Positions 1-64,000 of a DNA stretch of 64,000 bases are shown here, piece after piece (the stretch's first letter is position 1; every line of letters starts with the position of its first letter). The notes under the pieces are model-generated. The model searched no databases. It saw only the letters and a list, made by a program, of their open reading frames with translations, and had not been told where the DNA came from. Source of the stretch: Solirubrobacterales bacterium (GTDB lineage: Bacteria > Actinomycetota > Thermoleophilia > Solirubrobacterales > 70-9). The translations under genes and the position numbers were made by a program. The DNA lies in contig JANWHW010000028.1 in NCBI GenBank assembly GCA_025450195.1, forward strand, positions 145,521 to 209,520. Reading direction: 5' to 3'.

Positions 1-1
1 C

Positions 2-1090
2 GCCTCGCTCGTCGACATCCGGCGCGTCCACAACCTCGACGAGTTCCTGGGCCAGAAACTCGAGTGCAAAGTGATCGAGCTGAACCGCAGCCGCAACAAC
101 GTCGTGCTCTCCCGGCGAGCCGTGCTCGAGGAAGAGCGCAAGGAGGTCCGGGAGCAAATCCTCGGCCGGCTGGAGCCAGGTCAGATCGTCGACGGCAAGA
201 TCTCCAACATCGTCGACTTCGGCGCCTTCGTCGACCTCGACGGGATCGACGGCCTGATCCACATTTCCGAGCTTTCCTGGAGTCACGTCAACCACCCCTC
301 GGAGGTCGTCTCGATTGGGGACACGGTGCGGATCAAAGTGCTCGACATCGATCGCGATCGCCAGCGCATCTCACTCGGTCTCAAGCAGACGCAAGAGGAT
401 CCCTGGCAGCGGGTGATCAGCAGTCACCGCTCCGGCGATGTCTTGGAGGGGGCGGTGACGAAGGTCGTCGCCTTCGGCGCCTTCGTTGAGATCCTGCCTG
501 GGGTCGAGGGCTTGGTTCACATCTCGGAGCTGGCTGATCACCACGTTGAGAATCCGAGCGAGGTTGTCGAGCCAGGGTCCACGCTCAACGTCAAGATCCT
601 CGAGATCGACGAAGAGCGCCGCCGTCTTTCTCTCAGCATCAAGCGCGTTGAGGGTCAGAACATGCCGATGGGCGACCTCAGCGAACAGCTGCAGGACGCT
701 GCCGCCTCCGCAGAAGGAGAGGCACCTGCGGATGAGGACGGCTCCGAGCTCGCTGAGGAGCCACAGGCCGAGGAGGAGCCCCCGGTTGAGGAGGAGGACC
801 CCGTTGCGGAGGAGACTGCTGAGGATCCCGTAGCCGAAGAGGTTGCCGAGGACCCCGTAGCCGAGGAGGCGCCAAGCGAAGAGCCCTCGACAGAGGAGGC
901 TCCGGCTGAAGAGCCTGCTGCCGAGGAGGCAGAGCCCACCGTCGAGGAGCCACAAGCCGAAGAGCCTGCCGCTGCTGAGCCAGAGGCGGAGGAGTCTGCG
1001 GCTGAGGAAGTCGACGACGCCGAAGAGCCTGCCGCTGAGGAAGTCGCGGCCGACGGCGAGTCGCAGCCCGAGGCGTCGACCGAGTCTTAG
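2..1090 (+). CDS. rpsA: 30S ribosomal protein S1 (5'-truncated by window edge), with long acidic C-terminal tail
   Basis: Frame open from base 2; repeated S1 motifs (GQIVDGKISNIVDFGAFVDLDGIDGLIHISELSW; VLEGAVTKVVAFGAFVEILPGVEGLVHISELA) followed by a Glu/Ala/Pro-rich tail. Confidence 0.95.
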   Translation, partial: ASLVDIRRVHNLDEFLGQKLECKVIELNRSRNNVVLSRRAVLEEERKEVREQILGRLEPGQIVDGKISNIVDFGAFVDLDGIDGLIHISELSWSHVNHPSEVVSIGDTVRIKVLDIDRDRQRISLGLKQTQEDPWQRVISSHRSGDVLEGAVTKVVAFGAFVEILPGVEGLVHISELADHHVENPSEVVEPGSTLNVKILEIDEERRRLSLSIKRVEGQNMPMGDLSEQLQDAAASAEGEAPADEDGSELAEEPQAEEEPPVEEEDPVAEETAEDPVAEEVAEDPVAEEAPSEEPSTEEAPAEEPAAEEAEPTVEEPQAEEPAAAEPEAEESAAEEVDDAEEPAAEEVAADGESQPEASTES

Positions 1091-1253
1091 ATGGTTGATT
1101 CCACGCCCCCGCACACCTGGATGGCGTGCGTGGCGCTTCGCATCTCTGCGTCCTCGGGCTTGCCTTTGGCGCCACCAAAGACTGCGCCCTGCGTCCTTGA
1201 TCTGCTTGGCCACGCACGCCCCCAGTCACACGCGGCCGTGGAATCAACCGTCT
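1091..1253. repeat. Nested inverted-repeat element after rpsA stop codon
   Basis: Outer arms GGTTGATTCCACG (1093-1105)/CGTGGAATCAACC (1237-1249); inner arms GGCGTGCGTGGC (1123-1134)/GCCACGCACGCC (1209-1220); central hairpin CTTTGG(1164)/CCAAAG(1175). Confidence 0.8.
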
Positions 1254-1264
1254 AGGCGACCGAC

Positions 1265-1846
1265 GTGCCGCCGCTGACGATTGGCCTCACCGGCGGCATC
1301 GCGGCCGGGAAGTCTTCAGCGCTCGAAGCGTTCGCGCGCCTGGGGGCGGCGACCATCTCCAGCGACGCGGTCGTCCACGAGCTGCTCGATTCCGAGCCTC
1401 TGTTGAGTCGCCTAGCCGAGCGCTGGGGCCCGGATGTGGCACCGGAGGGAAGAGTGGAGCGAGCAAAGGTCGGCGAGATCGTCTTCGCAAACCCGGACGA
1501 GCTGAGCTGGCTGGAGGCCCAGATCCATCCACTGGTCGGTGAGCGCATCGCTACCTGGCTTGGATCGCTCCGGGAGGGCACCAGCATCGCCGTCGTCGAG
1601 GTGCCGCTGCTCTTCGAGTCGGGAATGGACGACGTTTTCGATACGACCGTCGCGGTGGTGACTTCGGATCCCGTGCGCCGGGCTCGCGCTGAGGCTCGGG
1701 GCCACGTCCTGGTCAATGAGCGAGAGGCCCGCCAGATGGACCAGGGCGAGAAGGCCTCCCGCGCCGAGCATGTGGTTGAGAACGATGGAACGGTTGAGGA
1801 TCTCGAGCGGGCCCTGTCCGGTCTGGTGGAGAAGTTGCGAACATGA
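1265..1846 (+). CDS. coaE: Dephospho-CoA kinase
   Basis: GLTGGIAAGKSSALEAF P-loop and CoaE-like sequence through the frame; GTG start. Confidence 0.93.
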   Translation: MPPLTIGLTGGIAAGKSSALEAFARLGAATISSDAVVHELLDSEPLLSRLAERWGPDVAPEGRVERAKVGEIVFANPDELSWLEAQIHPLVGERIATWLGSLREGTSIAVVEVPLLFESGMDDVFDTTVAVVTSDPVRRARAEARGHVLVNEREARQMDQGEKASRAEHVVENDGTVEDLERALSGLVEKLRT

Positions 1847-1910
1847 GCGGAGCGGGTCCGGCAAGGCGCGTGTGGCAGCTCGCGCCGCGAACGGAGCGCG
1901 AGACAGCGCG

Positions 1911-2477
1911 ATGAAGCGCACGACCGGGCGGCGCCTGCTTCTCGGCGGGGCAGCCGCGGTGGCGGCGATCGTTGCTCTGGGCTTCGCAGGGAAGTTCGAT
2001 CATGTAATCCGGGAGCTGACGCTTCCCTTGCGTCATGAGGACATCATTCGCCAGCAGGCCGCCGAAAAGAACGTCGATGCCTCGCTGATTGCAGCCGTGA
2101 TCTACGCTGAGTCGCGCTTTCGCGACCAGACCTCACACGCAGGGGCGCGTGGACTGATGCAGATCACGCCGGCGACGGCCAACGAGATCGAGAGGCTGAG
2201 CGGCGGCACGACATTCAAGCTCGATGACCTCGGAGACCCCGACATCAACATTCGCTACGGGACCTTCTACCTGCGTGAACTGCTCGACCGGTTCGACGGC
2301 AACGAGCTCGCTGCACTGGCTGCCTACAACGCCGGGCCCACCCAGGTTGAGGAGTGGGGTGGAGCGGATTTGACTCTTGATGCGATCCCGCTCGACGAAA
2401 CCCGCGGATACGTCGCAGACGTACTGAGCAAGCGTCGCGTCTACCGTGAGACCTATCCCGAGGAGCTGGGCTACTGA
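1911..2477 (+). CDS. Lytic transglycosylase (SLT domain), membrane-anchored
   Basis: N-terminal hydrophobic segment; AVIYAESRFRDQTSHAGARGLMQITPATANEIERLSGG and LAAYNAGP motifs; internal ATG at 1911 gives the sensible N-terminus. Confidence 0.88.
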   Translation: MKRTTGRRLLLGGAAAVAAIVALGFAGKFDHVIRELTLPLRHEDIIRQQAAEKNVDASLIAAVIYAESRFRDQTSHAGARGLMQITPATANEIERLSGGTTFKLDDLGDPDINIRYGTFYLRELLDRFDGNELAALAAYNAGPTQVEEWGGADLTLDAIPLDETRGYVADVLSKRRVYRETYPEELGY

Positions 2478-2506
2478 CCGCTTCCCGCAAGCCGGGTGTC
2501 GCCACC

Positions 2507-3844
2507 TTGGCGCTCGTCGTCGGTTTGGTTCTTGCCGACTCCTCGATCGTCGTCCTGGCGCTGCCGCAGATCTATCGCGAGCTCGACACCAGTGTGGCCG
2601 GGGTGACCTGGGTCCTGGTCTCGTTCAATCTCGTGATGGCCGTTGCTGCGGTGCCGGCGGCGCACCTCGCGCGTCGCATTGGCCCAGGCCGTGCCGCCGC
2701 GCTTGGCTTGGCGGTCTTCGCCGGCGCCAGTCTCGCCTGTGGTCTCTCGTCTGAGCTGAGCACGCTCATCGCCGCTCGTTGCGTGCAGGCCCTGGGAGGC
2801 GCCGCCGCAGTGACAGCGGTGCTGGAGCTTTTGCCTTCAACGGTCGGATCAGAGCAGCGTGCCGCCGCCATCTGGGCGATCGCGGGGGCAACCGGAGCCG
2901 CGTTGGGCCCGGCGATCGGCGGCTTGCTGACCGAGCTGGTCTCCTGGCAGTCGATCTTCCTGCTGCAGATGCCGGTGGCGATCGCTGCCGGAGTGCCGAT
3001 CCTTGCGGTGGCCAGGCACGAGGCGGCGACCAGCGTGCTGGCGGCGGAGCTGCGCCCCAGTGGCCGGCCTCACCTGCTGGCGAACCTGGCGCTGGCGATG
3101 GTCTCGGCAGCCATCGCGGCGGCTCTCTTCCTGCTTGTCCTTCTGCTGATCGAGGGCTGGAGGCTGACCCCGATTGGCGCCGCGATCGTGGTCAGCGTGA
3201 TGCCGCTTTCGGCCCTGTTCGGCGCCCGCTTGGACGTGGCGGTCCCCAGTGCCCGGGCTCGTGCTGCGGCCGGGGCCATCCTTGTATCCGGCGGGCTCGG
3301 CGGGCTCGCCCTGCTGCCGAAGGCAGAGGTGGTGCTGACGCTGCCGCCTCAGATCCTGGTCGGGGTCGGGCTTGCTCTGGTTCTCTCGGCTTTGACCGAA
3401 ACGGCCCTTGCCGGGCGGGCTCCGCAGGCGATCCACGGGGGTTGGACGATCTCGGCTCGCCACGCCGGCGTCGCAGTCGGCCTGGTTGCCTTGACGCCCC
3501 TTTTCACCGCTGACATAGCCCAGCAACGTCACGACGCGATCGATGCCGGCACGGCGGTGGTGCTCGACTCTGGAGTCAGCCCACTGCTCAAGCTTGAGCT
3601 GTCGCAGCGCATCGATGACCGGCTGGAGGACGAGCGCGGCAGGGTGCCTACGATCGGACCGGCCTTCGAGCCGCTTCCAGACGATCCCGAGGAGCGAGCG
3701 GAAGTGCTTCAGCTTCGCGAAGAACTGCAGGACCAGCTCGACCGCGGCGCCACCCATGCCTTCAGCCCCTCCTTCGGGTTGGGTGCGATGATCGGACTAC
3801 TTGCCCTGATACCCATCGGCCTGGCACGAAGGGTGGATCTATGA
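2507..3844 (+). CDS. MFS transporter
   Basis: Many hydrophobic helices; VVGLVLADSSIVVLALPQIYRELDTSVAGVTWVLVSFNL drug/H+ antiporter-like start. Confidence 0.82.
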   Translation: MALVVGLVLADSSIVVLALPQIYRELDTSVAGVTWVLVSFNLVMAVAAVPAAHLARRIGPGRAAALGLAVFAGASLACGLSSELSTLIAARCVQALGGAAAVTAVLELLPSTVGSEQRAAAIWAIAGATGAALGPAIGGLLTELVSWQSIFLLQMPVAIAAGVPILAVARHEAATSVLAAELRPSGRPHLLANLALAMVSAAIAAALFLLVLLLIEGWRLTPIGAAIVVSVMPLSALFGARLDVAVPSARARAAAGAILVSGGLGGLALLPKAEVVLTLPPQILVGVGLALVLSALTETALAGRAPQAIHGGWTISARHAGVAVGLVALTPLFTADIAQQRHDAIDAGTAVVLDSGVSPLLKLELSQRIDDRLEDERGRVPTIGPAFEPLPDDPEERAEVLQLREELQDQLDRGATHAFSPSFGLGAMIGLLALIPIGLARRVDL

Positions 3845-3981
3845 GCGCGGAGCGACCAAGCGTGCCCCCGAACCCGGAGCGGAGGGAGCGTGCATATCTG
3901 GTTCTGCGCGACCGGAGCGAGGGTGAGGCCCTTGGCATCTGGTTCTTCGCGCCGGGAGCAAAGCGCGAGGCATTGCTATGA
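3841..3981 (+). CDS. Small ORF (46 aa) translationally coupled on both sides
   Basis: MSAERPSVPPNPERRERAYLVLRDRSEGEALGIWFFAPGAKREALL*; ATGA overlaps with the MFS stop (3841-3844) and with the next ATG (3978-3981); below the ORF-track size cutoff. Confidence 0.5.
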   Translation: MSAERPSVPPNPERRERAYLVLRDRSEGEALGIWFFAPGAKREALL

Positions 3982-4502
3982 GTGCGGAGCGGAAGGCTCA
4001 GCTGTTGGTGGCCTACGCGGTCCTCGCGTCACTTGCCCTGGTTGGGGCATACCTGCTGGCCGGAGGCTCCTCATACGCTCCCGCTAAGACCCAGGACCCA
4101 TGCGAGCCTCGGACATGGCGAGATCCCGGCAATCTCGAAGAGATCGCACAGCAGTTCTCACTCTCGGCACTCGACGGCGCCGCCTGCGAGTTGGGTGTGA
4201 CCAGGGAGAGGTTGGCGCAGGCGCTCGCCACTCCGGAGTCGCGAGAGCGCTTCATGGAGCGCTACGGAATCGACGAAATAGAGCTCGCGCGTGCGGTGCG
4301 GGCTGGGCTCCTGCGCGCGGTCGACGATGCCGAAGAAGCAGGGGCGATCAGCCCCCTGCTGGGAGTCCCCCTGCGCGAAGCGCTGCGTCAAATCCCGCTC
4401 GAAGAAGCGATCGAACTGATCGATGATGCGCGCACACTGCTCGACAACCTGCAGACCTTCCTCGGCCCGGCCCAGGGCCTGCTCGAACAGTTCCTCCGCT
4501 AG
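3978..4502 (+). CDS. Hypothetical membrane-anchored protein
   Basis: N-terminal TM segment LLVAYAVLASLALVGAYLLAGG; no family recognised. Confidence 0.6.
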   Translation: MSAERKAQLLVAYAVLASLALVGAYLLAGGSSYAPAKTQDPCEPRTWRDPGNLEEIAQQFSLSALDGAACELGVTRERLAQALATPESRERFMERYGIDEIELARAVRAGLLRAVDDAEEAGAISPLLGVPLREALRQIPLEEAIELIDDARTLLDNLQTFLGPAQGLLEQFLR

Positions 4503-4557
4503 CTTCCTCGAGCAGGTCTGCTTAGAGGATGGGCTCTCGCGCCGTATACTCGGGTTC

Positions 4558-4806
4558 TTACTTCTTGAACGTGAACTTGCTGGTCTTTGTGTTCCAGCGG
4601 ATACCGACGCAGAGCTGTTCGGGAGTTGTGTCGAGGGCGCTGGCGAGCTTGACGATCGTTCCCAGCCGCGGCTCGCGCCCGCCTCTCTCCAGCAGCGAGA
4701 TCTCAGTTCGGTGAAGGTCGCAAAGGCTTGCCAGCGCCTCCTGCGAGATGTCCCGCCTACGGCGCGCTTTTCGCAAATTGATCGCGAAACGGTCCCGTGG
4801 TTCCAT
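4558..4806 (-). CDS. XRE-family helix-turn-helix regulator (82 aa)
   Basis: INLRKARRRRDISQEALASLCDLHRTEISLLERGGREPRLGTIVKLASALDTTPEQL, typical HTH_3. Confidence 0.9.
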   Translation of the reverse strand: MEPRDRFAINLRKARRRRDISQEALASLCDLHRTEISLLERGGREPRLGTIVKLASALDTTPEQLCVGIRWNTKTSKFTFKK

Positions 4807-4901
4807 GGCGGCGATTATGCGGGCCTGAAGACAGAGAATCTACAGACAAAACGTCTAGAGACAAAACTCAGCGTTTATCCTGAACGGTCCGATCGGGAAG
4901 C

Positions 4902-5270
4902 TCAGGGGCGAGTCGCTCGCCAGACCCAGATCATGGCCAGCGGCTGAAGTGGCAGCCGCGCCCACAGCGCCCAGCGGGGCACTTGGTCAAGGTCGAGGCC
5001 TTTCACCTGGTCGGGGTTGACCGCCATGTGCACGTTTGCGGGAAAGACCGCGACGAGAAGGGCAAGCAGCCACCACCGCGCAAAGCGGCGAGTGCGGGGA
5101 GGGAAGACTGCCGCCCCACCGGCGATCTCGGCGATGCCGCTGACGATCACCGCCTCTCGGTGATGGGGGACCCAGGGGGGCATGATCGCCTCGAAGCTGC
5201 GCGGGGTGACGAAATGCATCGTCCCGACGAAGCCGAAGAAGCCAGCAAGGGCTTTCTGCGAGCTGCTCAT
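4902..5270 (-). CDS. DoxX/DoxX-like family membrane protein
   Basis: [56 protein letters not shown]; four-helix hydrophobic profile. Confidence 0.75.
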
Positions 5271-5341
5271 GGACGGGGCAGTCTCCCAGGTCCGCGGGCC
5301 GGGCGATTTCCTCTCGCATAGCGAGAGCAACTCGCCCCGTT

Positions 5342-7408
5342 TTGCCGTCTGACGCCCCGGGGCGGCAGATCCTTCTGGCGGTCGACCCCCCTCGCTATCG
5401 TGATCTGGCCTTGTCTGAGTTCAAGCTGAATCCCGCCTACACGCCAACCGCCGACCAGCCGAAGGCGATCGCCGGTCTGGCGGAGGGGCTTGGGGCGGAG
5501 GAGAAGTTCCAGACGCTGCTGGGAGCGACGGGTACCGGGAAGACGTTCACGATGGCGGCGACGATCGAGGCGGTACAGCGCCCCTCTCTGGTGATCGCAC
5601 ACAACAAGACGCTTGCCGCCCAGCTCTGCAACGAGTTTCGGGAGTTCTTCCCCGACAACGCGGTCGAGTACTTCGTCTCCTACTACGACTACTACCAGCC
5701 CGAGGCCTACGTCCCCGCCCAGGACCTCTACATCGAGAAGGACTCTTCGATCAACGATGAGATCGATCGTCTGCGCCATGCCGCCACCGCGGCGTTGTTT
5801 GCCCGCCGCGACGTGATCATCGTCGCCTCGGTCTCCTGCATCTACGGGATCGGCTCGCCGCAGGTCTACAACGAAAAAATGCAGCTGTTCAAGGTCGGCC
5901 AAGAAATCGACCGCGACGAGGTGCTGCGCAAGCTGGTCAAGATGCAATACCAGCGAAACGACGCGACCCTGGGCCGTGGCACCTTCCGAGTGCGGGGCGA
6001 GGTGCTGGAGATCATGCCCTCCTACGCGGAGTCGGCCTATCGCATCTCGCTGTTCGGCGATGAGATCGAGGGGGTTCAGCACTTCGACCCACTGACCGGC
6101 GAGGTGCTCGACACGATCGACCACGTCTCGGTCTGGCCGGCCTCGCACTACGTGACCAAGGACGAGACGCTGGAGCGCGCGATCGAGGAAATACGTGCCG
6201 AACTGAGCTCCCGGACCGCCGAGCTGGAGGAGGAAGGCAAGCAGCTGGAGGCTCACAGGCTGCGCCAGCGCACCGCCTACGACATCGAGATGCTGAAGGA
6301 GCTGGGCTTCACCTCGGGGATCGAGAACTACTCGCGGATCCTCGACGGCCGCCCGGAGGGAAGCCCCCCACACACGCTGATCGACTACTTCCCCGACGAT
6401 TTCGTCGTCTTCGTCGACGAGTCCCATCAAACGATCCCTCAGATCGGAGGGATGTACGAGGGAGACAGATCGAGGAAGCAGACCTTGATCGACTACGGCT
6501 TCCGGCTACCGTCGGCGATCGACAACCGCCCACTCAAGTTCGACGAGTTCCTCGAGCGAGTCGATCGGCTGGTGATGGTCTCGGCGACGCCGGGCCCGTT
6601 CGAGCGGGCCGAGTCGACCCGGATCGTCGAGCAGATCGTCCGCCCGACCGGGATCGTCGACCCAGAGATCGACGTTCGCGAGACGAAGAACCAGATCGAC
6701 GACCTGATGAACGAGATCAAGGCTCGGGCGGAGGCTGGGGACAGGGTGCTGGTCACCACGCTGACCAAGAAGATGGCCGAGGACCTGACCGGGTACCTGC
6801 TCGAGTACGGGATCAAGGTCCGTTATCTGCACTCCGAGGTCGACACGCTGGAGCGGATCCAGATAATCCGCGACCTGCGGCTCGGGGAGTACGACGTCCT
6901 GGTCGGGGTCAACCTGCTGCGCGAGGGCCTCGACCTGCCCGAGGTTTCACTCGTCGCCATTCTCGATGCCGATAAGGAGGGCTTCCTGCGCGGCGAGACC
7001 AGCCTCGTGCAGACGATCGGCCGTGCCGCCAGAAACGTCAACGGGCGGGTACTGATGTACGCCGACAAGGAGACCGACTCAATGCGCGCCGCAATTCGCG
7101 AGACCGACCGCCGGCGCGCGATCCAGCTTGCCTATAACGCCGAGCACGGGATCACCCCGGAGACGGTCCGCAAGGGAATCTCCGAGATGACGGAGTTCCT
7201 CGCTATGGAGGACCGAGCCCCACGCAAGCGCCGTGCCAAGCGGTCGACGGATTTCGCCGACCCCGCGGAGCTGGAGCGCACGATCGTCGCCCTCGAGGAG
7301 GAGATGCTCGCCGCCGCGGACGACCTCCGCTTCGAGGAGGCCGCCCGCATCCGCGACGAGCTGAAGGAGCTGCGCCGGGATCTCGAGGGGATGAGGGCGG
7401 GCGCTTAG
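5342..7408 (+). CDS. uvrB: Excinuclease ABC subunit UvrB (TTG at 5411 is an alternative and perhaps better start)
   Basis: [14 protein letters not shown] Walker [13 protein letters not shown] beta-hairpin, [10 protein letters not shown]-terminal UVR motif. Confidence 0.97.
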
Positions 7409-7782
7409 GCCAGCAGCTTCGCCGCCTTTGCACTGTCGGCGTGGAACTCGCCTCGGACAACCTTGCCGTCTTCGAACTTCATCAGGTGCAGGAAGGCCCC
7501 CTCGAAGTCGCCGTTGTCGTTGCTGGCGCGCTGCGTGCCGCGGATCACGACGTAGTCGCCCGCATCGATGAACTCCTCGGGCTCGACGCTGAACGACGAC
7601 CAGTAGTTCGGGATCTGGGCGAAATTCCCGAGGATTGCGTCGCGGCCACGGGTTTCGCCGCCGAGGGGCAGCTCGTCCGAGGTAACCCAGACGCCATCTT
7701 CAGCGAACATCTCCTTCAGCGATTCGAGATCGCCTCGCCCAAAAGCGTCGTAGGCAGACCGGGCAGTATCGACATTCGACAT
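7405..7782 (-). CDS. SnoaL/NTF2-like (ketosteroid isomerase-like) protein
   Basis: [29 protein letters not shown]...; AAAGGAGA Shine-Dalgarno upstream on minus strand. Confidence 0.8.
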
Positions 7783-7891
7783 CTCGTCTCCTTTTGTCGG
7801 ACTGGCCTCCCGCTCCGCACAAAGACCGTACGCCTTGAGTGCGCCTCTCGCAACTGTCCCCTAAGAGCCCGTTTGCAGGGTGCGCTCGAGG

Positions 7892-7916
7892 GAACATCTG
7901 TTCGCGTGCCTAGAAT
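7892..7916 (+). promoter_or_regulatory. uvrA promoter with LexA-type box (GAAC-N4-GTTC) and -10 TAGAAT
   Basis: GAACATCTGTTC at 7892-7903, TAGAAT at 7911-7916, GTG start at 7925. Confidence 0.65.
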
Positions 7917-7924
7917 GCATCTGA

Positions 7925-10933
<3,009 letters not shown>

Positions 10934-10936
<3 letters not shown>

Positions 10937-11052
10937 TTAGAGATTCCGGCAGGGGCTCCGCTCAGCTTTTTTGCGATCGTTGGTTTGCTGACCGTGAACG
11001 GCGGCAGGCGAAAAAATGCAAGACGCTTCACCCCTGCCGGAATCTCTAATCA
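10934..11052. repeat. Spaced perfect 22-bp inverted repeat between convergent uvrA and ROK kinase genes
   Basis: TGATTAGAGATTCCGGCAGGGG (10934-10955) / CCCCTGCCGGAATCTCTAATCA (11031-11052); left arm contains the uvrA TGA. Confidence 0.9.
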
Positions 11053-11057
11053 GTCGG

Positions 11058-12018
11058 TCATCGCGCGAAGAGGAGGGAGGCGCCGATCGCCCCACCGAGG
11101 TCACCGAGCGAGGCGACGCGGACTGCGGGTGGGCGCTCGTCGACGAACAGGTGCTTGGCCATCTCTTTGGTCAGCGGCTCCATGTAGCGGTCGCCAAAGC
11201 GAATGCCGAGGCCTCCGCCGAGGATCACCGCCTCGGGATCGAGCAGGTTGACCGCTGAGGCGATCCCCGTGCCCAGAGCCTCGATTGCACGGTCGATCAG
11301 CTTCGCCGTGAGGTGGTCGCCATGGTCGAGCGCGCGCTCCCAGATGCCGCTCGTCAGCCGCGGTTTCTCGTGCTTGTGCATCAGCTTGAAGAGGTCGGTC
11401 TTCACTCCCTCTTCGTGCTGACGTCGCGCCTCGGCTTCCATTGCCGCTCTCCCCGCGTAGGCCTCCATGCATCCCTTGCGCCCGCAGGGGCACTTGGCCC
11501 CGCCGCGCTTCACCACCATGTGCCCGATCTCCCCGGCGGCGCCACGGCCCAACCACGGCTTGCCATCGAGCACGAGCCCGCCACCAACACCGGTGCCCCA
11601 GAAGACCCCGACCAGGCTGGAGAACTCGCGCCCGGCACCGAGGTGGAACTCGGCTTCGGTGGCAACCTGGACGTCGTTGCCGATCCGGACCTTGGTGCCG
11701 AGTGCCTCCGAGAGCGTGTTGCCGAGCGGGAAGCTGCCTTCCCACCCGGGAAGATTGCGAGCGCTGGAGACGACGCCGGTCTTCTCGTCGGCATCGCCGG
11801 GGGAACCGACGCCGACGCCGATCAGGTCTTCGGTCGAGACATCCGCCGCCGCGCAGGCCTCACGCATTGCGTCCGCCATGGTCTGAGCGACGTCCGCCGG
11901 CCCTCCAGAGATGGGGGTGGGATGGCGAGCCTCGCCTAGAACCTTGCCGCCAGGGTCGACGATCGCGGTTTGGATCTTGGTTCCACCGAGGTCGATGCCG
12001 CCGCGCAGGTCTGTCACG
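11058..12018 (-). CDS. ROK-family sugar kinase (glucokinase-like)
   Basis: GGIDLGGTKIQTAIVD, GTGVGGGLVLDGKPW, CPCGRKGCMEAYAG. Confidence 0.9.
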
Positions 12019-12057
12019 CCGCGCAGTCTATGGGCGTCGGTCTGGAAAGCTAGGGAC

Positions 12058-12645
12058 ATGGATGACCAGAGGGGTTGGTGGACCTGGTGGCAGAAGCGAC
12101 GTTGGTATGAGCGCAATGGCCGGCTGCTGCGACGGATGCGGATCAACCGGCACGCGGCTCGCGGCGGCTTCTTCATCCGCTACCCGGTCGAGGGCGAGCT
12201 GTTGGAGGCGCTTGATGAGGGTCGGCTGCGGATTGGCGAGGGGACGCTGCTCGAGCCTGGGTGCTGGCTCACTCTGGCGCCGGAAGCCCAGATCGAGATC
12301 GGTGCCGGCTGCTTCCTCAACCGCAACACGATGCTCGCCGCGCACGAGCGGATCGAGATCGGCGATCACACGATGTTCGCCAACGGCTGCTTTGTCGGCG
12401 ACGCCGACCACCGCTTTGACGACCCAGACACTCCGGTTACCTGGCAGGGATTCAGCTCGAAGGGGCCAATCGAAATCGGCTCGAACTGCTGGTTCGGCGT
12501 CAACTGCGTTGTCACCAGCGGCGTGACGATCGGCGCGCGCTGCGTGATCGGCGCCAATTCCGTGGTCACAAAGGACCTGCCTCCGAGCACGATTGCCGCC
12601 GGTGCGCCGGCAACTGTGATCAAGGCCATAGAGTTCCGCCCCTAG
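12058..12645 (+). CDS. Acyltransferase with left-handed beta-helix (LbetaH/maltose O-acetyltransferase-like)
   Basis: Hexapeptide repeats ...IEIGSNCWFGVNCVVTSGVTIGARCVIGANSVVTKDLPPSTIAAGAPATVIK. Confidence 0.85.
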   Translation: MDDQRGWWTWWQKRRWYERNGRLLRRMRINRHAARGGFFIRYPVEGELLEALDEGRLRIGEGTLLEPGCWLTLAPEAQIEIGAGCFLNRNTMLAAHERIEIGDHTMFANGCFVGDADHRFDDPDTPVTWQGFSSKGPIEIGSNCWFGVNCVVTSGVTIGARCVIGANSVVTKDLPPSTIAAGAPATVIKAIEFRP

Positions 12646-12650
12646 CTGCC

Positions 12651-12656
12651 TATAAT
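12651..12656 (+). promoter_or_regulatory. -10 element TATAAT upstream of panC
   Basis: Consensus TATAAT 35 bp upstream of the panC ATG (12691). Confidence 0.55.
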
Positions 12657-12690
12657 CGTTGCTCGGCCGTGACCCCTAGGGCATGGACCC

Positions 12691-13578
12691 ATGAGCCTCT
12701 TACTGACCGATTCTTCACATGCCACAGGTGTGAATCTCGCTCGCGCCAAGTCCGAGCTGCGCTCTGCGCTGACCGAGGCGCGCGCCGGCGGCTGCTCGAT
12801 CGGCCTGGTGCCGACGATGGGCTCCCTTCACGATGGGCACCTCTCGCTGCTGCGTGCCGCCCGTGCCGAGTGCGAGGTGGTCGTGATGAGCCTCTTCGTC
12901 AATCCAACCCAGTTCGGCCCGGGGGAGGACCTGGATCGCTATCCGCGCGACGAGGAGCGCGACCTTGCGCTCGCCGCTGAAGCCGGGGTTGACCTGGTCT
13001 ATGCGCCTCCGGTCGAGGAGGTCTACTCCGAGGGCTTCGCGACTCACGTAGAGGTGGAGGGGCTGACCGAAGTCCTCTGCGGCGATCCGGCGCGGCGCGG
13101 TCCCGGGCACTTCCGCGGCGTCACCACCGTGGTGGCCAAGCTCTTCAACACGGTCCAGCCCGACGTCGCCTACTTTGGGCAGAAGGATGCCCAGCAGGTG
13201 GCTGTGCTCCGGCGCATGGTCCGCGATCTCGATTTCCCGGTGCGGATCGAGTCTCTTCCGATAGTGCGCGAGCCCGACGGCTTGGCGATGAGCTCTCGCA
13301 ACGCCTATCTCGCGGCTGGGGACCGCGAGCGGGCGACCGCGCTCTCGCGAGCGCTGCGCGCTGCCGCGCGTTCCGCTCGCGAGGAGTCGCTTGCCGCGGG
13401 GGTCGAGGCGGGTCGGCGCGAGCTCGAGGCGGCCGAGATCGACACCGAGTACTTCGAGTCTCGCGATGCCGAGAGCTTGGAGCCGGTCACCGAGCTGGAG
13501 AGCCGCCCGGTCCTGATTGCAGTAGCCGCCGAGATTGGCGGCGCGCGTTTGATCGACAACGTCTTGATCTGGCCATGA
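12691..13578 (+). CDS. panC: Pantothenate synthetase
   Basis: GLVPTMGSLHDGHLSLLRAAR, SLFVNPTQFGPGEDLDRYPR, YFGQKDAQQ. Confidence 0.96.
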   Translation: MSLLLTDSSHATGVNLARAKSELRSALTEARAGGCSIGLVPTMGSLHDGHLSLLRAARAECEVVVMSLFVNPTQFGPGEDLDRYPRDEERDLALAAEAGVDLVYAPPVEEVYSEGFATHVEVEGLTEVLCGDPARRGPGHFRGVTTVVAKLFNTVQPDVAYFGQKDAQQVAVLRRMVRDLDFPVRIESLPIVREPDGLAMSSRNAYLAAGDRERATALSRALRAAARSAREESLAAGVEAGRRELEAAEIDTEYFESRDAESLEPVTELESRPVLIAVAAEIGGARLIDNVLIWP

Positions 13579-13609
13579 GGCCTGAAACACGTCAATAGGG
13601 GGAGAGTCA

Positions 13610-14062
13610 ATGCAAAGGCAGATGCTCAAGTCCAAGATTCACCGGGCGACGGTGACCGATTGCGACGTCGACTACATCGGCAGCATCACGATCGACACCG
13701 AGCTGATGGCCAGCGCCGACCTGATCACCAACGAGCAGGTCCATGTCTGGGACATCGACAACGGCGCCCGCTTCGTCACCTACGTGATCGATGGCGAGCC
13801 AGGCTCGCGGACGATGCAGGTGAACGGCGCAGCTGCCCACCTGACTCGGCCGGGGCACAAGATCATCGTCGCCTCCTTTGGCGCCTATGACGAGCGTGAC
13901 CTCACGTCCTATTCGCCGGTCGTCGTCCATGTCGACGACGAGAACGAGATCGTCGCGGTCGACAGCAACCCAGAGGTGCTGCTCAGCGGTCCGACGCTAA
14001 GCGGCATCGAAGACGTGCCCGGCAGCCTGACCCCTGGTTTCGACGGCAGTATCCCCTCATGA
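13610..14062 (+). CDS. panD: Aspartate 1-decarboxylase
   Basis: MLKSKIHRATVTDCDVDYIGSITID; YIGS processing site. Confidence 0.95.
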   Translation: MQRQMLKSKIHRATVTDCDVDYIGSITIDTELMASADLITNEQVHVWDIDNGARFVTYVIDGEPGSRTMQVNGAAAHLTRPGHKIIVASFGAYDERDLTSYSPVVVHVDDENEIVAVDSNPEVLLSGPTLSGIEDVPGSLTPGFDGSIPS

Positions 14063-14964
14063 GCCAACCGGAGCGCCAGCCTGTCACCCTGCCGCGCCTA
14101 GCCGAGATGAAGGCGGCGGGCGAACCGATCGTGATGGTCACCGCCTACGACTACCCCTCGGCGAAGGTAGCGGAGGAGGCGGGGGTGGACATAGTCCTCG
14201 TGGGTGACACAGCGGCGATGGTCGTGCTCGGCTATCCGGGGACCGAGCCGGTCTCGATGGAGGAGATGGTGATGCTGGGCAAGGCGGTCCGCCGCGGCAT
14301 CCAGACGCCGCTGATGGTCGGCGACATGCCGATGGGCAGCTATGAGGCGAGCAACGAGCTTGCGGTCCAAAGCGCTCAGCGCCTGGTCAAGGAAACCGGT
14401 TGCCAGGTTGTCAAGCTCGAGGCGGGCGGCACCTCGGTGGAGCGGGCGCGGGCGATCGTTCGCTCCGGCATCCCGGTGATGGGGCACGTCGGGCTCACTC
14501 CGCAGACGGCTACGGCCCTGGGGGGATACAAGACGCAGGGAAAGACTGCCGAGGGCGCGATACGGCTCTGCGAGGACGCTTTGGCGCTGCAGTCGGTTGG
14601 CTGCTTCGCGATCGTCTTCGAGGCGATCCCGGCGGCGATCGCCGAGGCAATCGCGGCGAGGCTGGAGGTTCCGACGATCGGGATCGGGGCAGGGCCGGCG
14701 ACGGCCGGCCAGGTTCTCGTCTTCCACGATCTACTGGGGATCACCACAGGCCGCACCCCGAAATTCGTCAAGCGCTACGCCAACGTCCACGAGGCCATGG
14801 CGAGAGGGGTCGGCCAGTACGTCGAGGAGGTGCGCTCGCAGCGCTTCCCCGAGCCCGACCACGTCTACGGAGTGGAACCCGCCGAGCTGGCGGATTTCAG
14901 GAGGTATTTGGACCAGGAGAGCATTACCTCCCGCAAGGCATGGGACTGGGAGCCGCTCTCCTGA
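14059..14964 (+). CDS. panB: 3-methyl-2-oxobutanoate hydroxymethyltransferase
   Basis: VTAYDYPSAKVAEEAGVDIVLVGDTAAMVVLGYPGT...; HVGLTPQ. Confidence 0.96.
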   Translation: MSQPERQPVTLPRLAEMKAAGEPIVMVTAYDYPSAKVAEEAGVDIVLVGDTAAMVVLGYPGTEPVSMEEMVMLGKAVRRGIQTPLMVGDMPMGSYEASNELAVQSAQRLVKETGCQVVKLEAGGTSVERARAIVRSGIPVMGHVGLTPQTATALGGYKTQGKTAEGAIRLCEDALALQSVGCFAIVFEAIPAAIAEAIAARLEVPTIGIGAGPATAGQVLVFHDLLGITTGRTPKFVKRYANVHEAMARGVGQYVEEVRSQRFPEPDHVYGVEPAELADFRRYLDQESITSRKAWDWEPLS

Positions 14965-15938
14965 GCCATCTGGAAGTCTCGCTGTACCGTCGGGAATAGG
15001 TTGCAGCCGTCGCCCTTGAGCGATTGCCTGCAGAGGCTCGACGCGAACTTCGGCCCCGCCATGCGCACCCTTCCGGCGCCGGGAAGCCAAGCGGCTATCG
15101 AGCCACGCCAGCTGACCGAGAGGGGTTGGCTCCCCTGGAGGGGCTGGCTCTCCTGAAATACGCCGGTTCCGCTGAATGGCTTGGGTGGCTTCAGGGTTGC
15201 GGTGGCCGGGTGTTTGTCGACTCCAGTGCTTACAAAGGCGTTCTCCCCGCCGACCACCGTCGAGGCAACTCGGAAGATGTCCATCCTCGGGCGCCGTTCC
15301 TGGAGCGACGCACTGAGCGAGATCTGGTCGTCGTTGCCGAATCCAAATGCATCGAGCGAGAAGACCTTGCCGGCCTTCTTGGCAATCGCGGTTAGGTGAG
15401 TCGTGAGCCCGGTGAGGGGGAAGGCTGCGCTGGGTGCGGCGAATCTGGCGCTGCAGGCTTCTTGGCCGATCCCGAGTACCACGCCCCGTGCGCTGCCGGA
15501 GTCGACCTTCGTATACCCCTGCTCTCCCCTGAACTTGATCGTTCCACGGAACGTGCCTTTTGCCCCGATCAGGTCGATCGGTCCACCGCACTGGGACTGC
15601 GATCCCTTGTCACGGGGAGGCGACGAGGGCACAAAGCGAACGGATATGCGCCCCAGGCTTCCGAACCGCGCCTTGATCCGATTGGCGGAGAACTTTCCCC
15701 GGACCGCGTAGGAGGCGGCAACCTGCCCCTTGGAGGCCCCCAGCAGCGCGAATTGGCGACCAACCGTCAGGACCTGAATCCGATAGCCGTTGCTGCCCCT
15801 GAGCTCGAACCCGGTGAGGATGCTGTTGCCGATGATTCCATCCGGCTTTGCGACTGCTGCTGCCGGCAGGATGGCCAGCACGAGGGCCATTGCGCATGTC
15901 GCCACCGATCCGCAACTGCGCAGCCACCTCATCCACAC
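14865..15938 (-). CDS. Secreted hypothetical protein; 3' end antisense to panB
   Basis: Signal peptide MWMRWLRSCGSVATCAMALVLAILPAAAVA; -10-like TAGTCT 6 nt upstream on minus strand. Confidence 0.65.
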   Translation of the reverse strand: MWMRWLRSCGSVATCAMALVLAILPAAAVAKPDGIIGNSILTGFELRGSNGYRIQVLTVGRQFALLGASKGQVAASYAVRGKFSANRIKARFGSLGRISVRFVPSSPPRDKGSQSQCGGPIDLIGAKGTFRGTIKFRGEQGYTKVDSGSARGVVLGIGQEACSARFAAPSAAFPLTGLTTHLTAIAKKAGKVFSLDAFGFGNDDQISLSASLQERRPRMDIFRVASTVVGGENAFVSTGVDKHPATATLKPPKPFSGTGVFQESQPLQGSQPLSVSWRGSIAAWLPGAGRVRMAGPKFASSLCRQSLKGDGCNLFPTVQRDFQMAQESGSQSHALREVMLSWSKYLLKSASSAGSTP

Positions 15939-15991
15939 AGACTATTCGAGACCCATCGCGACTTGCGGTCGAACTACCATTGGCTTGGGAG

Positions 15992-16249
15992 ATGCCCATC
16001 TACGAGTTTGAGTGCGAGGCCTGCGGGGGCCGCTTCGAGGAGCTGGTTCAGCACGAGGCGTCCAGCCCTGCCTGTTTGCAGTGTGGGTCGCCTCGGACTA
16101 GACGAAGGTTCTCGCCGCTTTCACCACCCTCGCGACAGCCTCGAGGGCCTCGAGCTCGCGAAGGCGAATCGAAGCGTCGCGAGCGCGAAGCCGCGCGGGG
16201 AGAGCGCCTTGCGGACACGAAGCGCAAACGAGCCGCGGGGGAGATGTGA
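15992..16249 (+). CDS. FmdB-family zinc ribbon protein
   Basis: [20 protein letters not shown]...CLQCGS. Confidence 0.85.
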
Positions 16250-16947
16250 TGGGACAGTCGGCGGAGGAGCGTCGGGCTGCGCTGGTCGAGCTGTTCAAAG
16301 AAGTTCGTGCGTGCACCAAATGCCCCCTGCATGAGACCCGAACCAACGCTGTCTTTGGCGCGGGGGACGCGGACGCGGGCCTGATGTTCGTCGGGGAGGC
16401 CCCCGGCGCAGAAGAGGACCGGCAGGGGCTGCCGTTCGTGGGTCGCGCGGGGCAGCTCCTCAATGAGCTGCTCGAAGGGATTGGGATGACCCGTGAGGAC
16501 GTTTTCATCGCCAACGTCCTGAAGAGCCGACCGCCTGGCAATCGAGACCCCCAACCGCTTGAGATCGAGGCCTGTCGCCCCTACCTGTTCGACCAGGTGC
16601 GGTTGATCGAGCCGAGGGTGATTTGCACTCTTGGGAACTTCGCCACCAAGCTGCTGAGCGGCAACCCAGCGGGGATCACGAAGGTGCGAGGCGTGCCTCA
16701 GGTGCATGAGCTGGGTGGCCATACGGTCTTCCTGCTGCCGCTCTTCCATCCCGCTGCCGCATTGCGAACGCCTGCCGTCAAGGAAACTCTGCGCAGCGAT
16801 TTCGAGTTGCTGCCGGACCTCCTCGAGGGCCCGCCGCCGGCTGGGATCGCGCTCGATGACACGCTTGAGCTTGCAGGAGATGCCGAGGGGCAAGAGGCCG
16901 CCTCCTCGCCGCATCCCGCGGCCGACCAGCTCGACCTGTTCGGTTGA
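16246..16947 (+). CDS. Type 4/5 uracil-DNA glycosylase family protein (Fe-S)
   Basis: [50 protein letters not shown]. Confidence 0.92.
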
Positions 16948-17378
16948 CGCGAACGCTGATCAGCCAGTCGGCGGCCGAGACCGAAGCGTTGGGGGCTGAG
17001 CTTGCGGCAAGCCTCGGTCCCGGCGACGTGGTCGTCGTCGTGGGTGAGGTGGGGGCGGGGAAGACGACGCTGATCCGCGGCGCCTGTCGCGCGCTTGGAG
17101 TCAAGGAGCCTGTGACGTCGCCGACCTTCACGATTGGCCATCGCTATCGCGGTCGCCTCCCGATCTCACACCTCGACCTCTACCGGTTGAACGACCTGGA
17201 GAACGAGGACCCAGGGCTCCTGGCCGACTATCTCGCCCCCGGCTCCGTTGCCTTCATCGAGTGGCCCGCGTTGGCTGAGCCACAGCTCGCAGGGCGCACT
17301 CCACGAGAGGTCCGGCTTTCTCATCGCGGTGGCGATTCACGAGCGATCGAGATCTCGGCCGCACCTAGCCGCAAATAG
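16944..17378 (+). CDS. tsaE: tRNA t6A biosynthesis ATPase TsaE
   Basis: GEVGAGKTTLIRGACRALGVKEPVTSPTFTI. Confidence 0.93.
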   Translation: MTRTLISQSAAETEALGAELAASLGPGDVVVVVGEVGAGKTTLIRGACRALGVKEPVTSPTFTIGHRYRGRLPISHLDLYRLNDLENEDPGLLADYLAPGSVAFIEWPALAEPQLAGRTPREVRLSHRGGDSRAIEISAAPSRK

Positions 17379-17449
17379 CCGTGTTTTGGGAGAACGCTGC
17401 CGTGTAGCATCGCCCAGGTGACTCTTATGCTCGAAAAGAAAAGCGCCCG

Positions 17450-17863
17450 ATGAAGCGACTGATGACCCTGATTGCGACCTTGCTTGGGGCTCTGCTGCTG
17501 GCGAGTGCGGCACCTGCCGCCAAGGGGCCTGTAGCGAAAGACCCCACTCCGGAGGAGCCTGCGGCGTACAGGCACTACGTCGCCTGCGGTCTTTCCCAAA
17601 AAGCGAAACCTGCGCATGTCTGCCGGAAGCGCCGCGACAAGGGCGCTTTCTTTCGCAGCAACCAAGCCGATGTCGTGTACACGGTCTGCGTCAAGTTCCC
17701 CACCAAACGGCAGCTCTGCGCATCCAAGCAGGAAGCGAAAAAGGGAACTCTGTACGTGAACGAAATCACCTCCAACATCGCGGGCAGGCACAGAGTGACC
17801 TGGTTCGTGAAAGGACAGAAAGTCGGAGCGTTCGAGTTCGTTGTCCTCGACCAGGGCGGCTAG
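17450..17863 (+). CDS. Secreted hypothetical protein
   Basis: Signal peptide MKRLMTLIATLLGALLLASAAPAA; four Cys in mature part. Confidence 0.65.
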   Translation: MKRLMTLIATLLGALLLASAAPAAKGPVAKDPTPEEPAAYRHYVACGLSQKAKPAHVCRKRRDKGAFFRSNQADVVYTVCVKFPTKRQLCASKQEAKKGTLYVNEITSNIAGRHRVTWFVKGQKVGAFEFVVLDQGG

Positions 17864-18596
17864 CTCCACGCCGGAGGGCGGCTCTAGGCCGGCCGTCATC
17901 GGCTTCGATACCGCGACCGAGGACACAGCAGTCTGTGCCGCCCGGCGTGGCGAGGTCCTCTACGAGTCGCAGCTTGGCCTGTCCGAGAAGGGCAGCCCGC
18001 TGCACACGACGGCGCTCCTCGAAGAGGTCGATCGCGCGGCGACGGCGGCCGGCGGATGGGAGGCGATTGAAGCGATCGCGGTGGGGGTGGGCCCCGGTTC
18101 GTTCACCGGCCTCCGGGTGGGGCTGTCGACGGCCAGGGCGCTCGGCTTGAGCTGTGAAATGCCCGTCAGGGGGGTGTGCACCCTGGATGCGCTTGGCCGT
18201 GGCCTGGGCCAGGTTGCCGGCGGTGCGAGCCGACTAGCCGTCATCGACGCGAAGCGGGGCGAGGCTTTTGCCGCGCTCTACACGGCAAACGGCGAGCGGC
18301 TCTGGGAGCCGCTGGTCGACTCCCCCTCTGGCCTCGCCGAGCGGGTGGGGGCTCTTGGGGAGAATCCGGTTGGAGCCGGGTCGGGAGCGGTACGATTTCG
18401 TGATGAGTTGGCGAGTCGCGGCGTTGAGATTCCGGATGACGTCGACCCCGTTCACCGCGTCGCGGCGCGGCACATTTGCGCCCTCGCGACGAGCGGGCAA
18501 AGCGATGACGAGTCTGGACCCGTCGCTCCGATCTACCTAAGACCCCCCGATGCACAACGCTGGCGTGAGCGAGACACTTCCCAAGCAGGCCGGTGA
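17841..18596 (+). CDS. tsaB: tRNA t6A biosynthesis protein TsaB
   Basis: VIGFDTATEDTAVCAARRGEVLYE; GVGPGSFTGLRVGLSTARALG. Confidence 0.93.
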   Translation: MSSTRAASSTPEGGSRPAVIGFDTATEDTAVCAARRGEVLYESQLGLSEKGSPLHTTALLEEVDRAATAAGGWEAIEAIAVGVGPGSFTGLRVGLSTARALGLSCEMPVRGVCTLDALGRGLGQVAGGASRLAVIDAKRGEAFAALYTANGERLWEPLVDSPSGLAERVGALGENPVGAGSGAVRFRDELASRGVEIPDDVDPVHRVAARHICALATSGQSDDESGPVAPIYLRPPDAQRWRERDTSQAGR

Positions 18597-19035
18597 GGCA
18601 ACCGGCGCGCCGCGCACGCGACGGCTCGCCTACAGCGACTTGCCTGCCGTCATCTCGATCGAGCGGCGCTCCTTCCCGACCCCTTGGTCGTTGGCGATGT
18701 TCGTGCTCGAGCTCTCCAAGCCGTCTGGGATCTGCCTTGCCGCAATCGATGGAGATGATCTGCTCGGCTATCTGGTGTGCTCGCGCTACGACCAGGTCTG
18801 GCACCTGATGAACGTCGCAGTGATTCCGGAGCGACGCCGGATGGGCATTGCCAGTCGCCTGATTTCACAGCTCCTCGAGGAGGCAGGGAGGGATCTGCCG
18901 TTCACGCTCGAGGTGCGCGTCTCCAATCGCGATGCGATCGCCATGTATGAGGGGCTCGGGTTTCGCTCAGCCGGCGTACGCCCTCGCTACTACCAGGACA
19001 ACGGCGAGGACGCCCTGATCATGTGGCTCGATTGA
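18550..19035 (+). CDS. rimI: Ribosomal-protein-alanine N-acetyltransferase-like GNAT
   Basis: VAVIPERRRMGIASRLISQLLEEA; position between tsaB and tsaD. Confidence 0.88.
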   Translation: MHNAGVSETLPKQAGEATGAPRTRRLAYSDLPAVISIERRSFPTPWSLAMFVLELSKPSGICLAAIDGDDLLGYLVCSRYDQVWHLMNVAVIPERRRMGIASRLISQLLEEAGRDLPFTLEVRVSNRDAIAMYEGLGFRSAGVRPRYYQDNGEDALIMWLD

Positions 19036-19144
19036 CAATTCCGCCCGCGTGCTCTGCTCCCGCTTCGCTCGCATTCGTGATCACCGGTGACCTTGCTCGC
19101 CCGCTTCCGCGTCCGCCGCGGGCGGGTGTGCCAGGGATGGGCGC

Positions 19145-20152
19145 ATGCTGATCCTCGCGATCGAGACGTCCTGTGACGACACCTGCGTGGCGGTCGTCGA
19201 CGGGTCGCGAATCCTCGCTAACACGATCTCCTCCCAAACGGCTCATGCGCACTTTGGCGGGGTCGTGCCGGAGGTCGCTGCACGGCACCATCTGGATCTG
19301 GCCGTGCCGGTCGTCGAGGCGGCACTGGCAGAGGCCGGCGTCTCGCTGGATGACGTGGAGGCGATTGCCGTGACAACCGGGCCGGGGTTGATCGGAGCCC
19401 TCTTGGTCGGCGTCAGTACCGCCAAGGCGATTGCCGCACCGCGCCGGTTGCCGTTGATCCCGGTCAATCACCTGCAGGGGCACGTCGCGGCCAACTTCCT
19501 GGACCCCGATCCGCTGCAGCCCCCGTTCCTCTGTTTGGTGGCGAGCGGTGGCCACACCTTGCTGGGGGCGGTTCGCGATCGGTTCGGCCACGAGGTTCTG
19601 GGGCAGACCCTCGACGATGCCGCGGGCGAGGCATTCGACAAGGTCGCACGGCTGCTTGGGCTTGGTTATCCAGGAGGCCCGGCTTTGGAGCGGCTCGCGG
19701 CGGAGGGAGACCCCGAGGCATTCGAGCTGCCGGTGGCGATGAGTCGCGAGCCGGGGCTCAACTTCAGCTTTAGCGGATTGAAGACGGCGCTGGTCTATCT
19801 CTGCCGCGATTTGGGCCCCGACGGCGTTCAGGAGCGCCGCGCGGACCTCGCGGCAAGCTTCCAAGCGGCTGCCGTGGGGCAGCTGGTGGCGAAGTTGAGG
19901 CGAGCTCTGAAGAAAGGCGACTGGGAGGCGGTCGCGTTGGGAGGGGGGGTCGCCGCCAACGGGAGCCTGCGTGAGGCGGTTGCCGCACTCTGTCGGCAGC
20001 AAGGCCTGCGGCTGAAGCTGGTTGCGCCGGAGCTGTGCACAGACAATGCGGCGATGATCGCCTCTGCCGCCCGCTTCGCACCCCATCTGCCTTACCCGGA
20101 CTACCTCTCTTATGACGCCTTTGCCACCGGCGAAGCGCCGGTGGTGGCGTGA
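19145..20152 (+). CDS. tsaD: tRNA t6A threonylcarbamoyltransferase TsaD
   Basis: ILAIETSCDDTCVAVVDG; SGGHTLL; GGGVAANGSLRE. Confidence 0.96.
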   Translation: MLILAIETSCDDTCVAVVDGSRILANTISSQTAHAHFGGVVPEVAARHHLDLAVPVVEAALAEAGVSLDDVEAIAVTTGPGLIGALLVGVSTAKAIAAPRRLPLIPVNHLQGHVAANFLDPDPLQPPFLCLVASGGHTLLGAVRDRFGHEVLGQTLDDAAGEAFDKVARLLGLGYPGGPALERLAAEGDPEAFELPVAMSREPGLNFSFSGLKTALVYLCRDLGPDGVQERRADLAASFQAAAVGQLVAKLRRALKKGDWEAVALGGGVAANGSLREAVAALCRQQGLRLKLVAPELCTDNAAMIASAARFAPHLPYPDYLSYDAFATGEAPVVA

Positions 20153-20424
20153 GCGAAGTCATCCTCTACTCCCGCCCGGGCTGCCACCTGTGCGTTGAGG
20201 CGCTCGAGGCGATCGCCGCTCTCCATGCAGAGGGCTACCGCTTTTCGCTGCGCGAGGTCGATATCGAGAGCGACGATCTTCTGCTGCGTCGACTGCTCGA
20301 GCGGATTCCAGTGGTCGAGATGGATGGCGAGGTCGTCTCGGAGCTGGTCTTCGACGCAGGCGCTCTTCGGGCCCGGCTCGATACTGTGGGGGCCGATGAT
20401 CGAGCAGGCGGTGGAGAGGCATGA
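20149..20424 (+). CDS. Glutaredoxin-like protein
   Basis: VILYSRPGCHLCVEALEAI. Confidence 0.85.
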   Translation: MSEVILYSRPGCHLCVEALEAIAALHAEGYRFSLREVDIESDDLLLRRLLERIPVVEMDGEVVSELVFDAGALRARLDTVGADDRAGGGEA

Positions 20425-21067
20425 CGTATCCGACGAGCTGATCGTGGACGGCGAGCGGCTCTCGCTCGGCGTTGCGGCACGTCTGTCGCGCTATCTCCAG
20501 GTCCTCACTCAGGCTCGCAAGATGGGGCGGGAGACGATCTCTTCCCAGGAACTGTCGGACTACACACACATCAATCCGACTCAGATTCGGCGCGACCTGT
20601 CGGGCTTCGGCAAGTTCGGCAAGCGAGGGGTGGGCTACAACGTCGACTCTCTGGTCTCGGAGATCCGCAAGATCCTCCGCACCGCCGGCCAGCACAACAT
20701 CGCCCTGTTCGGCGCCGGCAACCTCGGACTGGCGATTGCAAGCTCCGACATCTTCGCCGATCACGGCTTCCAAATCGTCGCCATGTTCGATGTCGATCCC
20801 AGCGTGGTTGGGACTCAGGTCGGCAGCCTCGCTGTCCGCGATTTCGGCGAGCTGGGGAAGGTCGTCGCGGAGCAGGAGGTGGTCGTCGGCGTCATTGCCG
20901 TTCCGGCCACGGCGGCCCAGGCGGTGGCCGACCGCCTCGTCGATGCAGGCGTCAAGATCATCTTCAACTACTCCGAGCAACTGCTCCAGGTGCCGCCTGA
21001 GGTGACCGTGCATACCTCGAGCCCGGCGGTCGACCTCCTCTACGCGCTCTACTTCTACCTGACCTAG
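20396..21067 (+). CDS. rex: Redox-sensing transcriptional repressor Rex
   Basis: ISSQELSDYTHINPTQIRRDLSGFGKFGKRGVGYNV; ALFGAGNLGLAI. Confidence 0.94.
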   Translation: MIEQAVERHDVSDELIVDGERLSLGVAARLSRYLQVLTQARKMGRETISSQELSDYTHINPTQIRRDLSGFGKFGKRGVGYNVDSLVSEIRKILRTAGQHNIALFGAGNLGLAIASSDIFADHGFQIVAMFDVDPSVVGTQVGSLAVRDFGELGKVVAEQEVVVGVIAVPATAAQAVADRLVDAGVKIIFNYSEQLLQVPPEVTVHTSSPAVDLLYALYFYLT

Positions 21068-21071
21068 GCAC

Positions 21072-22229
21072 TTGTCCCTGGACCTCGACCTCGCTCGGGA
21101 GAGATTCGAGACCTCCACCGATTTCACGATTGGTTTGGAGGAGGAGTTCGCGATCCTCGATCCGCAGACGCTCGAGTTGGGGCACCGCTTCGAGGAGGTC
21201 TACGCCGCCTGCCAGCGCGACGAGGTTCTGGCCGACTCCGCGGCTGGCGAGCTGATCGCGGCGGAGATCGAGATTCGCTCGGGGCGTGCAGAGAGCTTTG
21301 CCGAAGCCGTTTCGCTGCAGCGCGAGCGCCGCGACAGGCTCTTTGGCATGGTCGAAGGGATGGGCCTCGCGCTGGGAGCCATGGGCACCCATCCCTGGGC
21401 GAGCTATCTCGATCAGCGGATTATCGACACGCCGCACTACAACCGGCTCAGAGAGGAACTCGGCTGGGTCGCTCAGCGAAACAACACCTGGAGCATGCAT
21501 GTCCACATGGGGGTGCGCGGAGCGGACCGCGCGATCGCAGTATGCGACTGGATGCGCGAGCTGCTGCCCCTGCTGCTGGCTGTCTCCGCCAACTCGCCTT
21601 TCCTCGACCACCGCGACACCGGCCTGCACACCGTGCGCACCGAGATCTTCACCCGCACGTTCCCTCGCTGCGGCGTCCCGAGCCCATTCGGCGATTGGTC
21701 CCGGTATGCCGACTTCGTTGGGATGCTGGAGCGGGCCGGCTCAGTGGTCGAATCGACCCAGCTCTGGTGGAGCGTTCGCCCTCACCACGCCTTTGGCACG
21801 GTTGAGGTCCGCATCTGCGATGCGCAGACCCGAGGCGACGAGTCATTTGCCCTGGCTGCTCTGATCGCCGCCTGCATTGCGCAGACGGCGCTGGAATACG
21901 ACAAGCATGGCTATGACCGCGCTGGGAGCCCGCTCGAAGACCGTGAGATCGAGGAGAACCTGTGGCGGGCGATTCGACACGGGATGAGTGGCCGCTTGAT
22001 CGATTTTCGTGGGGGTGAGGAGGTGGAAGCACAGGCGGCGCTGGAGGCGCTGATTGCCTGGTGCGAGCCGGCTCGCGAGAGTCTCGGCATCGAGGTGGAT
22101 CTTCCAGCGCGGAACGGCGCCCAGCGCGCTCGCGAGGCACTCGACTCCGGCGTGGCGATTGAGGACATCTATCGCGACGCAGTGGCTGAGACCAAGCGGA
22201 CCTACACCGAAGCACAGCCCGCCGCCTGA
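21072..22229 (+). CDS. Carboxylate-amine ligase / glutamate-cysteine ligase family 2 (YbdK-like)
   Basis: TIGLEEEFAILDPQTLELGHRFEEV; NNTWSMHVHMGV. Confidence 0.9.
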   Translation: MSLDLDLARERFETSTDFTIGLEEEFAILDPQTLELGHRFEEVYAACQRDEVLADSAAGELIAAEIEIRSGRAESFAEAVSLQRERRDRLFGMVEGMGLALGAMGTHPWASYLDQRIIDTPHYNRLREELGWVAQRNNTWSMHVHMGVRGADRAIAVCDWMRELLPLLLAVSANSPFLDHRDTGLHTVRTEIFTRTFPRCGVPSPFGDWSRYADFVGMLERAGSVVESTQLWWSVRPHHAFGTVEVRICDAQTRGDESFALAALIAACIAQTALEYDKHGYDRAGSPLEDREIEENLWRAIRHGMSGRLIDFRGGEEVEAQAALEALIAWCEPARESLGIEVDLPARNGAQRAREALDSGVAIEDIYRDAVAETKRTYTEAQPAA

Positions 22230-22347
22230 GAACCTGACTCAAATGCGGATCGCGCAGCAGGCTGAGGCTTGGCCCCGGTCGCGAGGCGCTTTCGCCGTGC
22301 CCCCATATAGACTCCCGCGCCGCTAAAACCAGCCGGAGGAACGGAAC

Positions 22348-24435
22348 TTGACCAGTTTTTTGACCGACTATGGAGTCGTCGTCGCGCTTGTATGCGCGGG
22401 GGCGGCTGTTATCTACGGACTTCTAATCACCCAGCGTCTTCTTTCCAAGTCGCCTGGCAACGAGCGCATGCAGGAAATCTCGGGCGCCGTGCAGGAAGGC
22501 GCCAGCGCCTACCTGAACCGCCAGTACACGATCATCGCGGTGGTCGCGATCCCAATCGCGATCGCGCTCTTGCTCCTGCAGAACTGGGAGACGGCGGTCG
22601 GCTTCGTGATCGGAGGCACCCTCTCCGGTGCGGCTGGCTTCATCGGCATGAACCTCTCGGTGCGGGCCAACGCCCGCGTCGCTGAGGCGGCTCGGGGCGG
22701 TGTGCCGCCGGCGCTGGATGTCGCCTTCAAGGGCGGCTCGGTGACCGGCATGCTCGTCGTCGGGTTGGCGCTACTCGGCGTCGCCGGCTACTTCGGCATC
22801 CTCATCGCCACCGGTAGCTCTGACAAGGAGGCGGTCGACGCCCTGATCGGCCTTGGCTTTGGCGGCTCGCTGATCTCCGTCTTCGCCCGGCTCGGTGGCG
22901 GCATCTTCACCAAGGCCGCCGATGTCGGCGCCGACTTGGTGGGCAAGGTCGAGGCCGGCATCCCCGAGGACGATCCACGCAACCCTGCCGTGATTGCCGA
23001 CAACGTCGGTGACAACGTCGGCGATTGCGCCGGCATGGCCGCCGACCTGTTCGAGACCTACGCGGTCACCTCGGTTGCCGTGATGCTGCTCGGTGTCCTC
23101 ACCTTCACCGGCGCCGGTGGCGACTACCTGCGCGAGGTGGCTATCTACCCGCTGGTCCTCGGCGGCGTCGCGATCATCGCCTCGATCATCGGAGCGCTCT
23201 TGGTGCGGACCAGCTCGGACCGTGTCGAGGGGGCGCTCTACCAGGGGCTGATCGTCTCCGGGATCCTCTCGATGGCGGCGTTCTATCCGATCACCGATTG
23301 GCTGATGAGCGACGCGGTGCAGTACGGCCTCAGCGCCGGTGCAGACGCCGTGAGCACCACCGATCTCTGGCTATGCGCCGTGATCGGCATCGCGGTCACC
23401 GCGCTCCTGTTTGTGATTACCGAATTTTATACGTCGACCCGTTTCCGCCCGGTGAAGACAATCGCCCAGGCTTCGGAGACGGGGCACGCGACGAACATCA
23501 TCCAGGGGCTTGCCCAGGGCTTTCAGTCGACCGCCGCACCGGCGCTCGTGCTGGCGCTGGCGATCTTCGGCGCCAACGAGCTGGCCGGGATCTACGGCAT
23601 CGGCGTTGCTGTGGTGGCCCAGCTTTCCCTCTGTGGGCTGATCGTCGCCCTCGACGCTTTCGGGCCGATCACCGACAACGCGGGCGGGATCGCAGAGATG
23701 GCTGATCTGCCAGAGGAGGTGCGCAACGTCACCGATCCGCTCGACGCGGTCGGCAACACCACCAAGGCGGTCACCAAGGGCTACGCGATCGGCTCTGCCG
23801 CGCTCGCCGCACTGGTGCTGTTCGCCGCGTTCAAGAGCGAGCTTGCCGACGAGAAGCCGGCCGGGTTTGACCTCAACAGCCTCTTCAACCTCAGCGAACC
23901 GGCGGTCCTGATCGGGCTGATCATCGGCGGCATGATGGTCTACCTCTTTGCGGCCTTCGCGATCGAGGCGGTCGGTCGTGCCGGCGGGCAGGTCGTCGAA
24001 CAGGTCCGCGAGCAGTTCCGCGAGCACCCGGGAATCATGGAGGGCACCGAAAAGCCCGACTACGCCAAGACGGTCTCGATCGTCACCCTGGCGGCGCAGA
24101 AAGAGATGATCCTCCCGTCGCTGATCCCGATCGTCGTTCCGGTCATCGTCGGCGTGCTCAGCGTCGACGCGCTCGGCGGCCTGCTGATTGGCGTCATCGT
24201 CGTCGGTCTTTTCGCGGCGATCTCGATGACCGCCGGCGGCGGCGCTTGGGACAACGCGAAGAAGCTGATCGAGGACGGCGCTCACGGCGGCAAGGGCTCG
24301 CCGGCTCACGAAGCATCGGTCACCGGCGACACCGTCGGCGATCCCTACAAGGACACGGCCGGCCCGGCGATCAACCCGATGATCAAGGTCGCCAACATCG
24401 TCGCGATCCTGATCATCCCAATCGTCCACTTCTAA
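22348..24435 (+). CDS. hppA: Membrane-bound proton-pumping pyrophosphatase
   Basis: [84 protein letters not shown]. Confidence 0.97.
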
Positions 24436-24614
24436 GCGAGGCGGAAGGACTCTCACGCGTCTGTAGCACCGCCGCGACGACTGCAAAGCAGCGTCCGGCG
24501 GTGTTCTCGCCCGCCTGAATAGCGCCGCTATTCAGGTGGGCTGCGTCCTTGCCGGACTCGCTTTTCGCGCGTCGGGGCGGCACCCGCATCCACGAGAGCG
24601 CCCTTCCACCTCGC
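24436..24614. repeat. Nested hairpin element after hppA stop
   Basis: Outer arms GCGAGGCGGAAGG (24436-24448)/CCTTCCACCTCGC (24602-24614, 1 mismatch); inner CACCGCCG(24467)/CGGCGGTG(24496); 15-bp hairpin 24509-24541 (GCCCGCCTGAATAGC gcc GCTATTCAGGTGGGC). Confidence 0.8.
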
Positions 24615-24634
24615 GAGGGATAAGGTCGCCGTCG

Positions 24635-25720
24635 ATGGATAACTTGATCAACGTCGCGGACTTCGAGCAGGCTGCTGCTGAGAAGCTCGATGCCGGGGTC
24701 CGCGGCTATTTCGCCGGTGGCGCGGGGGACGAGGTGACGCTTGGCGAAAACGTCGCTGCCTGGAGACGATGGCGGCTGCGCCCGCGGATGCTTGCCGGTC
24801 ACGCCCAGTGGCGGACGGCCACGGAGGTGCTGGGAGCTGAGGTGTCGATGCCGATCCTGGTTGCACCGGTGGCGTATCAGCGCCTGGTTGATGAGGAAGG
24901 GGAGATCGGGATGGCCCAAGCGACCGCCGAAGCCGGGACCGTGATGTGCCTATCGACCCTGGCGACGACGCGTCCCAGCGAGGTGGCGGCCGCTGTCCCC
25001 GAGGGGCGCCGCTGGTTTCAGCTCTATTGCTTCAAGGATGAGATGGTCACGCGGGCGCTGATGGATGAGGCCATCGACTCCGGCTTCGAGGCCCTTGTCG
25101 TCACCGTGGACGCGCCGCGGGGCGGCAAACGTGAGCGTGACCTGCGCACGGGGTTCAGGATCCCTGAGGGGCTTGGGGTGCCCAGCGTCGAAGCGGCACT
25201 GGGATCGGAGCGTGCGGTGACGATCGAGGAAACGTTCGGCTTGATGGAACCGGCACTGAGCTGGACGCACCTGGAGGAACTGGCTTCGGACACCGCTTTG
25301 CCGATTCTCGTCAAGGGGGTGCTGACCGCTGAGGACGCTGCTCTTGCTGTGGAGCACGGGGCCGCCGGGATCGTCGTCTCCAACCATGGCGGACGTCAGC
25401 TCGACTGTGTGCAGGCGACCGCCGACGTGCTCTCCGAAGCAGTTGATGCGGTCGAAGGGCGCGGGGCGGTCCTCGTCGACGGTGGCATCCGCCGTGGGAC
25501 CGATGTGGCGATCGCGCTTGCGCTTGGGGCCGATGCGGTCTTGGTCGGCCGCCCGGTTCTCTGGGGCCTGGCAGCTGGTGGAGCGGAGGGAGCCCGGCGG
25601 GTGCTGGAGCTGTTGCGCGGCGAGTTGGAGCTGGCGCTTTCTCTCTGCGGATGCGCGTCGCCGGCTGAGCTCACTCGCGCCCACGTGATACGGGCACCGG
25701 CGCCCGTATATTCGGCGTAG
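24635..25720 (+). CDS. FMN-dependent alpha-hydroxy-acid dehydrogenase (lactate/glycolate oxidase family)
   Basis: YFAGGAGDEVTLGENVAAWRRWRLRPRML; VSNHGGRQLD; VDGGIRRGTDVAIALALGADAVLVGRP. Confidence 0.92.
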   Translation: MDNLINVADFEQAAAEKLDAGVRGYFAGGAGDEVTLGENVAAWRRWRLRPRMLAGHAQWRTATEVLGAEVSMPILVAPVAYQRLVDEEGEIGMAQATAEAGTVMCLSTLATTRPSEVAAAVPEGRRWFQLYCFKDEMVTRALMDEAIDSGFEALVVTVDAPRGGKRERDLRTGFRIPEGLGVPSVEAALGSERAVTIEETFGLMEPALSWTHLEELASDTALPILVKGVLTAEDAALAVEHGAAGIVVSNHGGRQLDCVQATADVLSEAVDAVEGRGAVLVDGGIRRGTDVAIALALGADAVLVGRPVLWGLAAGGAEGARRVLELLRGELELALSLCGCASPAELTRAHVIRAPAPVYSA

Positions 25721-25773
25721 ATGTCAGCTTCGATATCGCACTTGGTCCACAGGGCCGCTCAGCGGGGCGCCTA

Positions 25774-27669
25774 GTGGCCCAACGGGTTCCCAGGGACGAA
25801 TCGCTGAGCCGGGTCCACGGGGTGGGCGCGCTGTTCGCGGCCGCATACGGCAATGTCGGCTCCTCGATCTACTACGCCCTCGGGGTCACCGCCGCCTTCG
25901 CGCTTGGCCTCACCCCGGTCGCCTTCGTCATCTCGGGGCTGATCTTTGCCGCGACTGCCGCCACCTACGCCGAGGCGACCGTGATGTACCCCGAGGCGGG
26001 CGGGTCCTCGAGCTTCGCCCGCCACGCCTTCAACGAGCTGGTCAGCTTCATTGCCGCCTGGGGGCAGATGCTCAACTACACGATCACGGTCGCGATCTCG
26101 GCTTACTTCGTCCCTCACTACCTCGCGGTCTTCTGGGAGCCGCTTGGGGAAGCACCGGGCGACATCATCGGCGGCGCTGTACTGATTGTCGCCCTCGCTC
26201 TGATCAACATCCGCGGCACCGAGGAGTCGGCAAAACTCAATCTGGTTCTCGCGGTTGCCGACCTCGCCACCCAGGTCATCCTGGTCGCGATCGGAGTGGT
26301 GCTGGTCTTCAGCCCCGAGGTTCTGATCGACAACGTCCACCTCGGAGTCGCCCCGACCTGGAGCGATTTCGCCTTGGGGATCGCCGTCGGGATGATCGCC
26401 TACACCGGCATCGAGACGATCTCCAACATGGCGGAGGAGGCGCGCGACGCGGCACGGACCGTTCCGCGTGCCGCCGGGCTCGTCGTCGCTGCGGTGCTCG
26501 GGCTCTACCTGCTGATCCCGTTGGTCGCTCTCTCGGCGATGCCGGTCACCCAGGACGCCGCCGGCCACTTCACGACCGCGCTGGGCAGCGAGTTCGCCAA
26601 CGACCCGATCCTCGGCATCGTCGAGAACCTCGGCTTGGGACACGGGCTGACTGAAGCGCTGCGCTTCTACGTCGGTGTCCTGGCGGCAGTGATCCTGCTG
26701 ATCGCCACCAACGCTGGCCTGATCGGGGTCTCCCGCCTCACCTACTCGATGGGCCAGCACCGCCAGCTCCCCGAGGGCCTGCGCCAAGTCCATCCCAAGT
26801 ACCGCACGCCCTACATCGCGATCCTGGTCTTTGCCGGCATCGCGATGCTCACGCTGATCCCCGGGCAGACTGACTTCCTGGCGACGCTGTACTCGTTTGG
26901 CGCGATGCTCTCTTTCACGATCGCCCATGTTTCGGTGATCCAGCTGCGCCGCCGCCACGCCGACTCGGAGCGCCCCTGGAAGCCGCCACTGAACTTCCGC
27001 GCCTTTGGCACGCTGGTCCCGCTCAGCGCGGTGTTGGGTGGGCTCGGCACCTTCGCGGCCTGGATCGTGGTGATGGCGCTCAACCCGCGCACCCTCGCGG
27101 TCGGCCTGGGCTGGATGGCGCTCGGCATCGCCGTCTACGTCCTTTACCGCCGCAACCAGAAGCTGCCGCTGACCGAGACGGTCAAGGTGGTGACGCCGGA
27201 GCCACTCGGGGTGGAGGAGATCGAGTACCGCAGCGTTTTGGTCGCCTTCGAGGACAGCGAGCCCTTCTCGGAGGAGATGGTCGCCACCGCGGTCAAGCTC
27301 GCCTCGAAGCGGCGGCGCGGCATTCACATCCACTCGATGCTCACCGTGCCCACCCACCTCTCGCTTGACGCGGAGCTGCGTGAGGCCGAAGCGGAGGCGC
27401 AGAGCAAGATCGAGCAGGCGAAGTTGATTGGCGGGCAACGCGTCACCGGGCACGTCGACCGCGTCCGCCCCGACCAGGCGGGGTACTCGATCGCCGATGA
27501 GGCGAAGCTGATCAACGCGGCGGCGGTCGTGGTTGGCCTGCGCTACCGAAACGGAACGCCGCTCTACGACAAGACCCTGCAGACGGTGCTGGGCGAGCGC
27601 CCCTGCAGGGTGATCGTCGTCTCCGACCGCGCGGTCCATCCCGTGGACGCGGTGCCCGCGCCGACCTAG
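25774..27669 (+). CDS. APC-superfamily permease with C-terminal UspA-like domain
   Basis: APC-like ALFAAAYGNVGSSIYYALGVTAAFALGLTPVAFVISGLIFAATAATYAEA; C-terminal ~170 aa soluble domain EYRSVLVAFEDSEPFSEEMVATAVKLA. Confidence 0.88.
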   Translation: MAQRVPRDESLSRVHGVGALFAAAYGNVGSSIYYALGVTAAFALGLTPVAFVISGLIFAATAATYAEATVMYPEAGGSSSFARHAFNELVSFIAAWGQMLNYTITVAISAYFVPHYLAVFWEPLGEAPGDIIGGAVLIVALALINIRGTEESAKLNLVLAVADLATQVILVAIGVVLVFSPEVLIDNVHLGVAPTWSDFALGIAVGMIAYTGIETISNMAEEARDAARTVPRAAGLVVAAVLGLYLLIPLVALSAMPVTQDAAGHFTTALGSEFANDPILGIVENLGLGHGLTEALRFYVGVLAAVILLIATNAGLIGVSRLTYSMGQHRQLPEGLRQVHPKYRTPYIAILVFAGIAMLTLIPGQTDFLATLYSFGAMLSFTIAHVSVIQLRRRHADSERPWKPPLNFRAFGTLVPLSAVLGGLGTFAAWIVVMALNPRTLAVGLGWMALGIAVYVLYRRNQKLPLTETVKVVTPEPLGVEEIEYRSVLVAFEDSEPFSEEMVATAVKLASKRRRGIHIHSMLTVPTHLSLDAELREAEAEAQSKIEQAKLIGGQRVTGHVDRVRPDQAGYSIADEAKLINAAAVVVGLRYRNGTPLYDKTLQTVLGERPCRVIVVSDRAVHPVDAVPAPT

Positions 27670-27689
27670 ACCCACCTAGAATCGCCGCG

Positions 27690-27890
27690 ATGACAACGGG
27701 GGCGGGAAGGCGGATGTATCACGGCTCGGTCCGGTTCTTCTCGTTGACGATGATCGTCATCGGCGTGGTGATCCTCGCCAGCACTCTGATCGGCGGCGGC
27801 GGGCCGACCTCGGTAGGGGTCTTTCTGGGCATTGCCTTCATCGTCGTCGGCGGCGGGCGTCTCTGGCTGTCGGTGCGGATGAGCGGGTGA
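27690..27890 (+). CDS. Small membrane protein (two hydrophobic segments)
   Basis: MTTGAGRRMYHGSVRFFSLTMIVIGVVILASTLIGGGG...; -10 TAGAAT 7 nt upstream of ATG. Confidence 0.6.
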   Translation: MTTGAGRRMYHGSVRFFSLTMIVIGVVILASTLIGGGGPTSVGVFLGIAFIVVGGGRLWLSVRMSG

Positions 27891-27897
27891 GCTCGAC

Positions 27898-29901
27898 ATG
27901 AGTGCTCCAGAGCGATCTGGGCGCTCGCGCCTGCAGCCGCTGCTGCAGCGCGGCCTCGGTGTGCCCGGCCTCTTCGTCGCCGTCTATTCGGCGGTTGGGT
28001 TCTCGATCTACTTCTCGTTGGGCGTGGTCGCCGACCGTGGCCTCGGCTTGACGCCCCTGATCTTCCTCGCCGCCGGTCTACTCTTCGTACTCGCGACGCT
28101 TAGCTACGTAGAGGGCGGCGCGATGTTCCGGGAACGCGGCGGGTCCTCCAGCTTCGCGCGCCACGCTTTCAACGAGCTGATCGCCTTCATCGCCGGCTGG
28201 GCGATCCTGATCGACTACCTGATCGTGGTGGCGCTGGCGGCGATCTCGGTGCCGCACTACCTGGAGCCTGTCTCGTCGCACCTGTCTCAGCCCGGATGGG
28301 AGATCGGGGTTGCCGCTGCGGTGATCGCCGCAGCCTGTCTGCTCAATGTCCTCAACGTGACCGGTCGGGGCAGGGAGCGCACGCTCTCGGTGCTCGCGCT
28401 TGCCGACATCGCTCTCCAGCTTGCGGTGATCGTGGTTGGGGTCTTCGCCGTCTTCCATCTGGACCGGCTCACCGCCCAGCTCGATCTCTTTACCGACCCC
28501 AGCCTCACCGACGCCGCCTACGCGGCGGTCGTTGCGATGCTCGCCTACGCGGGGATCGAGGCTGCATCCGACCTGGCTCCGGACATCGAGGTCAGGCGGC
28601 GCGATCTGAGGCGGATCGTCTCGGTGGGGGCGGTGGCGGTGCCGCTGGTCTATGCGGGCATGGCGGCGATTGCGCTGATGGCCGTCCCGGTGGTCGCGGG
28701 CCCCGACGGGCCACAGACGGCACTCGGCAACGAATTCGTCGAGGCACCGTTGCTCGGCGTCGTGTCCGCCTTCCAGCCCGCCTGGGTGGCGGACTCGATG
28801 CGCTGGATCGTCGCGCTGGTCGCCACGCCGATCCTGTTTTGGGCGGCCACCACGTCGATGCTTGGAGTCTCCCGGCATATCTACACGCTGGCGATCAACC
28901 GCCAGATCCCCAGCTGGCTCGGAAAGCTCAATGCGCGCCACGCGACCCCTCATGTGGCGATCGCGATCTCCGGCTTGATCGCGATCGGCCTGGCCATACC
29001 CACCGACGTGAAGCTGCTCGCCGGCATCTACGCGTTTGGGGCCACGCTGGCGATCACGATCGCGCATCTCTCGATCCTGCGCCTCCGGGTGCGAGACCCC
29101 GATCGCCTACGCCCCTTCCGAGTGCCCTTGAACATTGGGTGGCGTGGGGCGCGCCTGCCGGTCCCGTCGATTGTCGCAGCGCTCCTGACGGGGCTCGCGT
29201 TCCTCAGCGTCCTCGCCTTCCACGACACCGCTCGCTGGGTTGGCGGCGGCTGGATGGCGTTTGGCCTTGTGGCCTACGTCATCTACAGGAAGTTCGTTGA
29301 GGGAACCTCGCTGACGCAGCGGGTGTCGGTCACCGAGAAGGCGCTTACCAAGCAGGTGCGCGGAGTCGAATACCGCAACATCCTCGTGCCGGTCTTCGGC
29401 ACTGAGCTCGACGACGACATCGTCGCCACAGCCGGCCGCCTGGCTGCCGCTGACGAGGACACCAACGACGACGATTGCACCAGGCTCGACTTGGTCTACG
29501 TGATCGAGGTGCCGCTTACGCTGCCGCTCGACGCGGAGCTCCCGCCCGAGCGAGAGGCCGAAGCCCAGCGCGCGGTGGCGCGCGCCCGAGACGTAGCGGA
29601 GGAGTACGCAGACGTGCGGGTCAGTGCCGAAGTGCTGCGGGCCCGCGACGTTGGGGCGGGGATAGTGGATGCCGCGAGGCAAAGCGGAGCCGAGGCGATC
29701 GTCGTCGGCGCCGAGCCGCCGAGCAAGATCAGAGGTGGCGCCACCCTGGGTGGAATCGGCGCGGCCAGGCCCGCTGAGGTCGGAGCGGCGACCGAGTATG
29801 TCCTGAAGAAGGCTCCCTGCCGGGTCCTGCTGACCGCTCCGCCCGAAACTGCCCTCAAAGCCTCGGCTGAGCCGGGCGCCGAGCAGTCCTCTGCCGACTA
29901 G
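27898..29901 (+). CDS. APC-superfamily permease with C-terminal UspA-like domain (paralog)
   Basis: Same architecture as 25774-27669: GLFVAVYSAVGFSIYFSLGVVADRGLGLTPLIFLAAGLLFVLATLSYVEG; EYRNILVPVFGTELDDDIVATAGRLA. Confidence 0.88.
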   Translation: MSAPERSGRSRLQPLLQRGLGVPGLFVAVYSAVGFSIYFSLGVVADRGLGLTPLIFLAAGLLFVLATLSYVEGGAMFRERGGSSSFARHAFNELIAFIAGWAILIDYLIVVALAAISVPHYLEPVSSHLSQPGWEIGVAAAVIAAACLLNVLNVTGRGRERTLSVLALADIALQLAVIVVGVFAVFHLDRLTAQLDLFTDPSLTDAAYAAVVAMLAYAGIEAASDLAPDIEVRRRDLRRIVSVGAVAVPLVYAGMAAIALMAVPVVAGPDGPQTALGNEFVEAPLLGVVSAFQPAWVADSMRWIVALVATPILFWAATTSMLGVSRHIYTLAINRQIPSWLGKLNARHATPHVAIAISGLIAIGLAIPTDVKLLAGIYAFGATLAITIAHLSILRLRVRDPDRLRPFRVPLNIGWRGARLPVPSIVAALLTGLAFLSVLAFHDTARWVGGGWMAFGLVAYVIYRKFVEGTSLTQRVSVTEKALTKQVRGVEYRNILVPVFGTELDDDIVATAGRLAAADEDTNDDDCTRLDLVYVIEVPLTLPLDAELPPEREAEAQRAVARARDVAEEYADVRVSAEVLRARDVGAGIVDAARQSGAEAIVVGAEPPSKIRGGATLGGIGAARPAEVGAATEYVLKKAPCRVLLTAPPETALKASAEPGAEQSSAD

Positions 29902-29922
29902 TATCCACCGCGTGGTGATGAA

Positions 29923-30390
29923 GTGTTCATCCTGATCGTCGGCTGTGGTCGCGTCGGCTCCTCCGTGGCCCGGACCATGTTGCGTGAAGGCCACGAAGTC
30001 TCCTGCCTGGACGAGGACCCGGAGTCTCACTCACGGCTGGAGGTCGGACTAGAGAAGGGTTGGGAGGACCTGGGCGGCCAGTTCACGGTTGGCACCGGCC
30101 TGGAGACCGATGCGCTGCTCGCCGCCGGAATCGAAAAAGCGGACGCCTTCATCGCGTCAACCGACGGGGACAACACGAACATTGTGATCTCGCAAATCGC
30201 GCAACGCCGCTACGAGGTGCCGACGGTCATCGCAAGGATCCTCGACCCTCTTCGCGCCGAGTGGTACCAGCAGCAGGGGTTGCACACGATCTGCCCGACC
30301 CGGGTTGCGATCGACATGCTGGAGAGCGCCGTGCTCGAGGGTGGGCAGCGAGACGGCGACCAGCCGGACGGCTCTGCCAACGTCGCCTAA
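29923..30390 (+). CDS. TrkA-N (RCK) domain protein
   Basis: FILIVGCGRVGSSVARTMLREGHEVSCLDEDPE; NAD-binding GxGxxG. Confidence 0.88.
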   Translation: MFILIVGCGRVGSSVARTMLREGHEVSCLDEDPESHSRLEVGLEKGWEDLGGQFTVGTGLETDALLAAGIEKADAFIASTDGDNTNIVISQIAQRRYEVPTVIARILDPLRAEWYQQQGLHTICPTRVAIDMLESAVLEGGQRDGDQPDGSANVA

Positions 30391-30409
30391 CGAGGAGATA
30401 CCGGACCCG

Positions 30410-31090
30410 ATGTACATCATCGTCGTTGGCGCAGGAAAGGTCGGTTGGAACCTGGCTCGCGAGCTGCTCGAAAAGAACCATGAGGTGACGGTGATCGAGA
30501 GCAACCGCCGCCGTTACTTGACGGTGGAGCAGGAGCTGGAGCACAACGTCACCTACGGCGATGCTTCCGAGCTCTGGGTCTTGGAGCGGGCGGGGATCCA
30601 GCGCGCAGACATGGTGATCGCCGTGACCGGCGACGACGAGGACAACATGTTGATCTGCCAGGTTGCCCGCGAGAAGTACAACGTCGAGAGGATCATCGCC
30701 CGGGTCAACAACCCCCGCAATCGGGAGCATTTCGACCTGCTTGGCGTCAAACCGTCAGTCTCCGCGACGGACCTGATCTTGCGCCTGCTCGAGCACGAGG
30801 TGCCTGAGTACGGCTTGGTCCACCTCCTCGACCTGACCGAGGAGCGACTCGAGATCATCGAGATTCTGCTCGGTAAGGACTCGCGTGTAATTGGCAACCG
30901 TGTGGGGGACCTGTCGATGCCCGAAGGCAGCCTCTTGATCTCCGTCCTGCGGGAGGGCCGGGGCTTCGTTCCCAACGCAGACACGGTGCTCGAACCCGGC
31001 GACGAGGTGTTGGCGGTGCTCGATCCGGGTAAAGAGGACGACCTCAAGGTGCTCTTTGGCCCAGCGGACAACGGCGCCAGTGGCGGATAG
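30410..31090 (+). CDS. TrkA-family protein (TrkA-N + TrkA-C)
   Basis: MYIIVVGAGKVGWNLARELLEKNHEVTVIESNRRR; C-terminal RCK_C-like segment. Confidence 0.9.
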   Translation: MYIIVVGAGKVGWNLARELLEKNHEVTVIESNRRRYLTVEQELEHNVTYGDASELWVLERAGIQRADMVIAVTGDDEDNMLICQVAREKYNVERIIARVNNPRNREHFDLLGVKPSVSATDLILRLLEHEVPEYGLVHLLDLTEERLEIIEILLGKDSRVIGNRVGDLSMPEGSLLISVLREGRGFVPNADTVLEPGDEVLAVLDPGKEDDLKVLFGPADNGASGG

Positions 31091-32312
31091 GGAGGTCGAC
31101 TTCCTTCTGATCGGAGGCGGCCTCGCCTCGGCGCACTGCGCCGCGGAGCTGCGAAAGCGCGGGACGGAGGGGTCGATCCTGCTGGTCGGGCGGGAGCCCG
31201 AGCTGCCCTACGAACGCCCACCGCTCTCCAAGGAGTACCTGCGTGGCGACGCTGGGCGCGAGGACGCCCACGTCAACACGGCTGGGTGGTATGAGGAGAA
31301 CGGCATCGAGCTGTTGACCGGCGTCAACGTGATGTCGCTTGACCCGGAGGCACGGACGGCGAAGCTGCAGGGTGGCGATGAGGTGGCGTTCGGCAAGGCG
31401 CTGCTCGGGACCGGCGCGATGGTCAACATCCTGCGGGTCGAGGGCGCTGAGAACGAGGGGATTCACTATCTGCGCGCCTTCGGCAACTCCGATGCGATCC
31501 GCGCCGATGCCGAAGCGGCCGAGCATGTAGTGCTGATCGGTGGCAGCTACATTGGCACCGAGGTCGCGGCTTCGCTGGCCGCCAAGGGGATCAAGTGCAC
31601 GATCGGGATGATGGAGGAGGTGGCGCTGTCGCGGACCTTCGGCGAGGACGCCGGGCGCTGGTTCCAGGACAAGCTCGAGGCGAACGGCGTGACCGTCCAC
31701 GGTGGCGAGGAGCTGGAGGCCTTCGAGGGCGACGGACGGGTGAGGGCCGTCGTGACCAAGAGCGGGCTGGCCATAGAGTGCGACACGGCTGTCGTCGGCG
31801 CCGGAGTCCGTGCCGACGCAATGCTCGCGCAGCGTGCTGGGCTCGAGGTCGATGACGGTGTCGTCTGCGACTCGAAGCTGCAGACGTCGGTCGAGGGCAT
31901 CTACGCGGCCGGCGATTGCTGCTCATACGACAGCGTGGTCCATGGGCGGCGGCTGCGAGTCGAGCACTGGGACGTGGCGATGCAGCAGGGAATGCACGCC
32001 GCGCGCAACATGCTCGGCGAGGAGCTCGATTACACGGTCGTCCCATACTTCTTCAGTGATCTAGCCGACTGGGCGAGCCTCGAGTACGTGGGCCCCGCGC
32101 ATGGTTGGGATGAGGAGATTTGGCGTGGCGACCGCGACGCCGGCGAGTTTTCAGTCTGGTACCTGAAGGACGGGCACGTCGCCGGTGCGCTCAGTGTCGA
32201 GCGCTCCGAAGACCTCGCCGAAGCGCGGCGCATGCTCGCCGATCGGGTCGACGTATCCGACGCCCGGGACCGCCTTGCCGATCCCGACAGCAATCTCGCC
32301 GAGATCGCCTAA
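31056..32312 (+). CDS. FAD-dependent pyridine nucleotide-disulfide oxidoreductase (ferredoxin reductase-like)
   Basis: FLLIGGGLASAHCAAELRKRG; VVLIGGSYIGTEVAASLAAKG; GIYAAGDCC. Confidence 0.9.
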   Translation: MAQRTTAPVADREVDFLLIGGGLASAHCAAELRKRGTEGSILLVGREPELPYERPPLSKEYLRGDAGREDAHVNTAGWYEENGIELLTGVNVMSLDPEARTAKLQGGDEVAFGKALLGTGAMVNILRVEGAENEGIHYLRAFGNSDAIRADAEAAEHVVLIGGSYIGTEVAASLAAKGIKCTIGMMEEVALSRTFGEDAGRWFQDKLEANGVTVHGGEELEAFEGDGRVRAVVTKSGLAIECDTAVVGAGVRADAMLAQRAGLEVDDGVVCDSKLQTSVEGIYAAGDCCSYDSVVHGRRLRVEHWDVAMQQGMHAARNMLGEELDYTVVPYFFSDLADWASLEYVGPAHGWDEEIWRGDRDAGEFSVWYLKDGHVAGALSVERSEDLAEARRMLADRVDVSDARDRLADPDSNLAEIA

Positions 32313-32361
32313 GACCCAAATGATCGATCCCACGGCGGGATCCCTCATCCCAGACGGTCAA

Positions 32362-32513
32362 GAGGGATGCCGGCACCCCTCCCCGGGAATTGAGGTCGCA
32401 CGCGCCTACAGCGCGTGCGACTAATGAGGAGCGCGGCCTGCGGCCGCGCAATCATCGGATTGCATATCGCCGCCTTCGGCGACATTCCCGGAGAGAGGCA
32501 CCGGCATCCCCTC
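32362..32513 (-). ncRNA. Candidate structured RNA, copy A (cloverleaf-like, minus-sense)
   Basis: Outer 29/30-nt arms 32362-32390 / 32484-32513 enclosing three hairpins; all 4 arm mismatches become G-U in minus sense; core matches copy B. Confidence 0.55.
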
Positions 32514-32631
32514 AAAGCACCACGAGCTTCGAGAGCTCCACCGCCCAAGCGCCTTCCCCTCCCGAAGCTTCTTCTCAGCTTGGGGAGCCTCGGCTCCGAC
32601 CCTTGAAGCTTTGGTTGCCCAGAGACGTGTT

Positions 32632-32785
32632 GAGAGAGGAGCCTGTTCGCCCTCCAGGCGAATGTCGCGAAGCGGCTATATGCAATCTGGCTCTTTGGCG
32701 CGGCAAAGCCGCGCAGTAGCTTCGGCGCTAAGGCCGAAGGCCTTGCGCCATCAATTCGACTGGAGGGCGGACAGGCTTCTCTCTC
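32632..32785 (+). ncRNA. Candidate structured RNA, copy B (cloverleaf-like, plus-sense)
   Basis: Outer 32-nt arms 32632-32663 / 32754-32785 with 3 mismatches (2 are G-U in plus sense); same three internal hairpins and unpaired motifs as copy A. Confidence 0.55.
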
Positions 32786-32827
32786 CACCGGTGTGGGGTC
32801 GAGCGTCTAGGGCGGTCTGGCTTCTGG

Positions 32828-33451
32828 CTAGTCGAAGACCGCGGCCTGTGCGCTCGAGACCTTGCCACCCCTGCAGGTATGCGGCCCATTGCCGGGAGGG
32901 GGGAGGATCTGGAAATTGGTCACCGAGTGGTAGGGCGTTGCCGCACCGTTGTTCTGCGCCAGCGCGATGACTAGCCGGTAGAACCCGGCCCGGAGGTCCT
33001 GGTAGTAGATCTCTGGCCGGGTCGCCGGGGAGTAGCTGCCGCTGGAGCCGACTCGGGCCGCGAGGACGCCGTTTGGGCCCGCGTAGTGCGGGAAGTCAAA
33101 GGACGCACCGATCAAGCGCCCCCGACCAACGGGACTTTGCTCAGCGCGCTGCAGCTTCACGGGATCAACGCAATCGGGGACTCGGTTCAGCGAGAAGTGC
33201 AGGTGGCCCTCTCGGAGTCGCGGTTCGCCGCCGAAGCGCTCTGGTGCAATCCGGAAGTTGCGAACCTTCACCTTGACGACCACCGCTCCGCTCGTCTGGC
33301 GAGCGCCGTTACGCGGAGAAACTATGACGATGCTCGGCTTCCCAGAGGCTGATTCGGCAGGAGCTGAGTCATCGCCGCCACCGCAGCCGGTAAGTGGGAG
33401 CATGGCGGCAGCCGCGGCGACCGTGGCAAGGATGGCGACTCGGACCCCCAT
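32828..33451 (-). CDS. Secreted lipoprotein, hypothetical
   Basis: Lipobox MGVRVAILATVAAAAAMLPLTGCGGG. Confidence 0.7.
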   Translation of the reverse strand: MGVRVAILATVAAAAAMLPLTGCGGGDDSAPAESASGKPSIVIVSPRNGARQTSGAVVVKVKVRNFRIAPERFGGEPRLREGHLHFSLNRVPDCVDPVKLQRAEQSPVGRGRLIGASFDFPHYAGPNGVLAARVGSSGSYSPATRPEIYYQDLRAGFYRLVIALAQNNGAATPYHSVTNFQILPPPGNGPHTCRGGKVSSAQAAVFD

Positions 33452-33497
33452 TCGAAGCGGAACATTACGCCCAGCCAGCGCGTAATCTTTCGCGCCT

Positions 33498-33932
33498 ATG
33501 AGTCCAGCCAGTGAACTTGCCTATCGGATCGGCGCGGCCGCGCGCCGGCCGGCCAGTTGGATGCAGCTGCTCAAATTCGGCGTGGTCGGCGGCTCGGGCT
33601 ATCTGGTCAACCTCGCCGTCTTCTCGATCCTGGAGACGAGCCTGGGAATGCACCACACGGTCGCGGCGGTCGGCGCATTCTGCGTCGCTGTGTCGAACAA
33701 CTTCATCTGGAATCGCCATTGGACCTTTGGGCCTGGGGACGACCACCCGGCCTTCCAAGCGGTGCGTTTCTTTGCGGTGAGCATCGCGGCGCTGGTAATC
33801 AACCTGGTCGTGCTCGAGGCCCTCGTCGCCGGAACCACCCTGGGTCCCCTTACGGCCCAGGCAATCGCGGTGGCGGTGGCGATGCCCTTTAACTTCGTGG
33901 GCAACAAGCTTTGGACATTTTCTGATCCTTGA
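33498..33932 (+). CDS. GtrA-like membrane protein
   Basis: LKFGVVGGSGYLVNLAVFSILE...; NNFIWNRHWTF; NFVGNKLWTF. Confidence 0.88.
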   Translation: MSPASELAYRIGAAARRPASWMQLLKFGVVGGSGYLVNLAVFSILETSLGMHHTVAAVGAFCVAVSNNFIWNRHWTFGPGDDHPAFQAVRFFAVSIAALVINLVVLEALVAGTTLGPLTAQAIAVAVAMPFNFVGNKLWTFSDP

Positions 33933-34046
33933 CGATGTCTGTGCTATACACGAGCGAGTCATGATCAGGAGGCAGTCAGGAAAGCGCAGGGGAAGATTTG
34001 CGAAGGCGGGAGGTTTGCCTTCGCGATCTCACGGTGAGCAGAGGCG

Positions 34047-35342
34047 ATGAGCCTCGCGGTGGACCAGCCAACCCGTTCTTGCGCGACCGAGCTGGTCTGC
34101 CACGACTGCGGGCTTCGCCTGCCCCTTCTCGACACGACTTTCAAGTGCCTGGGCTGCGGCCAGGGGCTCGACATCGACTACGACTATGAGCTGGCGAAGA
34201 CGCGCCTTGCCGAGCTCCCTACCGCGGAGCGCGCGATCAACATCTGGCGCTTCGAGGAGCTGTTGCCGATCATCGACTCGCGAGCGCAGAGCAGGGTTGG
34301 GATCAATAGTGGCCGCACGCCGCTGATCCACGCCGACCGCCTCGGCGCCGAGCTGGGCCTGCGCAAGCTTTACCTCAAGGACGACAGCACGCAGCGCCCG
34401 TCCCTCTCCTACAAGGACCGCGTCGTCTCGATGGCGGTCGCCCGGCTGCTCGAGCTCGGGAAAGAGGAGATCGGCTGCGTGTCGACCGGCAACGTCGGCA
34501 CAGCGGTCTCCTCGCTGGCCGCAAAGGCCGGTGTGAGCGCCTACGTCTTCTACCCAAGCAACCTCGAGCGGGGCAAGGCGCGCGCCTGCCGCGCCCTCGG
34601 CGCCGCGGTGATCCAGCTCGATGGCAACTACGACCAGGCAAATCGCGCCTGCCGCGAGCTCGCTCTGGCCAGTGGCGTCCAGTTCGCCAACATAACCCTG
34701 CGGCCGTTCTACGCCGAGGGAGCGAAGACCGTCGCCTATGAGGTCGTCGAGAAACTCGACTGGCGCTCGCCGGATCACTTTGTCATCCCCGCTGCCGGCG
34801 GGACCCTCTCTTCGCGGGTGCACAAGGGCCTTGGCGAGCTTGAAAAGGTCGGCCTAGCGGAGACCGCCGCGACCAAGATCCATGCCGCGCAGCCTCAGGG
34901 TTGCGGCCCGATCGCTACCGCGATCCTCGACGGCAGCGGCGAGATCGAGCCGCAGACCCCGCACACGGTGGCCCACTCGCTGGCAATCGGAGCCCCAGGC
35001 GATGGCGCGCTGGTCGTCGATGCGGTGATGTCGCGCGGGGGCTCTGCCGCGACCGCAACCGATACCGAGATATTCGAGGCGATCGACCTGCTCGGCGCTA
35101 CCGAGGGCATCCTCACCGAGCCCGCGGGAGGCACGACGATCGCTTGCACCGCCAAGCTGGCGAACGAAGGCAAGCTCGGCCCCGACGACACGGTGGTCGC
35201 GGTGATCAGCGGCAACGGCTACAAGACCCTTGACGAGCATCCCGACAAGCCCTGGCCCGAAATGGTCGCCTGCGAAGTCGAGGCGATGGAAAAGGTCCTG
35301 ACAGGCTTTCGCCGCGAGGGCGCCGCTTCGCCCTTGCACTGA
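34047..35342 (+). CDS. thrC: Threonine synthase
   Basis: N-terminal CHDCG/CLGCG zinc-ribbon; LKDDSTQRPSLSYKDRVVSMA; CVSTGNVGTAVSSLAAKAGV. Confidence 0.92.
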   Translation: MSLAVDQPTRSCATELVCHDCGLRLPLLDTTFKCLGCGQGLDIDYDYELAKTRLAELPTAERAINIWRFEELLPIIDSRAQSRVGINSGRTPLIHADRLGAELGLRKLYLKDDSTQRPSLSYKDRVVSMAVARLLELGKEEIGCVSTGNVGTAVSSLAAKAGVSAYVFYPSNLERGKARACRALGAAVIQLDGNYDQANRACRELALASGVQFANITLRPFYAEGAKTVAYEVVEKLDWRSPDHFVIPAAGGTLSSRVHKGLGELEKVGLAETAATKIHAAQPQGCGPIATAILDGSGEIEPQTPHTVAHSLAIGAPGDGALVVDAVMSRGGSAATATDTEIFEAIDLLGATEGILTEPAGGTTIACTAKLANEGKLGPDDTVVAVISGNGYKTLDEHPDKPWPEMVACEVEAMEKVLTGFRREGAASPLH

Positions 35343-35363
35343 GCCTGCCGAAGCCTTTGATCC

Positions 35364-36326
35364 GTGACCGCTGAGGCGCTGAGCAACGCGATCGGCACCG
35401 TGATCCGCGACTGCCTTGGCGTGGTCGCCGGTGAGGAGGTGCTGGTGATCTGCAATCCGGCGACTGAGGAGCTGGGTGCGCTGTTTCGAAACGCCGCCCA
35501 GGACAGTGGAGGCGAGGCGACGCTGGCGATCATCGCGGAACGCGAGTCACACGCGGCGGAGCCTCCCGCGACCCTCGCGGCGGCGATGCTCCAGGCAGAC
35601 GTGATCGTCGCGCCGACGATTCAGTCGCTCTCGCACACGGCCGCCCGCAAGGCTGCCACCGAGGCCGGGGTCCGGGTCGCCTCGATGCCCGGGGTAACTG
35701 GGGAGATGCTGGCGCGGGTGATGGGGGCCGACATGGCCAAGCTCAGGGAGCGAGGGGAGCTGGTGAGCCAAGCGCTCAGCGAGGGCGCCGAGGTGCGAAT
35801 CACCTGCCCGCATGGAAGCGACCTGCGGTTGGGCCTCGAGGGTCGTACGGCAATTCCCGATGCGGGTGTGCTCACCGAGCCAGGGGCCTTCGGCAATCTG
35901 CCTTGTGGCGAGGGCTTCATCGCCCCCGTTGAGGGGACCGCCGAGGGAACCCTGGTCATCGATGGCTCAATTGCCGGCGTTGGCAAGGTCGAGGCGCCGG
36001 TGTCGCTGACGATCCGCGACGGCCACCTGGCCGAGGCAACGAATGCCGAGGGAGTGCGGCTCCTCGAGTTGCTCGGTGCGCATGGCCCGGACGGGACCAA
36101 TGTCGCGGAGTTGGGGATCGGGACCAACGAAGCGGCGACGCTCACCGGCAACATCCTCGAGGACGAGAAGATCCTCGGGTCCGCCCACGTTGCGTTTGGC
36201 GCTTCGGCCGCAATCGGCGGGACGGTGCAGGTCCCGGTCCATCTCGACTGCGTCATACGGGAGCCGACGGTTGAGGTCGACGGCACCCTGCTTGTTCGGT
36301 CCGGCGAGCTCCTCACCGGAACGTGA
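35364..36326 (+). CDS. M29-like aminopeptidase / leucyl aminopeptidase family
   Basis: GEEVLVICNPATEELGALFRNAAQ...; GFGNLPCGEGFIAPVEGTAEGTLVIDGSIAG. Confidence 0.75.
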   Translation: MTAEALSNAIGTVIRDCLGVVAGEEVLVICNPATEELGALFRNAAQDSGGEATLAIIAERESHAAEPPATLAAAMLQADVIVAPTIQSLSHTAARKAATEAGVRVASMPGVTGEMLARVMGADMAKLRERGELVSQALSEGAEVRITCPHGSDLRLGLEGRTAIPDAGVLTEPGAFGNLPCGEGFIAPVEGTAEGTLVIDGSIAGVGKVEAPVSLTIRDGHLAEATNAEGVRLLELLGAHGPDGTNVAELGIGTNEAATLTGNILEDEKILGSAHVAFGASAAIGGTVQVPVHLDCVIREPTVEVDGTLLVRSGELLTGT

Positions 36327-37213
36327 CGCCTCTTCTCGCCGTTCCCAATGTTTCCGAGGGGCGCGATCAGGCTGGGATCGAGGTCATGGAACGGTCTTTC
36401 GCCAGTGGCGTTTCCGCTTTGGACCGCCATTCCGATGCCGAGCACAACAGGACCGTCTTCACGCTTGCCGGCAACCCCGCAGCGCTGACCGAGGCGCTGG
36501 CGCTTGGCGTCAGAGCGGCGATCGAGGCGATAGACATGGCGCGGCACGAGGGGCTTCACCCGGCGATCGGGGCGCTGGACGTCTGCCCGCTGGTTTGGCT
36601 TGACCCTGCCGATCGAGATACGGCTGCCGCCGCGGCGATCGAGGTGGCGGATCGAATTGGCGCGCTCGGGGTCCCGGTCTTCTTCTACGGCGCGCTGGCC
36701 AGTGGCCCAGAGCACGCCGAGCGCGCTTACTTTCGCAACGGCGGGCTCGCCGAGCTGTGGTTGCGCATGGAGGCTGGGGAGCTGCGGCCCGACCGCGGCC
36801 CCTCCCTTCCACACCTAAGTGCCGGCGCGACGCTGGTTACGGCGCGCCCGCCGCTGGCTGCCTTCAATATCGAGCTCGACAGCGCAGACCCTGACATTGC
36901 ACGTGCTGTGGCCGCCGGGTTGCGCGAGTCAGGAGGCGGCCTCTCCGGGGTGCGGGCCATTGGGTTGCCTCTTGCAAGCGGTCGCAGCCAGATCTCGACC
37001 AACGTCCACGATCCGTCGGCGACGACCTTGGGCGAGCTGATTGACCGGACGCGCAAGATCGCTGCGCCTCTAGGCGCACGCCCGGTCGAGGCGGAGCTGG
37101 TGGGCCTTGTGCCTGAAGCAGCGCTCGCCGCATACCCAGACGATGTGCCGATCCGCGGCTTCGATCCAGCCAGAGACACGATCGAGCGACGGCTTGGAGC
37201 CTCAACCGATTAG
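36323..37213 (+). CDS. ftcD: Glutamate formimidoyltransferase
   Basis: LLAVPNVSEGRD; HEGLHPAIGALDVCPLVWL; RGFDPARDTIERRL. Confidence 0.88.
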   Translation: MTPLLAVPNVSEGRDQAGIEVMERSFASGVSALDRHSDAEHNRTVFTLAGNPAALTEALALGVRAAIEAIDMARHEGLHPAIGALDVCPLVWLDPADRDTAAAAAIEVADRIGALGVPVFFYGALASGPEHAERAYFRNGGLAELWLRMEAGELRPDRGPSLPHLSAGATLVTARPPLAAFNIELDSADPDIARAVAAGLRESGGGLSGVRAIGLPLASGRSQISTNVHDPSATTLGELIDRTRKIAAPLGARPVEAELVGLVPEAALAAYPDDVPIRGFDPARDTIERRLGASTD

Positions 37214-37222
37214 ATTTGAGTC

Positions 37223-37588
37223 GTGGCCCAGACGAAGAAAAAGCGCCGTCGCAAGCACCGCGGAACCCAGGGGGGGCGCATCAATCCCAGCCGCCCGACC
37301 GGCCGCCCTCAGAGTCGCGAGGAGGCGAGGGCTAGAGCGCGATCCCGCGGGAAACGGGCTCCTCGCACCGATCAGCCGCCCACCTGGGCAAGTGCGATCA
37401 CGCGCGGCGTGATCGCCTCCGTCGTCTTCACCGTTCTGCTGATCTTGCTCTTCGGCCGCACGATTGGCCAGGGCCTTGCGCTCGGCGCATTCATGCTCGT
37501 TTTCTACATCCCCGCCGGCTACTTCATCGACACGATGATGTGGCGGCGGCGCGAGCGGGCTCGCATACGGGGCACGGAGAGAAAGTGA
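37223..37588 (+). CDS. Hypothetical membrane protein with basic N-terminus
   Basis: KKKRRRKHRGTQGGRINPSRPTGRPQSREEAR... followed by two TM helices. Confidence 0.7.
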   Translation: MAQTKKKRRRKHRGTQGGRINPSRPTGRPQSREEARARARSRGKRAPRTDQPPTWASAITRGVIASVVFTVLLILLFGRTIGQGLALGAFMLVFYIPAGYFIDTMMWRRRERARIRGTERK

Positions 37589-38232
37589 GCGGGCTCGATG
37601 TCGAGATGCTCACGGTTGGCCCGGTTTCGGAGAATTGCTTTGTGCTTCGCCAGGCGGGAGCCGAACAGGTGCTGATTGTCGATCCGGGCGAGGAGCCGGA
37701 TCGGATCCTGGCCGCGGTGGAGGAGATGGGAGCAAAGGTCGAGGCGATCCTCATCACGCACTGTCATTTCGATCACATCGGTGCGGTTGAGCCGGTGGCG
37801 AAAGCAACCGGAGCCCCGGTCTATTGCCCGGAGATCGAGGCCCCCGTGCTGGCCAACATCATGGCGTTCGTTCCCTGGGATGGATTTGGCCCCTTTGAGA
37901 GCTATGAGGCCGATGAGACCTTGAAAGGCGGGGAGGTTCTGGAGCTGGCCGGGCTCACCCTGGATGTGGTCTTCACTCCCGGCCATAGCCCCGGCCACGT
38001 CACCTACTCGGTGCGGGACGAGAGCGCGATCTTCTCCGGCGACGTCCTCTTCCAGGGGTCGGTCGGTCGTGTCGACCTTCCTGGAGGGGACGGTCCGACA
38101 CTGCTGCAGTCGATTCACACCTTGGTGGAGTCCCACCTGCCCGAGACCACGGTCTACCCGGGGCATATGGGAACTACGACGCTGGCAGCCGAGCGTGCCA
38201 CCAATCCCTTTCTTTCAGAGCTGGCGCTTTAG
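37585..38232 (+). CDS. MBL-fold metallohydrolase (glyoxalase II-like)
   Basis: ILITHCHFDHIGAVEPVAKATGA; VVFTPGHSPGHVTY; GTG start with ATG-like overlap. Confidence 0.9.
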   Translation: MSGLDVEMLTVGPVSENCFVLRQAGAEQVLIVDPGEEPDRILAAVEEMGAKVEAILITHCHFDHIGAVEPVAKATGAPVYCPEIEAPVLANIMAFVPWDGFGPFESYEADETLKGGEVLELAGLTLDVVFTPGHSPGHVTYSVRDESAIFSGDVLFQGSVGRVDLPGGDGPTLLQSIHTLVESHLPETTVYPGHMGTTTLAAERATNPFLSELAL

Positions 38233-38282
38233 GCGTCGCCCGCGCCCCGATAGGGTCGCGTCATCGTGAGGCACGAGCACTG

Positions 38283-39521
38283 ATGGCTGCGAGCAAATAC
38301 CAGGCACCCCGAGGGACCTTCGACATCCTGCCGGATGCAGCTCGCATCAGGGCGCGGATCGAACGCACCGCCGCGGAGATCTTCGTCCGCGCCGGCTACG
38401 AGCCGGTCTCGACGCCGGCCTTTGAGGACACCGAGCTGTTCGAGCGCGGCGTCGGTCGCTCCACCGACATCGTGCGCAAGGAGATGTTCACTTTCGAGGA
38501 CAAGGGGGGGCGCAGCATCACCCTGCGCCCCGAGGGCACGGCGCCGATCTGCCGCGCCTATCTCGAGCATGGCATGCACAAGCTGGCGCAGCCCGTGAAG
38601 CTCTTCTATGCAGGCCCCTTTTTTCGTCACGAGCGCCCGCAGGCGGGCCGCTATCGCCAGTTCCACCAGCTTGGCCTCGAGGCGATCGGGACCGACTCGC
38701 CTCTGGCGGACGCCGAGGCGATCATGCTGCTCGCCGAGCTGCTCGCCGAGCTTGGGGTCCCTGGTGTTCAGCTGCGGTTGGGAAGCCTGGGGTCTCCCGA
38801 TGCGCGGCGCGACTACCTAGAGGAGCTGAAGGCCCACCTGCGTGCTCACGAGGCAGAGCTCTCCAAGGACGTCCGCGAGCGCATCGAGCTAAACCCATTG
38901 CGGGCCTTTGACTCCAGCGACGAGGGGACCCGTGGCGTCATGGAGAACGCCCCGACCATCGTCGAGCGACTCAACGAAGAGGATGCGGCGCACTTCGCCG
39001 AGGTGTGCTCGCTGCTCGACGCCTCAGGCATCGACTATGAGATCGATCCCACCCTGGTGCGGGGGCTCGATTACTACACCCGGACGATCTTCTCCTTCGT
39101 GTGCTCGGAGCTGGGGGCCCAGTCCGAGGTCGGCGGTGGAGGCAGGTACGACGGCCTGATCGAGCAATTGGGCGGGCCGCCCACGCCGGCGATCGGGTGG
39201 GCAGCCGGCGTCGAGCGAATCATGTTGGCTCTGGGGGAGAAAGCCGAGGCGACCGACCGTGACGCGTTCGTTGCGGTGGCCGATGATGGCCAGAGGCAGC
39301 GGGCACTGGCCTTGACAGGTGAGCTTCGCCATGCCGGGCTTGCGGTGGAGGTCGATCTGGCCGGCCGTAGCCTCAAGGGCCAGCTGAAGCATGCCGACAG
39401 GATCCGCGCCCGCCGCGCTGTGATTCTGGAGGCCGATGGGACGATGCAGCTGCGCGACATGCAGACCGGAGACCAGCACCCCGTCGAGCCGGGTGCGGTT
39501 GCCGACGAGCTGAGCAAGTAG
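38283..39521 (+). CDS. hisS: Histidyl-tRNA synthetase
   Basis: APRGTFDILPDAARIRARIERTAAEIF; TLRPEGTAPICRAYLE; LVRGLDYYTRTIFSF. Confidence 0.96.
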   Translation: MAASKYQAPRGTFDILPDAARIRARIERTAAEIFVRAGYEPVSTPAFEDTELFERGVGRSTDIVRKEMFTFEDKGGRSITLRPEGTAPICRAYLEHGMHKLAQPVKLFYAGPFFRHERPQAGRYRQFHQLGLEAIGTDSPLADAEAIMLLAELLAELGVPGVQLRLGSLGSPDARRDYLEELKAHLRAHEAELSKDVRERIELNPLRAFDSSDEGTRGVMENAPTIVERLNEEDAAHFAEVCSLLDASGIDYEIDPTLVRGLDYYTRTIFSFVCSELGAQSEVGGGGRYDGLIEQLGGPPTPAIGWAAGVERIMLALGEKAEATDRDAFVAVADDGQRQRALALTGELRHAGLAVEVDLAGRSLKGQLKHADRIRARRAVILEADGTMQLRDMQTGDQHPVEPGAVADELSK

Positions 39522-39547
39522 GCAGCGGTGAAAGACTGCCGACCCCG

Positions 39548-41347
39548 ATGAGCGAATCGTTCCCAGCCCTTCGACCGAATGCATTTCGCGATGCCTGGTG
39601 TGGCCAGGTGCTCGGCGATCGTGTGGATTCCGAGGTGCGGGTGGCAGGCTGGGTGCACCGTCGCCGCGATCACGGCGGCCTCGTCTTCATCGACCTGCGC
39701 GACCGCACTGGAATCGTCCAGCTCGTCTTTCACCCGGACTCCTCCGGTGATGCATTCGAGCTGGCCCACAAACTGCGGGCTGAGGACGTCCTGAGCGCCG
39801 CGGGGAGAGTCGTTCGCCGCTCCGAGGAGACGGTCAACGCTGAGTTGCCGACCGGCGAGTTCGAGCTGGCGGTGGCCAGTGCCGAGCTGCTCTCCGATGC
39901 AGACACGCCCCCCTTCCAGATCGAGGGCTTCTCTGGGGATGTGGGTGAGGACGCTCGCCTACGTCATCGCTATCTCGATCTGCGTCGCGAGCAGATGCGC
40001 GACGCGCTCGTCCTCCGCCATCGGGTGAGCGCCGCAATGCGCGACTTCCTGGACGGCGACGGCTTCCTCGACATCGAGACCCCGGTCCTGACCCGCTCCA
40101 CACCGGAGGGCGCTCGCGACTTCCTCGTCCCCAGTCGACTCCAGCAGGGCTCCTTCTACGCGCTGCCTCAGTCGCCGCAGCTGTTCAAGCAGCTGTTGAT
40201 GGTTGCCGGGTTCGAGCGCTACTACCAGATAGCCCGCTGCTTTCGCGACGAGGACCTGCGCGCCGATCGCCAGCCAGACTTCACCCAGCTCGACATCGAG
40301 ATGTCGTTCGTCGACGTCGACGACGTGATCGCGATCAACGAACGCCTGCTTGTCCACGTCTTCGACCGGGTGGGCGGGCCGGCACTCGATCTGCCGATGC
40401 GGCGCCTTCCCTACGACGAGGCGATCGCCCGCTACGGCACCGACCGGCCCGACACCCGCTTCGGGCTCGAGCTGGTCGATCTCGCAGACGATCTGGCGCA
40501 GACCGAGTTCAAGGTCTTCCGCTCGATGATCGACTCCGGTGGCGCGGTGCGAGGCATCAACGTGGGTGCTCGCGAGATGCCGCGCTCGGCCCTCGATGGG
40601 CTCATCTCCCGCGCCCAAGAGCTGGGTGCGAAGGGGCTCGTTTGGGCTTTCCGCGAGGGCGAGGGGTGGCGTTCGCCGACCGCAAAGTTCCTCTCCGCCG
40701 ATGAGCTGAAGGGATTGAACGAGCGGCTTGGCGCCGAGGAGGGCGACCTCCTCATCGTCGTCGCCGATCGACCCAAGATCGCCAATGCGGTTCTCGGGCA
40801 GCTTCGCCTCGAGCTTGCTGCGGAGTTCGGTTTGATTCCGGAGGGCTCCGATGACCTGCTGTGGATAGTCGATTGGCCCTTGCTGGAGGCAAATGACGAG
40901 GGTGGCTGGGACCCCCTGCATCACCCGTTCACGGCCCCAGCCGCGGATTTCGATCCTGATGACCCCGGCGCGACGAGGGCGCTTGCCTACGACGTCGTCT
41001 GGAATGGCCAGGAGATGGGGGGCGGCTCGATCAGGATCAGCGACTCGGCGGTCCAGCGTGATGTGTTTGCGGCGCTGGGAATCGACGAAGCCGAAGCCGA
41101 GTCGCGCTTCGGCTTCCTGCTGGAGGCACTCCGATACGGCGCCCCTCCGCATGGGGGCATTGCCTATGGCCTGGATCGGATCGTGCAGCGCCTTGCCGGT
41201 GCGGAGTCGATCCGGGACGTGATCGCCTTCCCGAAGACGGCGTCGGGCACCGACGCCTTGACCGGAGCGCCGGCGCCGATTGACGATGGCCAACTGCGCG
41301 AGGTTGGCCTCAAGCTGCGAGCGCAGCCCCCGCCCAGCCGACCATGA
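39548..41347 (+). CDS. aspS: Aspartyl-tRNA synthetase
   Basis: VAGWVHRRRDHGGLVFIDLRDRTGIVQLVF; FRDEDLRADRQPDFTQLDIEMSFVD. Confidence 0.97.
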   Translation: MSESFPALRPNAFRDAWCGQVLGDRVDSEVRVAGWVHRRRDHGGLVFIDLRDRTGIVQLVFHPDSSGDAFELAHKLRAEDVLSAAGRVVRRSEETVNAELPTGEFELAVASAELLSDADTPPFQIEGFSGDVGEDARLRHRYLDLRREQMRDALVLRHRVSAAMRDFLDGDGFLDIETPVLTRSTPEGARDFLVPSRLQQGSFYALPQSPQLFKQLLMVAGFERYYQIARCFRDEDLRADRQPDFTQLDIEMSFVDVDDVIAINERLLVHVFDRVGGPALDLPMRRLPYDEAIARYGTDRPDTRFGLELVDLADDLAQTEFKVFRSMIDSGGAVRGINVGAREMPRSALDGLISRAQELGAKGLVWAFREGEGWRSPTAKFLSADELKGLNERLGAEEGDLLIVVADRPKIANAVLGQLRLELAAEFGLIPEGSDDLLWIVDWPLLEANDEGGWDPLHHPFTAPAADFDPDDPGATRALAYDVVWNGQEMGGGSIRISDSAVQRDVFAALGIDEAEAESRFGFLLEALRYGAPPHGGIAYGLDRIVQRLAGAESIRDVIAFPKTASGTDALTGAPAPIDDGQLREVGLKLRAQPPPSRP

Positions 41348-41637
41348 GCCTCTTCGACAGATTGCGCGGCTCACGTGCGAACCGCAAGCCCAGCCCCGGG
41401 AAGACTCCGATTCACATCGCTGACCCGCGCTTCGAGAGCTGGGAGGCGGTGCGGGAGTTTGGCGACGTGAAGACGGCCCGAGCGTGGCATCAGGCTCTGC
41501 AGGAGGCGGGGATTGAGACCGCCCTCACCGCGGATTGGCCGATCGATCGCTTCGGCCGTGGCGAAATCTGGCTTTGTGTGCAGCCCGATGACTGGAGCGA
41601 GGCCGAGCTCCTGCTTGCAAACCTGGATCTCGACTGA
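41344..41637 (+). CDS. Small hypothetical protein (possible DUF2007-like)
   Basis: ATGA overlap with aspS; ...WSEAELLLANLDLD. Confidence 0.55.
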   Translation: MSLFDRLRGSRANRKPSPGKTPIHIADPRFESWEAVREFGDVKTARAWHQALQEAGIETALTADWPIDRFGRGEIWLCVQPDDWSEAELLLANLDLD

Positions 41638-41714
41638 CCCTTCCCCATTGCCTGCAGTTGAGCTGCCAGGGGCTGCGCCAAATCTGCACGAAAACGCTCG
41701 CCACGGCCCCCTCC

Positions 41715-41900
41715 GGGTGGTACGGTAGCCCCGAGGCTCGAGCCCGCTCGAGAGCCGTCTCACCGTTTGACCCAACACAAACGGCGCGGGAGCTGATCTC
41801 TCTCAACCCCGTGGGGTTGCGAGGAGGCGCCCACCCTTCACTTCAAGGGATCAAAGCCAGAGGCGGTACCGGCGGGCTGGGGCCTCTTTTCTCTGGCGGG
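41715..41900 (+). promoter_or_regulatory. Candidate structured 5' leader/attenuator ahead of mnmA-alaS (T-box-like, incomplete match)
   Basis: Hairpins CCGTTTG/CAAACGG and CAACCCC/GGGGTTG, T-box-like AGAGGCGGTACCGGCGGGC (41859-41877) followed by GGCCTCTTTT terminator-like stem. Confidence 0.4.
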
Positions 41901-41991
41901 TGATCAGGTTGACCTGGCGTCAGGTCCGCGACGACGCGGCCGAGATCGCAGGGGACCTGCGAAGGCTGCTCATGCCTCCTACTCTTTAGCG

Positions 41992-43464
41992 ATGGAACGG
42001 GAGTCGTTCGAGCACTACCTACGGGATGAGGCGCGGCGCGGTCCGGCCGATCCGGACGCCTACACCGGCGCCGCCGGCGGGGCTGCCTGCGGTGACCTGT
42101 CGCGGATATCCCTCGTCCTGGACGAGGGTCGAATCGATTCGGTCACCTTCGACGCTGAGGGATGTGGGGCGATGCGAGCGGCGACTGCAGCGACGGCCGA
42201 GATGGTCGAGGGCGAGGCAGTGCTGAGCGCCGCGCGGATCGGGATGGACGAGATCGACACCGCCCTAGGAGGGCTGACGCCGGCCAAGCGGCATGCCGCA
42301 CAACTCGCCGCCGATGCCCTGCACCGGGCCTTGGCCACCGCGGCCGCCTCAAGCGATCAATTGGCGCCGGAAGCTCCTTCAAGTGGATCTTCACCGACCA
42401 CCCCGCAGCGGGTCCTGGTCGCGATGTCGGGGGGTGTCGACAGCGCCGTAGCCGCCTTGTTGGAACGGGAGCAGGGGATGGAGGTGATCGGGGTGACCCT
42501 GAAGCTCTGGGCCGACCCCGAGACCGACGGCGCCAAGGCGTGCTGTTCGCCGGAGGCCGTGCTCGGCGCCCGTGCGGTCGCGCACTCACTCGACGTTCCC
42601 CACCTGACGCTCGACCTCGAGGAGGATTTCCGGCGCCGGGTCGTTGGCGCCTTCGTCTCGGGTTATACGGCGGGTGCGACGCCAAACCCATGCATCGTCT
42701 GCAACGGGGAGGTTCGCATTGCGGCGATGGTCGATCTCGCCGAACGGCTCGGGGCCGACTATCTCGTCACCGGCCACTACGCGCGGATCGTCGAGGATGG
42801 CGACGGGCCCCTGCTGGCGGCTGCTTCTGACCGGAACAAGGACCAGAGCTACATGCTGGCCGCCTTGCCCCCGGCGATGCTGACCAAGCTGCGATTCCCC
42901 CTGACCGACATCTCCAAGCCTGAAGTGCGTGACGTGGCTGCTCGTCACGGGCTCTCGGTCGCCCACAAGCCAGAGAGTCAGGACCTCTGTTTCCTTGCCG
43001 GTCAGGGCAAGCAGAAGTTCCTAAGCCGCCACGGCGGGCTCGGGGAGCGTGAGGGCGACGTGCTCGACCGCTCCGGGCAGCCAATTGGGCGCCACCGCGG
43101 CCATCACAACTTCACGGTCGGGCAGCGGCGAGGGCTTGGGGTATCGGCCCCCGAGCCCCTCTATGTGCTTTCCACCGATGCGGCTGCGAACACCGTCACC
43201 GTCGGTGGCCGCGAGGATCTGGCGACGAAGCGGATCAAGGTTCGCGACGCGGTCCTGCATCGCGACGGCGGGATAGTCGATGCCGTGAAGCTCCGCTACC
43301 GGGCGATCGCCGTTCCTGCGGTTTGTGGAGCGCAGGCGGGCCACCACGCAGAGTTGGGCATCGACCTCGAAGAGGCGTTCGATGCGGCCTCGCCGGGACA
43401 GGCCGCCATTCTGTTGGCCGGCGAGACGATCGTCGGTCACGGCACGATCGCGACTGCGGTCTAG
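41992..43464 (+). CDS. mnmA: IscU/NifU-N-like domain fused to tRNA 2-thiouridylase MnmA
   Basis: N-term AACGDLSRISLVLDEGRIDSVTFDAEGCGAMRAA (IscU-like); then VAMSGGVDSAVAALLERE, TPNPCIVCNGEVRI, SQDLCFLAGQ. Confidence 0.92.
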   Translation: MERESFEHYLRDEARRGPADPDAYTGAAGGAACGDLSRISLVLDEGRIDSVTFDAEGCGAMRAATAATAEMVEGEAVLSAARIGMDEIDTALGGLTPAKRHAAQLAADALHRALATAAASSDQLAPEAPSSGSSPTTPQRVLVAMSGGVDSAVAALLEREQGMEVIGVTLKLWADPETDGAKACCSPEAVLGARAVAHSLDVPHLTLDLEEDFRRRVVGAFVSGYTAGATPNPCIVCNGEVRIAAMVDLAERLGADYLVTGHYARIVEDGDGPLLAAASDRNKDQSYMLAALPPAMLTKLRFPLTDISKPEVRDVAARHGLSVAHKPESQDLCFLAGQGKQKFLSRHGGLGEREGDVLDRSGQPIGRHRGHHNFTVGQRRGLGVSAPEPLYVLSTDAAANTVTVGGREDLATKRIKVRDAVLHRDGGIVDAVKLRYRAIAVPAVCGAQAGHHAELGIDLEEAFDAASPGQAAILLAGETIVGHGTIATAV

Positions 43465-43624
43465 TGTCGTGAGTCGGAGTTTCGCGGCCACCTCGCGGCG
43501 CCCGGGCGCGCATGGACCCACCCGCACGGCACAGGTACTTCAGTACCTGTCTGCCGTGCGTGCGGCCCCAGCCACACCCGGTCACTCGCGACGTTGCACC
43601 CAAAATTCCGACTCACGACACTAG
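43461..43624. repeat. MITE-like nested inverted-repeat element between mnmA and alaS
   Basis: Perfect 18-bp arms CTAGTGTCGTGAGTCGGA (43461-43478)/TCCGACTCACGACACTAG (43607-43624); inner GCACGGCACAGGTAC ttca GTACCTGTctGCCGTGC; GCGCCCGGGCGC palindrome. Confidence 0.88.
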
Positions 43625-43678
43625 GCTCTTTGACCAACCCCGCGGCCTTCTCGCCCGTGAATATTTAGGCTCCCTCAC

Positions 43679-46303
43679 ATGAAGGCGCAGGAGATTCGCG
43701 ACACCTACCTCTCGTTTTTCGAAGAGCGGGGGCATAAGGTCGTACCCTCGGCCTCGCTGGTGCCCTCTGTGCACGACCCGTCGGTCCTGCTCACCACTGC
43801 GGGGATGCAGCCCTTCAAGCCGTACTTCCTAGGCCTCGAGCGGCCACCTGCGCCTCGCCTGGCCGATGTGCAGAAGTGCTTCCGGACCACCGACATCGAA
43901 GAGGTGGGAAACACCGCTCGCCACATGACCTTCTTCGAGATGCTCGGCAATTGGAGCTTTGGCGACTACTTCAAGGAAGAGTCGATCCCCTGGGGCTGGG
44001 AGCTCTCGACGCAGGGGTTCGGGATGGACCCGGAGCGGATCTGGGTCACCGTCTTCGGCGGCGATGAGGAGCTCCGGCTTGGTCCCGATCAGGAAGCGAT
44101 AGAGATTTGGCGGCGGGTCGGTGTCCCCGACGAGCGGATCGTCCAGCTCGGCCGCGGCGACAATTTTTGGCAGGCCGGCCCGACCGGTCCGTGCGGCCCA
44201 TGTTCAGAGCTCTACCTCGACCGCGGCGAGGAGTTCGGCGCCGCCGACGAGCGTCCCGGAGACGACACCGATCGCTTCCTCGAGTTCTGGAACCACGTCT
44301 TCATGAGCTACGACCTCGCCGAGGACGGCAGCGTGACCGAGCTGCCGACCCGCAACATCGATACCGGCATGGGCTTGGATCGGATGGCTGCCATCCTCCA
44401 GGACGTTCCCTCGGTCTTCGAGACCGACCACGTGCGGCCGCTGGTTGACCTCGCCGAGGAGCTGTCGGGCCGCCGCTACGAGGAGGGAGGGGAGGTGACC
44501 CGTGCGATGCGGATCGTCGCCGACCACTCTCGCGGCGCTGCCTTCCTGATCGCCGACGGCGTCGTTCCCTCCAACGAGGACCGCGGCTACATCCTGCGCC
44601 GAATCATGCGGAGGGCGATCCAGCAGGGCCGCACGCTGGGCCTTGAGTCGCCCTGGTTGGGACGCTTCGCCGAGCGCACGATCGAGCTGATGGGGGATGC
44701 CTACCCGGAGCTGGCCGTCGAGCGCGAGACGATCGCCCGCTGGGTCGGCGATGAGGAGGAGAGCTTCGGCCGCACGCTGGAGCGCGGCACCGAGCTGCTG
44801 GAGCGCTTGATGGCCGACGCGAAGGACTCCCAAACCTCCTGGATCGACGCCTCCGAGGCCTTCAAGCTGCACGACACCTACGGCTTTCCCTACGACCTCA
44901 CCAAGGAGCTGCTGTCCGAGCAGGGGCTCTCGGTCGATGACGGTGGTTTTGAAGAGCTGATGGAGGAGCAGCGCCAGCGGGCGCGGATGGGCGTCGCCAC
45001 CGCGCACGGCTCAGAGGATCGCCACGGCAAGGTGATGGCCTTCGCCTCAGATGCGGCGCCAAGCCGTTTCGTCGGCTACGAGACCCTGCGCACGACGACC
45101 GGCGTCGCCGCAGTCGAGGTCGAAGACGGGAAGGCGCTGGTCAAGCTGGAGCAGAGCCCGTTCTACGCCGAGGGCGGGGGCCAGGTCGCCGACTCGGGGA
45201 TATTGCGCAAGGGCGACGAGGAGGTCAGGGTGCTCGACGTTTACCGGGTCGGCGATGACCAGGCGCTCGAGGTAGAGCCGGCGAGCGACTGGGTGGCGTC
45301 TGGAGTGGCGGTCGAGGCCGAGGTGGATCACGAGGCTCGCTACGCCACGATGCGCAATCACACCGCGACCCATCTGCTGCACGCCGCCCTGCGGCAGCGG
45401 CTTGGTGACCACGTCCGGCAGGCCGGATCGGCCGTTCGCCCGGACAAGCTGCGTTTCGACTTCACCCATGGGCAGGCGCTGGGCGGCGAGGAGCTTGGCG
45501 CGATCGAGGATCAGGTCAACGAGTGGATCAAGGAGAGTCACCCCGTGCGCTGGCTCGAGATGGCGCGGGAGGAGGCCGAAGGGCTCGGGGCGATGGCGCT
45601 GTTCGGAGAGAAATACGGCGAGTGGGTTCGCGTCGTGGAGGTCGACGGCGTATCGAGGGAGCTGTGTGGAGGAACGCACATCGCCAACACAGCCGAGGTC
45701 GGGATCTTCAAGATCGTCTCTGAGGGGTCGAGCGCCGCGAACGTGCGCCGAATCGAGGCGCTCAGCGGCCCCGCCGCGATCGATTGGTTTCGAGCTCAGG
45801 AGCAGAGCCTGCGCGAGGTCGGAGAGCTGCTGGGCAGCCCACAGGACCCACTGACCGGGGCTAGCCGCGCAGCTGAGCGCCTTCGCGAGGCGGGGGAGGG
45901 GGCCAGGGAGGCCGAGAAGCAGCAGCTGGCCGAGGAAGCGGACCGCCTCGCCTCCGATGCGGCCAAGGTGGGTGGGGTGGCGTTGGTTTGCGCACGCACG
46001 GGGCTTGCCGACCAAAAGCAGCTGCTTGACCTCGGAAGCAGAGTTCGATCGAAGCTGCCCGAGGAGTCGGCTGTTGTCTTGGGTGGTGCCGACGGTGGCA
46101 AGGTCGGGCTGGTGGTTTTGGCCTCCAAGGCCGCGGTGGCACGCGGGCTCTCGGCCGCGGCGATCGTTCGCGAGGCAGCGCCGGTCATCGGAGGCGGTGG
46201 GGGCGGTCGGGACGACATGGCGCAGGCCGGCGGCAAGGATGCCGCCAAGTTGGACGAGGCCCTTGCGGTCGCGCGGCAGGCCGTCGAGCGAGGCATGGGC
46301 TAG
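43679..46303 (+). CDS. alaS: Alanyl-tRNA synthetase
   Basis: MKAQEIRDTYLSFFEERGHKVVPSASLVP; HTATHLLHAALRQRLG; SRELCGGTHIANTAEVG. Confidence 0.98.
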   Translation: MKAQEIRDTYLSFFEERGHKVVPSASLVPSVHDPSVLLTTAGMQPFKPYFLGLERPPAPRLADVQKCFRTTDIEEVGNTARHMTFFEMLGNWSFGDYFKEESIPWGWELSTQGFGMDPERIWVTVFGGDEELRLGPDQEAIEIWRRVGVPDERIVQLGRGDNFWQAGPTGPCGPCSELYLDRGEEFGAADERPGDDTDRFLEFWNHVFMSYDLAEDGSVTELPTRNIDTGMGLDRMAAILQDVPSVFETDHVRPLVDLAEELSGRRYEEGGEVTRAMRIVADHSRGAAFLIADGVVPSNEDRGYILRRIMRRAIQQGRTLGLESPWLGRFAERTIELMGDAYPELAVERETIARWVGDEEESFGRTLERGTELLERLMADAKDSQTSWIDASEAFKLHDTYGFPYDLTKELLSEQGLSVDDGGFEELMEEQRQRARMGVATAHGSEDRHGKVMAFASDAAPSRFVGYETLRTTTGVAAVEVEDGKALVKLEQSPFYAEGGGQVADSGILRKGDEEVRVLDVYRVGDDQALEVEPASDWVASGVAVEAEVDHEARYATMRNHTATHLLHAALRQRLGDHVRQAGSAVRPDKLRFDFTHGQALGGEELGAIEDQVNEWIKESHPVRWLEMAREEAEGLGAMALFGEKYGEWVRVVEVDGVSRELCGGTHIANTAEVGIFKIVSEGSSAANVRRIEALSGPAAIDWFRAQEQSLREVGELLGSPQDPLTGASRAAERLREAGEGAREAEKQQLAEEADRLASDAAKVGGVALVCARTGLADQKQLLDLGSRVRSKLPEESAVVLGGADGGKVGLVVLASKAAVARGLSAAAIVREAAPVIGGGGGGRDDMAQAGGKDAAKLDEALAVARQAVERGMG

Positions 46304-46326
46304 CCGTGGGGAAGGCGAACGCCTAG

Positions 46327-46731
46327 ATGCGCGTGCTTGCCCTTGACCACGGCACAGCTCGAATCGGCTGTGCGATATCCGACCCAAGCGGCACGCTTGC
46401 GACTCCGTTGCCGACGATCGAACCACCCGAGCCTCGCTCTGTGGCTGAGCTGGTCGATGCGTATGACGTCAAGTGCGTCGTCGTCGGGCTGCCACTTCAC
46501 CTCGGCGGCGAGGAGGGCGCCCAGGCAGAACTGGCGCGAACCTTTTGCGGCGAACTGAAGGCGATGCTCGAAGTGCCTGTCGAGACCTATGACGAGCGCT
46601 TGACCTCCAAGATGGCTGAGGCCAGCCGCCGCGCGGGCGCCACGGCACCGCCCGACTCGCTCGCCGCCGCGCATCTTCTCGAGAGCTATCTGGCCGGTCG
46701 CGTGGCGGCTGAGGGAGACGGCGATGAGTGA
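46327..46731 (+). CDS. ruvX: Putative pre-16S rRNA nuclease / Holliday junction resolvase
   Basis: RVLALDHGTARIGCAISDPSGTLATPLPTI; VVVGLPLHLGGEEG; YDERLTS. Confidence 0.92.
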   Translation: MRVLALDHGTARIGCAISDPSGTLATPLPTIEPPEPRSVAELVDAYDVKCVVVGLPLHLGGEEGAQAELARTFCGELKAMLEVPVETYDERLTSKMAEASRRAGATAPPDSLAAAHLLESYLAGRVAAEGDGDE

Positions 46732-48049
46732 TGAGCCCAAGGACTGGTTCTCCGATGACTCGCTCCTCGACTCCGGCGACCCCGCTGCCGTAGAGCGGGA
46801 GCGGCGCAGGCAGGAGCGCGAGGAGCGGCGGCGCGAACGAGAGACGAAGCGAGCCGAGCAGGAGGCGGCACTTCCAGCAGCAGAGGCCCCGGTGCCGCCA
46901 TCGCAGCCCCGCAGCCCCGAGGCGGAGTTCTGGAACGACCCTCCAGCCGAGCCCTTGCCTCCGCCCACATCCCCACCACGCAGCCCCCGCGAAGGCGCAG
47001 GTGTCCTGGCCGCGGCACGCCGCCATCCGCTGCGGATCGTCGGGGCTCTCGCCGCGGCAGTAGCCATCTTGCTCCTCGTGGCTCTCTTCCAGCCCTTCCA
47101 CGGCGATGGCTCGGGCCGCGTCACGGTCAGCATCCCGAAGGGGGCGAGCGTCGCCGAGGTGGGCGATCTGCTCGACCGAGAGGGCGTTGTTTCGAACTCG
47201 ACGCTGTTTCAGCTTCGAGTCACCCTGGCGGGTAAGCGGTCCGAGCTTTACCCCGGCCAGTACGTCCTGGCCAGTGGGATGAGCTACGGCGCGGCGATCG
47301 ATGCGCTCTCGACGGCCCCCCTCAAAACGACGACCACCGTGACCGTCCCAGAGGGCTACAGCCGCGCAGAGGCGGCGCAGGTGGCGAGAGAGGTTGGGTT
47401 GACCGGCGACTATCTGGAGGACAGCGTCCACTCGAAGTACCTCGATCCAGCCGATTACGGCGGTAAGAGTGCCAAGGACCTGGAGGGGTTCCTCTTCCCG
47501 GACACCTTCGAGCTGAAGGCAAAAGCGCCGGCGGCTGACCTCGTCCAACTTCAGCTGCAGGACTTCAAGCGACGAATCAAGGGCGTCAACATGCGCTACG
47601 CGCACTCCAAGAACCTCACGGTCTACGACGTGGTGACGATCGCCTCGATGGTTGAGCGCGAGGCCCAGCTCGATAGCGAGCGCCCCCTTGTCGCCGCCGT
47701 CATCTACAACCGCCTTCACGAAGGCATGCCGCTGGGAATCGACGCGACGATCCGCTTTGCGACCGGCAACTACGACCAACCGCTGACCGAATCCGAGCTG
47801 GCCGTCGACTCCCCTTACAACACGCGGCTCAGGGCCGGTCTGCCGCCGGGGCCGATCGGCAGCCCGGGGCTTGCTTCGATCGAAGCCGCCGCTCATCCGG
47901 CGAAGGTCGACTACCTCTACTACGTCGTCAAGCCCGGCACCTGCGGAGAGCACTCCTTCTCCTCCACGGACGCGGAGTTCCAGGCCGACGTCGCTCGCTA
48001 CAATGAAGCCCGCGAAGCGGCGGGCGGCGAATCCCCGGATTCCTGCTAG
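46724..48049 (+). CDS. mltG: Endolytic transglycosylase MltG (YceG)
   Basis: YDVVTIASMVEREAQLDSERPLVAAVIYNRLHEGMPLGIDATIRFA; SPYNTRLRAGLPPGPIGSPGLASIEAAAHPA. Confidence 0.95.
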   Translation: MSDEPKDWFSDDSLLDSGDPAAVERERRRQEREERRRERETKRAEQEAALPAAEAPVPPSQPRSPEAEFWNDPPAEPLPPPTSPPRSPREGAGVLAAARRHPLRIVGALAAAVAILLLVALFQPFHGDGSGRVTVSIPKGASVAEVGDLLDREGVVSNSTLFQLRVTLAGKRSELYPGQYVLASGMSYGAAIDALSTAPLKTTTTVTVPEGYSRAEAAQVAREVGLTGDYLEDSVHSKYLDPADYGGKSAKDLEGFLFPDTFELKAKAPAADLVQLQLQDFKRRIKGVNMRYAHSKNLTVYDVVTIASMVEREAQLDSERPLVAAVIYNRLHEGMPLGIDATIRFATGNYDQPLTESELAVDSPYNTRLRAGLPPGPIGSPGLASIEAAAHPAKVDYLYYVVKPGTCGEHSFSSTDAEFQADVARYNEAREAAGGESPDSC

Positions 48050-48844
48050 ATGCCTCGGCTCGCCGTCCTCGGACACCCGGTAAGCCACTCTCGCTCCCCC
48101 GCCATGCACAACGCCGCGTTCGCCCTGCTTGGGATGGCGGAGGAATGGGGCTATGAGGCAATCGACGTCGCGCCCGATGAGTTCGAGAGGCGGGTGCAGG
48201 CGATGCTGGGGGAAGGGTTCGCCGGGGCAAATGTCACGGTTCCCCACAAGGGCGCGGCGCTGGCGCTTGCCGACACGGTTTCCGAGACGGCGCGCGAGAT
48301 CGGAGCCGCTAATACGCTGAGCTTCGTCGCGGGCGAAGTGCATGCCGACAACACCGACGCCCAAGGCCTGCTGGATGCTCTCCCCGAGTCGGTTCAGGGC
48401 ATCCGGGCCCTCGTTCTCGGCGCCGGCGGCGCGGCACGGGCGGTGGTTTGGGCCCTAACGCGAGAGGGCGCCGAGGTCGAGGTTTGGAACCGCACTGAGC
48501 TGCGTTCGGCCAACCTCTGCCAGGAGCTTGGCGGCCGGCCGGCCGGGCCCTCGCCCGACCCAGGCGCATTTGGCCTGATCGTCAACTCAACCGCCGTCGG
48601 GTTGCGCGGCGAGGACCCGTTTGTCGATTTGCCGCTCACACGGAGCGGGTTCGCTTCCGGGCAGACCGTCGTTGACATGGTCTATGGGGAAGGACGAACG
48701 CCGCTGCTCGCCGCTGCGATCGAGGCCGGGGCGAGGGTCGTCGACGGGATCGAGGTGCTGGTCCATCAGGGTGGCCTCTCGTTTGGCATCTGGACGGGGC
48801 GCGAGGCGCCGCTCGATGCGATGCGCGCGGCGGCGCGCGGCTGA
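48050..48844 (+). CDS. aroE: Shikimate dehydrogenase
   Basis: LAVLGHPVSHSRSPAMHNAAF; GANVTVPHKGAAL; LGAGGAARAVVWAL. Confidence 0.94.
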   Translation: MPRLAVLGHPVSHSRSPAMHNAAFALLGMAEEWGYEAIDVAPDEFERRVQAMLGEGFAGANVTVPHKGAALALADTVSETAREIGAANTLSFVAGEVHADNTDAQGLLDALPESVQGIRALVLGAGGAARAVVWALTREGAEVEVWNRTELRSANLCQELGGRPAGPSPDPGAFGLIVNSTAVGLRGEDPFVDLPLTRSGFASGQTVVDMVYGEGRTPLLAAAIEAGARVVDGIEVLVHQGGLSFGIWTGREAPLDAMRAAARG

Positions 48845-48869
48845 CTGCGCCTATAGCCTCTTGGCACCT

Positions 48870-50036
48870 ATGACCGCTTTTCGCTTCACCACCGCAGGCG
48901 AGTCGCATGGCCCCGGCCTGGTCGCGATCGTCGAGGGAATGCCGGCAGGGCTCGAGTTGGACCGCGAGGCACTCGATCGGGACATGGCGCGCCGCCAGCT
49001 CGGTCACGGGCGCGGCGGGCGGATGAGAATCGAGACCGACACGGTCGAGATCCGCTCCGGGGTTCGGCACGGCCGTACGCTTGGCAGTCCGATTGCGGTG
49101 CTGGTGGCCAACCGCGACTACGCCAACTGGGAGGACCGGATGAACCCCTGGCCGGTCGAGGCCGCGGTTGACGAGGTTCACCTGCCACGACCCGGGCACG
49201 CTGACCTGGTCGGAGCTCAGAAGTACGGACATACCGACATCCGCAACGTCCTCGAGCGGGCAAGTGCGCGAGAGACGGCGGCACGCGTTGCCGCCGGGGG
49301 CCTCGCCCGAAGCTTCCTGGCCGCACTGGGCGTCAGCGTCCACAGCCATGTGATCCAGGTCGCCTCGGTGAAGGCGCCGGAGCGCTCTGGCCTTGCACCG
49401 GACGACTTCGCGAGCGTGGATGAGGACCCCGTGCGCTGCCTCGACTCCGAGGCAAGTGCCGAGATGGTCGAGGAGATCAATCGCCTGCGCAAGGCCAATG
49501 AGAGCCTTGGGGGAAGCTTCGAGGTGCTCGCATTCGGCCTCGTTCCCGGGCTGGGGTCGCATATCTCTTGGGAAGACCGGTTGGACGGCCGGTTGGCGGG
49601 AGCCGTGGCTTCGATCCAGTCGGTGAAGGGGGTCGCGATCGGCGAAGCATGGGACGTCGCCGGGCGCCCCGGCTCAGATGCCCATGACGAGATCTTCTGG
49701 TCTGAGGAGCGCGGCTACTTCCGCGAGACCAATCATGCCGGTGGTCTTGAGGGCGGGATGACCAATGGCCTGCCACTCTCGGTGCGCGCCGCGATCAAGC
49801 CGATCTCGACCCTGACGAAGCCACTGCGCTCCGTCGACACCGAGACCAAGGAGCCCGCGCAGGCTCTGCGCGAGCGCACCGATTCGACCGTGGTGCCCGC
49901 GGCGGCGGTGGTTGCCGAGGCAATGGTTTGCCTGGCTCTGGCGCGCTGTTACCGCGAGAAGTTCGGAGGCGACCACATCGACGACGTCCTCGCCGCCGTC
50001 GAGGCTTATAAGAAGCGCATCGACTTCCGGGGATGA
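48870..50036 (+). CDS. aroC: Chorismate synthase
   Basis: FRFTTAGESHGPGLVAIVEGMPAGL; GRGGRMRIETD; NHAGGLEGGMTNGLPL. Confidence 0.96.
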   Translation: MTAFRFTTAGESHGPGLVAIVEGMPAGLELDREALDRDMARRQLGHGRGGRMRIETDTVEIRSGVRHGRTLGSPIAVLVANRDYANWEDRMNPWPVEAAVDEVHLPRPGHADLVGAQKYGHTDIRNVLERASARETAARVAAGGLARSFLAALGVSVHSHVIQVASVKAPERSGLAPDDFASVDEDPVRCLDSEASAEMVEEINRLRKANESLGGSFEVLAFGLVPGLGSHISWEDRLDGRLAGAVASIQSVKGVAIGEAWDVAGRPGSDAHDEIFWSEERGYFRETNHAGGLEGGMTNGLPLSVRAAIKPISTLTKPLRSVDTETKEPAQALRERTDSTVVPAAAVVAEAMVCLALARCYREKFGGDHIDDVLAAVEAYKKRIDFRG

Positions 50037-50055
50037 GACCCCCTTTTTCCACGTC

Positions 50056-51615
50056 ATGGATGAAAAAGGGAGGGCGGGTGCCGTGAGCCGTCCCGCCTTG
50101 GTCTTCATCGGCTTCATGGGGGCGGGGAAGACCGCCGCGCTTGTCGCCGCCCGCGAAGCTGGGCTGGAGACGACCGAGGTCGACGACCTGATGGAGCGTG
50201 CGCTCGAAATGCCGATCAAGGAGGCATTCGAGCATCACGGCGAGGAGGCGTTCCGCCAGCGCGAGGCCGAGATCGTCGGCTCCCTCCTCGAGGGCGCAGA
50301 CGGTGGGGCGATCGCGCTGGGCGGAGGGAGCGTCCTCTCCGAGCGGGTCCGAGAGGCCCTCGATCGCCACACGGTTGTCTGGCTCCGGGTGGACGCCGAG
50401 GAGGCCTGGAGGCGAATCGCTCATTCCGATCGCCCGCTTGCCACGAGCGCCGATGATGTTGCCCGGCTGATGGAGGCGCGCGAGCCGCTCTACCGGCAAC
50501 TTGCCGATGTCGTTCTGCTGTCGAGAGAACGTGACCAGACGGCACGAGCGCTCCCCTCGGCGATGGCGCTCGCCGACCTTCCCCAGGGGGCGAAGATGCT
50601 CTGGGCCTCGAGTGCCTCCGGCGAGTACCCGGTCTTCGTCGGACCCGGGCTGCTGGATGCCGATTGCTGGCCGATGACAAGGCGGCGCTTTTGCGTGACT
50701 GACGCGGCGGTCGGCCCCCTCTATGCAGCCCGGGCCGAGCCTCTGGAGGCGCGGGTGGAGGTTGAGCCGGGAGAGAGCGCGAAGAGCATGGCTGAGGCAG
50801 AGCGCGTGCTGCGCGAGCTGGCCAATGCCGGGATGACGCGAGAGGACCTCTTGATTGCGCTGGGCGGCGGGGTTGTTGGCGACCTTGCTGGGTTCTGCGC
50901 CCATACCTATCAGCGGGGTGTGCCGATCGTGCAGGTGCCGACCTCGCTGGTGGCCCAGGTCGACTCCGCCTATGGAGGGAAGACCGGAGTCGATTTGCCC
51001 GAGGGCAAGAACTATGTTGGCGCTTATCACCTGCCGGAGGCGGTGATCGCCGATACCTCGACTCTGGTGAGCCTGCCGCGAGAGGAGCTGGTTGCCGGCT
51101 TCGTCGAGGTGGTGAAGACGGGGCTGCTGGCGGGTGGCGATCTCTGGGAGCAGGTGCGCTCGATCGAGTCGCTGGATCCGAGCCATCTCGACGAGATCGT
51201 CTTCGCCTGCGCTGGCTATAAGTGCGAAGTGGTCGCGGCAGACGAGCGCGATACTGGCCTTCGCGCCGCGCTCAACCTTGGCCACACGGTCGGCCATGCG
51301 ATCGAGGCGGCCAGCGGCTACAAGCGCTATCGTCACGGCGAGGCTGTGGGGCTGGGCTTGCTTTCCGCGCTTCGCCTCTCTGAAGCCCCCGATCTTCACG
51401 ACGAGGTCGAAGCGATCTTGAGCCGCCATGGCCTGCCCGTCGTCTTGGCGTCGGAGGTTGACGTCGACGAGGTCCTGAGCGCTCTGCAGCGCGACAAGAA
51501 GCGCACGGCGGAGGGCGTGGGCTTCGTCTTGCTCTCGGAGCCTGGCGAGCCGCGGGTTGGGCAGATTCTCGATCCGGCTAAGGTCAGGACGGCTGTGGAG
51601 GAGCTTCGCAAATGA
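50056..51615 (+). CDS. aroKB: Fused shikimate kinase - 3-dehydroquinate synthase
   Basis: VFIGFMGAGKTAALVAARE (AroK) in the same frame as LIALGGGVVGDLAGFCAHTYQRGVPIVQVPTSLVAQVDSAYGGKTGVD (AroB). Confidence 0.92.
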   Translation: MDEKGRAGAVSRPALVFIGFMGAGKTAALVAAREAGLETTEVDDLMERALEMPIKEAFEHHGEEAFRQREAEIVGSLLEGADGGAIALGGGSVLSERVREALDRHTVVWLRVDAEEAWRRIAHSDRPLATSADDVARLMEAREPLYRQLADVVLLSRERDQTARALPSAMALADLPQGAKMLWASSASGEYPVFVGPGLLDADCWPMTRRRFCVTDAAVGPLYAARAEPLEARVEVEPGESAKSMAEAERVLRELANAGMTREDLLIALGGGVVGDLAGFCAHTYQRGVPIVQVPTSLVAQVDSAYGGKTGVDLPEGKNYVGAYHLPEAVIADTSTLVSLPREELVAGFVEVVKTGLLAGGDLWEQVRSIESLDPSHLDEIVFACAGYKCEVVAADERDTGLRAALNLGHTVGHAIEAASGYKRYRHGEAVGLGLLSALRLSEAPDLHDEVEAILSRHGLPVVLASEVDVDEVLSALQRDKKRTAEGVGFVLLSEPGEPRVGQILDPAKVRTAVEELRK

Positions 51616-52073
51616 CCAGTGCGCACAACCGCGTCGCCGTCCTTCATGGCGTCAACTTCGACGTGCTGGAGCGACGCGATGCCGACGTGTACGGGGGCCT
51701 CTCGTTGCGCCAGCTGGAGACGAAGATCCAGGACTGGGGCCGCGAGCTGGGGCTGGAGACGATCTTCTTTCAGACGAACTCCGAGGGCGAGTTCGTCGAG
51801 TACCTGCACCGGCTGCCGGAGCTCTCCGACGCCGCGGTGATCAACGCCGGAGCTTGGAGCCACTACAGCAGAGCTATTGCCGATGCCCTCGGCATCGCCG
51901 AGCTGCCCGCGGTCGAGGTCCATCTCTCTGACGTCGAGGCGCGAGATGCCTGGCGCCGGGTATCTGTCTTCGACGGCCTGGTGCTGGAGAAGATCTTCGG
52001 CAAGGGCCCAGACGGATATCGCGAGGCCCTCGCACTGCTGGCTCGCGAGCTGGGCACGCGCAACGACCGATGA
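51612..52073 (+). CDS. aroQ: Type II 3-dehydroquinate dehydratase
   Basis: VLHGVNFDVLERRDADVYGGLSLRQLE; QTNSEGEFVEYLH; INAGAWSHYSRAIADAL. Confidence 0.93.
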   Translation: MTSAHNRVAVLHGVNFDVLERRDADVYGGLSLRQLETKIQDWGRELGLETIFFQTNSEGEFVEYLHRLPELSDAAVINAGAWSHYSRAIADALGIAELPAVEVHLSDVEARDAWRRVSVFDGLVLEKIFGKGPDGYREALALLARELGTRNDR

Positions 52074-53128
52074 GCAGCAGGGGGGACCGTCTTGCGGCCT
52101 TGGTGGCCGAGTCGGAGCTCGACTTCCTGCTGGTCACCAACCTCGTCAACGTTCGCTATCTGACCGGCTTCACTGGCACCAATGGGGCCTGCGTCTGCGG
52201 TCCGGAGGCCCGTATCTTCCTCACCGACTTCCGCTATACCCAGCGCGCCAAAGAAGAGGTCGATGGCTGGGACGTGGTCACCGTCGCCGACGATTGGCTG
52301 GGTGAGATCGCCGAGCGCCTCGCTGGGAAGACCGGGTTTGAGGACGACCACATGTCGGTCCGCACTCTGGAACGGTTGAAGGGGAAGCTCCCGGAGGGGG
52401 TCGAGCCCGTCGCCGCCGGGGGCAAGGTCGAGCAGCTGCGTCGGGTCAAGGACGAGAGAGAGCTGCAGGCGATCGCTGCCGCCTCGAAGCTGGCGGACGA
52501 GGTTTGGGCTTGGAGCCTGGAGCGGGGGCTGGCGGGACGCACCGAGCGCGATGTTGCGGGCGCCGCGGAAGCACGAATACGCGAGCTGGGTGCCAAGCCT
52601 TCGTTTCCCGCGATCGTCGCCGCTGGGCCAAACGGCGCTTTGCCTCACGCCGAGCCGGGAGAGCGAGAGATCGGCAGGGGGGAGCTGGTCGTCTTCGACA
52701 TGGGGGCGGAGCTGGATGGGTACTGCTCAGACGGGACTCGCACTTTCGCAACGGGCGAGCCCGGCGAGCATGCCCGCGAGGTCTATGGGCTTGTTCAAGC
52801 CGCGCAGGCGGCCGCGCTGGAGGAGGTGACGGCGGGGGTTGCGGGGGAGGCTGTGGATGCCGTCGCTCGCAAGGCGATAGAGGCAGGGGGGCACGGTGAT
52901 CGATTCGGTCATGGGCTCGGTCACGGGGTCGGCCTCGAGGTGCACGAGGCGCCCCGTCTGTCGCATCGCTCCGAGGATGTGTTGATGTCGGGGGAGGTCG
53001 TCACGGTAGAGCCCGGTGTGTATCTGCCCGAGGAGCTCGGAGTCCGGATCGAGGACCTCGTCGTTGTCACCGAGGGGCGCTGCCGCAATCTCAGCGGTCT
53101 GCCGAAGGACCTTCAGATCGTCGAGTAG
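52070..53128 (+). CDS. M24-family Xaa-Pro peptidase
   Basis: [70 protein letters not shown]. Confidence 0.93.
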
Positions 53129-53225
53129 GTGCGTCGTCTCATCAATAGAGGCGCCGTTTCCCCAAATAACAAGTAGAAGCAGCTGCATCCTCAAGTCCCT
53201 CTCCGTGCTGGTCGATGCGCACTCA

Positions 53226-54338
53226 ATGAGAAGTGCCAACGGAACGATGCGTCCGACGCGGGAGATGCCCAGGACCGGCGATTTGGCGCCGCACAAAGAG
53301 TCGCTGGCCGCGATCCGCGAAGACACGCGCCGCGAACGCCTGCTGGACATGGAGCGCCGCATGCGGCGCTATCGCGCAGGCTGTTTCGCGATCCTCGCGG
53401 TCGCTCTGGCATCGGTCGCCCCGCAGGTTGGGTGGGGATGGCTGGCGCCTCTCGCGGTCGGCTTTTGTGGATTCCCACTCGCCGACCGCTTCATGCGCAA
53501 CAGCAAACAGCCTTGGCGCTGGATCGCCGGCGCCTGGGGCGCACTGCCGTTGCTGATTGCGGCATCGGTGGTGGCGACCGGCGGCCCGGCCAGTCCGGCG
53601 ATCATGCTGTTCAGTCTGCCCGCCGTGACCCTCGGCGCCCGCTTCGACCCCTGGGGCATGGCGGTGGGGACGGTCTACATCCTGGCGCTGTTTCTGGCCA
53701 GCACGGTCGCGATCGATCCGGCCTCGGCTGCCGAGTACAGCCAGTGGCTGGTCGCCGGCGTTGCTCTGATCCTCAGCACGGTGATCCTCTCCGGCGCCCT
53801 CGTCGAGTCAGACCGGGCCCATCGTCGCCGTTCGACGCTCGATCCCCTCACCGGCCTCTTCAATCGCAACGCGCTCGAGCAGCGCCTCGGCGAGCTCGAC
53901 GGTCAGCCTTGTAACGCGGAGATCGGCCCCTCGCACGCTCTATTGCTCTGCGACCTCGACCACTTCAAGCGGGTCAACGACGAGCTCGGTCACGCGGCCG
54001 GCGACATCGTCCTGCAGGAGGTTGCCTACACGATGCGCGCGGCTTTGCGCGCTGGCGATTCGATCTACCGGGTCGGCGGCGAGGAGATCCTCGCGGTCTT
54101 GCCCGGGGCCAATGAAGCCGACGCCGTTGAAATAGCGGAGCGTCTGCGCAACGAGGTTCGGGATCGGCGCCCGACGGGCACGGCGGTAACGGTCAGCATT
54201 GGAGTCGCGGTCTCTCGGTCGGGTGTGGTCGACACCGACGAACTGGTCAGCAAGGCGGATGCCGCGCTCTACACCGCCAAGGCCACCGGCCGCGACAGAG
54301 TCGTCGTCGGCAACGCCGCAGCAACAGCCAACGCTTAG
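53226..54338 (+). CDS. Membrane GGDEF (diguanylate cyclase) protein
   Basis: N-terminal TM helices; LLLCDLDHFKRVNDELGHAAGDIVLQEVAY; YRVGGEEILAVLPG. Confidence 0.9.
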   Translation: MRSANGTMRPTREMPRTGDLAPHKESLAAIREDTRRERLLDMERRMRRYRAGCFAILAVALASVAPQVGWGWLAPLAVGFCGFPLADRFMRNSKQPWRWIAGAWGALPLLIAASVVATGGPASPAIMLFSLPAVTLGARFDPWGMAVGTVYILALFLASTVAIDPASAAEYSQWLVAGVALILSTVILSGALVESDRAHRRRSTLDPLTGLFNRNALEQRLGELDGQPCNAEIGPSHALLLCDLDHFKRVNDELGHAAGDIVLQEVAYTMRAALRAGDSIYRVGGEEILAVLPGANEADAVEIAERLRNEVRDRRPTGTAVTVSIGVAVSRSGVVDTDELVSKADAALYTAKATGRDRVVVGNAAATANA

Positions 54339-54356
54339 AACCGCGGGCCTCGGTCC

Positions 54357-55406
54357 TCAGCGGCTCAAGTCGATGTCACCGTCCAGCCGCTCGGCGAAGG
54401 CGGCGATCAGCTCTACGGTTGCCTCGACATCGGCAAGATCGACCAGCTCGACCGGGGAGTGCATGTAGCGCAGCGGGATCGAGACGAGGCCGGTGGGAAT
54501 GCCCGAGCGGGAAATCTGAATCGCGTCGGCATCGGTGCCCGTGCTTCGCCCACTGGCATTGATCGTGTAGTCGATTCCGGCCTCCTCTGCGGTTTCCACC
54601 AACAGCTCGAAGACCTTGGGGGAGAGAGTCGACCCGCGCCCGATCGCGGGCCCGGAGCCAAGCGGGTGGCTTCCGATCTCCTTCTCATCCACTCCGGGGG
54701 CATCGGTTGCGTGCGTCACGTCCACGGCCACGGCGAGGTCCGGTCGCACCTCAAAGGCGGCGGTCCGTGCACCGAAGAGGCCGATCTCCTCCTGTACTGC
54801 GGCAACAGCCGCAAAGCTGCCTCTCAGGGCTTTGCGCTGAGCACAGCGGCGCAACGCTTCGAGGGCTACGTAGGCGCCGAGCCGATTGTCCATCGCACGA
54901 GAGAGAAGCCGGCTACCGGCAAGCTTCACTGGCTCGGCTGCGATGACCACGGGATCGCCGACCCGAACCAGTGCCGCCGCCTCGTCGCGGTTGGCGGCTC
55001 CGATGTCGATGTGGAGGCCTTTCAACTCGACGACCTTTTTGCGCTGATCGCCATCGAGGAGGTGGAGTGGCTTGCGCCCAGCCGCGCCTATCACGACTCC
55101 ATCGCGAGCCAGCACTTCGACCCGCTGGCCGACCAGGATCTGAGGGTCCCAGCCGCCGATCGATGTGAAGTAGAGGAACCCCTTCTCATCGATGTGGGTG
55201 ATGGCGAGGCCGATCTCGTCGATATGGCCGACCACGGCAAGCAGTGGTTGGCTCTCCCCGATGCGGGCAATCGAAGAGCCGATCCCATCGGCCGAGAGAG
55301 AGGCGAAAGCGGCTTCCTCCCGCCATGCGGCGGCAGCCGGCCCCTCGTGGCCAGATGGCGCTCCAATGCGGAGCAGCTTGTCCAGAAGTACTGGGGTTGC
55401 GGTCAT
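54357..55406 (-). CDS. M42-family metallopeptidase (glutamyl aminopeptidase/cellulase-like)
   Basis: LLRIGAPSGHEGPAAAAWREE; VVGHIDEIGLAITHIDEKGFLYFTSIGGWDPQILVGQRV; AMDNRLGAYVALEAL. Confidence 0.92.
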   Translation of the reverse strand: MTATPVLLDKLLRIGAPSGHEGPAAAAWREEAAFASLSADGIGSSIARIGESQPLLAVVGHIDEIGLAITHIDEKGFLYFTSIGGWDPQILVGQRVEVLARDGVVIGAAGRKPLHLLDGDQRKKVVELKGLHIDIGAANRDEAAALVRVGDPVVIAAEPVKLAGSRLLSRAMDNRLGAYVALEALRRCAQRKALRGSFAAVAAVQEEIGLFGARTAAFEVRPDLAVAVDVTHATDAPGVDEKEIGSHPLGSGPAIGRGSTLSPKVFELLVETAEEAGIDYTINASGRSTGTDADAIQISRSGIPTGLVSIPLRYMHSPVELVDLADVEATVELIAAFAERLDGDIDLSR

Positions 55407-55484
55407 GGCGGTCTTGGTCCGGCCAGGCAGTATGTCTGGTCTGGCTCACGCCGGGGGCTTGGCAATTCGAATAGCTTTTCTCGC

Positions 55485-56291
55485 ATGGCCGAGATGGCGA
55501 TCAGAGCGCTGATCACCGGTGCATCCAGTGGAATCGGAGAGTCGGCCGCAAGGCGATTGGCTCGTGAGCCGGGCGCCGAGCTGGTGCTCGTCGCTCGTCG
55601 CGAGGAGCGATTGCGGGCCCTAGCCGAGTCGCTCCCATGTGAGGCGACCTATGTCGCCGCCGACCTCACCGAGCCCGATGCGCCGGAGCGGATTCGCGCC
55701 CACGTCTCCGAGCGCTTTGGCGGACTCACCCTGCTCGTGAACAACGCCGGCGCCGCCTGGCGAGGCACCTTTGCCGATGGCGGCTATGCCAACGTCCAGC
55801 GTCACATCGAGCTCAATTTCAGCGCGGTCGTCCGCCTGACCGAGTCGCTGCTGCCGATCCTACGATCCTCCGCGCCGAGCGCCATCGTCAACGTCGCCAG
55901 TACCGCGGGCCGTGTCTCCCGAGCCGGAACCGGCTCCTACTCGGCGAGCAAGTTCGCGCTGATTGGGTGGAGCGATGCCCTCTATGCGGAGGAGCGTCCG
56001 CATGGCGTTCACATTGGCCTCGTTCTCCCCGGCTTCATCGCCACCGAGGGCTTCCCGGCCACCGAGCTGCGCGAGAGAGCGCTCACTCGTTGGATTGTGT
56101 CCACGCCCGAGAGGGTCGCGGAGGCGATCGTCGAGACGGGCTTGCGAGGCAAGGCGGAGCGCTATGTCCCGCGTCCTTACGCTCTGGCGGCAACCGCCCG
56201 CATCCTGATGCCGGGACTGGTTCGGCGTGTCCTCTCGGGTGGCTCTGCAGCGGCGTTGACCACCTCCACGGCTGCCGAATCTCGAGACTGA
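55485..56291 (+). CDS. Short-chain dehydrogenase/reductase
   Basis: RALITGASSGIGESAARRLA; LLVNNAGAAWRG; YSASKFALIGWSDALYAE; -10 TAGCTT 7 nt upstream of ATG. Confidence 0.93.
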   Translation: MAEMAIRALITGASSGIGESAARRLAREPGAELVLVARREERLRALAESLPCEATYVAADLTEPDAPERIRAHVSERFGGLTLLVNNAGAAWRGTFADGGYANVQRHIELNFSAVVRLTESLLPILRSSAPSAIVNVASTAGRVSRAGTGSYSASKFALIGWSDALYAEERPHGVHIGLVLPGFIATEGFPATELRERALTRWIVSTPERVAEAIVETGLRGKAERYVPRPYALAATARILMPGLVRRVLSGGSAAALTTSTAAESRD

Positions 56292-56324
56292 GCTGCCGAG
56301 TCGAAGGGAGCGGCACCGCCTCGC

Positions 56325-56813
56325 TCACCTGAACTGCGAGCGGGTGAGTCGGCAGCTGCGGAATTCGAAGACAAAACCGACGTTGTTGGTGGCGTTGCCG
56401 CTCTGTTCGGCTCGGATCGATTCGTGCTCGGCCCTGATCCGGTCCTCTTCCCTCAACGCCTTCCCAATGTTCGCCACGCGCGTTTTTACGATTCGCAGGA
56501 ATTTGAGCCACTTGAGCAGGCGTGCGTCGTCGGCGGGTGGCCTTGGGATCGCGGCGATCTGTTGGATCGCGCTCCCGAAAGCGGCGGAGGCGCGTATGAA
56601 CTGCCTCCCGGCGGGAGGCAGCCGATCGTCATCGACCTTCTCTTTCGCCCCCTCGAGGATTCCCTTGACGAGGCGGGTACTCCGCTCGCAGATCGGCTCG
56701 GCCTGCGCGACGAAGCTCTCTCGGGTTGGCTCTTCGGCGCCATGGGCGGCCGGCGCCAACGCGACGAGCACGGCGATTGCTGTCGCGACAGACGTCCAAA
56801 GGGATTGCTTCAT
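56325..56813 (-). CDS. Secreted hypothetical protein
   Basis: Signal peptide MKQSLWTSVATAIAVLVALAPAAHGA; two Cys. Confidence 0.65.
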   Translation of the reverse strand: MKQSLWTSVATAIAVLVALAPAAHGAEEPTRESFVAQAEPICERSTRLVKGILEGAKEKVDDDRLPPAGRQFIRASAAFGSAIQQIAAIPRPPADDARLLKWLKFLRIVKTRVANIGKALREEDRIRAEHESIRAEQSGNATNNVGFVFEFRSCRLTRSQFR

Positions 56814-56867
56814 CGGATCCAAGGGTACGAATAGCGAGCCGCCTCCGCCGGTTAGTCTTTCCGGCTC

Positions 56868-57428
56868 GTGATCTCCACCAACGAATTCAAGAACGGCTCG
56901 CACATCGAGCTCGACGGCGGGATCTACAGGATCGTCGAGTTCCAGCACGTCAAGCCGGGCAAGGGCGGGGCGTTCGTGCGCACGAAGCTGCGCAAGATCG
57001 ACGACGGGACCGTGCACGACAAGACCTTTCGCGCCGGGGAGAAGTTCCGGCCGGTTCGCACCGAGTCGCGGAAGATGCAGTACCTCTATGACTCCGGAGA
57101 CGCAGCCGTCTTCATGGACAGCCAGGACTACGAGCAGATCGAGATCTCCCGCGAGGCGCTGGGCGAGGCAATGCAGTGGGTGCTGGCCAACGACGAGGTC
57201 GATGTGCTCTTCGTCGATGAGCGGCCCAGTGACGTCCAGGTTCCCAGCGCGGTTGAGATGAAGGTGACCCAGACAGAACCGGGCGTGAAGGGCGACACCG
57301 CATCGGGTGGCGGGAGCAAGTCGGCGACACTCGAGTCGGGTGTGATCGTCCAGGTGCCCCTGTTCATCGAGGAGGGGGAGACCATTCGCGTCGACACCCG
57401 CAACGGCGAGTACGTGTCACGCGCCTGA
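56868..57428 (+). CDS. efp: Elongation factor P
   Basis: ISTNEFKNGSHIELDGGIYRIVEFQHVKPGKGGAFVRTKLRKI. Confidence 0.97.
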   Translation: MISTNEFKNGSHIELDGGIYRIVEFQHVKPGKGGAFVRTKLRKIDDGTVHDKTFRAGEKFRPVRTESRKMQYLYDSGDAAVFMDSQDYEQIEISREALGEAMQWVLANDEVDVLFVDERPSDVQVPSAVEMKVTQTEPGVKGDTASGGGSKSATLESGVIVQVPLFIEEGETIRVDTRNGEYVSRA

Positions 57429-57503
57429 GCCCTCGCGCCGAGTGCTTTCGAGCGGAGGCCTGCAGATGCTGTCGGGCTGGGGAAAGCGCGAGAATAGACG
57501 CCA

Positions 57504-57887
57504 ATGCGCCGATCGGATCAACGTCGCGACGCCGTCTTCGCCTGTTACCAGCGCGATGTCACTGGGCATCCCCTGGAGGAGCTGGTGGCTGAGTCGCGGC
57601 CGTTCACTCGTGAGCTGGCCGAAGGCGTAGAGGAAAAGCGGGACGAGTTGGATGCGGCAATCGCGCGTCACGCAAGAGGCTGGGAGTTGGAGCGGATCGC
57701 TCCGCTGGAGCGCAATGTGATGCGGGTGGCTCTGTATGAGATTGAGCATGCAGAGGACGTGCCGTCGGAGGTCGCCATCGACGAGGCGGTCAATCTCGCC
57801 AAGGAGTACTGCGGGGCCGATGCCCCTGGCTTCGTCAACGGAATTCTCGGTGCGGCCCTGCGAGATAGGGAAGGCACCAGATCGTGA
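57504..57887 (+). CDS. nusB: Transcription antitermination factor NusB
   Basis: AVFACYQRDV...; LERNVMRVALYEIEHAEDVPSEVAIDEAVNLAKEYCGADAPGFVNGILGA. Confidence 0.94.
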   Translation: MRRSDQRRDAVFACYQRDVTGHPLEELVAESRPFTRELAEGVEEKRDELDAAIARHARGWELERIAPLERNVMRVALYEIEHAEDVPSEVAIDEAVNLAKEYCGADAPGFVNGILGAALRDREGTRS

Positions 57888-58060
57888 CTCGGCTGCGGGA
57901 GATATCGACCCGCCTCGACGCGATCGCTGCTGAGCTCGAGGGCGCCGACGTGGGGGACGAGCGCGCCGCGGAGCTGGCGCGCGAGGCAGCGGAGCTGTCC
58001 AGCGAGGCGGTCGAGGAGGCCAATCGCCGGATTCGCGAAGCAGAGAAGACCTCCGAGTGA
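57884..58060 (+). CDS. Exodeoxyribonuclease VII small subunit-like (58 aa)
   Basis: VTRLREISTRLDAIAAELEGADVGDERAAELAREAAELSSEAVEEANRRIREAEKTSE*; position between nusB and ispA. Confidence 0.6.
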   Translation: MTRLREISTRLDAIAAELEGADVGDERAAELAREAAELSSEAVEEANRRIREAEKTSE

Positions 58061-58079
58061 GCGGCGCCCCAGGGCTCTG

Positions 58080-58940
58080 ATGTACCCCGAGGACCTGCGT
58101 TCGACGGTAGACGCTGCGCTGGAGCGCTTGCGGTTTTCCTCCGATGCCGCCACCGCCGGCCTAGAGGAGGCGATGCGCTACTCGCTGCTCGCCGGCGGCA
58201 AGCGAGTCAGGCCGGTTCTCACGCTGGCGACCGCCCGCGCCCTTGGCGCTGACCCTGAGGGTTTCCTGTCGGTGGCCTGCGCCATCGAGTTGATCCACAC
58301 CTATTCCCTGATCCACGACGACCTGCCGGCAATGGACGATGACGAATTGCGCCGCGGCGTCCCGACGGCGCACGTCAAGTTCGGCGAGGACGTCGCGATC
58401 TTGGCGGGCGACGGTCTCTTCGCAGAGGCGATCCGGCTCTTTTGCGGTCAGCCGTCCCCGCCCTCGAATGTCCTAGCGGCCCTGGGCCTGTTGAGTGCCG
58501 CAACCGGGGTGGACGGGATGGTCGGCGGGCAATACGTAGACGTCGCGGGAGAGGCGACCGATAGCCGAGGGCTCCGCAACCTGCACGAGCTGAAGACCGG
58601 ACGTCTGATCGCCGCCAGCGTGGAGGTGGTCTTGGCCCTCGAAGGACTGGAGGAACCTGAGACAATCCCGTATCAGCGGTTCGCTGGCGAGCTTGGCGTC
58701 CTGTTCCAGATCGTCGATGACATCCTCGATGTGACCGGAACCGAGGAGCAGCTTGGAAAGCCTCGGGGAAGCGACGAAAGACATGGCAAACTCACCTATG
58801 TCAGCCTCTTCGGCCTCGAGCGAGCGCGAGAGCTCGCGGTCGAGTCCCACGCGAATGCGGCCAAGGCGCTGGCGGAAGCGAGCGGCGACACCGGCGACCT
58901 GAAGCGGGTCGCCGACTACATCTTCACCAGGAACGAATGA
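58080..58940 (+). CDS. ispA: Polyprenyl (farnesyl/geranylgeranyl) diphosphate synthase
   Basis: LLAGGKRVRPVLTLATA; LIHDDLPAMDDDELRRG; FQIVDDILDVTG. Confidence 0.95.
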   Translation: MYPEDLRSTVDAALERLRFSSDAATAGLEEAMRYSLLAGGKRVRPVLTLATARALGADPEGFLSVACAIELIHTYSLIHDDLPAMDDDELRRGVPTAHVKFGEDVAILAGDGLFAEAIRLFCGQPSPPSNVLAALGLLSAATGVDGMVGGQYVDVAGEATDSRGLRNLHELKTGRLIAASVEVVLALEGLEEPETIPYQRFAGELGVLFQIVDDILDVTGTEEQLGKPRGSDERHGKLTYVSLFGLERARELAVESHANAAKALAEASGDTGDLKRVADYIFTRNE

Positions 58941-60976
58941 GCAAGAGCAAACAGACGCCGGGGAACGCAGACCCGTCCAGCCTGTCGTTGTTGGCGGAGG
59001 TCGACGCCCCGACAGACCTCCACGGCCTCGACGACGAGCAGCTGCAGCAGGTTGCGCAGGAGATGCGCACCTACATCATCGACACGATCGGCGAGATCGG
59101 CGGCCACTTCGGCGCCAACCTGGGAACGTGCGAGCTGGCGGTTGCGCTGCACAGCCTGCTCGATTCTCCACGCGACAAGATTCTCTGGGACGTCGGCCAC
59201 CAGGCCTACCCGCACAAGATCCTCACTGGCCGCCGCGAGCAGCTGTCGACCATTCGCAAGTACGACGGGCTCGCCCCGTTCTGCTCGATCTTCGAGTCCG
59301 AGCACGACATCATGGGCGCCGGGCACGCCTCGACCTCCGTGGGCTACGCGGTTGGGCTGAAGGAGGCGATGCGCAAGGGGATCGGCGAGGACGGAAAGGT
59401 CGCTGCGGTGATCGGCGATGGAGCGTTGACCGGCGGCGTGGCCTACGAGGCGATGCATGCTGCCGGTGGTCTTCAGACCCCGATCGTGATCGTCCTCAAT
59501 GACAACGGAATGTCGATCTCACCCAATGTCGGGGCGCTTTCGCGCTACTTCAACCGAGCACGCCTCAATCGTCGCCTCTACCACGCTCGCGAGGGAGTCG
59601 AGGATCGGCTAACGAAACTGCCGCTGGGGCTCGGCAAGCGAATCGAACGGCTTGGCCCGGAGATCAAGTCGGCGATCAAGGCCTACTGGGCGCCTGGGCT
59701 CCTATTCGAGGAGCTCGACCTTGCCTATATGGGCGTGATCGACGGCCACGATGTGCATGCCCTGCGCGAGGCCCTGCGCGAGGCCTTCGCCGCCGATCGA
59801 CCGGTGGTCGTCCACATCCACACCGTCAAGGGCAAGGGTTTTGCCCCGGCGGAGGAGGGTGGCCTGGAGGGGATGGAGAAGTGGCATGCGGCAAAGCCGA
59901 ACTCGATCGTGAATGGGCAACCCGCCGCCTCTAAGCCGGTCCCCGTGAAGGAGTCGGACTCACCGGAGTCGATTGCGCCGGAGCGGTTGGAGTCACCGCC
60001 TCCACCGAGCGCGCCGCCCCAGTACACGCAGGTCTTTGCCGATGCGATCGTCGCCGAAGCCGAGCGCGACAGCCGTGTGGTTGGGATCACCGCCGCGATG
60101 GCGGGGGGGACCGGCTTGCAGAAGCTTGCAGACGAGGTCCCCGACCAGTACTACGACGTCGGCATCGCCGAGCAGAACGCCGTGCTCCTGGCCTCCGGCT
60201 TGGCGCTCCAGGGCGCGAAGCCGGTCTGCGGGATCTACTCGACCTTCCTGCAGCGCGCCTACGACCAGATCATTCACGATGTTTGCCTGCAGAGCCTCGA
60301 CGTCACCTTTGCGATGGACCGGGCTGGGCTCGTGGGCGATGACGGGCCGACCCATCACGGGGCATTCGACGTTTCCTACTTTCGCCCTATACCCAACGTC
60401 GTAGTGATGGCGCCTCGCGATGAGGCGATGCTCGTGCACATGCTGCGTACGGCAATTGCCCACGACGGCCCGGCGGCGCTGCGCTATCCGCGCGGCGCGG
60501 CGGAGGGTGTCGAATTGCCGGTGGTGCCAGAGGAGATCTCAATCGGGACTGGAGAGCTTCTGGCGAGTGGCGAGCGCGTGGCGTTGCTCGGCTACGGCTA
60601 CGGCGTTTCGGTGGCTCTCCAGGCGGCGGAGATTCTCGCCGGCCACGATCTCGCACCCACCGTCGCCGATGCGCGCTTTGCCAAGCCGCTCGATACCGAG
60701 TTGCTGGAGCGCCTAGCAATCGGCCATGACCTGGTGGTGACGATTGAGGAGAACGTGCTGCCCGGTGGTTTCGGCTCAGCCGTGCTCGAGCATCTAGAGG
60801 ATGCCTTCGGGGACCACCCGCAGGAGCGGGCTCGCATCTTGCGGATCGGCCTGCCCGATCGCTATGTCACCCACGGCAAGCCATCGCTCCTGCGTGAGGA
60901 GGTCGGTTTGACCGGGGAGTCGGTGGCCGAGCGAGTCCTGGTGGCGCTTCGCCGCAGAGAGCCGGCGTTGCGCTGA
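58937..60976 (+). CDS. dxs: 1-deoxy-D-xylulose-5-phosphate synthase
   Basis: GHQAYPHKILTGRREQLSTIRKYDGLAPF; VIGDGALTGGVAYEAMHAAG; HTVKGKGFAPAE. Confidence 0.97.
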   Translation: MSKSKQTPGNADPSSLSLLAEVDAPTDLHGLDDEQLQQVAQEMRTYIIDTIGEIGGHFGANLGTCELAVALHSLLDSPRDKILWDVGHQAYPHKILTGRREQLSTIRKYDGLAPFCSIFESEHDIMGAGHASTSVGYAVGLKEAMRKGIGEDGKVAAVIGDGALTGGVAYEAMHAAGGLQTPIVIVLNDNGMSISPNVGALSRYFNRARLNRRLYHAREGVEDRLTKLPLGLGKRIERLGPEIKSAIKAYWAPGLLFEELDLAYMGVIDGHDVHALREALREAFAADRPVVVHIHTVKGKGFAPAEEGGLEGMEKWHAAKPNSIVNGQPAASKPVPVKESDSPESIAPERLESPPPPSAPPQYTQVFADAIVAEAERDSRVVGITAAMAGGTGLQKLADEVPDQYYDVGIAEQNAVLLASGLALQGAKPVCGIYSTFLQRAYDQIIHDVCLQSLDVTFAMDRAGLVGDDGPTHHGAFDVSYFRPIPNVVVMAPRDEAMLVHMLRTAIAHDGPAALRYPRGAAEGVELPVVPEEISIGTGELLASGERVALLGYGYGVSVALQAAEILAGHDLAPTVADARFAKPLDTELLERLAIGHDLVVTIEENVLPGGFGSAVLEHLEDAFGDHPQERARILRIGLPDRYVTHGKPSLLREEVGLTGESVAERVLVALRRREPALR

Positions 60977-60978
60977 GC

Positions 60979-61740
60979 TTGCGGCAATTGGCGCAATCGG
61001 CTAGCCTTCCGGCGCCTCTTTGGTGGCACAGGACGCGCCGCATTTGCGAGAAGCGCTTCTGGGGTTACTACAGGGAAAGAGGCTGCTACCCGTATGGCGA
61101 CTCCGCTGGGCAAGCGGATCGCTGTCGGGTGGCTGCCCCGGAACGATGGGACTCTGTGCAGCTCGCTGCCGTCTTGGCTGCAATGGGAGCTCTATCCGAG
61201 GCCTCCGTGCGAGAAGATTTGTTTGACCCTCTGGCGTGGAGCACAGAGACCCACGAGCGGAACATGAGGCTGGCCATCAAGGCCGCACGCGTTTCGGTCG
61301 GACTCGGCGGTGCCCCGATTGGAGCCGTGCTTGTCGACGACGCCGGCGCTGCCGTTGCCAAGGGGTACAGCCTCGTCGCGCCCCGGCGCGATCCCACCGC
61401 ACACGCGGAGATGAGCGCCATCCGTCTGGCCGCCGGCAGACGTGGGCGATTTCATCTCTCGGATCTGGTTCTGTATTCGACGCTTGAGCCATGCTCCATG
61501 TGTCTCGGCGCATGTGCGTGGGCGAGTCTTGGGGCCGTCGTTTTCGGGGCCGATGGAAATGCCGCGCCTGCCGAGTACTACGATCGCGTCGACTACTGCG
61601 CGGTGTGCCACGCTGAGGGTGCGCTTAGAGACGGTGTGCGAACACCCCTTCCGATCCGCGGCCGGGTTCTCTTTGGCGAGACGGCGACTCTGCTGCGCCG
61701 TTTCGGCGGAGCCTCTTCGAGCGGGGTCCGGTCGCGATGA
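60979..61740 (+). CDS. Cytidine/deoxycytidylate deaminase-family protein (true start may be ~61183)
   Basis: HAEMSAIRLAAGRRGRFHLSDLVLYSTLEPCSMCLGAC (HAE...PCxxC zinc site). Confidence 0.85.
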   Translation: MRQLAQSASLPAPLWWHRTRRICEKRFWGYYRERGCYPYGDSAGQADRCRVAAPERWDSVQLAAVLAAMGALSEASVREDLFDPLAWSTETHERNMRLAIKAARVSVGLGGAPIGAVLVDDAGAAVAKGYSLVAPRRDPTAHAEMSAIRLAAGRRGRFHLSDLVLYSTLEPCSMCLGACAWASLGAVVFGADGNAAPAEYYDRVDYCAVCHAEGALRDGVRTPLPIRGRVLFGETATLLRRFGGASSSGVRSR

Positions 61741-62177
61741 AAATCGAGTGGGTCATTCCCTGTCGTTATGTGGAGATTCGCGACAACATCGCGACGATCG
61801 TCGGTGCCGGCGGCGACAGCTTCATGGTCACCGAAGAGCCATGGACAATCGAGATCATGCTCGCGATTCGCATCAGCGCACTGGTCGAGGAGCTTGGCCC
61901 GGACAAGGTCTACTCAGTGGAGAACAACATTCGCGACCCAAATGGCAAAGTGATTCAGGAGGAGGTCGGCAGCTTCAGCGCCATGGCACGCGGCGAGCTG
62001 GCGGATCCGAATTGGTTACAGGGGGTTTGGGTGCCGGCTGAGGCCAAGTTCTCTGCGGAGATCGAGGGGACATACACGGTCACCCACAAGTTCGGAGATT
62101 CAGAGCACCTGCTCCCCCTGCATGTGGCCCACGGGCCAGAGCCGGGCGATAGCCCCGAGCTCTTTGAGGGCGATTGA
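61737..62177 (+). CDS. Conserved-looking hypothetical protein
   Basis: MKIEWVIPCRYVEIRDNIATIVGAGGDSFMV...; ATGA overlap with upstream gene. Confidence 0.65.
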   Translation: MKIEWVIPCRYVEIRDNIATIVGAGGDSFMVTEEPWTIEIMLAIRISALVEELGPDKVYSVENNIRDPNGKVIQEEVGSFSAMARGELADPNWLQGVWVPAEAKFSAEIEGTYTVTHKFGDSEHLLPLHVAHGPEPGDSPELFEGD

Positions 62178-62191
62178 GTCGGCGCTGCCCA

Positions 62192-62218
62192 TAAAGGGCA
62201 TGCTCACACTGCCCTTTA
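62192..62218. terminator. Possible terminator hairpin
   Basis: TAAAGGGC (62192-62199) / GCCCTTTA (62211-62218); no following T-run. Confidence 0.4.
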
Positions 62219-62367
62219 CACAGAGACCGCCGCTCGCTAGGCTTCAATACACACCAGAGTATTTAAGGCTGAAAAAGCTGACGAATTGAGTTAGTGAGTC
62301 AAGGCTTTGAATCGCTGGTCCGCATAGCGCGCCATATACGGCAAGCGAACTCGATCCCGGAGGTCCC

Positions 62368-64000
62368 GTGATTAGGACTGCTGATGCCAATGCGCTAAGG
62401 GGAGGCTGCCAGGGTTGGAAGCGGGCGTCCCTTGGGGGAAACGTCGCTACGGCGTCGGGCCCCGCTTCTCTTTCGGTCTTTCCCTTGCCGCTCGTATTAC
62501 GCAGGCCTCGGGCGAGGCTTTGGCGGAAGGTGGCCATCATTGCGATGGGGTTGGTCGTGGTCTGGAGCGCCTGGCCGGTCGCGTCGGCTCAGGGCGAAGG
62601 GGCTTCTCGGACTCGCTCGTTTCTTTCCGGCCGGATTGATTCCAACTTCACCCACAGCTGCGCCATCGCGGCCGATGGCACATTGCATTGCTGGGGCGAA
62701 GGCATTCATGGAGAGCTCGGCTACGGCAACAAAAACAGTATTGGCGACAACGAGCTGCCCAGCGCGGCGGGGGCTGTCAACCTTGGGGGCCACACCGCTA
62801 TTGCAGTTTCGGCCGGCGATAATCACACCTGCGCCATCCTTGATGATCACACCGTACGCTGCTGGGGGGGCAACGAATTCGGCCAGCTCGGCTACGGAAA
62901 CACGGAAGACCGCCTGACTCCAGGCTCGGTCGGACCTGTCGACCTGGGCGCTGGCCGCACGGCGGTAGAAATATCGGTGGGAGGCGACCACACCTGCGCC
63001 ATCCTCGATAACGGCACGGTGCGCTGCTGGGGCGTGGGAAGTGCCGGCCAGCTGGGCTACGGCACCCCCATCAACATCCTTGGAGACAATGAGACTCCAG
63101 GCTCATTTGGACCTGTCGATCTAGGTGCAGGCCGCACTGCGGTTGCGATTTCTACTGGCCGCAGCCACACCTGCGCCATCCTCGACAACGGCACGGTGCG
63201 CTGCTGGGGGCATGGCATAGCGCTTGGCTACGGAATCTCCCCCAACATTGGCGACAACGAGACTCCTGGATCGGTCGGTCCGGTGAACCTCGGCGGCCAC
63301 AGTGCGGTGGCGATCACGGCTGGCATTTCGTACACCTGCGCCATCCTCGACAACGGCACGGTGCACTGCTGGGGCGTGGGAACCAACGGCCAGCTGGGTT
63401 ACGGGAACACAGCGGAAAGTTCTACGCCTGGGGGCGATGTCGACCTAGGTGTCGGCCGCAAGGCTGTGGCGATCACGGCGAGCGGCACGGCGGAAGTCAA
63501 CCATACCTGCGCCCTGCTCGACAACGGCACGGTGCGCTGCTGGGGCAGCGGCGCAAACGGTCGGCTCGGCTATGGGAACACTGCGACCATTGGGGACAAT
63601 GAGACTCCGGGATCGGTAGGTCCCGTTAATTTGGGTACCGGTCGCAACGCTATAGGCGTTTCCGCCGGAGAAGGCTTTACCTGCGCCCTGCTCGACAACG
63701 GCACGGTGCGCTGCTGGGGTAGCGGCGCAAACGGTCGGCTCGGCTATGGGAACACTACGGCCATCGGTGACAACGAGGCTCCTGGATCAGTCGGCCCGGT
63801 GGCCCTGGGAGTGGCAACAGTAGGCCGCTTCGCGACAGCGGTCTCCAGCAGTGGCAGCCACGCCTGCGCCATCCTCGACAACGGCACGGTGCGCTGTTGG
63901 GGCAGCGGCGCAAACGGTCGGCTTGGCTATGGGAACACTACGACCATCGGCGACAACGAGGCTCCTGGATCAGTCGGCCCGGTCGACCTAGACTCTGGCC
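62368..64000 (+). CDS. Secreted RCC1-repeat protein (3'-truncated by window edge; start between 62368 and 62545)
   Basis: Open frame to the end of the window, absent from the ORF track; signal peptide RRPRARLWRKVAIIAMGLVVVWSAWPVASA; repeats HTCAILDNGTVRCWGxGxxGQLGYGN. Confidence 0.85.
   Translation, partial: MIRTADANALRGGCQGWKRASLGGNVATASGPASLSVFPLPLVLRRPRARLWRKVAIIAMGLVVVWSAWPVASAQGEGASRTRSFLSGRIDSNFTHSCAIAADGTLHCWGEGIHGELGYGNKNSIGDNELPSAAGAVNLGGHTAIAVSAGDNHTCAILDDHTVRCWGGNEFGQLGYGNTEDRLTPGSVGPVDLGAGRTAVEISVGGDHTCAILDNGTVRCWGVGSAGQLGYGTPINILGDNETPGSFGPVDLGAGRTAVAISTGRSHTCAILDNGTVRCWGHGIALGYGISPNIGDNETPGSVGPVNLGGHSAVAITAGISYTCAILDNGTVHCWGVGTNGQLGYGNTAESSTPGGDVDLGVGRKAVAITASGTAEVNHTCALLDNGTVRCWGSGANGRLGYGNTATIGDNETPGSVGPVNLGTGRNAIGVSAGEGFTCALLDNGTVRCWGSGANGRLGYGNTTAIGDNEAPGSVGPVALGVATVGRFATAVSSSGSHACAILDNGTVRCWGSGANGRLGYGNTTTIGDNEAPGSVGPVDLDSG

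What the first reader, a model, noticed from the sequence alone, without database searches (positions are those of the whole stretch)
32362..32785. Two divergent, diverged copies of a cloverleaf-like structured RNA (or hairpin element) with covariation
Copy A (minus sense) and copy B (plus sense) share a core: GAAUGUCGC(C)-GAA-(G)GCGGC(G/U)AUAUGCAAUC ... GCGCGGC hairpin ... 11-bp hairpin ... UCAAUUC. It is enclosed by a ~30-bp outer stem. First hairpin: GUCGCC-GAA-GGCGGC in A versus GUCGC-GAA-GCGGC in B, a compensated one-base-pair indel that keeps the same U-G pair. Second hairpin: GCGCGGCC-GCA-GGCCGCGC versus GCGCGGC-AAA-GCCGCGC. Third hairpin: GUCGCACGCGC/GCGCGUGCGAC versus GGCGC(U)AAGGCC/GGCCUUGCGCC, same length with different sequence (compensatory). 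GAAU, AUAUGCAAUC and UCAAUUC are conserved outside the hairpins. Outer-stem mismatches resolve to G-U wobbles on the same homologous strand in both copies (4/4 in A minus sense, 2/3 in B plus sense). This argues for selection on a single-stranded fold rather than on duplex DNA. I recognise no named RNA family.
Basis: partly seen in the sequence, partly recalled or inferred. Interest (0 to 1): 0.88.

Follow-up and report, generated by a model that had tools for sequence, protein, structure and literature searches.

The report
Paired mobile cloverleaf palindromes between genes
Between two genes of an uncultured soil actinobacterium lies a head-to-head pair of long hairpin elements, members of a previously unlisted, lineage-specific family of small mobile repeats (61 copies found) whose base pairing is preserved while its sequence changes, most likely because the folded single strand, probably DNA rather than RNA, is what some unidentified enzyme recognises.

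Summary
A (32358-32516, minus) and B (32629-32788, plus) are two copies of one structured element: a ~30-bp outer stem enclosing three hairpins and conserved unpaired stretches. They are not an isolated RNA pair. A covariance model found 61 copies in 11 genomes of two related Solirubrobacterales-type genera, 1-17 per genome, and none elsewhere in the class. All 14 complete pairs are head-to-head, and most join two distinct end types. Empty orthologous sites show that the unit was inserted. Base pairing covaries very strongly (score 0.496; shuffles 0.151; slid structures at most 0.098), and G-T mismatches exceed A-C mismatches 31:7 in unique events, so selection acts on one folded strand. RNA is not shown: no promoter, terminator or Rfam match was found, and hairpin loops are mostly GNA triloops, which favour DNA. 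I read it as a REPIN/MITE-like non-autonomous mobile element whose folded single-stranded ends are recognised by an unidentified enzyme. The expected RAYT (Y1) transposase is absent from all 15 genomes tested. Verdict: real, not in Rfam or in the papers I searched, a new variant of a known kind.

The parts
32358..32516 (-). Copy A (end type E1): complete element, outer stem plus core
   Evidence: R1 119.6 bits at 32374-32502
32361..32390 (-). A outer stem, 3' arm (ends inward with ATTC)
32395..32421 (-). A hairpin 3, 12-bp stem
32431..32449 (-). A hairpin 2, GCGCGGCC-GCA-GGCCGCGC
32469..32483 (-). A hairpin 1, GTCGCC-GAA-GGCGGC with conserved T-G pair
32484..32513 (-). A outer stem, 5' arm
32517..32628 (.). 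Spacer between the 5' ends of the two copies; no promoter-like site found and no gene identified
32629..32788 (+). Copy B (end type E2): complete element
   Evidence: R1 105.4 bits at 32645-32770
32629..32663 (+). B outer stem, 5' arm
32664..32676 (+). B hairpin 1, GTCGC-GAA-GCGGC (contains GCGAAGC)
32698..32714 (+). B hairpin 2, GCGCGGC-AAA-GCCGCGC
32724..32749 (+). B hairpin 3
32754..32788 (+). B outer stem, 3' arm
31056..32312 (+). Flanking gene: pyridine nucleotide-disulphide oxidoreductase with reductase C-terminal domain; its stop faces copy A
32828..33451 (-). Flanking gene: 207-aa protein without Pfam match, lipoprotein-like by eye; its stop faces copy B (convergent)

Best explanation
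A and B are the two structured ends (types E1 and E2, 5' ends inward, 3' ends outward) of a ~430-650-bp non-autonomous mobile element of REPIN/MITE type. Each end folds, as a single strand of one polarity, into a long stem closing a multi-hairpin junction. An enzyme supplied in trans most likely recognises this folded end, probably as single-stranded DNA or an extruded cruciform, and moves the unit into intergenic sites. Shown: one family, multiple dispersed copies, insertion against empty orthologous sites, head-to-head pairing, covariation, strand polarity. Inferred: the DNA nature of the selected form, the existence of the enzyme, and current mobility.
For: Family of 61 copies, 1-17 per genome. 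All 14 same-locus pairs are minus-then-plus. Ten of 14 pairs combine a GCGAAT end with a GGGAAT/GTGAAT end, and the unit occurs in both orientations (window versus G000:C33). At atpC/dapE the two genes abut within about 7 bp in G002, G012, G023, G026 and G033, while G037, G031, G029 and G043 carry a pair and G035 one copy there. At the RNase J / histidine kinase site copies occur in G000, G019 and G035, while G001, G002, G012, G037 and G041 lack them, and G019 and G035 keep the native terminator. In G035 many contigs break in the spacer beside a copy, as repeated units would cause. Covariation score 0.496 against 0.151 shuffled and at most 0.098 slid, 25 of 32 pairs changed on both sides. Outer arms pair 94% with their own partner, 57% with other copies'. 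G-T to A-C mismatches 31:7 in unique events, p about 6e-5. GAA/GCA/GTA triloops dominate; GNRA/TNCG tetraloops are rare, and d(GCGAAGC) is a published extraordinarily stable DNA hairpin (reference seen in PMC2040145). Flanking genes tested are ordinary housekeeping genes.
Against: No Y1/RAYT transposase in 15 genomes, including all 11 carriers, no larger copy carrying a gene, no clear target-site duplication, no excision data. E1 and E2 lie on opposite strands, so no one strand presents both in the favoured polarity. Polarity is strongest in G000 (13:1) and weak or absent in several genomes. GNA triloops also occur in RNA.
Confidence: 0.55

Rival explanations
1. A pair of structured non-coding or cis-regulatory RNAs, made divergently or from read-through transcripts and acting as RNA.
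For: Covariation, sense-strand wobble preference and conserved unpaired junction bases are classic for RNA. At the dapE site the E1 copy lies on the coding strand directly upstream of the start codon in several genomes.
Against: No sigma-70-like promoter or intrinsic terminator in the region, no Rfam match, copy number differing widely between relatives, full absence in close relatives, insertion into different gene neighbourhoods, triloops in place of the tetraloops usual in RNA.
Confidence: 0.22
2. A passive palindromic repeat whose stems are kept perfect by template-switch (quasi-palindrome) correction during replication, not by selection.
For: Stems stay perfect in copies whose core is deleted (L054:2487-); other long-stem repeats with unrelated cores occur at the same sites.
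Against: Correction would not produce a G-T over A-C excess on one strand nor unpaired bases conserved across strongly diverged copies of two genera.
Confidence: 0.12
3. A bidirectional 3'-end element (terminator, mRNA stabiliser or insulator) for the flanking genes.
For: Copies sit close after stop codons, often between convergent genes: 16 convergent, 16 codirectional (two of them spurious weak hits), 0 divergent.
Against: The favoured polarity is the strand opposite to the facing gene's mRNA; no T-run; native terminator kept beside the insert; inserts inside the atpC-dapE gene pair.
Confidence: 0.08

Closest known systems
REPINs / REP doublets (PMC3116915) with RAYT/TnpA-REP transposases
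   Same: Intergenic, non-autonomous, inverted doublets with a variable spacer, compensatory changes, fold predicted for single-stranded DNA; TnpA-REP acts on one polarity only (PMC8266576)
   Different: Element ~155 nt with a three-hairpin core instead of a 20-50-nt hairpin; copy number about ten instead of hundreds; no Y1 transposase in the carriers; no GTAG tag established
CGTC-tagged REPs (PMC3733652)
   Same: Head-to-head heterodimers with different stems; no dedicated transposase known
   Different: Short single hairpins of 20-40 bp in other phyla; no multibranched core
Bacillus cereus bcr repeats (PMC6542083)
   Same: 100-400-bp lineage-restricted repeats with mobile-DNA features
   Different: Different host group; mobility linked to a TTTAT motif; head-to-head heterodimeric doublets not reported in the passages read
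Enterobacterial RU/ERIC-type MITE repeats (PMC2759123)
   Same: 127-168-bp intergenic repeats likened to MITEs, not reported to encode proteins
   Different: Other lineage; a structured paired-end architecture was not seen in the abstract read

Membership tests
REPIN (RAYT-mobilised REP doublet) | Two elements in inverted orientation with a spacer | tested here: met
   14 of 14 pairs head-to-head
REPIN (RAYT-mobilised REP doublet) | RAYT / Y1 transposase gene in the genome | tested here: not met
   PF01797 absent in 15 genomes, found in 6 of 14 control genomes
REPIN (RAYT-mobilised REP doublet) | Short 20-50-nt palindrome with a GTAG-type tetranucleotide | tested here: not met
   Element ~155 nt with three inner hairpins; a loose CGTGGGAGGG flank is seen in some copies only
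MITE (non-autonomous inverted-repeat element) | Short, no coding capacity, inverted ends, multiple dispersed copies | tested here: met
MITE (non-autonomous inverted-repeat element) | Target-site duplication and a related full-length transposon | tested here: inconclusive
   No clear duplication; a GTCCCT terminus in some copies only; no longer copy seen
Named Rfam RNA family | Match at the gathering score | tested here: not met
   Best weak hit 30.7 bits against 140 required; no match in 19 related loci
Structured non-coding RNA | Transcript | not testable with these tools
   No RNA-seq available
Structured non-coding RNA | Covariation beyond composition and relatedness controls | tested here: met
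   (shuffled and slid controls); three double-sided changes between each pair of three orthologous dapE-site copies. A tree-aware test such as R-scape was not available

The most novel reading that the evidence does not exclude
A new class of mobile element whose ends are large multibranched cloverleaf folds selected as single-stranded DNA (or as a new structured RNA), moved by an enzyme outside the known REP/IS200-IS605 system.
Probability: 0.3. Interest if true: 0.75.

Novelty: new variant of a known kind. Interest (0 to 1): 0.52.

Why it matters
Covariation in an intergenic repeat is usually taken as proof of a functional RNA. Here the same signal appears in a mobile DNA unit, which makes it a useful test case for telling RNA from folded DNA. 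If the folded end is indeed the substrate, an unidentified enzyme that acts on large branched single-stranded DNA remains to be found in these soil bacteria. The families of variable-stem palindromes in this lineage also show that compact genomes can be shaped by repeats that standard annotation misses.

Tried and rejected
Rfam families: only sub-threshold hairpin-type hits. RAYT/Y1 transposase: absent. Plasmid and phage collections, and a viral contig pattern scan: no match. Spread beyond the two genera: none in 299 relatives and 399 genomes of the class except one weak hit (G099), judged a chance match; the Phycisphaerales and Kaistia hits in the pattern scan were not followed and are presumed chance. 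Intrinsic terminator or sigma-70 promoter: none. An E1-versus-E2 tree: copies cluster by genome, with E1/E2 split inside genomes, so a single ancient split of end types was not demonstrated. Target-site duplication: looked for by eye in flanks and empty sites, not resolved. First two-sequence alignment misaligned hairpin 1 and was not used.

Full report
What is there. The window lies in a 2.18-Mb, 45-contig genome, G000:C28:145521-209520. Copy A (32358-32516, minus sense) and copy B (32629-32788, plus sense) fill the gap between two convergent genes, an oxidoreductase (31056-32312, plus) and a 207-aa protein without Pfam match (32828-33451, minus). Each has an outer stem of about 30 bp enclosing hairpins 1, 2 and 3, with conserved GAAT, ATATGCAATC and TCAATTC. 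B folds at -103.9 kcal/mol, z -10.65.

A family, not a pair. An exact pattern found four copies in the own genome and copies in two relatives, with no hit for the reversed control. A covariance model (R1, built from seven copies) found copies in 11 genomes of 299 relatives. Deeper scoring gave 10 in the own genome and 2, 4, 7, 11 and 17 in five others; with the remaining genomes this makes 61. A class-wide search of 399 genomes found none outside the two genera, apart from one weak hit (G099, 29.6 bits) whose sequence lacks the conserved core and which I judge a chance match. Named records are soil-type Solirubrobacterales and Thermoleophilia MAGs.

The unit. Fourteen loci hold two copies; all 14 are minus then plus, 5' ends facing inward, with spacers of 109-341 bp between model matches and no recognisable gene. 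In ten of the 14 pairs one end has GCGAAT and the other GGGAAT or GTGAAT at the inner stem; the four exceptions belong to one subgroup (G029, G031, G037, G041). In the own genome the A-B unit also occurs flipped (G000:C33) and with B truncated (G000:C25). Several G035 contigs end within the spacer, as expected of a repeated unit.

Insertion. atpC and dapE abut within about 7 bp in G002, G012, G023, G026 and G033, but carry the pair in G037, G031, G029 and G043 (one copy there partly masked as N), and in G035 one copy beside an unrelated long-stem insert. Behind RNase J, copies occur in G000, G019 and G035 and are missing in G001, G002, G012, G037 and G041; in G019 and G035 the native terminator is kept beside the insert. 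Exact ends are not resolved: GTCCCT occurs in 15 of 54 3' flanks against 1.8 expected from shuffles, mostly 21-28 bases beyond the model match and mainly in genus g11; no target-site duplication was found.

Selection on a folded strand. Over 47 copies, 90% of cells pair, the covariation score is 0.496 against 0.151 in shuffles and at most 0.098 with slid partners, and 25 of 32 pairs show changes on both sides. This alignment was fitted to the model, but the outer stem was also tested without gaps: own arms pair 94%, arms of different copies 57%. Three orthologous dapE-site copies differ pairwise by three double-sided changes each. G-T mismatches on the sense strand number 51 against 8 A-C, 31:7 as unique events, p about 6e-5. 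The bias is strongest in G000 (13:1) and rests on few events elsewhere; sense is the more stable strand in 37 of 48 copies with RNA and 36 of 48 with DNA parameters.

RNA or DNA. No promoter-like or terminator-like site was found in 32250-32900 and no Rfam family matched. Loops are chiefly GAA, GCA and GTA triloops in hairpins 1 and 3 and ATA in hairpin 2; GNRA/TNCG tetraloops are rare. In the rest of the window, 4 of 39 triloops are GNA on the plus strand and none on the minus. d(GCGAAGC), present in hairpin 1, is known as an extraordinarily stable DNA hairpin (title of Hirao et al. 1994 as cited in PMC2040145). That the RNA form is much weaker is from memory. I take this as a lean towards DNA, not as proof.

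Position. By a heuristic gene call, 16 loci lie between convergent genes, 16 between codirectional genes (two of these, L049 and L080, are spurious or truncated hits) and none between divergent genes. Most 3' ends lie tens of bases from a facing stop codon. The favoured polarity is therefore opposite to the facing gene's mRNA, which argues against a 3'-UTR function. Avoidance of promoters explains the bias without any function.

Mechanism. The anatomy matches non-autonomous mobile elements of REPIN type: inverted doublets, compensatory changes, single-strand fold (PMC3116915); heterodimers are common in other REP families and CGTC-type REPs lack a known transposase (PMC3733652). But the defining RAYT/Y1 transposase is absent in all carriers and the element is much larger, so I do not file it as a REPIN. 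The mobilising enzyme is unknown; no copy with an internal gene was seen.

Noticed in passing
L121 (G000 atpC/dapE), L113 (G035), L132 (G026), L131 (G033), L154 (G019): Other intergenic inserts with near-perfect outer stems of about 10-20 bp but unrelated cores sit at the same sites; the lineage seems to hold several families of variable-stem palindromes.
   Followed up: partly
L134, L138, L139 (downstream of RNase J in G031, G029, G043): Shorter palindromes with different stems share a loop like CACAGCCTGCC / GGCAGGCTGTG.
   Followed up: no
L045:2528-2655 (G000:C4): A fused element that looks like a deletion between the hairpin-2 regions of an E2 and an E1 copy, removing the spacer.
   Followed up: partly
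L054:2487-2548 and L057:688-770 (G026): Copies with most of the core deleted but a nearly perfect outer stem.
   Followed up: partly
L071:2509-, L073:1645+, L074 both copies (G023): A subfamily in which the ATGCAATC segment is replaced by a CCCCTTT..TTATTCC-like stretch while all stems are kept.
   Followed up: no
L153, L154, L155, L156, L159: A conserved near-palindrome ACTTCACTTTGTATAGTG lies just upstream of the gene next to the window's 207-aa protein homolog in several relatives; possible operator or promoter.
   Followed up: no
L129, L132, L133, L137, L140: The terminator behind RNase J has an unusually conserved interior (GTGTCTGGGGAGAATCCCGGCGGGC) and 3' flank (GTGTCTCGTCC) across species.
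   Followed up: no
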